Shown here in pieces: positions 1-27,983 of a DNA stretch of 27,983 nucleotides (positions are counted from its first letter, which is position 1; each line of letters begins with the position of its first letter). The stretch lies in the IMG/VR virus record IMGVR_UViG_3300006802_000419, positions 1-27,983 of that record; one strand, written 5' to 3'. The notes below the pieces were generated by a model. The model did not search any database, had not been told where the DNA came from, and worked only from the letters and a program-made list of their open reading frames with translations. This DNA is from a virus. The position numbers were made by a program, and so were the translations under genes.

Positions 1-1260
1 AAGCCTTTAAAGCGTACCTTTATGCAACCATTTGAATTTAAGAATACTGTAAGTGCTCAATGTCAAACAATCTATAAGACAAAAGCTAGCCAATGCACTA
101 GTTGCACAGGTTTGGGCTATTTTTACAAACAAAAGAAGAACGGCGAGAACTTCAAGAAAAGTACAAAATGTACAAGTTGTGATGGTTCCGGCCTATCGTA
201 TGACAAGACGGAAGAAGTAGCTGGCTTTAAATTAATGCCTTCTGGCGTTAATGATGTATCCTCAGGAGGCTTTGGGACAGATAAAGAAACTCTAGAGGCT
301 TTAATCAATAAAGCCAAAATGAAGAAGAATGATAGGGCTGTTGAATTTTTAACTGCTATTATCAGAGTTTCGGCATTAGACACGTATATTAATAGTTTTG
401 TAAAAGGCATTGAAAGAGGTACTCAGGAAAATGGCATCTTACATGCGAAGTTTAATCAAGCTATTACGTCTACCGGAAGGTTGTCGAGTACAGACCCTAA
501 CCTTCAAAATCAACCCAGAGGAAATACATTTCCTATCCGTAGAGTTTTCGTCTCAAGATGGGCAAATGAGGGCGGTACATTATGCGAAACAGATTTCTCT
601 CAACTTGAATTTAGATGTGCCGGGCATCTTGCTAAATGCTCAGTCGTTAGGGACGACGTTGCGGCAGGTTTAGATGTCCATAATCAAACTTCAAGCATTT
701 TAACTAATGCCGGACAGCCTACAAATAGACAAGACGCAAAGCCGCATACATTCAAACCGTTATACGGGGGATTAAGTGGGACGGAAGCAGAGGTTACGTA
801 TTATAAGGCGTTTCTTGATAAGTATATTGGCGTTAAAAATTGGCATCTAGAACTACAAGAATACGCTATTAAGCATAAGAAAATTGTACTACCTACAGGT
901 AGAGAATATAGCTTTCAATACGTCCATCGTAATAGATGGGGTGGGGCTACTCAAAAAACACAAATAGTTAACTTCCCCGTTCAAGGATTTGCTACTGCAG
1001 ATATTGTTCCTATAGCTATTATTTATCTTGCTAGAGAATTTCGTAAGTATGGTTTAAAGAGTGTTATTTGTTTAACTGTTCATGATAGCGTTGTTACTGA
1101 TGTTTATCCTGGAGAGTTGGAAATTGTTACTAAAATTCATAAAAATCTACACAAATTGGCAGAGCAGGCATTGAAAGAATATTACGGAATTACTATGTAT
1201 GTGCCGTTGGACAGCGAAACTAAAGTGGGTCCAAATTTAATTGAAATGAAGAAGGTGTAA
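1..1260 (+). CDS. Family A DNA polymerase with partial DnaJ-type zinc domain (5' end outside window)
   Basis: This is the phage replicative DNA polymerase, C-terminal part only. The frame is open from base 1, so the Met at 22 is internal. Two CxxCxGxG repeats (94-117 and 169-192) match half of a DnaJ cysteine-rich domain and precede the polymerase domain. Polymerase motifs are visible: the TGRLSS...NLQNQPRG segment, motif A DFSQLE (592-609), motif B with R, K, F and YG (727-771), and motif C HDS (1081-1089). The third residue of motif C is Ser where E. coli Pol I has Glu. The same domain order is reported for phage HMO-2011. The exonuclease domain expected upstream is not in the window. The gene leads a dense + strand operon. 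Family assignment is very secure; the role of the zinc domain is unknown. Confidence 0.96.
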   Translation, partial: KPLKRTFMQPFEFKNTVSAQCQTIYKTKASQCTSCTGLGYFYKQKKNGENFKKSTKCTSCDGSGLSYDKTEEVAGFKLMPSGVNDVSSGGFGTDKETLEALINKAKMKKNDRAVEFLTAIIRVSALDTYINSFVKGIERGTQENGILHAKFNQAITSTGRLSSTDPNLQNQPRGNTFPIRRVFVSRWANEGGTLCETDFSQLEFRCAGHLAKCSVVRDDVAAGLDVHNQTSSILTNAGQPTNRQDAKPHTFKPLYGGLSGTEAEVTYYKAFLDKYIGVKNWHLELQEYAIKHKKIVLPTGREYSFQYVHRNRWGGATQKTQIVNFPVQGFATADIVPIAIIYLAREFRKYGLKSVICLTVHDSVVTDVYPGELEIVTKIHKNLHKLAEQALKEYYGITMYVPLDSETKVGPNLIEMKKV

Positions 1261-1261
1261 T

Positions 1262-1450
1262 ATGAGAGAGTATTTTATTCTTCCATATGATGAATTTGAC
1301 AATTTTAATATGTCAAGACGCATGTGGGGTATTTATGTGGCTAGCACACAAATCTATACAATTCCAGCAAGAATTGCTGAATATACTAATAAAAAAGACG
1401 CTGTAGCAGCATTAAAACTGCTTGGTAAGTCTAAAAGAGTTGTGGTATAA
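1262..1450 (+). CDS. Small protein of unknown function (62 aa)
   Basis: I do not recognise this protein. It starts one base after the polymerase stop, with an AAGG-type ribosome site inside the polymerase 3' end, and its stop overlaps the next start (TAATG). The protein is soluble-looking, rich in aromatic and charged residues near the N-terminus, and ends in a basic/valine tail. The tight packing on both sides makes it a likely real, translationally coupled gene. Confidence 0.7.
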   Translation: MREYFILPYDEFDNFNMSRRMWGIYVASTQIYTIPARIAEYTNKKDAVAALKLLGKSKRVVV

Positions 1451-1623
1451 TGCACCTCTTTTCTGTAGAGTATTCTAAAATATACCCAGAAAATCCTGTT
1501 GGCTCTTATAGTTACTCAACTAAAGATCCTATAAAAGCCTGCAATATAACTATGAGAGATGTAACTAAAAACGATATTAACAATATTATTATACAATTGA
1601 CCAATATAAAGGAAACATTATAA
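1450..1623 (+). CDS. Small protein of unknown function (57 aa)
   Basis: The ATG at 1450 overlaps the previous stop, and the frame runs 57 codons to TAA at 1621-1623. It begins MHLFSVEYSK and ends NIKETL. No domain is recognised. The start/stop overlap and the otherwise unexplained space before the SSB-like gene support it. It fills a gap that would be unusual in so compact an operon. Confidence 0.6.
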   Translation: MHLFSVEYSKIYPENPVGSYSYSTKDPIKACNITMRDVTKNDINNIIIQLTNIKETL

Positions 1624-1627
1624 TAAA

Positions 1628-2500
1628 ATGACAGATAATCTACCAGCTACTATTGATTTATCAGATGAAGAACTTAATAGACAATTAGGTATTTCTCAAG
1701 AAAAGTCAGGACCAAGCGTACCAAGACTTAAGATTAACTCTTTAGCAGAAGACGAGAATGAAAAGCCACTACCAATGGGCACATTCTTTATTGATGAAAA
1801 AGATCAACCAAGAGCCTATTCTAAAGAAGTAAAAATTCGTATTGTTACTCGCGTATACCAGTATCAGAATTATTCACAAGATGATAAGAAGATGCTGGAT
1901 GAAAGCATGATGCTTCCAAGCCTATTCTCTGAATTTCCATCTATGAGCGGTAAGCTTAAGTGTGGTAAGCTCTCAAAGAAAAAGGTTGAGGGGGTTACTT
2001 TAAGTCCTACACAAGCTAAAATCCAAAAAGACGTTAAGTGTCGTATGTTCGTATTCTGCTTAGTGTCCTTTACAGGTACTACAGTAGACGGCAAGGAAGT
2101 CACTTATGCAGATAAGCCTGTTCTGTGGGTACCTAGTCAATCAGCATTCGTTATTGTGGGCGATGTTATGGAGTCGTTTGATAAGCAAAAGAGAGCAGCA
2201 ATTAAGTATCCAGTTTCTCTTAAGCTTAAGAAGGAAAAGAATGGTAACGTAGTTTACTACAATCCTGTTCCAACTATTCTTAACGAAGCTGTTGCACTAA
2301 CTCAAGTTGATGTTGATGCTATTAATTCTGCAAGAGATTTTATCTCAGGAGTTAATAAGAGAGTTAAGGAAGCTTATGATCGTTCTCTAAATAAGGCTGC
2401 AAATGATAGCGATGTTGAGACCGCTGAAACTGTTGTTTCAATCGGTGCAAATGTAACTAAGACTTCCAGCAAAGATTTAGACGACGAAATTCCTTTCTAA
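1628..2500 (+). CDS. Putative single-stranded DNA-binding protein
   Basis: This 290-residue protein ends in an acidic tail, DLDDEIPF, closely resembling the C-terminal tip of bacterial SSB (DFDDDIPF) that docks partner proteins. The middle (about residues 65-215) is rich in beta-type and basic residues, with long Lys-rich stretches suited to binding nucleic acid. It lies between the DNA polymerase and an exonuclease, where a replication SSB is expected. I see no clear OB-fold signature by eye, so the call rests on the tail and the context. It could instead be another replication or recombination accessory protein. Confidence 0.5.
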   Translation: MTDNLPATIDLSDEELNRQLGISQEKSGPSVPRLKINSLAEDENEKPLPMGTFFIDEKDQPRAYSKEVKIRIVTRVYQYQNYSQDDKKMLDESMMLPSLFSEFPSMSGKLKCGKLSKKKVEGVTLSPTQAKIQKDVKCRMFVFCLVSFTGTTVDGKEVTYADKPVLWVPSQSAFVIVGDVMESFDKQKRAAIKYPVSLKLKKEKNGNVVYYNPVPTILNEAVALTQVDVDAINSARDFISGVNKRVKEAYDRSLNKAANDSDVETAETVVSIGANVTKTSSKDLDDEIPF

Positions 2501-2515
2501 TTGAACCTTTAGACT

Positions 2516-2775
2516 GGCAAACCTATACATAAAGACGTAAAGCACCCTAGGGGCGTCTCGTATAGTTAGGTTGGAAAGAGTGTTGCTGTAGTAGAACCTG
2601 CTTAATTTGGCAACCAGCATATGCCAAAACGTTAGTTGTAAGGTGGACTACAAACATATTCAAGGCGCATACGGTAGGCGAAAATATGGGGTCGGACGTT
2701 ACGTAAACTTGGGCGTTAAATCCTTAACCCGGATTTCCAAGGTGAGTAGAAGCTACCATATAGCCGTTTTATTTT
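2516..2775 (+). ncRNA. Structured non-coding RNA candidate
   Basis: This is the only long gene-free stretch in the + operon, and it is full of complementary segments. Near the 5' end, CTATAC (about 2523-2528) pairs with GTATAG, and inside it AGACG pairs with CGTCT around the palindrome CCCTAGGG. TTTGGCA (2606-2612) pairs with TGCCAAA (2622-2628), possibly enclosed by GTAGT/ACTAC. A long-range helix joins GGTAG (about 2672-2676) to CTACC (about 2753-2757), extended by ATA/TAT and GGC/GCC. It encloses a hairpin of AAATCC with GGATTT, flanked by CTTGG and CCAAG. A U-rich run, GTTTTATTTT, follows just before the next ribosome site. I cannot match it to a named RNA family. Confidence 0.55.
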
Positions 2776-2787
2776 ATGGAGATATTC

Positions 2788-3000
2788 ATGCTAACTGTAG
2801 TAGGATCATATTATGATCCAGAACTTAAATCCGGAATTAATTTTGCGGTAAGGGCAAGTGCTGTTTCTGCGGCAGCGTTAGATTATTCAGTGTGCATTAA
2901 ATCTAAAGATTTAGCTCTAGACGATTTTGGCCCAGAACATAAATTATATTGTGATGTATATGTCGGTGGTAAGGTTGTAGCCTCATATAAAACATATTAA
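2788..3000 (+). CDS. Small protein of unknown function (70 aa)
   Basis: I do not recognise this family. The chosen start is the ATG at 2788, because ATGGAGAT at 2776 provides a GGAG ribosome site; the in-frame ATG at 2776 would lie on that site. The protein begins MLTVVGSYYDPE and looks like a small, mostly beta, soluble protein. It is followed two bases later by the exonuclease gene, so the two are probably co-translated. Confidence 0.65.
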   Translation: MLTVVGSYYDPELKSGINFAVRASAVSAAALDYSVCIKSKDLALDDFGPEHKLYCDVYVGGKVVASYKTY

Positions 3001-3002
3001 AC

Positions 3003-3914
3003 ATGGCACATTATATTGAAGAAAAACTAAAGTTCTATTTGGATAGAGTTAATTCTAACCCAAATATGCTTTCTGACGAACTTATTGAAGAAATCAAGAA
3101 AGCTGTTGGTAAGGCATTAAATAAACAATTTAATGAACTTAATGGCAAGTTTAGATTATCCATGTCTGCTATTGGTAGGCCATTATGTCAATTGCAGATG
3201 CAAAAGAGCGATGCAGCTAGATTAGAGGAAGAATACCATAAGCCTCTACAGATGCTATATGGTGATATTATTGAAGCTATTATGGTGCCTTTATTAAAGG
3301 CTGCTGGTGTGGTTATTCAAAGCGAGCAAGAACACGTTAAGCTTAATTTAGATTGGGGATCAGGCTCATTAGAAATTCCAGGCACACTAGACTTAATGAT
3401 TGATGATCTTGTTTGGGACGTTAAGTCCGTATCTCCATGGGTATTCAAGAATAAGTTTACTTCCTATGAAAACGTCAAGGCAGATGATACTTTTGGGTAT
3501 GTAGGACAACTTTATTTATATGGTAAGGCTAAGAGTAAGAAGGTTGGTGGTTGGATTATTGTAGATAAGTCTTCTGGGGAAATTCGTGTTGTTGAATTTC
3601 CACAAGATCAAGTTGCGGAACAGCAAGAAGTTTTAGTACAAGTTACCAATAATGTGAAGGAGCTTGTAGAAAACGCCCCCTTTCGTAGGTCGTATACCGA
3701 TATCAGCGAGAAATTCAGGAAGAAAGATACAGGTAACAGGTATCTCACCAAAGCTTGTGAGTTCTGCCCTTATAGATTTACCTGCTGGCCCACTCTCATT
3801 CACTCTAAAGCCCTCAGAAGTGAGGCTAAAGACCCTCCATGGCGATATTATACCCATATCCAAGAAGGAACAAATAAAAATGAAAATAGCGTCAGCGAAA
3901 GCGAAGGGTCGTAA
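3003..3914 (+). CDS. RecB/Cas4-like PD-(D/E)XK exonuclease with Fe-S cysteines
   Basis: This is a probable DNA exonuclease for recombination, replication or host DNA breakdown. The nuclease signature is visible: GTLD with D130, then D139-V-K141, followed by a QLYLY motif (Q169) as in RecB-type domains. One cysteine before the core (C62) and three after it (C252, C255, C261, in CEFCPYRFTC) match the split four-cysteine cluster that holds a 4Fe-4S centre in Cas4 and AddB. The length (303 aa) suits a stand-alone phage nuclease. Its 3' end overlaps the next nuclease gene by 35 bases. Confidence 0.85.
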   Translation: MAHYIEEKLKFYLDRVNSNPNMLSDELIEEIKKAVGKALNKQFNELNGKFRLSMSAIGRPLCQLQMQKSDAARLEEEYHKPLQMLYGDIIEAIMVPLLKAAGVVIQSEQEHVKLNLDWGSGSLEIPGTLDLMIDDLVWDVKSVSPWVFKNKFTSYENVKADDTFGYVGQLYLYGKAKSKKVGGWIIVDKSSGEIRVVEFPQDQVAEQQEVLVQVTNNVKELVENAPFRRSYTDISEKFRKKDTGNRYLTKACEFCPYRFTCWPTLIHSKALRSEAKDPPWRYYTHIQEGTNKNENSVSESEGS

Positions 3915-4233
3915 ATTGCAACAATGGGTACGTGATAAGATTATAGGCATGTACCAAGACCTTTCTACTAGAGACGTATTAAGTACTGGAATGGGTCAAA
4001 ATGGAGCAGATGTACAATTATCTTCTGCAGCATTTAAGAAGTTCCCATTTAGCGTTGAATGTAAAAACCAAGCCCGTATGAAGCCTGTATATGAGGCTTA
4101 TTATCAAGCTAAGAAACAAGCTGCGGGAGAGCCTTTAATCATTATTAAAATGAATGGTGAAAAGCCTCTAGCCATTATAGATGCAGACTATTTCTTTAAG
4201 CTATGGAAGGATTTAGAAATCTGTGGAAAATGA
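3880..4233 (+). CDS. PD-(D/E)XK endonuclease, Holliday-resolvase-like
   Basis: This small nuclease (117 aa) has the core NGAD (D44) followed by a beta strand, SVECKNQ, giving E60-x-K62, the usual metal-binding pattern of resolvase-like PD-(D/E)XK enzymes in phages. The ATG at 3880 is preferred over the earlier in-frame codon at 3757 because AAGGA lies just upstream and the extra N-terminus would only mirror the overlapping exonuclease gene. The role in resolving recombination intermediates or nicking DNA is inferred. Its 3' end overlaps the next gene by 11 bases. Confidence 0.75.
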   Translation: MKIASAKAKGRKLQQWVRDKIIGMYQDLSTRDVLSTGMGQNGADVQLSSAAFKKFPFSVECKNQARMKPVYEAYYQAKKQAAGEPLIIIKMNGEKPLAIIDADYFFKLWKDLEICGK

Positions 4234-4597
4234 TCCTAATGTAGCCCCATCACCTACTATTGTGGATGATGGCAGCGTAAGTGGCAGAGTTATTATAGAG
4301 TTACCTAAAGGATGTGTAGGATTACTAATTACGCCCACTAGAAATAATGAAGGCTATGGTGTAAATATTGTATCTAATATGGACCCTAATCTGCCTACAA
4401 CAATTGCACAAGCTATTTGGGGATTAGTTAAGGGGTGCTTTGAGGCTATTAAATTTAAAAAAGAGAGCCTGTATAAGCTAGCTGTTATTGCCGCTAGGCG
4501 AGAAAAAGCACAAGAAATTGACCCAAATGATATCACATGGAATAAAGACACTCCTAAACGCTATTTAGCGGAAGCAGGATCGAAAGGAAACGCATAA
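4223..4597 (+). CDS. Protein of unknown function (124 aa), GTG start
   Basis: I do not recognise this protein. It appears to start at GTG 4223, with AAGGAT about ten bases upstream inside the preceding nuclease gene; no ATG occurs near the expected N-terminus. The N-terminal part is Pro/Asp-rich. A beta segment (about residues 20-40) is followed by a helical region with basic residues. The stop overlaps the next ATG (TAATG). The start codon is the main uncertainty. Confidence 0.65.
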   Translation: MENDPNVAPSPTIVDDGSVSGRVIIELPKGCVGLLITPTRNNEGYGVNIVSNMDPNLPTTIAQAIWGLVKGCFEAIKFKKESLYKLAVIAARREKAQEIDPNDITWNKDTPKRYLAEAGSKGNA

Positions 4598-4701
4598 TGA
4601 GAATAGACCATAAAATAGAAAATTGGCTGGACGGACATTCAAATATAGTTACATTGGCTGTTATTATACTTATTTGTACAGTTGTTATGGTAGTATTTTA
4701 A
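4597..4701 (+). CDS. 34-residue single-span membrane peptide
   Basis: This short frame is held at both ends by stop/start overlaps: ATG 4597 overlaps the preceding TAA and its own TAA overlaps the next ATG at 4701. The first 16 residues are polar (MRIDHKIENWLDG...), followed by about 17 hydrophobic residues ending at the stop, consistent with one membrane helix and a cytoplasmic N-terminus. The function is unknown. The position between nuclease and phosphoesterase genes gives no hint. Confidence 0.6.
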   Translation: MRIDHKIENWLDGHSNIVTLAVIILICTVVMVVF

Positions 4702-5483
4702 TGCAGCCTAGAACACATTTAGTTATAGGAGATACACATGCCAAACCTGACGAAAATCCTAGGCGTTTTGAATGGCTAGGTAAAGCTATCATAGATTTAA
4801 AGCCTGATGTAGTTATTTGTATGGGTGACTTTAATGATATGGGCTCTTTATCCAGCTACGATAAAGGTAAAAAATCTTTTGAGGGCAAGAGGATTGAAGC
4901 CGATATTCAGGCATCCCATATAGCTCTCAAGCTGATTAGAAGCCCCCTAGAGGCTTATTGGGCTAGACAAAAGAAGTCTAAGTATCAGCTTTACAATCCT
5001 AAATTTGAAATGCTTGGGGGCAATCACGACGAAGCTCGTATCGAGCGCGTGATTAATTCTAATCCTGAACTAGAAGGATTAATTTCAATTGAAAAACTTG
5101 GATATGAGAAGTTTGATTGGAATTATACGAAATATACCAAGCCTCTTATTGTGGATGGTATCGCTTATTGTCATCATTTTGCTTCTGGCATTATGGGCAA
5201 GCCTATTGGTGGCAAAAATATGGCTAGGACGCTTATTTCAACAAACCTCCAATCCTCCACAGTCGGACACGATCATGGATTTCATTATGCATTCCAGCCT
5301 AGGGCGGATGGCAGAACTGTACATGGCTTATCTGCAGGATGTTACACAGAAGATATCCCAAAATATGCAGAAGGTGCGGACAAGTTTTGGTGGAGAGGAT
5401 TAATCCTTAAAACTAATGTACATGACGGTGAATACTCTTTAAAGCAATTTAATATGAATGAAGTTAAATCAAATTGGGGATAA
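4701..5483 (+). CDS. Calcineurin-like metallophosphoesterase
   Basis: This is a two-metal phosphoesterase. All family motifs are present in order: GDTH (D11, H13), GDFND (D43, D46), GGNHDE (N108, H109), a HH pair near residue 160, and GHDHGFH. The ATG at 4701 is preferred because it starts just before the first motif and overlaps the stop of the upstream membrane peptide; a longer frame back to 4623 only reads through that peptide gene in another frame. The substrate could be DNA ends, RNA or nucleotides. The position within replication genes suggests nucleic acid. Confidence 0.88.
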   Translation: MQPRTHLVIGDTHAKPDENPRRFEWLGKAIIDLKPDVVICMGDFNDMGSLSSYDKGKKSFEGKRIEADIQASHIALKLIRSPLEAYWARQKKSKYQLYNPKFEMLGGNHDEARIERVINSNPELEGLISIEKLGYEKFDWNYTKYTKPLIVDGIAYCHHFASGIMGKPIGGKNMARTLISTNLQSSTVGHDHGFHYAFQPRADGRTVHGLSAGCYTEDIPKYAEGADKFWWRGLILKTNVHDGEYSLKQFNMNEVKSNWG

Positions 5484-5487
5484 TATA

Positions 5488-5922
5488 ATGATGCGTGAAT
5501 ATACTGCCGTTTTAAACGATTTGGCTAAAACGTATATATTATTAGAAGATGCGGAAATTAAAAATCCTTGTAATTTATTAAATATTGAGCCATTAAAAGG
5601 GTATTATGAATACAAAGGAATTATAGAAAGTCTTAAAGAAATTAAAAAAAGAGCGCAAGAATTAAGAGAAAGAGCCATCTTTCCTGCAGTAGTTTATAAG
5701 GATGATCCTATTGTAAATACCGTTGTAAATAAGTTCCTAGATCGTTCCAAACAAGGCATGAAGAAGTATGGCACTTCTATGCATGATAATAATAAGCCTG
5801 TAGCTGATTGGATTGAAGATGCTCAGGAAGAACTTATGGATGGTATCCTTTATCTGCAGAAGCTAAAAGAAAAAGTTAAAGATATTAAAGAACAAACTAA
5901 CTTTATGTGGGGTAAACTATAA
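5488..5922 (+). CDS. MazG-like nucleotide pyrophosphohydrolase family protein
   Basis: This mostly helical 144-residue protein has a KKYG segment (93-95) followed by DWIEDAQEELMDG (107-119). The EExxD pattern resembles one half of the metal-binding motifs of all-alpha NTP pyrophosphatases. The start at 5488 follows GGGGA at a good distance; an in-frame ATG at 5458 lies inside the phosphoesterase gene. It is directly followed by a clearer MazG protein. The activity is uncertain because only one acidic pair is obvious. Confidence 0.55.
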   Translation: MMREYTAVLNDLAKTYILLEDAEIKNPCNLLNIEPLKGYYEYKGIIESLKEIKKRAQELRERAIFPAVVYKDDPIVNTVVNKFLDRSKQGMKKYGTSMHDNNKPVADWIEDAQEELMDGILYLQKLKEKVKDIKEQTNFMWGKL

Positions 5923-6422
5923 TGACTTTAATCGTACCAAATGAATATAACACTACTAAGAATACTTCTGTGAAGCATCTTCAAGAAATTGAAAAGGCAG
6001 GATTGCCCGTTAATTGGGAGACTATGGGTTATTTCGGGGCTCTATACGAGTTCCATAAGACGCTGCAGGATAAGCTAGAAGCCTCTGGGAAGGGCGTACA
6101 AGGGCGCCACCAGCGCCTAGGGCAGGATTACGTTCCTGGGAGCCCTGTAGCCGCTCTACGGGCCGCCCTGATTAGAGAAGAAGCCAATGAATGTATCGAG
6201 GCGCTAGCTTCTAAGCCTGCTCATTATTGTTTAAAGGAAATCTGCGATTTAATCTATGTAGCCGTGGGTACTGCAGTACAGTTTGGCTGGAAGCTAGATG
6301 GAGCCTTTGAAACTGTCCATAAGAACAATATGGAGAAGATCGAAAAAGGAACTATTAGAGAAGATGGTAAGTTACAAAAGCCAGCTAATTGGCCTAATGC
6401 TAATGTAAAGGAATTTGTATAA
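5922..6422 (+). CDS. MazG-type nucleoside triphosphate pyrophosphohydrolase
   Basis: The paired metal-binding motifs of the MazG/HisE superfamily are clear: E87-x-x-E90 in REEANE and E106-x-x-D109 in KEICDL, then a helix and the NNMEK...DGK segment typical of phage members. Such enzymes hydrolyse (d)NTPs to monophosphates and may also lower alarmone signalling. The start overlaps the previous stop (TAATG). Together with RNR, ThyX and the deaminase-like gene it forms the nucleotide-pool part of the operon. Confidence 0.82.
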   Translation: MTLIVPNEYNTTKNTSVKHLQEIEKAGLPVNWETMGYFGALYEFHKTLQDKLEASGKGVQGRHQRLGQDYVPGSPVAALRAALIREEANECIEALASKPAHYCLKEICDLIYVAVGTAVQFGWKLDGAFETVHKNNMEKIEKGTIREDGKLQKPANWPNANVKEFV

Positions 6423-6424
6423 TA

Positions 6425-6604
6425 ATGTCAAAAAACAAATATAAGGCTATTTTAAGTTTAGAAATTGATTTAGACGAATACCCAGTACCTGCAGATGGTA
6501 GAATTAAAGAACAGTTAACTCAAGAAATTAGAGATGCTTTATATGAATTGAGTGCTGTGACTATTAAGCGTATAGAAGTTCAGGGTAAGGATTTAGATGA
6601 GTAA
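6425..6604 (+). CDS. Small protein of unknown function (59 aa)
   Basis: The ATG at 6425 comes two bases after the MazG stop and the frame runs to TAA at 6602-6604. It begins MSKNKYKAILSLEID, has an alternating beta-type N-terminus and a charged helical middle, and ends GKDLDE. No family is recognised. Position and tight spacing support it as a real gene. Confidence 0.6.
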   Translation: MSKNKYKAILSLEIDLDEYPVPADGRIKEQLTQEIRDALYELSAVTIKRIEVQGKDLDE

Positions 6605-6779
6605 GTACGGGTCATTTAATGCTGTTATGGATACAATAGAAGACCCCACTAAAAATAATAAAAAGAAAGACACAAATGCCGGGACCAAAAAATCCAAACT
6701 CAAAGATATTTTATGTGTATCAACATCGTTGTCCAAAAACGAAAAAGATAATGTATATAGGCCATGGGAACGGAAGTAG
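6597..6779 (+). CDS. Possible remnant of a small gene disrupted by a nuclease gene
   Basis: The ATG at 6597 overlaps the preceding gene by 8 bases, as is normal in this operon. The first 25 or so codons (MSKYGSFNAVMDTIEDP...) look like ordinary phage protein, then turn into Lys/Asn/Thr-rich sequence that overlaps the GIY-YIG nuclease gene in another frame from 6676. The likeliest reading is a small gene whose 3' part was replaced when the nuclease gene arrived. It may still make a 60-residue product. Confidence 0.4.
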   Translation: MSKYGSFNAVMDTIEDPTKNNKKKDTNAGTKKSKLKDILCVSTSLSKNEKDNVYRPWERK

Positions 6780-7134
6780 GGCGTGGATATATGGGAAGCA
6801 ACATAGAAGCCTAGAACATTATAATTGGCTTACAGAACTTTTTGAGGAGGGATACACATTAGATCAAATAGTCAAAATATCCAACAAAAAATTAACAAAA
6901 CAAGAAGCTTTGATTATAGAATTAGATAAGATTAATAAAGAGAGGCCAGAGCACAACAAGAACTTTAAAAATGCTGGATGTAAATTCTCGGAAGAAGATG
7001 TAAAATTAATGCAAATTTTACGAAAGAGAGGTTTTAGTTATCCACAAATTGCTAAAGAATTAAATTGCGCTGCTATGACTGTACATAGAGCATTAAGTAA
7101 TAAAACAAAAGGATACAACATAAAAAATGTCTAA
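6676..7134 (+). CDS. GIY-YIG endonuclease with C-terminal helix-turn-helix (homing type)
   Basis: The nuclease domain shows YVY (13-15), YIG (27-29), R35 and the later EALIIE helix (77-82), the order found in GIY-YIG enzymes. Residues about 106-142 form a helix-turn-helix (EEDVKLMQILRKRGFSYPQI..., then MTVHRAL), a DNA-recognition module common in homing endonucleases. It lies directly upstream of nrdJ, overlapping its start by 8 bases. It is probably a selfish free-standing endonuclease that cuts phages lacking it. The exact target is unknown. Confidence 0.8.
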   Translation: MPGPKNPNSKIFYVYQHRCPKTKKIMYIGHGNGSRAWIYGKQHRSLEHYNWLTELFEEGYTLDQIVKISNKKLTKQEALIIELDKINKERPEHNKNFKNAGCKFSEEDVKLMQILRKRGFSYPQIAKELNCAAMTVHRALSNKTKGYNIKNV

Positions 7135-9040
7135 GTATTTTAATAGCTGCTATGCGGAGTTCATTTTTAAAAGTCGTTATTCAAGATGGATCGAAGAAGA
7201 AAATCGTAGGGAAGATTGGCCAGAAACAGTAAAGCGTTATTTTGATTATATTCAGAAGCATATCCAAACTAAACATAATTATGATATAAGTGCAGATAGA
7301 GCATGGATTGAGCCTATGGTGCTTAATCTGGAAGTACTTCCTTCCATGCGTGCTTTAATGACTGCAGGACCAGCCTTAGAGCGAGATGCTATATGTGGCT
7401 ATAATTGTGCTTATGTAGATGTGGATAATCAAAGAGCATTCGATGAAATCCTTGTTATTCTTATGTCCGGTACTGGCGTAGGATTTAGTGTGGAGCAATA
7501 TAATGTCGATAAATTGCCTGTTGTGTCAGAGCACTTTGAGCGGAGTGACACAACCATTAAAGTACGAGATAGTAAAGCAGGATGGGGCAGAGCCCTCAAA
7601 GAACTTATTAGTTTGCTCTATTCAGGCCAAATTCCAACCTGGGATTTGTCAGAATTGCGTCCCGCAGGTGCAAGGCTCAAAGTTATGGGTGGACGTTCAA
7701 GCGGCCCTGGACCGCTTAACGACCTCTTTAACTACTCCGTGCAATTATTTAAGTCTGCTAAAGGTAGACGCTTAACCGCATTAGAGTGCCATGATTTTAT
7801 CTGTAAGATTGCGGAAATTGTCGTTGTTGGCGGGGTGCGCCGTTCAGCCCTTATTAGCTTATCAGACTTGTCAGACACAAGAATGCAGTCTGCTAAGTCA
7901 GGAACTTGGTATAATACTCACAACTATAGAAGCCTTGCCAACAATAGCGCGGTATACTTTGATGATACCCCTATGGACTTATTCATGGAGGAGTTCAAAG
8001 CCCTTTACCTTTCGGGGTCAGGAGAGAGGGGTATCTTTAACAGGGATGCTTCTAAGTGCATTGTGGGATGGAACGGAAGAAGGGAAACAGATTTCAACTT
8101 TGGTACTAATCCATGCAGCGAAATTATCCTTAGGCCCAAGCAATTTTGCAACCTTACAACGGCGGTTGTCAGGTCCACAGACACATTAATAGATTTAAAA
8201 AAGAAGATTAAAGCTGCTACTATTCTTGGAACTTGGCAAAGTACTCTGACACACTTTAAATATTTAAGAAAAGTGTGGCAGGATAATACAGAAGAAGAAA
8301 GATTACTTGGGGTATCTATTAATGGAATTATGGACAATGAGTTATTATATGGCGATTATCGCGAGGCGTGTTTCTCAGAGCTTCGATTGGTTGCGATCCA
8401 AACTAATCAAGTTCTTGCAGATAGCATTAATATTCCTCGTTCTACAGCAATTACATGTGTCAAGCCAGAAGGTACTACAAGCCAATTGGCAGATTGTGCA
8501 TCAGGCTTACATAAAAGATACGCTCCTTACTATATCCGTAGAGTTAGACAAGACAACAAAGACCCTCTAACAGACTTTATGATTGCCCAGGGTGTGCCTA
8601 ATGAGCCTGCTATTGGTAATCCTAATGTGACTATCTTTAGTTTCCCCCAGGCTGCGCCTAAAGAAGCTTTAGTAGAAGAAAAGGGGGCTATCTGGAATTT
8701 AGAGTTATGGAAAGATATTCAAAAGAATTATACAGAGCACAAGCCAAGCATTACATTAACGGTTAAAAAGAATGAATGGCTGGATGTACAAGCTTGGATT
8801 TGGAAGAATATGAATATCATGTCTGGAATTAGTTTATTACCGGACATTTCAGACGGTGTTGTCTATAAACAAATGCCTTATGAAGAAATTTCAGAAGCCG
8901 AGTACTTGAAATTAGTGGCCGCAATGCCTAAATCATTAGACTGGAACAAACTAAAGGATTTTGAAAAAGAGGACACAACTACATCAGCAAGAGAGTTTGC
9001 TTGTGTTGGTAATGTTTGCGAAGTAGTTGGGAGTGCATAA
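7127..9040 (+). CDS. nrdJ: Class II (adenosylcobalamin-dependent) ribonucleotide reductase
   Basis: This enzyme reduces ribonucleotides to deoxyribonucleotides using B12. The active-site cysteines can be placed: C94 in YNCAYV and C341 in FCNL form the redox pair, C330 in NPCSEI is the thiyl-radical cysteine and E332 follows it. The 11-residue spacing from 330 to 341 equals that of Lactobacillus leichmannii RTPR (408/419). The C-terminal CVGNVC (C626, C631) is the shuttle cysteine pair. At 637 aa it is shorter than RTPR but typical of the monomeric viral type. It needs no small subunit, and none is present. It depends on host cobalamin. Confidence 0.95.
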   Translation: MSKYFNSCYAEFIFKSRYSRWIEEENRREDWPETVKRYFDYIQKHIQTKHNYDISADRAWIEPMVLNLEVLPSMRALMTAGPALERDAICGYNCAYVDVDNQRAFDEILVILMSGTGVGFSVEQYNVDKLPVVSEHFERSDTTIKVRDSKAGWGRALKELISLLYSGQIPTWDLSELRPAGARLKVMGGRSSGPGPLNDLFNYSVQLFKSAKGRRLTALECHDFICKIAEIVVVGGVRRSALISLSDLSDTRMQSAKSGTWYNTHNYRSLANNSAVYFDDTPMDLFMEEFKALYLSGSGERGIFNRDASKCIVGWNGRRETDFNFGTNPCSEIILRPKQFCNLTTAVVRSTDTLIDLKKKIKAATILGTWQSTLTHFKYLRKVWQDNTEEERLLGVSINGIMDNELLYGDYREACFSELRLVAIQTNQVLADSINIPRSTAITCVKPEGTTSQLADCASGLHKRYAPYYIRRVRQDNKDPLTDFMIAQGVPNEPAIGNPNVTIFSFPQAAPKEALVEEKGAIWNLELWKDIQKNYTEHKPSITLTVKKNEWLDVQAWIWKNMNIMSGISLLPDISDGVVYKQMPYEEISEAEYLKLVAAMPKSLDWNKLKDFEKEDTTTSAREFACVGNVCEVVGSA

Positions 9041-9231
9041 TGAAAATTGAATTAAGCGCAACAGATATTCTTCATCATTTAATGGATCATTACCAAGATC
9101 AATTTGGGACTAAATTAGGTGCCACAGTTAGAGGAAGGCTTTTAGAAAATCCTGTAAGATGTATTCTAATAGTTGATCCTATTATTGAAGATGAACAAAA
9201 AGAAGAAACTGCGGAGGATGTGGATTTATAA
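9040..9231 (+). CDS. Small acidic-tailed protein (63 aa), unknown
   Basis: The ATG at 9040 overlaps the nrdJ stop; a longer in-frame version from 9016 would start inside nrdJ. The N-terminal half is helical (KIELSATDILHHLMDHY), the middle has beta-type sequence (RCILIVDPII), and the last 15 residues are mainly Glu/Asp. The function is unknown. Coupling to nrdJ suggests co-expression only. Confidence 0.6.
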   Translation: MKIELSATDILHHLMDHYQDQFGTKLGATVRGRLLENPVRCILIVDPIIEDEQKEETAEDVDL

Positions 9232-9449
9232 TGTGGATAGAACTTACATTTACAGACAACACTATAAATGAAACTGTTCCTAAGCCCCCCAAAGCTGAAA
9301 AGCGCTTATTTAATATGGATAAAGTTGAAGAAATAGGTTCTGCTGGATCTAATGGCAAAACAGTCACAGCTTTATTTTTAATTGGTGGTAAGATTAAGTA
9401 CGTGAAGGAAAGTTACGCAGATATAAAAAAGCAACTTAAGCAAGAATGA
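9231..9449 (+). CDS. Small protein (72 aa), weak FlbD-like pattern
   Basis: The start overlaps the preceding stop. The sequence begins MWIELTFTDN, has a Pro/Lys-rich linker, and ends with VTALFLIGGKIKYVKESYADIKKQ, which loosely resembles the IxxxxGxKxxVxES pattern of small FlbD-family proteins. That similarity is only suggestive. It may be a small beta-strand regulatory or structural protein. It overlaps the next gene by four bases (ATGA). Confidence 0.6.
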   Translation: MWIELTFTDNTINETVPKPPKAEKRLFNMDKVEEIGSAGSNGKTVTALFLIGGKIKYVKESYADIKKQLKQE

Positions 9450-9715
9450 AGTATTATTTTACATATAAGAAGTTTGGCAAAGACGAAGCACAAGTTCGTA
9501 CTTTTGACACTAAAGAAGAAGCTGTAGCTAAGTGGAAAGAACTTAGATCATTTCCTGGTATAGAAGCTTATAGCGGAGTTGACTTTGGTGTTGATGATCA
9601 ACATTGTACAGCCAAGTCTGTAATGTTCTGGAATGGTATGGGCTATTATGAGCCAGAGGCCGCATTTAAACCTAACGAACGCAGAACTATATATCTACCG
9701 AATAGGAAGAAATAA
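9446..9715 (+). CDS. Protein of unknown function (89 aa)
   Basis: I do not recognise this protein. It begins with a beta-alpha pattern (MKYYFTYKKFGKDEAQ, then a helix EEAVAKWKELR) and has an aromatic-rich middle with one His and one Cys. It overlaps its upstream neighbour by an ATGA junction and is followed immediately by the next ATG. Gene spacing and composition support a real coding region. Confidence 0.6.
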   Translation: MKYYFTYKKFGKDEAQVRTFDTKEEAVAKWKELRSFPGIEAYSGVDFGVDDQHCTAKSVMFWNGMGYYEPEAAFKPNERRTIYLPNRKK

Positions 9716-10075
9716 ATGGAACAATTAGATATAGAAGATTTTATTGAGGAACAAAAATCACAAAAGGCCGCTCAGAGTAGATCAGAAGTGGCCTTAACTG
9801 ATTTACCGCATCCTTTTCTAAAGCGTATTGCATCTATTACGTTTGGGGAGAATGATCCTACGGAAGAACAATTAAATCAGGTTAGACAGGTTTTAACTTG
9901 CTTAGCCCACTTTGAATGGCCTGGGGATGTTAAGGCTATTGTAAAACATGATATATTCACCCAGGCCCTTGTTACTAGAGCATTTGATTATATCTGTAAA
10001 CCCATTCCCGCAGGCTCTCCTATTACGCCCCCTGCACTAAGACAAGGCGTTATTTTAACTGCACCAAGGTCATAA
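9716..10075 (+). CDS. Protein of unknown function (119 aa)
   Basis: The gene starts at the base after the previous stop, and its own stop overlaps the next ATG. The N-terminus is acidic and Gln/Lys-rich (MEQLDIEDFIEEQKSQKAAQ), the middle is helical, and the C-terminus is Pro-rich. No catalytic or binding motif is visible. It is probably a soluble accessory protein of the replication or nucleotide module. Confidence 0.6.
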   Translation: MEQLDIEDFIEEQKSQKAAQSRSEVALTDLPHPFLKRIASITFGENDPTEEQLNQVRQVLTCLAHFEWPGDVKAIVKHDIFTQALVTRAFDYICKPIPAGSPITPPALRQGVILTAPRS

Positions 10076-10266
10076 TGGCTGTTATTCCAGATTTATTTTA
10101 TTAGAAAGTAATATGTAGAATTAAGCAGGATGTTCTTGAAGAAGAAAAAGAGAATATTAAAGAGCTTCTTTATAAGCTCTTCAAAGAAGATGTACTTAGA
10201 GTAGCTATTAATGGTTTTCCAGAGTGGTATAAACAATATTTAGCCAATGCCATCACCAAAGAATAG
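10075..10266 (+). pseudogene. Small gene interrupted by an in-frame amber codon
   Basis: The ATG at 10075 overlaps the preceding stop as in intact neighbours, but codon 10 is TAG. The same frame then continues 53 codons with convincing protein character (helical, Glu/Lys-rich, then NGFPEWYKQYLANAI) to a second TAG at 10264-10266. No ATG, GTG or TTG lies in frame just after the first stop to restart it. It overlaps the nuclease gene at 10247. It may be a decaying gene, a sequencing error or amber readthrough. It fills the space between genes. Confidence 0.5.
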
Positions 10267-10678
10267 AAACCGAGTATGCAAAAAGTGCCAAAACCCATTT
10301 GAAATAAACACGAATGGGACAAAATACTTGTATTGTTCTGCGGATTGTGCCCTACGCTATAATAGAGAAAAACACATAGAATTACGTAAAAGGAGTGGAA
10401 CATATAAAAAATGGATGCGGCATAGATATTATAAAATTACATATAAAATATCTGACGATGAAAAAGATGATATATTAAAGAGACAAGAAGGCGTTTGTGC
10501 TATTTGTGAAAGTATTGTAGATAATCCTAAAAATTGGCATTTAGATCATTGTCACGTAACGGGAAAAATTAGAGGCGTACTATGTCATAAATGTAATCAA
10601 GGTTTGGGATTATTTAAAGACGATATTATAATTTTAGAAAAGGCTATAAAATATTTAAATGAAAATAGAATACCTTAA
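10247..10678 (+). CDS. Endonuclease VII-like HNH nuclease (homing type)
   Basis: The C-terminal half matches the T4 endonuclease VII family: zinc cysteines C84/C87 and C113/C116 flank the core LDHCHVTGKIRG (H101, H103), followed by CHKCNQGLGLFKDD. An extra N-terminal zinc knuckle (C11, C14, C30, C34) is present. Phage genomes carry many such stand-alone nucleases, acting either as junction resolvases or as mobile homing enzymes. The position between a broken small gene and thyX, whose start it overlaps by 20 bases, favours the mobile interpretation. Confidence 0.82.
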   Translation: MPSPKNRNRVCKKCQNPFEINTNGTKYLYCSADCALRYNREKHIELRKRSGTYKKWMRHRYYKITYKISDDEKDDILKRQEGVCAICESIVDNPKNWHLDHCHVTGKIRGVLCHKCNQGLGLFKDDIIILEKAIKYLNENRIP

Positions 10679-11297
10679 TCATTTTGGTAATGATCTTATG
10701 GTTGCAAATGTTGCTAGAGTTTCCTTTGGAAAATGGAAATCTACACAAGATGAAAAAGATGAAAAGCTAATTAATTATCTTGCAGAACACAAACATAAAT
10801 CTCCATTTTTTCATCCGCAATTACAGACTAGAGTGTCTTGTCCTATTTTCGTAGCTAATCAATTAAAAAGACACCAAATAGGATTTGCTATTAATGAGAT
10901 TTCTAGAAGATACGTAGACACGGAGCCAAGCGTGTATGTACCTTTACAGTTTAGAAATCGTCCCGTAAATAAAAAGCAAGGAAGTGATGGGGATTTTAGT
11001 TGGGTAGAAAATGCCGACGCCACAGAAATTTATCATACCTCCATGCATCTTAGCCTGAATTTTTATCAGGAATTATTAAATAAAGGAGTGGCACCAGAGC
11101 AGGCTAGGGCCGTACTTCCTCAATCTACTTATACTGAATTTGTTTGGACAGGTTCCTTATACGCATACTTTAATATGTTTAAAATGCGAACTGCAGAAGA
11201 TGCCCAAAAGGAAACTTGTGAATTAGTTAAGCAGCTTGATCCTATTATGAAAGAACATTACCCGATCAGTTGGGAGGCTTTAAAGAAATATGCTTAA
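10659..11297 (+). CDS. thyX: Flavin-dependent thymidylate synthase ThyX
   Basis: This enzyme makes dTMP from dUMP using FAD and methylene-tetrahydrofolate. Family landmarks are in order: HKSPFFHPQLQ near residue 50, the signature region R71-H72-Q73...NEISRRY (80-85), and ARAVLPQSTYTEFVWTGSL with AQKE later. The signature differs from the usual RHRx7S: the third residue is Gln and one extra residue precedes Ser82. The 212-residue length is normal. It overlaps both the nuclease gene upstream and a zinc peptide downstream. Confidence 0.93.
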   Translation: MKIEYLNHFGNDLMVANVARVSFGKWKSTQDEKDEKLINYLAEHKHKSPFFHPQLQTRVSCPIFVANQLKRHQIGFAINEISRRYVDTEPSVYVPLQFRNRPVNKKQGSDGDFSWVENADATEIYHTSMHLSLNFYQELLNKGVAPEQARAVLPQSTYTEFVWTGSLYAYFNMFKMRTAEDAQKETCELVKQLDPIMKEHYPISWEALKKYA

Positions 11298-11397
11298 ATG
11301 TATTTTATCCTGGGGGTTATTCTGTCCTAAATGTGCATCTAGACGTATTCCTTGGAGAGATAATTTATGGGCTTGCAGAAGGTGTGATTTAGTATGA
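11290..11397 (+). CDS. 35-residue zinc-ribbon peptide
   Basis: The ATG at 11290 overlaps the last codons of thyX, and the TGA at 11395-11397 overlaps the next ATG at 11394. The product has two CxxC knuckles (C12/C15 and C29/C32) 14 residues apart, a minimal treble-clef or zinc-ribbon layout with several Arg residues, so it may bind nucleic acid. Overlaps at both ends and the paired cysteines argue against chance. Confidence 0.6.
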   Translation: MLKCILSWGLFCPKCASRRIPWRDNLWACRRCDLV

Positions 11398-11612
11398 AAA
11401 GAAAGCCTAAAAGATTTAATGAAGATGACCCCTATGAAGACGTAGATTTATCTTTTGATATAGGTAAAGGTGATTGTATTCAATTAACTGATAATCCTTA
11501 TCGTCCTATTAAAAGTCGTCCTATTGGTTTTACAGCCAATATTGATATTGAAGAACCATATAATAGCTATGGAAAAGTATTTAAATCTAGTAAGAGCACA
11601 AGCAGAAGTTAG
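11394..11612 (+). CDS. Small protein of unknown function (72 aa)
   Basis: It starts at an ATGA overlap with the zinc peptide. The N-terminus is basic (MKRKPKRF), followed by an acidic stretch (NEDDPYEDVD) and a Ser/Lys-rich tail. The last 44 bases overlap the deaminase gene, so the tail may be poorly conserved. No family is recognised. Confidence 0.5.
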   Translation: MKRKPKRFNEDDPYEDVDLSFDIGKGDCIQLTDNPYRPIKSRPIGFTANIDIEEPYNSYGKVFKSSKSTSRS

Positions 11613-11952
11613 CCCCTTTAGGCGCTTCCCTATGGCTGCTTGTATTGTTTGTAAGGGGGAAGTCATAAGCTGTGAGAGCAATCATTTAAAGACACATCCA
11701 TTACAAGCTAAATACGCCTCTAAGCCTGATAGAATACACCTACATGCAGAAATAGCTTGCTTAGTGCGTGCTAGATGGCCCAAGGAAAGCATTGTAGTGG
11801 GTGCTAATATGTATATTGGTAGATTGCTTAAGAATGGGGATTGGGGATGCTCTAAACCCTGTCCAGGCTGTTTTGCAGCATTAGATCATTCTGGCATAGG
11901 ATCAGTAACGTATTATTCGTTAGATAACAAATGGGAAACAATTGAGCTATGA
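11569..11952 (+). CDS. dCMP/cytidine deaminase-family zinc enzyme
   Basis: The zinc-deaminase signature is present: H59-A-E61 and P97-C98-x-x-C101. H59, C98 and C101 would bind zinc, and E61 would be the proton shuttle. dCMP deamination would supply dUMP for ThyX encoded just upstream. The ATG at 11569 is preferred over a TTG at 11524 because the extra residues only mirror the overlapping upstream gene. At 128 aa it is compact for dCMP deaminases, so other cytidine-type substrates are possible. Confidence 0.75.
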   Translation: MEKYLNLVRAQAEVSPFRRFPMAACIVCKGEVISCESNHLKTHPLQAKYASKPDRIHLHAEIACLVRARWPKESIVVGANMYIGRLLKNGDWGCSKPCPGCFAALDHSGIGSVTYYSLDNKWETIEL

Positions 11953-12215
11953 AATTATCAATAGAAGAAGCAGAAGAATACGTTTATGGTGGTTTAATAT
12001 ATGAACGTATGCTGCATAAAAGCAGGTGGTCAGTATATTGTGAGGGGGTATTTAAACATACTGACGGTAAGCATTATATGTTTCATTTTAATAAACCTTA
12101 TTCAGATTATCAAGAAGACCAAGAACTATTTAATGATGATGAAGTAGAATGCTATGAAGTTGAATTAAAGGACGTTACTGAAAAGAAATGGTGTTTAGTG
12201 GAGCAACCACATTAA
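11949..12215 (+). CDS. Protein of unknown function (88 aa)
   Basis: It is coupled to the deaminase gene by an ATGA overlap. The protein is acidic and aromatic-rich, with a helical start (MKLSIEEAEEYVYGG) and a beta-type middle (SVYCEGVFKHTDGKHYMFHF). No motif identifies a function. It may be a small interacting protein of the nucleotide module. Confidence 0.6.
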   Translation: MKLSIEEAEEYVYGGLIYERMLHKSRWSVYCEGVFKHTDGKHYMFHFNKPYSDYQEDQELFNDDEVECYEVELKDVTEKKWCLVEQPH

Positions 12216-12395
12216 ATGAATAGAGATTTAAATTGGGGTAAATGTACAACTTGTTGGGATAAAGGATATTATTATTCTTTTTTCACAGCAAATGAAGAAG
12301 ATTTACCGTTAGCCGATAACGCAAAAAGGCACTACTGCGAGTGCCCTATTGGTAAAATTCGTAAAGATGATGAAGAAAATCCTATTGAACTTTAA
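12216..12395 (+). CDS. 59-residue cysteine-knuckle protein
   Basis: The ATG at 12216 follows directly on the previous stop. The product carries CTTC (C10, C13) and CEC (C41, C43), a likely zinc site, with a DnaJ-like flavour in the first knuckle (CTTCWDKG). The function is unknown. A good AAGGAG ribosome site for the next gene overlaps its end. Confidence 0.55.
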   Translation: MNRDLNWGKCTTCWDKGYYYSFFTANEEDLPLADNAKRHYCECPIGKIRKDDEENPIEL

Positions 12396-12406
12396 GGAGA
12401 TGTTTT

Positions 12407-12526
12407 ATGTGTGCAATTAGTATGATTATTGATGATTTTAATAAGAATTGGCTGTATCCAAAAGATTTCGACTACGGTAAGATACCATCATTTACAACAG
12501 ACTTAGATAAAGTTAGTTTATATTAA
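12407..12526 (+). CDS. 39-residue peptide, unknown
   Basis: This short frame begins at ATG 12407, preceded by the strong ribosome site AAGGAG (about 12394-12399), and ends at a TAATG junction with the next gene. It begins MCAISMIIDDFNKNW. There is no recognisable domain; the ribosome site and the end overlap are the main support. Confidence 0.5.
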   Translation: MCAISMIIDDFNKNWLYPKDFDYGKIPSFTTDLDKVSLY

Positions 12527-12699
12527 TGTACGCTACTAAACTTATTTCTGGTCAAATAAATGAAGAATTTCAAAAAGAAATTAATGGATTTTTACACACT
12601 CTACAACACGGACAATTAATAGATATTAAATTCAGTATAAGTGACTATAATAGTCACGGAATAATGTTTAAATATGCTTTAATTATATACACTTGTTAA
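12526..12699 (+). CDS. Cse60-like small protein (57 aa)
   Basis: The pattern EINGFL...IDIKFSISDY...YALIIYTC resembles the small family named after Bacillus Cse60, common in phages, with a helix followed by beta strands. The function in phages is unknown. It is the last gene of the + strand operon: its stop (12697-12699) overlaps the stop of the opposing Rz1-like gene, so the two transcription units collide with no spacer. Confidence 0.55.
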   Translation: MYATKLISGQINEEFQKEINGFLHTLQHGQLIDIKFSISDYNSHGIMFKYALIIYTC

Positions 12700-12926
12700 T
12701 TAGTTTTAATTTCCTTATTACATAAGTTATCTACAGTATTATTATGCACCAGTAATTGTCTAGCAGTTACTGGTGTAAATTTATCTTCTTTATCTAATAT
12801 AATATATTCTACAATATCGCAGTAACTATTTACGGGTGTACTTTTGCAACCCTGTATAGACGGCGCTATCGCCAATAATCCCAATATCGTGAGAAGTCTT
12901 AAGTGCTTTTTTAGTTTGTTCAGCAT
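12696..12926 (-). CDS. Rz1-like outer-membrane spanin lipoprotein
   Basis: The N-terminus is a lipoprotein signal: basic MLNKLKKHLR, hydrophobic LLTILGLLAIAP, then IQGC with C27 as the lipidated residue. Its first 101 bases overlap the Rz-like gene in another frame, the classic nested Rz/Rz1 arrangement. Outer-membrane spanins join inner-membrane spanins to fuse the two membranes at lysis. This implies a Gram-negative host. The mature chain (about 50 aa) is short but in range. Confidence 0.78.
   Translation of the reverse strand: MLNKLKKHLRLLTILGLLAIAPSIQGCKSTPVNSYCDIVEYIILDKEDKFTPVTARQLLVHNNTVDNLCNKEIKTN
12747..12775. terminator. Nine-base-pair hairpin at the convergent gene junction
   Basis: CACCAGTAA (12747-12755) and TTACTGGTG (12767-12775) pair perfectly around an 11-base loop. 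The element lies within the 3' part of the Rz1-like gene, about 50 bases past the end of the + operon. It could act as a terminator in either direction, but neither side has a strong U tract (TAAATTTATCTT on the + side). Confidence 0.4.
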
Positions 12927-13068
12927 TTTCTTTATAAGCCTCTATTTTAACTTCGTTCTTTCCATCTGATTTAGCTTTAAAATAAAACCCAACTAAAGCT
13001 ACTATAATACCTAATGCACCTAAAATAAAAGTGCTAAATTTGTTCCAAATACCCAGAAGCAGTGTCAT
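12826..13068 (-). CDS. Rz-like inner-membrane spanin
   Basis: A single membrane helix near the N-terminus (about residues 12-30) is followed by a charged helical region (KNEVKIEAYKENAEQTKKAL) expected in the periplasm. It lies after the peptidoglycan hydrolase, and the lipoprotein gene starts inside its 3' end. The length (80 aa) is at the short end for i-spanins. Its 5' end overlaps the Tad2-like gene by 35 bases. Confidence 0.72.
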   Translation of the reverse strand: MTLLLGIWNKFSTFILGALGIIVALVGFYFKAKSDGKNEVKIEAYKENAEQTKKALKTSHDIGIIGDSAVYTGLQKYTRK

Positions 13069-13252
13069 TTATTTCCCAATCTGTAGCTAATATATCTTCT
13101 TGTAAAGGCTTCCAATACATAGGATAAAAATGTACTAGAATCTGTATATTCTTATTTTTATTATCCCATATAAGGTATATGTTCTTTTCCCATTTAGTTC
13201 TACGCACTGTAGTACCTTCTTTTATAAGGTCTAAAGCCGTATTGAATATCAT
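13034..13252 (-). CDS. DUF2829 / Tad2-like protein (candidate anti-Thoeris)
   Basis: The 72-residue protein shows the DUF2829 pattern: an N-terminal ALDLIKEG helix, a TVRRTKW segment, and a C-terminal WKPLQEDILATDWEI. Tad2, of this family, sequesters the cyclic ADP-ribose signal of Thoeris defence. The start at 13252 is chosen because AGGAG (13262-13266) lies nine bases upstream and one base separates it from the hydrolase stop; the longer in-frame start would lie inside the hydrolase gene. It sits within the lysis cassette, overlapping the Rz-like gene. Family is likely; actual anti-defence activity is inferred. Confidence 0.78.
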   Translation of the reverse strand: MIFNTALDLIKEGTTVRRTKWEKNIYLIWDNKNKNIQILVHFYPMYWKPLQEDILATDWEINDTASGYLEQI

Positions 13253-13253
13253 A

Positions 13254-13907
13254 TTAAATGGCTCCTGATTTAACTTGTTTATAATGATTATACCCGATAT
13301 AAGCAACAATCCCTATAACAAAAGCAGCGGCTACCCAAGGGAGGGAAGTTACAAGCCCATTTAGAAGCCCTTCCAGAGGCGCTAGGACGCTTATAAGCTG
13401 TGCCCCTAGTCCTACTGCCCCAATAGCTGCAGCACCCCCTGTAGCCTTAATTACGGGCTCCTGAGAGGCTACTTTATTGGGAGTATCTGCTACCCCTGCC
13501 ATCTTTAGGGCATTTCGTAGGGTATTCTCAGAATATGGCATAACGCCCCTATTTTCAAATCTAATAATGCCCTCAACTAGAGATTTCATAGTTTTATAAT
13601 CATCTACGTCTAGTTCTTTATCAGGGTCTACATTCATATAATTGGCAACATAGTCAATATAATTATCTGTGGGATTACCAATTTCTTCTGCAGGAGCAAA
13701 TCTACTAATTAATAAACGTACAGTATCTAGCCTATAATGAGTAGAATAAGTTAGTAATAACTTAACACCAGCACGAATACCATATTCTGCAGCAGTAAAT
13801 TGCTCAAACTTAGAATCTAGAGGTTCAAATACAGTCTTGCCTTCCCATTTATTGGAAGACTTGATTATATTCATTGGGTTATTATTTCGGATACCTCTGG
13901 TAGTCAT
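13254..13907 (-). CDS. Peptidoglycan hydrolase (endolysin) with hydrophobic C-terminal region
   Basis: The N-terminus RGIRNNNPMNI...W.G followed by D.KFEQF...YGIRAG matches a family of phage cell-wall hydrolases with a lysozyme-like fold. The predicted enzymatic part covers about residues 1-140. Residues about 158-186 and 190-206 are hydrophobic and suggest one or two membrane helices, unusual for a plain endolysin. Neighbours support lysis: a membrane protein upstream and spanins downstream. It could be a membrane-tethered lysin or a lysin-holin fusion. Catalytic residues are not assigned. Confidence 0.75.
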   Translation of the reverse strand: MTTRGIRNNNPMNIIKSSNKWEGKTVFEPLDSKFEQFTAAEYGIRAGVKLLLTYSTHYRLDTVRLLISRFAPAEEIGNPTDNYIDYVANYMNVDPDKELDVDDYKTMKSLVEGIIRFENRGVMPYSENTLRNALKMAGVADTPNKVASQEPVIKATGGAAAIGAVGLGAQLISVLAPLEGLLNGLVTSLPWVAAAFVIGIVAYIGYNHYKQVKSGAI

Positions 13908-14168
13908 TTATTTATCCTTTATTAAATTATCTATTCTGACGTTTAACGTTGTCGATAAATTATCTACGGCATTTTTGGTATCTCTTAATCCGTCTTTTAT
14001 CATCATTACAATGCCGTTAAATTCATCTCTTTGAATGCATTTAATTTCTAAAATATCAACTCGCCTATGAATTGGCTTTAAACAAAGCTGTAGTATAGTC
14101 CAGCAACCAGCACAAAACAAGCCTACGAATGTTAGAATTACACCTACTGCCATCCAATCCCATACCAT
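13908..14168 (-). CDS. Small membrane protein, holin candidate
   Basis: A strong membrane helix (about residues 5-28) is followed by a basic turn (KPIHRR) and a helical, coiled-coil-like cytoplasmic part (about residues 35-86). It ends one base before the hydrolase gene, the usual place for a holin. One membrane span plus a long soluble tail would fit a class III-like holin or a lysis accessory protein. Position, not sequence similarity, drives the call. Confidence 0.5.
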   Translation of the reverse strand: MVWDWMAVGVILTFVGLFCAGCWTILQLCLKPIHRRVDILEIKCIQRDEFNGIVMMIKDGLRDTKNAVDNLSTTLNVRIDNLIKDK

Positions 14169-14179
14169 ATTATTATTCC

Positions 14180-16381
14180 TTATTTTCTAAATACAGGTTC
14201 GCTGTAAGGTTCTTTTTGTTTACTTAGACTTTCAACATACTTCTTGGCCTGCGTTTCATAGAGAGCAGGGTACTCTACAAGCAACAGGTTTTTGGCCTGT
14301 TGACTAGCAGTCGTAAGAATTGAAGACAGCACTTTTTTCTGTAATTCTGTAGCTAATTCATTCCAATTTGGGATATTGTCTAGCATACGATTACCTAAAA
14401 CACTGAGGATTTGTCCTTTGGTTTTAGCATAATAGGCGTATTGATCGTCAGTAAGTTGCTCCTTTACATCTGGAAACAGTCTTAACTCGTCTGAAACCTT
14501 CTTTGTAGGCATACCTAAATCAGCCATTGTACGCATTACAGGATTGGTAGAAATATCTGTGCCTCTGTATGGGCTTACCATACGGACAGCAAAATCATAG
14601 ATTTTACCACCAACATCATCTGGCTTAACATCTCTTAATGGCCCAAATGGTTGACCAATGAACTTAGGATCACCTGTAATATTTACGGCTTGGTGCAAAT
14701 CTCCTCTACCGATACCTGAACGATTTTTAAGCTGGTCTATAATATCAAGCATTTGCTTTTGTTCAGGATCAATAGCATCATTAAAATGCTTAACGATTGC
14801 AGGAATAGGCATACCAGCTAATTGACCTAATAATCTCTTTCCATATCTTTCCGGATCATTTGCTGCCTGTAATAGTAATCCAAGATTGCTCATCCAAGTC
14901 TTTTCGACAAGATTATAGCCAATCATTAAACCTGCAGCGTGCATAGCATCTAACACGTTTTGATTAAATTCTTCATCTTTATTTTGTGCTGCTCTTAATA
15001 GCCTATTAAAATCAGCGCCCATGCCCATTAATAGACCTATAGAATCTGGTCTAGTGTATTTATAAGCTCTATCATCTTGTCTAAATGAATAGGGCTCATA
15101 ACCTGCTTCTAACTGAGTTGTACGCTTTTCAGGATCAATAGCAGGTCCAGCACTAATATAACCATTAGCTTCTAGCCACATTGCAGCTAATAAAACAGAC
15201 GAACCAAATGTCTGCCTAGCTACAACGTTATCAAAGTCCATTTTAGTGTATTCTTTAATTTTAGATAAATCGCCTTCTGGTGTTCTTTTAATAATTTCAG
15301 CGAATGTTTTACCGCCAGTTAATTCTCTTTGAGTGTCTTTATATAGCAAGCCCATGCCAGGAACACGCTCAAATACCCACCTAAAGATATTAGCAGGAGT
15401 GTTAATGAATGGTACGATTACACGACCAAAGGGAACCTTATCAATAAAATTAATAACGGCTTTAGTGGTTTCGCTAGGAGGACTGGTAAAATTAGCTTTC
15501 TTGCCTTCTGCCTCTGCTCTAAATAATGAAAGCTTCTTACCAAAATCATTTAAAAAGTCTAGTTCAGGGCGATCAGCTAAGCCCATTTCTTCATATCTAC
15601 GGAATAGCTCTTTAGCTTGCGCTAATTGCTTTGAGTCCATAGCGTGCTTATTAGGATTTCTTACGAAGTCGCTTAAATAATCTGCTCTAGATTTACCTGT
15701 GCCTTGTTCTCCGCCTGCTCTTTTATAGGCAATAGAAGCTTGTTCCCACAAAGATGCACGTTTTCCTACTTCTTGCATCATGGCATCTGTGCCAGCAATT
15801 AATGAGGAAGGAATACGTACAATCTTACCTATAATCTTTTCAATATTACCAGCATCAGCAGCAGTACCAATAGTGCTTCTGACAGGATGGCTTGGGCTTA
15901 ATTCTTGTCCAGCTTCATGGGCTAATCTGAAGTTCTTCCACCAGATACTTGCTAATTCTTGTGTGGATGCAATTAACCCTAGGTCTCTATCTTTAATAGA
16001 TAGTCCCATACCCTTAGCACGAGCTAGCACATCGCCTGCGGTATATCGTTCAGCATCGTTTAGAGAGCCTGTTAAACCTTGTCTAACCAAGCCCACGCCA
16101 GAGGCTAGGCCACGCTCTACAGTGTTTGTAATGTTCATTAGAGTAGTTTCTAGGCCGATTGCTACTTGAGTAGGTAAACCTGCAAGCATGGCATTATAAA
16201 GCACTTCCATGCCCTTCTTTCCAAGGGTAGGTTTAGCCTTAGCTGCATCTTCTTGAGCTTGAAAGAACCTGCTAATTGACCCTGTATCATTAGGATCAAT
16301 CATAGCAAGTTGCTGTGCTTCTCTAATTAATTTATCCGCACAAGAGAGCCGCGCCATCGCCTGCCAATCCTTCCGGCCCAT
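14180..16381 (-). CDS. Putative internal virion / DNA-ejection protein, C-terminal part
   Basis: This 733-residue protein is mostly helical, Ala/Leu/Lys-rich, with some hydrophobic stretches (AMLAGLPTQVAIGLETTLMNI, ASSVLLAAMWLEANGY region). It is the last structural gene before lysis, where T7-like phages encode their largest ejection protein. Its start (16381) lies 50 bases inside the end of the upstream gene, in the +1 frame, preceded directly by TGA and without a good ribosome site. Read together, the two frames would give one protein of about 1380 residues, near the size of T7 gp16. The split may be programmed, natural or a sequence error. Confidence 0.6.
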   Translation of the reverse strand: MGRKDWQAMARLSCADKLIREAQQLAMIDPNDTGSISRFFQAQEDAAKAKPTLGKKGMEVLYNAMLAGLPTQVAIGLETTLMNITNTVERGLASGVGLVRQGLTGSLNDAERYTAGDVLARAKGMGLSIKDRDLGLIASTQELASIWWKNFRLAHEAGQELSPSHPVRSTIGTAADAGNIEKIIGKIVRIPSSLIAGTDAMMQEVGKRASLWEQASIAYKRAGGEQGTGKSRADYLSDFVRNPNKHAMDSKQLAQAKELFRRYEEMGLADRPELDFLNDFGKKLSLFRAEAEGKKANFTSPPSETTKAVINFIDKVPFGRVIVPFINTPANIFRWVFERVPGMGLLYKDTQRELTGGKTFAEIIKRTPEGDLSKIKEYTKMDFDNVVARQTFGSSVLLAAMWLEANGYISAGPAIDPEKRTTQLEAGYEPYSFRQDDRAYKYTRPDSIGLLMGMGADFNRLLRAAQNKDEEFNQNVLDAMHAAGLMIGYNLVEKTWMSNLGLLLQAANDPERYGKRLLGQLAGMPIPAIVKHFNDAIDPEQKQMLDIIDQLKNRSGIGRGDLHQAVNITGDPKFIGQPFGPLRDVKPDDVGGKIYDFAVRMVSPYRGTDISTNPVMRTMADLGMPTKKVSDELRLFPDVKEQLTDDQYAYYAKTKGQILSVLGNRMLDNIPNWNELATELQKKVLSSILTTASQQAKNLLLVEYPALYETQAKKYVESLSKQKEPYSEPVFRK

Positions 16382-18296
16382 TCATATCTTTAACGAGCCT
16401 TGTTAAATATTCTTCTGGAGATTCGTTATAATTAGGCTTTAACATAGCCAAACTTCTACCAATTTCGCTTCTGGAACCATAAAAGCTTTTCATAGTATCT
16501 GTAAATTTAAGCCTATATTGGGCGTAAGCTACTAGAGACTTTAATGTTTCAGGGCTATCTTTACCGAATTTCCATAGCTTTTCATTGAAATCCGAGGCTA
16601 AAGTGTGTAATTGTACACCATCTTTATTATATTGGTAAAGAGCCCCAGATACTACAGTACTTAATCTATCTCCTGTAACTCCAAGTTTATCTTTTAAAGT
16701 TTTAAAAATGTCTAAGCTAGGATCACCTAATAGCTCTTTAGCAGAAGCTAGAGAGGCTTCCTTAGAGATTTGTGGACGTTCTGTATTAAACCCAGAATTA
16801 GCCTCAGATAGCCTAATTACTTCTGCCCACATTTCTGCAGGAGAGGACATATAGGTCATATTATCTACTTTACCTGTTAGCTTTTCAAGCTGTTCAACAT
16901 ATAAAGGTGTTGGCCCCTCTACTTTAGGAGGAGGGGGAGTAGGAGGAGTGGGTGGCCTAGGAGGCACAGTAGGAGGAGCAGATAAATCCGGGTCTCCATT
17001 ATCCAGCTTCCTAATAATTTCAGGTAAAGGTTTAGGGTCTTCTGCATTCTTTAAAGCATTGTCCAATTCTGGATTTTTAGCTAGAAATTCTGTTTTAGGA
17101 GCTTCTACAGGCTTAACAACAGGCTTTGGCAGTTCTGGAGTTTGATTATCCTGTAATCCGTGATCGAATGGTTTATATTGTGGTGCTTCTTTAAACTCAT
17201 TACCAGGAGTTATAGAGCCATCCATATCTTTTAGCCCACCAAAATCAACATCCCCCATACCTAATTCATTTTTAATTTCTGCAATAGAACTAGGTTCAGG
17301 TCTAGCAATACCAGGGCCTTCAATAGGTCTAGTAGCTTCCATTTCAGGGAATTTATTAGCATTGGCAGGGGCAGGAATATTGTCTCTACGTACTAATACT
17401 CCCATAGCGTCTGGTTGTTCTAGTGCAGTACCAGATTTAGCAATTTGTTGTTGTTCAAAAGTTAATGGGGCATTATCTTGTTTAATAGGAGGCGTATCTA
17501 CAGCATCAGGACGTTTTAATAACCCAAATCCCTTTTTAATAGCTCCTGCACCACCTCTAATTAAACCGCCAAAGGCGCCCATAACAGCAGCAGATTGAGC
17601 AGTTTCTAACGGTGAGTATTCTTCTCTAGTTCCAATAGACTTTTGTAGAACCTGTTGAGAAACATCAGCGGCAGCGCCTGCACCAGCATCCACAATAGCA
17701 GCACCGGAAGCTCTAGCTAATATACCTGCGCCTTCACCAATAACTTTAGATGCTATTTTACCCCCAATAGCACCACCTGCCCAAGTAACAGGATCAACTA
17801 CACCACGCCAAATATTAGCCCATAATCTGCTAGCTCTTTCCCCAATACCTCTATCTTCACCTTCCCAGAAAGCAGGAAGCTTATCATATTGCTCCCCTAG
17901 AAAAGTCATTTGCTTGGCTTTAATAATATCTACAGTTTGTGCCTTTACAGCATCCATTAAGGCTGCAGCAGAGTTAGCGTTATTCCATGTTTGATCTACT
18001 ACCCAAGTCTGTAATGCTTCATTAGGATCAGCCTTACCATAATATTCCTGGGCAACTTTAACAAGCATGGGGTGTGCTTTATGTCCTGTAAAGCCAGGTA
18101 TTTCATAAGACATTTCACTTTGATCTGGAAAAGCTGCCCCAACACCCGTAGGAGTAGGCGCACGTACAGATTTAATAATGTCATCTAAAGTATTAGGCTC
18201 TGCTTCTTCTGGAGTAGATGTAGCAGTACCTGTAGGAGAACCTTGTACGTTTACTCCTCTAACTTCATTAATGATATCTTGTAAAGTTCCGGTCAT
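16332..18296 (-). CDS. Putative internal virion / DNA-ejection protein, N-terminal part
   Basis: This 654-residue protein has a repeated short motif near its N-terminus (TLQDIINEVRG and TLDDIIKSVRA) and a Gly/Ala-rich hydrophobic stretch (about residues 170-260). A Pro-rich linker (PPTVPPRPPTPPTPPPP) at about residue 450 precedes a helical end. The final residues after about MNGPEG run into low-quality sequence (GDGAALLCG) before the stop, as expected if the true frame moves to the downstream gene. No lysozyme motif is obvious. The role is inferred from gene order. Confidence 0.6.
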   Translation of the reverse strand: MTGTLQDIINEVRGVNVQGSPTGTATSTPEEAEPNTLDDIIKSVRAPTPTGVGAAFPDQSEMSYEIPGFTGHKAHPMLVKVAQEYYGKADPNEALQTWVVDQTWNNANSAAALMDAVKAQTVDIIKAKQMTFLGEQYDKLPAFWEGEDRGIGERASRLWANIWRGVVDPVTWAGGAIGGKIASKVIGEGAGILARASGAAIVDAGAGAAADVSQQVLQKSIGTREEYSPLETAQSAAVMGAFGGLIRGGAGAIKKGFGLLKRPDAVDTPPIKQDNAPLTFEQQQIAKSGTALEQPDAMGVLVRRDNIPAPANANKFPEMEATRPIEGPGIARPEPSSIAEIKNELGMGDVDFGGLKDMDGSITPGNEFKEAPQYKPFDHGLQDNQTPELPKPVVKPVEAPKTEFLAKNPELDNALKNAEDPKPLPEIIRKLDNGDPDLSAPPTVPPRPPTPPTPPPPKVEGPTPLYVEQLEKLTGKVDNMTYMSSPAEMWAEVIRLSEANSGFNTERPQISKEASLASAKELLGDPSLDIFKTLKDKLGVTGDRLSTVVSGALYQYNKDGVQLHTLASDFNEKLWKFGKDSPETLKSLVAYAQYRLKFTDTMKSFYGSRSEIGRSLAMLKPNYNESPEEYLTRLVKDMNGPEGLAGDGAALLCG

Positions 18297-18373
18297 TATT
18301 ACTCTACTGGTGTACTTGGTCTATGCTTAACTTTGCCCATTGCCTTACTATTCTTTTCCGCTTGAGTTTCTCC

Positions 18374-19828
18374 CTATTGCTTCTTTTCATTAGGTAAGAA
18401 GTTCTCCATATAGTATTTAGGATAGGTTTGTCCAAATTCTTTCTTTAATTTTTCTTGTATTTCGGGGTCTTTAATAGCTTTAATTCTGTCAGCCACAATC
18501 TTAGCTTCTTCCTGAATAGATTTAGGCTTTTCAGGAGCAGGCGTTTTAGTTGCGTAAGGATCGGTTTTAGAGCCTCCTTTACTAGGATCATTAGCCCCTG
18601 CTTTAGTTCCTGGAGGAGTTGAGGCTGTACGATAATCAAATAGTACTGCATTTCCTTGTGGGGGTTTATTATTAGGCCCTGCTATAACTCTATTATAGGA
18701 TTCTGTATCAATGCTTCTTAGCTCTTGTAAAGCCACCCATTCAACTACTTGAGGATTTGTTACATCCATTCCTGGGTACTTCTTTACATATTTAGCCATA
18801 ATAGAAGGATCAGCACCTATGCCAGTCTTAATTTCATCTAGTTTAGCTGCAGATTGTGCGTAACGTTCTGCAGGACTATTTTCAAGTCTAGCATTTTCTC
18901 TAGCTGTAGCAGCAGCAACATTCATACTAGCAGCACCAAGAGTAGCAGCAGCATGAATATTAGCACTATCCCTAGATGCTTGGGCTTGAATTTTAGAAGC
19001 TTCAATATGCCAAGCATTTTGTTGTTCTGCGTTAGCGATATATTTACCGGCTTCATCATAATTACCAGAACCTACAGCCTGCCAGAATTTAGCAGGATCA
19101 GTTAATTTACCTGGATCACCAGCTAATTTCATAGCAGTACCAATTAAAGCTGCTTTATTGGCATCCATAGGAGTACCGGCAGACTCAGGATTAAAATCTG
19201 TCCTGCCTGTATCTTGGCCTGTTTTAATAGCAGAGACTTGCTCAGGGCTAAATCCTGTTCTACCGGCAATATTTTTAAGCGATTTGGCTTGTAATTGTTC
19301 AGGAGTATTTTTACCAGTAATTACGTTACCAATACCCATATCTTGTTTAAATAGACCTTTACCACCAAGTCCAGGAGCTTGAGCAGGAGCGCCTGCAACA
19401 TTAGTAGTAGGTACAGAACCTTCACCCCCAACAGCTACAGGAGATTGACCAGGAATTTGTGGAGTGCCCTGTGCAGCTTGTGCTGATTGAACTTGTGTCT
19501 GGGTTTCCTTAAGCTTCATTCCCCCGTACATTTGTTGGGCTTGAGCAAGTACAATAGGATCAGTAATATTATGACCGCCCTGAACAAAAGTTCTCGCAAC
19601 ATCTAATGCTCTCGTATCTCTAGGATCACCACCAATTTGCATAGCAAAGCCGCGAACAATGTTGTCTTGTTTTTGTTGTTCTGCTTTATTGGCTTTATAT
19701 ACTTTTAGACCCTCATTAAATGTTTTTAAGTCTTCCATCATATATTCATTTTCAGCTTTTCTATTTTCATCCTGAATGGATGACATTTTAGAAAAGAAGC
19801 CAGTACCAATACCTACACCAATGCCCAT
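18374..19828 (-). CDS. Putative internal virion protein (484 aa)
   Basis: This is a helical, Gln/Ala-rich protein with a Gly-rich start (MGIGVGIGTGF), a charged coiled-coil-like region (about residues 15-60), a Pro/Gly/Gln-rich middle, an Ala-rich helix (about residues 280-320) and a Lys/Pro-rich tail. Such composition is common for podovirus core or ejection proteins. It lies between the small virion genes and the large ejection protein. No enzymatic motif is seen. The gap of 77 bases to the next gene holds no convincing gene. Confidence 0.55.
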   Translation of the reverse strand: MGIGVGIGTGFFSKMSSIQDENRKAENEYMMEDLKTFNEGLKVYKANKAEQQKQDNIVRGFAMQIGGDPRDTRALDVARTFVQGGHNITDPIVLAQAQQMYGGMKLKETQTQVQSAQAAQGTPQIPGQSPVAVGGEGSVPTTNVAGAPAQAPGLGGKGLFKQDMGIGNVITGKNTPEQLQAKSLKNIAGRTGFSPEQVSAIKTGQDTGRTDFNPESAGTPMDANKAALIGTAMKLAGDPGKLTDPAKFWQAVGSGNYDEAGKYIANAEQQNAWHIEASKIQAQASRDSANIHAAATLGAASMNVAAATARENARLENSPAERYAQSAAKLDEIKTGIGADPSIMAKYVKKYPGMDVTNPQVVEWVALQELRSIDTESYNRVIAGPNNKPPQGNAVLFDYRTASTPPGTKAGANDPSKGGSKTDPYATKTPAPEKPKSIQEEAKIVADRIKAIKDPEIQEKLKKEFGQTYPKYYMENFLPNEKKQ

Positions 19829-19840
19829 AGTTTTATTCCT

Positions 19841-20395
19841 TTATGCTGGTGGAGTAAATAAACCGTTACCGCCTGTAGGAGCATTCCCGATAGGATTAGG
19901 AGTAGTTGCTGTAGGGTTAGCTCCAGGAGGTGCTATAGTATTACCACCTTGTTCAGCATTATCAAATGCTGCAGCTACGTCTTCTGGCTGTCCGCCCATT
20001 TTTGCCTTAATTAAATTAGTATTAAGATCATTCATAAATTGATCCACATTACCAGGGCTACCGGGAGGCAATAAAGTATATTTAATACCTGCTTTTTCAG
20101 CAAGTGTAGCAATCATTAGGAATACATTTTGATCAATAAGCATCATAAGATCAATAGTCCATAAGCCTTGTTGAAATCCTGACACAAGAGTTCCTTTAGC
20201 TAAATCTGCTACAGTAGCACCATTTTCTAATAAAGCTAACATTTTAGGAAGTCTGGATGGCTTAATTAAAGTTTTCCATACAAAATTTACAGCTTCTACA
20301 GGATCAGTAAATTGTGGAGGACGCTCCCAAGGAAATGATCCTGGAGGATGTGCCAACCCTTCACCTGGAATTGGGGCACTAAATTGTGTAGACAT
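19841..20395 (-). CDS. Conserved marine-phage virion protein (184 aa)
   Basis: The opening MSTQFSAPIPGEGL...PWERPPQFTDP resembles a small structural protein seen in many marine phages. The middle is helical with a hydrophobic patch (TIDLMMLIDQNVFLMIATLAEKAG), and the C-terminus is Pro/Gly/Asn-rich and probably disordered. Start and stop abut its neighbours. The role in the virion is unknown; an internal or head-tail joining function is possible. Confidence 0.55.
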   Translation of the reverse strand: MSTQFSAPIPGEGLAHPPGSFPWERPPQFTDPVEAVNFVWKTLIKPSRLPKMLALLENGATVADLAKGTLVSGFQQGLWTIDLMMLIDQNVFLMIATLAEKAGIKYTLLPPGSPGNVDQFMNDLNTNLIKAKMGGQPEDVAAAFDNAEQGGNTIAPPGANPTATTPNPIGNAPTGGNGLFTPPA

Positions 20396-20712
20396 TATTT
20401 CATATCCTTTTCATCATCAGTTTCTTCATAGTTGTCTAGAAAGTCTTTTAATTGGCTATTGAAATGCTTTCCATTCCACATAAAGTTACTTTCCCATTTA
20501 GGTCCACCTTGCATACCACCACCTTGATTATACTGTGGTGTGCCTTCTGTAATAGAAGCAGCCTTAGCTTTGCCTGGAGTTACTTTATTAGAACTTGATT
20601 GTGAAGTGCTAAAAGAACTATTATCTGTTACAGAACTTTGCTTATTACCACCAAGGAAGGCTTTAAGGCCCCCTTGTAAAGCTTTGCCTGCTATATCCCA
20701 AAAATCAAACAT
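20395..20712 (-). CDS. Small putative virion protein (105 aa)
   Basis: A short amphipathic N-terminal segment (MFDFWDIAGKALQGGLKAFLGG) is followed by a Ser/Gln-rich low-complexity stretch and an acidic tail (ETDDEKDMK). Size and position recall the small internal core protein of T7-like phages (gp14 type), but no similarity is evident. It overlaps both neighbours by a single base. Confidence 0.5.
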   Translation of the reverse strand: MFDFWDIAGKALQGGLKAFLGGNKQSSVTDNSSFSTSQSSSNKVTPGKAKAASITEGTPQYNQGGGMQGGPKWESNFMWNGKHFNSQLKDFLDNYEETDDEKDMK

Positions 20713-22235
20713 TATTCAAGTGCTCCTGAGAACATACCGGCTAAGAAGTTACCTAAAGCCTGTTGGAAAGCTGCTTGCTGTTGGGCATCGAACATTTTCA
20801 TTTTACCCTCTGTATATAGAGCAATTTGAGCTAGTTTATTAAATCTATCTTCTTTATTTTCGTTTGCAGTAAATGCCCATGCGCTTTCGTCTCTGTATTG
20901 CTGCCACATATTGGCGTATGCTTGGTTAGAGATACCTAACTTATTAGTAGCATTAATTCTATTTTCTTCATTTTGTGCAGCAGTATTAGTAGTATTAATC
21001 TGTCTACGCCATTGTGTATTAGATTGTTGAACAATTAAATCATTTTGTGTATTAAATTTATCTCTAGAATCCTGCATGGTTTTATCGAACTTTTCCATTG
21101 CATTTTCTTCACCAGCATTAAATTGGCTAATTGCCGATCTTTGTGCAGCGTTAAAGGTACTGACTTGAGTTGCAAGATTAGCATAAAATTCGTTAGCCTG
21201 ATTAATACTGGATGCATTAAAGTTCTTAGAAGCATTATCTGCAGCCTGATTACTTAATAAGTATTGGGATTTCTGTTGTGAATTTACAAGGGCTGCTTGT
21301 TGTTTATTATTAAGATTTTGTAAATCCATAGCAACAAGAGCGTCACTATCGGCTTTAGCAATAGGTACAGCAGCATCAATAATAGCTGCCATAATAGCTT
21401 GACCAGCCATAGAGGAATTATCAATACCTCTAGCTGCCATTATTTGTTGTGCTTTTCTAGCTGCTCCAGAAGCCCATGTTGGGAATTGCCCGTCACTTCC
21501 AACTTTTAATAGCTCTGTTAATCTGCCACTAACTAAATGAGTACTATCTATAGCAGCAGTTGCAGCTTCCATTAAAGCAGCATCTTGAGCTTGTTTATCT
21601 ATCTGGGTAGCATTATAAGTAGCTGTGCCAGGATTTTGGGATGCCTCTGCCTGTCCTGCTTGAGCTTTAGTTGTATCAGATGCACCCAAAGAACCGATGG
21701 TTTTATTTTCCATCATTTCATTTGAGTTTTCAGAAATATTAGTAAAATCTACTTCTGTGCCCGGTGGCAATACAGGATTTGTGGCTCTAGTATTAGTGCT
21801 GTTTATAATAGCACTATTTCTGCTATCTACAGGTTGTTGGTATGTGGGTGTAGTAGAAGCTGTGCTAGCTGTTGTAGCTTCTGTGGTTGTTGTAGAGCCT
21901 GTAGAACCTGTGCTAGTGTTGTTCCCTGTTCCTGAGGTAGACCCATCTCCAGAGTCACTACCACTACCATCACCACCTACGGCACCACCATCACCAGCAG
22001 TAGGCCCTGTATCATTATTATTGTATCCACCCCCAACATCTCCATCACCATCTTGCATGGCTACAGGAGCACCGTTAGGACCGCTTGCAGGACCACCTAG
22101 AGGCATTGTAGATAGAATTGGATTAGTACCAGCAGCACCTAAGGCACCAAGAGCTTGTGTTAAGCCTGGATTTGGAGCTTGTGTAGCTAATACAGGATCA
22201 GTACTAAGAGTACCTAAACCAGCTTCCGTTGCCAT
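20712..22235 (-). CDS. Large low-complexity putative virion protein (507 aa)
   Basis: The start at 22235 is chosen over an in-frame ATG at 22253 because GGAGAAATT lies just upstream and the start overlaps the preceding stop. Residues about 60-140 are almost wholly Gly, Asp, Ser, Thr and Asn. The C-terminal half is Ala/Gln/Asn-rich and helical, coiled-coil-like, with many NN and QQ pairs. It is probably an internal virion or tail-associated protein. No motif gives a specific role. Confidence 0.55.
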   Translation of the reverse strand: MATEAGLGTLSTDPVLATQAPNPGLTQALGALGAAGTNPILSTMPLGGPASGPNGAPVAMQDGDGDVGGGYNNNDTGPTAGDGGAVGGDGSGSDSGDGSTSGTGNNTSTGSTGSTTTTEATTASTASTTPTYQQPVDSRNSAIINSTNTRATNPVLPPGTEVDFTNISENSNEMMENKTIGSLGASDTTKAQAGQAEASQNPGTATYNATQIDKQAQDAALMEAATAAIDSTHLVSGRLTELLKVGSDGQFPTWASGAARKAQQIMAARGIDNSSMAGQAIMAAIIDAAVPIAKADSDALVAMDLQNLNNKQQAALVNSQQKSQYLLSNQAADNASKNFNASSINQANEFYANLATQVSTFNAAQRSAISQFNAGEENAMEKFDKTMQDSRDKFNTQNDLIVQQSNTQWRRQINTTNTAAQNEENRINATNKLGISNQAYANMWQQYRDESAWAFTANENKEDRFNKLAQIALYTEGKMKMFDAQQQAAFQQALGNFLAGMFSGALE

Positions 22236-22690
22236 TATAGAAATTTCTCCCAACCATAAACAGTATTAGTAGCGTCCGTAGTAATGGACCCAATATTAGT
22301 TAATTGAGAGCCATCCACAGCAGGTAATTTACCTGAGCTATCTAATTGAACAATTTGATTAGCTGCAGTACCCACATTGACGTTTAATACGGGATTTCCC
22401 CCAATTCCGTTAGGAAACCCAATAGATATTGTACCATTAGAGCATGTTAATTGTACAGTAGAAAAAGCTCCAGAAGTACTAGATATAACAATACCTGTAG
22501 CTCCAGATAGGCCATTTAAGCCCATATTAGTTATGGGAGCACCACCACCAACAGTACCATCATGATTATGCCCTGAACTTGCGTCCATAGCAGCTTGAAC
22601 TTTATTAAATTCAAGATTAAAAGAGTTACTTAGAATAGTTAAATTGGGGGCTATTTGTGCCGAAGCTTGTCTAGTGTACCCGGTAGCCAT
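22235..22690 (-). CDS. Tail-fibre-like protein (151 aa)
   Basis: The segment SSGHNHDGTVGGGAPI is a motif common in phage tail fibres, where His residues can bind metal ions along the fibre. Later, NQIVQLDSSGKLPAVDGSQLTNI is the typical short repeat that joins fibre domains. The protein is short for a complete receptor-binding fibre, so it may be a connector or adaptor fibre. It overlaps the tail-tube gene upstream by one base. Confidence 0.65.
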   Translation of the reverse strand: MATGYTRQASAQIAPNLTILSNSFNLEFNKVQAAMDASSGHNHDGTVGGGAPITNMGLNGLSGATGIVISSTSGAFSTVQLTCSNGTISIGFPNGIGGNPVLNVNVGTAANQIVQLDSSGKLPAVDGSQLTNIGSITTDATNTVYGWEKFL

Positions 22691-24288
22691 TATCTTCTCC
22701 CATTAAGAGCGTATTCGATAGACATAGAGCGTACAGTAAAGGGAGCACCACCAGTACCGTATAAAACAAAGCTTGCTACTAGTGCCGAACCTTCTAATTG
22801 TACACAAAAACGTATATCTGTGAATGCGGTAGAATCATATATATATCCATTATCATACGTAACTGCAGGGTCGTCATAAGTGGCTGCGTTTGTAATTCGT
22901 CCTAATTCTCTATCTACAGGCTGTACTACACTTGCGTCATTAAAATCATATATAGAACCTGTATAAATAGTTACATTACCTTCTGCATAAATATACGCAC
23001 ATAATCTGTACATAGTCTTTCTTAATCTGGCATCTTCAAAGGCATGGTGTGGTGATTGTAAATACCAAGGCATTGCAATTGTTGTTGCAGCAGTACTGGC
23101 AGAACTAAATCCTGTAAAATCGCTACCACTTTCTTGCGTATAAACATAGTTATCTGCGGTATCATTATGTGCGTGTACAACTAATTCTGTTTCAGAAGTT
23201 AAATACCTACTGTCGCAACAATAAATAGAAGCACCTAGAAATTCAAACCATTCCCAAGCAATATCTCCCGAGGAAGTCTGTCTAAGGCCGCCAATTAAGC
23301 CCCCCTGAGTTGATCTATCTGAACTAGAACGAGACGAAAATATTCTGTATTGAGACTTACCTCGTATAACAACACTGGAAGTAGAGCCATCAGTATAGTT
23401 CTCTATGGGAATTAACGCCGTAGCTTTATTTTGAACTGGCCTACTTAAATTGGATATATCCACGTCACCAATACGCATAGTACCAGCAATTGTTCTAATA
23501 CCATCAGAAGATAGAAATACTAAATCTCCGCCAATTTCTTTAATACTATCTGAAGCAACACATCCAATATTGCCTGTTACAGGGCTTAAAATCCAGTCTG
23601 TAGCACTTGTACCCACAATTTTAGAGATATTGTGGCGTCCAAATACGAACAATTCATCTCTCCAAACTCCCATACCATGAATACCAAATCCTACATTAAT
23701 AGAACCCGCCCCTGCAGTAGCATCATAGTTATTATCGTTTCCTGGAGAACTAAACGTAAGGGTTTGAGAGCCATTAGGAGCTAGCCATAAATGCCTTTTA
23801 AATTCTGTAGCAAATGCTTGTCCTGTAGGCGCATTATTTAAATCTGAGTATGTACCATTAGTATATTTAGCAGGAGTATTTACTCCATCAACGAAAGTCG
23901 TAGTTGGAGTTACCCAATTGTATTGAACGCTTCTATATTTACCAGCACCTGTTCTAGCGGCTGTTGCTGTGCTAGTTAATTCAGTCCAAGCTGTAGCACT
24001 TGTAGCTGCGAAGAATACTTTAGTAGAGCGCATGGCAACTACGCCAGTTTCATGCACGAAAGTACCTAGAATTTGCCCTGTCCCCGGTACAGCAGCATCA
24101 ATATAACGTCTATAGCCTGAGATACGTCTATACCCACCGATTAAAGAAGTCTCAAAGTTAATGCCTCTAGTAAGTGATCCGGGCCTATTCTCACCTTGCC
24201 AAATTAAATCTTCATTATTTACAGTTCCGCCTTCAAGCAAAACTTGCTTGGTGCCCCATCTGTCTCTACTTCTTGGTTCAATTGGCAT
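22690..24288 (-). CDS. Tail tubular protein B / nozzle-type beta-propeller protein
   Basis: The 532-residue sequence is almost entirely beta strand, with repeated WxxELFVFG, KIVGTSATDWIL and DLVFLSSDGIRTI blades. This resembles the beta-propeller nozzle or DNA-stabilisation proteins of short-tailed phages (T7 gp12, P22 gp10). It follows the adaptor gene, as expected for the distal tail tube. The ribosome site is weak; 47 bases separate it from the adaptor gene. Confidence 0.7.
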   Translation of the reverse strand: MPIEPRSRDRWGTKQVLLEGGTVNNEDLIWQGENRPGSLTRGINFETSLIGGYRRISGYRRYIDAAVPGTGQILGTFVHETGVVAMRSTKVFFAATSATAWTELTSTATAARTGAGKYRSVQYNWVTPTTTFVDGVNTPAKYTNGTYSDLNNAPTGQAFATEFKRHLWLAPNGSQTLTFSSPGNDNNYDATAGAGSINVGFGIHGMGVWRDELFVFGRHNISKIVGTSATDWILSPVTGNIGCVASDSIKEIGGDLVFLSSDGIRTIAGTMRIGDVDISNLSRPVQNKATALIPIENYTDGSTSSVVIRGKSQYRIFSSRSSSDRSTQGGLIGGLRQTSSGDIAWEWFEFLGASIYCCDSRYLTSETELVVHAHNDTADNYVYTQESGSDFTGFSSASTAATTIAMPWYLQSPHHAFEDARLRKTMYRLCAYIYAEGNVTIYTGSIYDFNDASVVQPVDRELGRITNAATYDDPAVTYDNGYIYDSTAFTDIRFCVQLEGSALVASFVLYGTGGAPFTVRSMSIEYALNGRR

Positions 24289-24335
24289 TTATATAAGTAC
24301 TCTGTGAGAAAAGTGTATACAAACTTCTAACAAAT

Positions 24336-25067
24336 TTAGAAAAATCTAGATGGTCCTGTTAGGGCTCTTGGTCTAACAATACGTGGATCTTTTGCATCAG
24401 TAAATCCTGGAACAATTTGACGAAGCATTTGGTCTATTCCGTCTTTAGTTTCTTTTTTGATTTCTGCAGCAGCTTCAATATTCTCTCTAAACATATATGC
24501 ATAATACACAGCACGATTAATTAAAACATCCACAAACTGATCGGGAATAACTGTAGTATCTGTAGGATTAACTAACTCATCTGGGATTTCCCAGGTAAAA
24601 TACGAAACTGTATATGCTCTATCTGGCCATGGACTTAGTATGATAGTATTTCCAGAAGGAGGTCTAGAAACCCATTGTGGTTGAGAATATTGTGAAGTGT
24701 CTGCCTGTCTATCTACTGGAAATCTGTATCGCATATATAGATTATAATCCATATAAGTTAAAGCAGACTGTACAATAGGCGGTGAAGCACTATCATTTCT
24801 ATTAATTTGCATAGTATAGAAATCAACAGGGGCTAATGCCTGACTAATTGAATATTCATTTCCGCTAGAACTAGTTGTAATAGTTCTCTGCACTCTTAAG
24901 AAGGGCCAGAATTGGTACTTATGGATTATCTCTTTAATTGCAGCATTAACGGCATCTTGTGCTTGTTTATTAAAGCCTGTCGCAGAAGCAAAATTAGACT
25001 GCGTTAAAGCAGTCTCATTCATGCGGGAAAGAACTTTATTAGTTAGCTGTATAAAAGTATAAGCCAT
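24336..25067 (-). CDS. Tail tubular protein A / head-tail adaptor
   Basis: The sequence begins with a helical segment (AYTFIQLTNKVLSRMNE...), continues with DAVNAAIKEI and YQFWPFLR, and has beta-type middle segments ending in aromatic residues (VSYFTWEIPDELVNP), a pattern typical of podovirus adaptor or tail tube A proteins. At 243 aa it is somewhat longer than T7 gp11. It sits between the head genes and the nozzle gene. AAAGG is spaced about eight bases before the ATG. Confidence 0.68.
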   Translation of the reverse strand: MAYTFIQLTNKVLSRMNETALTQSNFASATGFNKQAQDAVNAAIKEIIHKYQFWPFLRVQRTITTSSSGNEYSISQALAPVDFYTMQINRNDSASPPIVQSALTYMDYNLYMRYRFPVDRQADTSQYSQPQWVSRPPSGNTIILSPWPDRAYTVSYFTWEIPDELVNPTDTTVIPDQFVDVLINRAVYYAYMFRENIEAAAEIKKETKDGIDQMLRQIVPGFTDAKDPRIVRPRALTGPSRFF

Positions 25068-25081
25068 GCATCAGCCTTTAA

Positions 25082-25115
25082 GAAAAAGGCCGAAGCCGAA
25101 CACCGGCCCCGGCCT
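25082..25115 (-). terminator. Rho-independent terminator after the head genes
   Basis: On the minus strand, AGGCCGGGGCCG and CGGCTTCGGCCT pair over 12 positions (with two G-U pairs) around the loop GTGTT and are followed by TTTTTC. This is the strongest terminator in the window. It would reduce transcription from the capsid genes into the tail genes. A second AT-rich hairpin (GTAAGG with CCTTAC, 25132-25160) lies just before it. Confidence 0.8.
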
Positions 25116-25173
25116 ATAGGATAAATAAATAGTAAGGTTATTTAGAAAATATATCCTTACCTTTTTAGTTGAT

Positions 25174-25713
25174 TTAGTTAACTCGCTGAACTACTTGAGT
25201 TAGATCGGCCATAACTGCAAAGATACGAACCTTAGCATCTGCTACCGCAGTACCAACAGTGACACGGACAGTTGTACCGTTAGCACTACCAACCACGTAA
25301 CCAATTGCGCCTGTTGCTGTAGTAGAAGCAGTAGGATCAGCAATTGCGAATGCAGCAGAACTTAGTGTAGTTCCTGTAGCATTCATAGTAGCTGCAGAAA
25401 GCAGAGTAGTAGCAGGAGCTACGAGAGATACAGCGATAGTACCAGTAGTATTAGCTGTGGCTGCTCGAATAACCTCTCTACCTGCAAGTAGCACTAGAGA
25501 CTTGGTTGGGACAGGAAGAACATCAATAGTATCTCCTGAAACAACTGAAGTTAAGCTAGTGTAATAGTTGTTCTGATAAGTAGAAGCAACTACTGCAGTT
25601 GTGCTAAGATCGAAGACCTTATCAGCGACGTAGAGAAGATTAACATCTTTTCTAGTCTCATGAGCAGGACTTGATGTTGAGTTATAACCTAGGGCGACTA
25701 CGAAGTTAGCCAT
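25174..25713 (-). CDS. Putative head decoration or minor capsid protein (179 aa)
   Basis: This is an Ala/Thr/Val-rich, beta-strand-type protein lacking Cys, placed directly after the major capsid gene and before a strong terminator. AAGGAG lies just before the ATG. The repetitive beta sequence (TANTTGTIAVSLVAPATT...) suits a small surface protein such as a head fibre or cement protein. I do not recognise a specific family. Confidence 0.5.
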   Translation of the reverse strand: MANFVVALGYNSTSSPAHETRKDVNLLYVADKVFDLSTTAVVASTYQNNYYTSLTSVVSGDTIDVLPVPTKSLVLLAGREVIRAATANTTGTIAVSLVAPATTLLSAATMNATGTTLSSAAFAIADPTASTTATGAIGYVVGSANGTTVRVTVGTAVADAKVRIFAVMADLTQVVQRVN

Positions 25714-25730
25714 ATTATTATCTCCTTACC

Positions 25731-26914
25731 TTATGCGCCACGGTTATAATAGACTACAGCAAGAGCATCTTGACGTAAAGTCTTACGACCGTATAAGTGT
25801 AGACCTCTAACAACATCCGCAAAGCTATCTGGATCTCTAAAGGTCTCAGTCTTTGCAATCTGCGAAACAGTAGCAGTTGAAGACATATGACCAGCTAGAA
25901 GAATACCATAGTCAGTTGATGCAGAGCTATCAGGTCCAATACCGCCAGTGGTTAGTGAGTTAGACATGTAGCAGCTAAAGCCACGAATATCACCTTCGAT
26001 AACTTTACCGTTCCACATACCAGTTCTCATTTGAGACTTAGCGTCACCTGTTTGGTTGACTTGCATAAGTCTGCTTTCCTCTTGCTGCATTTGCTCCCAG
26101 AAGAAAGGACCAGCAACAAACCAGCGACCATCAGTAGGAACGTTTAATTCGTCAAACTTACGATTTAGACGTGCCATAATATTTAGAGGAGAGAAACCGC
26201 CTGTTGGAGGAGAAACTCTAACAGCAGTTGGTGAAGCAGTTGAGCCTACAATAGTCTGTGCTTGTCCTGCCATATAAGTGAGAACTTCAGAATCAAATGC
26301 GTCTTTGATTTTGAATGAGGCTCTTTCAGAAGCTAGAGATTCCCAATTAACGTGAGAATGCTTGGCTTCAATATCGTCTACCTTGTAGGCAAACTTATTA
26401 GCCTTATCAACAACCATTGTAATATCGTTGTCAATTAGGTCAACAGGAACAACTTGCTGTCCTCGTACATATGGAGAGACAGTAACATCAGGCTCTAGGA
26501 TGATTCTAACAGAGTCACCATAGTTTGAGATTTCACCTGCATAATCGGTATTAGTAATTGCTTCAATTACTGAAACACGTCTAAAGGTTTTTAGAACCTT
26601 TTGGCTGAAAATAACGGGACTAAAAGCGCCGTTTGGTAAATTGCCGTCAAATACTTGTTATCGTTAAGTTTTTTATCTTAACTTCTACTTATTACTAAGT
26701 AGTTCAGACTATATCATCTTCCCTTTAGTGGGAGTTGGGCGCTCTTGGAGTTATTATTCTTTCGTCAAACTCTAGTCGTTGAACCTTTTACTGCCCTGGG
26801 GCCTAAACCTTACATCAGTAACTTGGCTGCTGATTGTCCAGAAGGATGTCCCAGCAATTCACCCAATTTAATCAGGCCCGGTTAATTTAAGCCTGCGGCG
26901 ACTGGAAACGCCAT
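25731..26914 (-). CDS. Major capsid protein, split by a group I intron
   Basis: Exon 1 starts at 26914 with AAGGAG (26922-26927) upstream and encodes MAFPVAAG. The intron follows (about 26889-26654) and exon 2 runs to 25731. Exon 2 encodes GNLPNGAFSPVIFSQKVLKTFRR...NTDYAGEISNYGDSVRI, then KANKFAYKVDDIEAKHSH, a pattern of capsid proteins from marine podoviruses. Splicing after 26890 and joining at 26653 gives a 315-residue protein; joining 26889 to 26643 gives 312. Without splicing, translation would stop after ten codons, and exon 2 has no start near its 5' end. Gene order (scaffold before, minor head protein after) supports the call. Confidence 0.88.
26654..26889 (-). ncRNA. Group I self-splicing intron in the major capsid gene
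   Basis: Core elements occur in the right order on the minus strand. P1 pairs exon CAGGCTT with GGGCCTG, with U-G at the splice site. P is AATTGCTGGGA (26849-26859), Q is AATCAGCAGCCAAG (26822-26835), R is GTTCAACGACTAGA (26771-26784) and S is AAGATGATATAGTC (26707-26720); GACTA/TAGTC form P7. Two 3' hairpins follow: CTACTTA/TAAGTAG (26685-26702) and GTTAAG/CTTAAC (26663-26682). The 3' end is probably G26654, or G26644 as the alternative; both keep the frame. The intron is about 236 nt and contains no ORF. The 5' sequence resembles the start of the T4 td intron. Confidence 0.9.
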
Positions 26915-26921
26915 GTAAATT

Positions 26922-26927
26922 CTCCTT
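26922..26927 (-). promoter_or_regulatory. Ribosome binding site of the capsid exon 1
   Basis: AAGGAG lies seven bases before ATG 26914. It fixes the true capsid start upstream of the intron and rules out the internal Met at 26417 as the gene start. Confidence 0.8.
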
Positions 26928-27020
26928 AAGTTTCAATGCGTTATTAAATATTTTGCTTTGAACAAGGTGGCTTTTACACGACGGTATTTCCCTTAATGGG
27001 GGCGTCAGAAAAGGTAAAAC

Positions 27021-27527
27021 CTAGTCTAATTTAGAATTTGCTAGTTTAATTAATTTTTTGAACTCTTCTTCTGAATAGTCCAATTTCATTTGATTAATAA
27101 ACCAACAAACCCACCTTACATTATCTTTAGTATAGCCCTTTGAAGAATCAATTCTATCTAAAGAAGCTTGATAAGGATTTTTAGTTTCTGGGGCCTTAGT
27201 AAATTCTAAGGGATATCCAGTAAATTCACATAATCCGTTTTGATTAGTCCAGAGTTTCTTTAAAAATTCTTCATCTAAATCAAAACCGTTATATAATTTA
27301 GTAGCACGTCTACGAGATTGTCCCAAAACAGTGATTATAAAGCCGTCAAAACTATTTCGATATTTAAATTTTAATTCTTTAATAAATTCAGGCTTTTTTA
27401 GTCTGTATTCTTTAGCTTTTATTGCTTGGCAGGACTTACATATTGTTCGCCTGCCATATCTACCGTGTTTGTGCTTATCAAAATCTTCTAAATTTTTATC
27501 AACGCCACACAAAGTACAAATAATCAT
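27021..27527 (-). CDS. Free-standing HNH endonuclease next to the intron-containing capsid gene
   Basis: An N-terminal zinc pair (C4/C7 and C30/C33, IICTLCGVDK...ICKSC) precedes an HNH core with SLDRIDSSKGY (D124, D127), N136 in DNVRW and N145. This subtype is frequent among phage homing nucleases. AAGAGGAAAAT lies directly before the ATG. The gene is outside the intron, about 100 bases upstream of capsid exon 1 and after the scaffold gene. It may cut intron-less capsid alleles and help spread the neighbouring intron. The 106 bases to exon 1 contain only a weak GACG/CGTC hairpin. Confidence 0.85.
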   Translation of the reverse strand: MIICTLCGVDKNLEDFDKHKHGRYGRRTICKSCQAIKAKEYRLKKPEFIKELKFKYRNSFDGFIITVLGQSRRRATKLYNGFDLDEEFLKKLWTNQNGLCEFTGYPLEFTKAPETKNPYQASLDRIDSSKGYTKDNVRWVCWFINQMKLDYSEEEFKKLIKLANSKLD

Positions 27528-27546
27528 ATTTTCCTCTTATAAATCA

Positions 27547-27611
27547 GATATTTAGGGCCTAGTTAATCGAGGAAAATCAACAAGCTGGCCGGCTATATAA
27601 GCCCTAAAATC
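27547..27611. other. Long stem-loop between scaffold and HNH genes
   Basis: GATATTTAGGGC (27547-27558) pairs with GCCCTAAAATC (27601-27611) over 11 pairs with one bulged A. The 42-base loop contains a small hairpin, AGCTGGCCGGCT. No U tract follows, so it is not an obvious terminator. It could be a regulatory leader for the nuclease gene or a trace of its insertion. Confidence 0.45.
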
Positions 27612-27623
27612 TTTATTTATAAT

Positions 27624-27652
27624 AGTTTACTAAAGAATTAGGGTAAAGTCAA
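27624..27652 (-). promoter_or_regulatory. Possible sigma70-type promoter before HNH and capsid genes
   Basis: On the minus strand, TTGACT (27647-27652) is followed after 17 bases by TAAACT (27624-27629). The -35 matches five of six consensus bases and the -10 four of six. It starts just after the scaffold stop and would drive the HNH and capsid genes. AT-rich sequence makes chance matches likely. Confidence 0.3.
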
Positions 27653-27656
27653 GTAA

Positions 27657-27983
27657 TTACTGTGCTTTACCACTAATATCGTAAATAAATGTACCTTCTC
27701 TACGAGCTTTTTCGATAATTTCCTCGTATTTCTCGTAATCCTTACCTGAAAGTCTAGCTACTTCACTTTCCTTGATCCAATTTTTACCGTCATTTGGATT
27801 ACCAAGTTCAACGGTAGCTCTTGTTGGGGTACTTAAAGCAGCATCTACATTAGGTTTTGGAACAATATCTGCAGGAACTTCCTTCTTAGGGGCTTTTCCT
27901 GGCTTCTTACCAGTAACGGCCATGTACATATTTAGAACTTCTGCAATTTCATGTGGATTAATACCATCATAAACAATAGTTCT
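27657..27983 (-). CDS. Putative scaffolding protein, C-terminal part (5' end outside window)
   Basis: The frame is open to the right edge of the window, so the Met at 27929 is internal. The visible 108 residues include NPHEIAEVLNMYMAVTG, a Lys/Pro-rich linker (KKPGKAPKKEVP), and a charged helical end (SEVARLSGKDYEKYEEIIEKARREG). A charged, helical protein just before the capsid gene is the usual position and character of a scaffolding protein. No definitive motif is visible. Confidence 0.55.
   Translation of the reverse strand, partial: RTIVYDGINPHEIAEVLNMYMAVTGKKPGKAPKKEVPADIVPKPNVDAALSTPTRATVELGNPNDGKNWIKESEVARLSGKDYEKYEEIIEKARREGTFIYDISGKAQ

Follow-up and report, generated by a model that had tools for sequence, protein, structure and literature searches.

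Phage group I introns are known to have an in-frame stop codon close to their 5′ splice site, and in the published view such a stop helps to prevent ribosomes from disrupting intron folding (PMC3984707). One capsid intron, that of mycobacteriophage LittleE, is spliced during infection (PMC3706429). Two other phage systems pair an ORF-less intron with an adjoining free-standing endonuclease gene: the psbA intron of cyanophage S-PM2, located in a conserved gene and accompanied by the F-CphI gene (PMC6083498), and ICP1, in which a T5orf172 HEG lies next to a terL exon (PMC10448857). The same collaborative-homing gene arrangement, in which an intact free-standing HEG adjoins an ORF-less intron, was found at the major capsid gene in a virus record of 27,983 bases from IMG/VR (the whole stretch is referred to here as the window).

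The initial annotation described a compact group I intron within the major capsid gene, with P, Q, R and S core elements, two 3′ hairpins and a P1 whose splice-site pair is U·G, and proposed a covariance-model search. The Rfam model Intron_gpI (RF00028) matches positions 26955–26685 on the minus strand over its full length (cmscan, 79.3 bits, E = 7.4e-19, gathering score 50), and no second group I intron was detected with cmscan in the whole 27,983 bases. Every element read by eye is present, including the P4–P7 core, the P1 U·G and the 3′ hairpins P9 (26702–26685) and P9.1 (26682–26663), and the intron contains no ORF, as annotated. The gene product is assigned to PHROG 267 (major head protein, E = 4.6e-52). 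In phage records (tblastn), its closest matches are coat proteins from HMO-2011 and from Roseobacter CRP and Rhizobium phages, with 40–46% identity, which points to an HMO-2011-like podovirus. The capsid gene is organized as follows.

26922–26927, minus strand: Shine-Dalgarno sequence AAGGAG of the capsid gene, read from the sequence.
26890–26914, minus strand: exon 1 of the major capsid gene, ATG...GGC T, eight codons plus 1 nt (25 nt), placed by alignment to the capsid protein of the intronless relative L002.
26648–26889, minus strand: group I intron of 242 nt, ORF-less, ending with omega-G at 26648, placed by RF00028, covariation, and the splice sites of relatives.
25731–26647, minus strand: exon 2 of the major capsid gene, AC GGC AAT TTA CCA ..., a P22/HMO-2011-type coat protein (PHROG 267, tblastn).

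Homology to intronless relatives places both splice sites. The major capsid protein (MCP) of L002 is 94% identical and starts MAFPVAAGYGNLPNG; exon 1 is therefore 26914–26890 and the intron 26889–26648. Joining 26890 to 26647 yields MAFPVAAGYGNLPNGAFSP..., with the junction inside codon 9 (U joined to AC, Tyr), and the spliced MCP has a full length of 313 aa and shares its first 20 residues with L002. At the junction, Gly-Tyr-x-Asn-Leu or a close variant is present in most of some 80 relatives, and in the intronless relatives, which read ...AAGY-x-NLPNG, exactly one residue separates Tyr from Asn. Because this single residue is given only by U joined to AC GGC AAU, the 3′ splice site is 26648. 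The two sites originally offered, 26654 and 26644, are contradicted by the relatives: the former gives AAGLFDGNLPNG, with two additional residues and the Tyr lost, and the latter gives AAGFNLPNG, one residue too few. The annotated position eight codons into the gene is accurate apart from one extra base (5′ site after 26890), and the estimated length of about 236 nt is revised to 242 nt. These borders leave an exon U at the 5′ splice site and an intron G at the 3′ end. Against phage GenBank records, the nucleotide sequence of the region gave only short matches. We put the probability of a spliced group I intron at 26889–26648 in the major capsid gene at roughly 0.92.

The structure of the ribozyme was drawn from the window (P3, P4, P5, P6/6a/6b, P7, P7.1, P8, and P9) and compared across 20 phage-contig introns that share its P7.1 subtype. 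Its elements, in the order of transcription, are listed below.

26890–26895, minus strand: 5′ strand of P1, exon CAGGCU, the last U pairing with the G at the splice site.
26882–26884, minus strand: in-frame stop UAA in the P1 loop, from translation of the exon 1 frame, met by ribosomes on unspliced RNA.
26873–26878, minus strand: 3′ strand of P1 and internal guide sequence GGCCUG, complementary to the end of exon 1.
26860–26866, minus strand: 5′ strand of P3, partner 26741–26735, 100% paired in the 20 relatives, with double changes at two pairs.
26827–26857, minus strand: P4/P5 domain, P4 (26857–26852 with 26832–26827) invariant, P5 between with two covarying pairs.
26773–26777, minus strand: 5′ strand of P7, GACUA, partner 26711–26707, invariant in the 20 relatives.
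26748–26772, minus strand: P7.1 hairpin with a conserved UGACGAAAGAAUAAU loop, also in L003 and about 50 other phage contigs among the matches listed.
26735–26741, minus strand: 3′ strand of P3, CGCCCAA, from covariation.
26720–26733, minus strand: P8 hairpin UCCC/GGGA, from the sequence and the Rfam alignment.
26707–26711, minus strand: 3′ strand of P7, UAGUC, from the covariation alignment.
26685–26702, minus strand: P9 hairpin CUACUU/AAGUAG, 79.5% of cells paired, double changes at five pairs.
26663–26682, minus strand: P9.1 hairpin GUUAAG/CUUAAC, from the sequence.

Across the 20 introns, the drawn P3–P9 structure is paired in 93.5% of 889 cells, compared to 26–45% when the partners were slid as a control. 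Compensatory double changes account for 144 cells, versus 42.7 in shuffles and 12–36 in slid controls; changes on both sides occur at 25 pairs, and the count of 144 was reached in none of 500 shuffles. P4, P6, and P7 are invariant. P8 is paired in only 38.5% of cells; it is poorly aligned, which makes covariation a weak test of it. The CAGGCU/GGCCUG hairpin of P1 has a predicted stability of −8.7 kcal/mol with flanks. A placement of P1 upstream of the ATG, with the real P1 treated as an insertion, appears in the Rfam alignment and is ruled out by the strength of this hairpin and by guide sequences that match the exons at each insertion site. P10 in the window intron, drawn by eye, has only 3 bp (exon CGG with guide CCG) and a bulged A; 5 bp are possible in the introns of L003 and L215. 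Judged by P7.1, the intron appears IA-like.

These data also bear on whether the insert is a decayed, non-splicing remnant or an assembly artefact, with the capsid protein made from an internal start. Splicing of this gene is read from DNA sequence, and exon 2 does have an in-frame ATG, the first at 26417. A start there would cost about 80 residues that are present in relatives; moreover, the core is intact with all P3–P7 pairs conserved, and the same intron subtype occurs on independent contigs. We consider a remnant or artefact very improbable. The intron is a genuine element of an ordinary type with corrected boundaries; it is compact, ORF-less, and probably self-splicing. The guide GGCCUG would pair with exon CAGGCU, guanosine would cleave after the U at 26890, and this U would be ligated to the A at 26647 following omega-G (26648), restoring codon 9 (Tyr) and the capsid protein.

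Initiating ribosomes on unspliced RNA would stop after 10 codons in the P1 loop, from the start codon at 26914 to the TAA at 26884–26882, both correctly located in the initial annotation, and therefore would not plough through the ribozyme core. Such an early stop fits the published view that it helps to protect intron folding. The same annotation held that translation and splicing must compete closely, and a stronger form of this idea is that the near-start position is a regulatory device in which the efficiency of splicing, in competition with initiating ribosomes, sets the timing of late capsid synthesis or limits it. An exon 1 of only 25 nt and a stop codon inside the P1 loop are compatible with such a device, as is the known dependence of T4 intron splicing on translation, for which PMC3984707 and the discussion of PMC11878797 cite other work. 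However, each of the eight near-start introns measured has its first in-frame stop ending 3–15 nt past the 5′ splice site, so the arrangement is a general organization and not evidence of special competition. Folding of pre-mRNA and spliced mRNA predicted no clear change in the accessibility of the ribosome-binding site, and control of this accessibility by splicing was rejected for the same reason. Intron presence and position also vary freely among relatives, including the intronless one with a 94% identical MCP. A regulatory device is accordingly improbable.

Introns near the start of capsid genes are not unusual, contrary to the initial annotation: HMO-2011-like and other phage capsid genes have been invaded repeatedly near their starts. 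The contig collection was sampled, and the cases given are examples among the matches listed, not frequencies; they comprise near-start introns in three other loci of the window's capsid family and in several unrelated capsid families. Within the HMO-2011-like family, L003 (MCP 76% identical) and L215 carry the same intron subtype inserted 14 nt further on (between GNLP and NGAF in L003), and their guide sequences fit their own exons (UCCCU/GGGGA in L003 and UUGCCU/GGGCAA in L215). The capsid gene of L186 has an intron after 60 nt, and those of L093, L122/L148, L126, and L162 have introns further in. Every insertion site found in this family falls in the first third of the gene, and L126 and L162 apparently have two group I introns each. 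SU10-type capsid genes have introns after 54–77 nt (L205, L223, L219, and L095; L219 was placed in this type by the common REDL(E/T)D start and not by a domain search). A wider set assigned to the SU10 type by domain or N-terminal motif, with L225, L236, L241, and L175 in addition to these four, has introns at or near ...REDL(T/E/S)D, again 54–77 nt from the start codon. The intron of a T7 gp10A-type capsid gene (L118) follows about 30 codons, and that of a cap-E-type gene (L124) about 9 codons. A further contig, L158 (8849 bases, part of a 279-kb phage contig), has the intron core motif four times within 2 kb. A literature search found no paper on introns in HMO-2011-like capsid genes.

The gene directly upstream of the capsid gene, overlooked in the initial annotation, offers a possible source of mobility.

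27021–27527, minus strand: intact free-standing HNH endonuclease gene, 168 aa (PHROG 1035, E = 7e-33; phrog_3322, phrog_3118).

Despite the PHROG name endonuclease VII, homology of this protein to F-CphI (Endo VII, DHHRN) is not claimed: its motif is LDRID...N, and its only PDB leads are Hpy99I and PacI (E about 0.15). The intron interrupts the coding sequence after base 25 and would have spread at the DNA level: the HNH nuclease would cut intron-minus capsid alleles near the site, and repair would copy the nuclease gene and the intron together. Collaborative homing by the neighboring nuclease is one plausible route, which we rate a little under even odds. Even odds are given to the alternative, in which the HNH gene is an intergenic homing gene in its own right, with a cleavage site elsewhere, and the intron arrived otherwise (from a lost intron-encoded nuclease or by reverse splicing), the two sharing a conserved neighborhood. 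This alternative opposes only the homing part of our explanation.

The distribution of the HNH gene bears on both. Among the capsid loci fetched, relatives of this gene in the slot upstream of the capsid gene were found only in L002 (64% identical) and L003 (27%), and the complete genome ctYwJ313 also has an HNH gene in this slot. The slot is thus filled in four phages, two of which have a capsid intron, and this restricted occurrence, half of it with introns, argues against independence. L002 and ctYwJ313 keep the gene without the intron, so the nuclease need not target the insertion site, which favors an independent gene. So does L003, in which a premature stop disrupts the HNH gene (3068–3508) upstream of the intron-bearing capsid gene and the intron persists with an intact core. 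No relative of the window's HNH gene was detected on the contigs of L093 and L186, whose capsid genes have introns, and HEG turnover has been noted as an alternative to collaborative homing (PMC10448857).

Codon identity around the insertion site weighs on the side of homing. The first 20 residues of the window and L002 MCPs are identical, yet only 4 of 19 informative codons match there, versus 156 of 265 (59%) elsewhere, and synonymous divergence in this one phage pair peaks sharply at the insertion site. A comparable drop in codon identity occurred in none of 239 intronless capsid-gene pairs (the pairs are non-independent), and a significant local drop was absent from four other genes of the window/L002 pair. 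The pattern would fit co-conversion from a distant donor or escape mutations in L002, and local synonymous divergence could have other causes. Taken with the cases in other families, our tentative overall reading, with the odds leaning against it, is that the 5′ ends of capsid genes are a recurrent landing zone for group I introns across unrelated families, where an ORF-less intron is here maintained in trans by HNH homing.

Other features were noted elsewhere in the window. Two more putative homing-type endonuclease ORFs, recognized by eye from their translations, lie on the plus strand at 6676–7134 and 10247–10678, adjoining ribonucleotide reductase-like and thyX-like genes. After the gene at 25713–25174, a strong hairpin with a U-run (25076–25169, minus strand) is a likely intrinsic terminator; an L20_leader match at the same position has a weak score and was attributed to chance.

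The corrected splice sites belong to an essential phage gene, and gene callers would truncate the capsid gene here. Recurrent near-start capsid introns provide a natural set for testing splicing alongside translation initiation, and the window intron and its HNH gene form a candidate pair for collaborative homing at a capsid gene.

Compared with described phage group I introns (T4 td, nrdB, and nrdD, and SPO1 DNA polymerase; RF00028), the window intron has the same P3–P9 core, U·G at the 5′ splice site, terminal G, and early in-frame stop; it differs in its host gene, the major capsid gene, in its very short exon 1, and in lacking an internal endonuclease ORF. The LittleE intron, also probably of group I and also inside a major capsid gene, shares the exon-end U and the intron-end G, but it is about 819 nt long, has a LAGLIDADG-like frame, and interrupts an HK97-type capsid gene past the N-terminal delta domain (PMC3706429). 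The capsid introns of the HMO-2011-like relatives (L003/L215, L186, L093, L126, L122/L148, and L162) occupy the same gene and have related cores at other insertion sites; unlike the window, some have long inserts and some apparently occur as two per gene. The candidate homing partner in the window is an HNH nuclease with an LDRID motif, unlike the DHHRN nuclease F-CphI of S-PM2 or the T5orf172 nuclease of ICP1.
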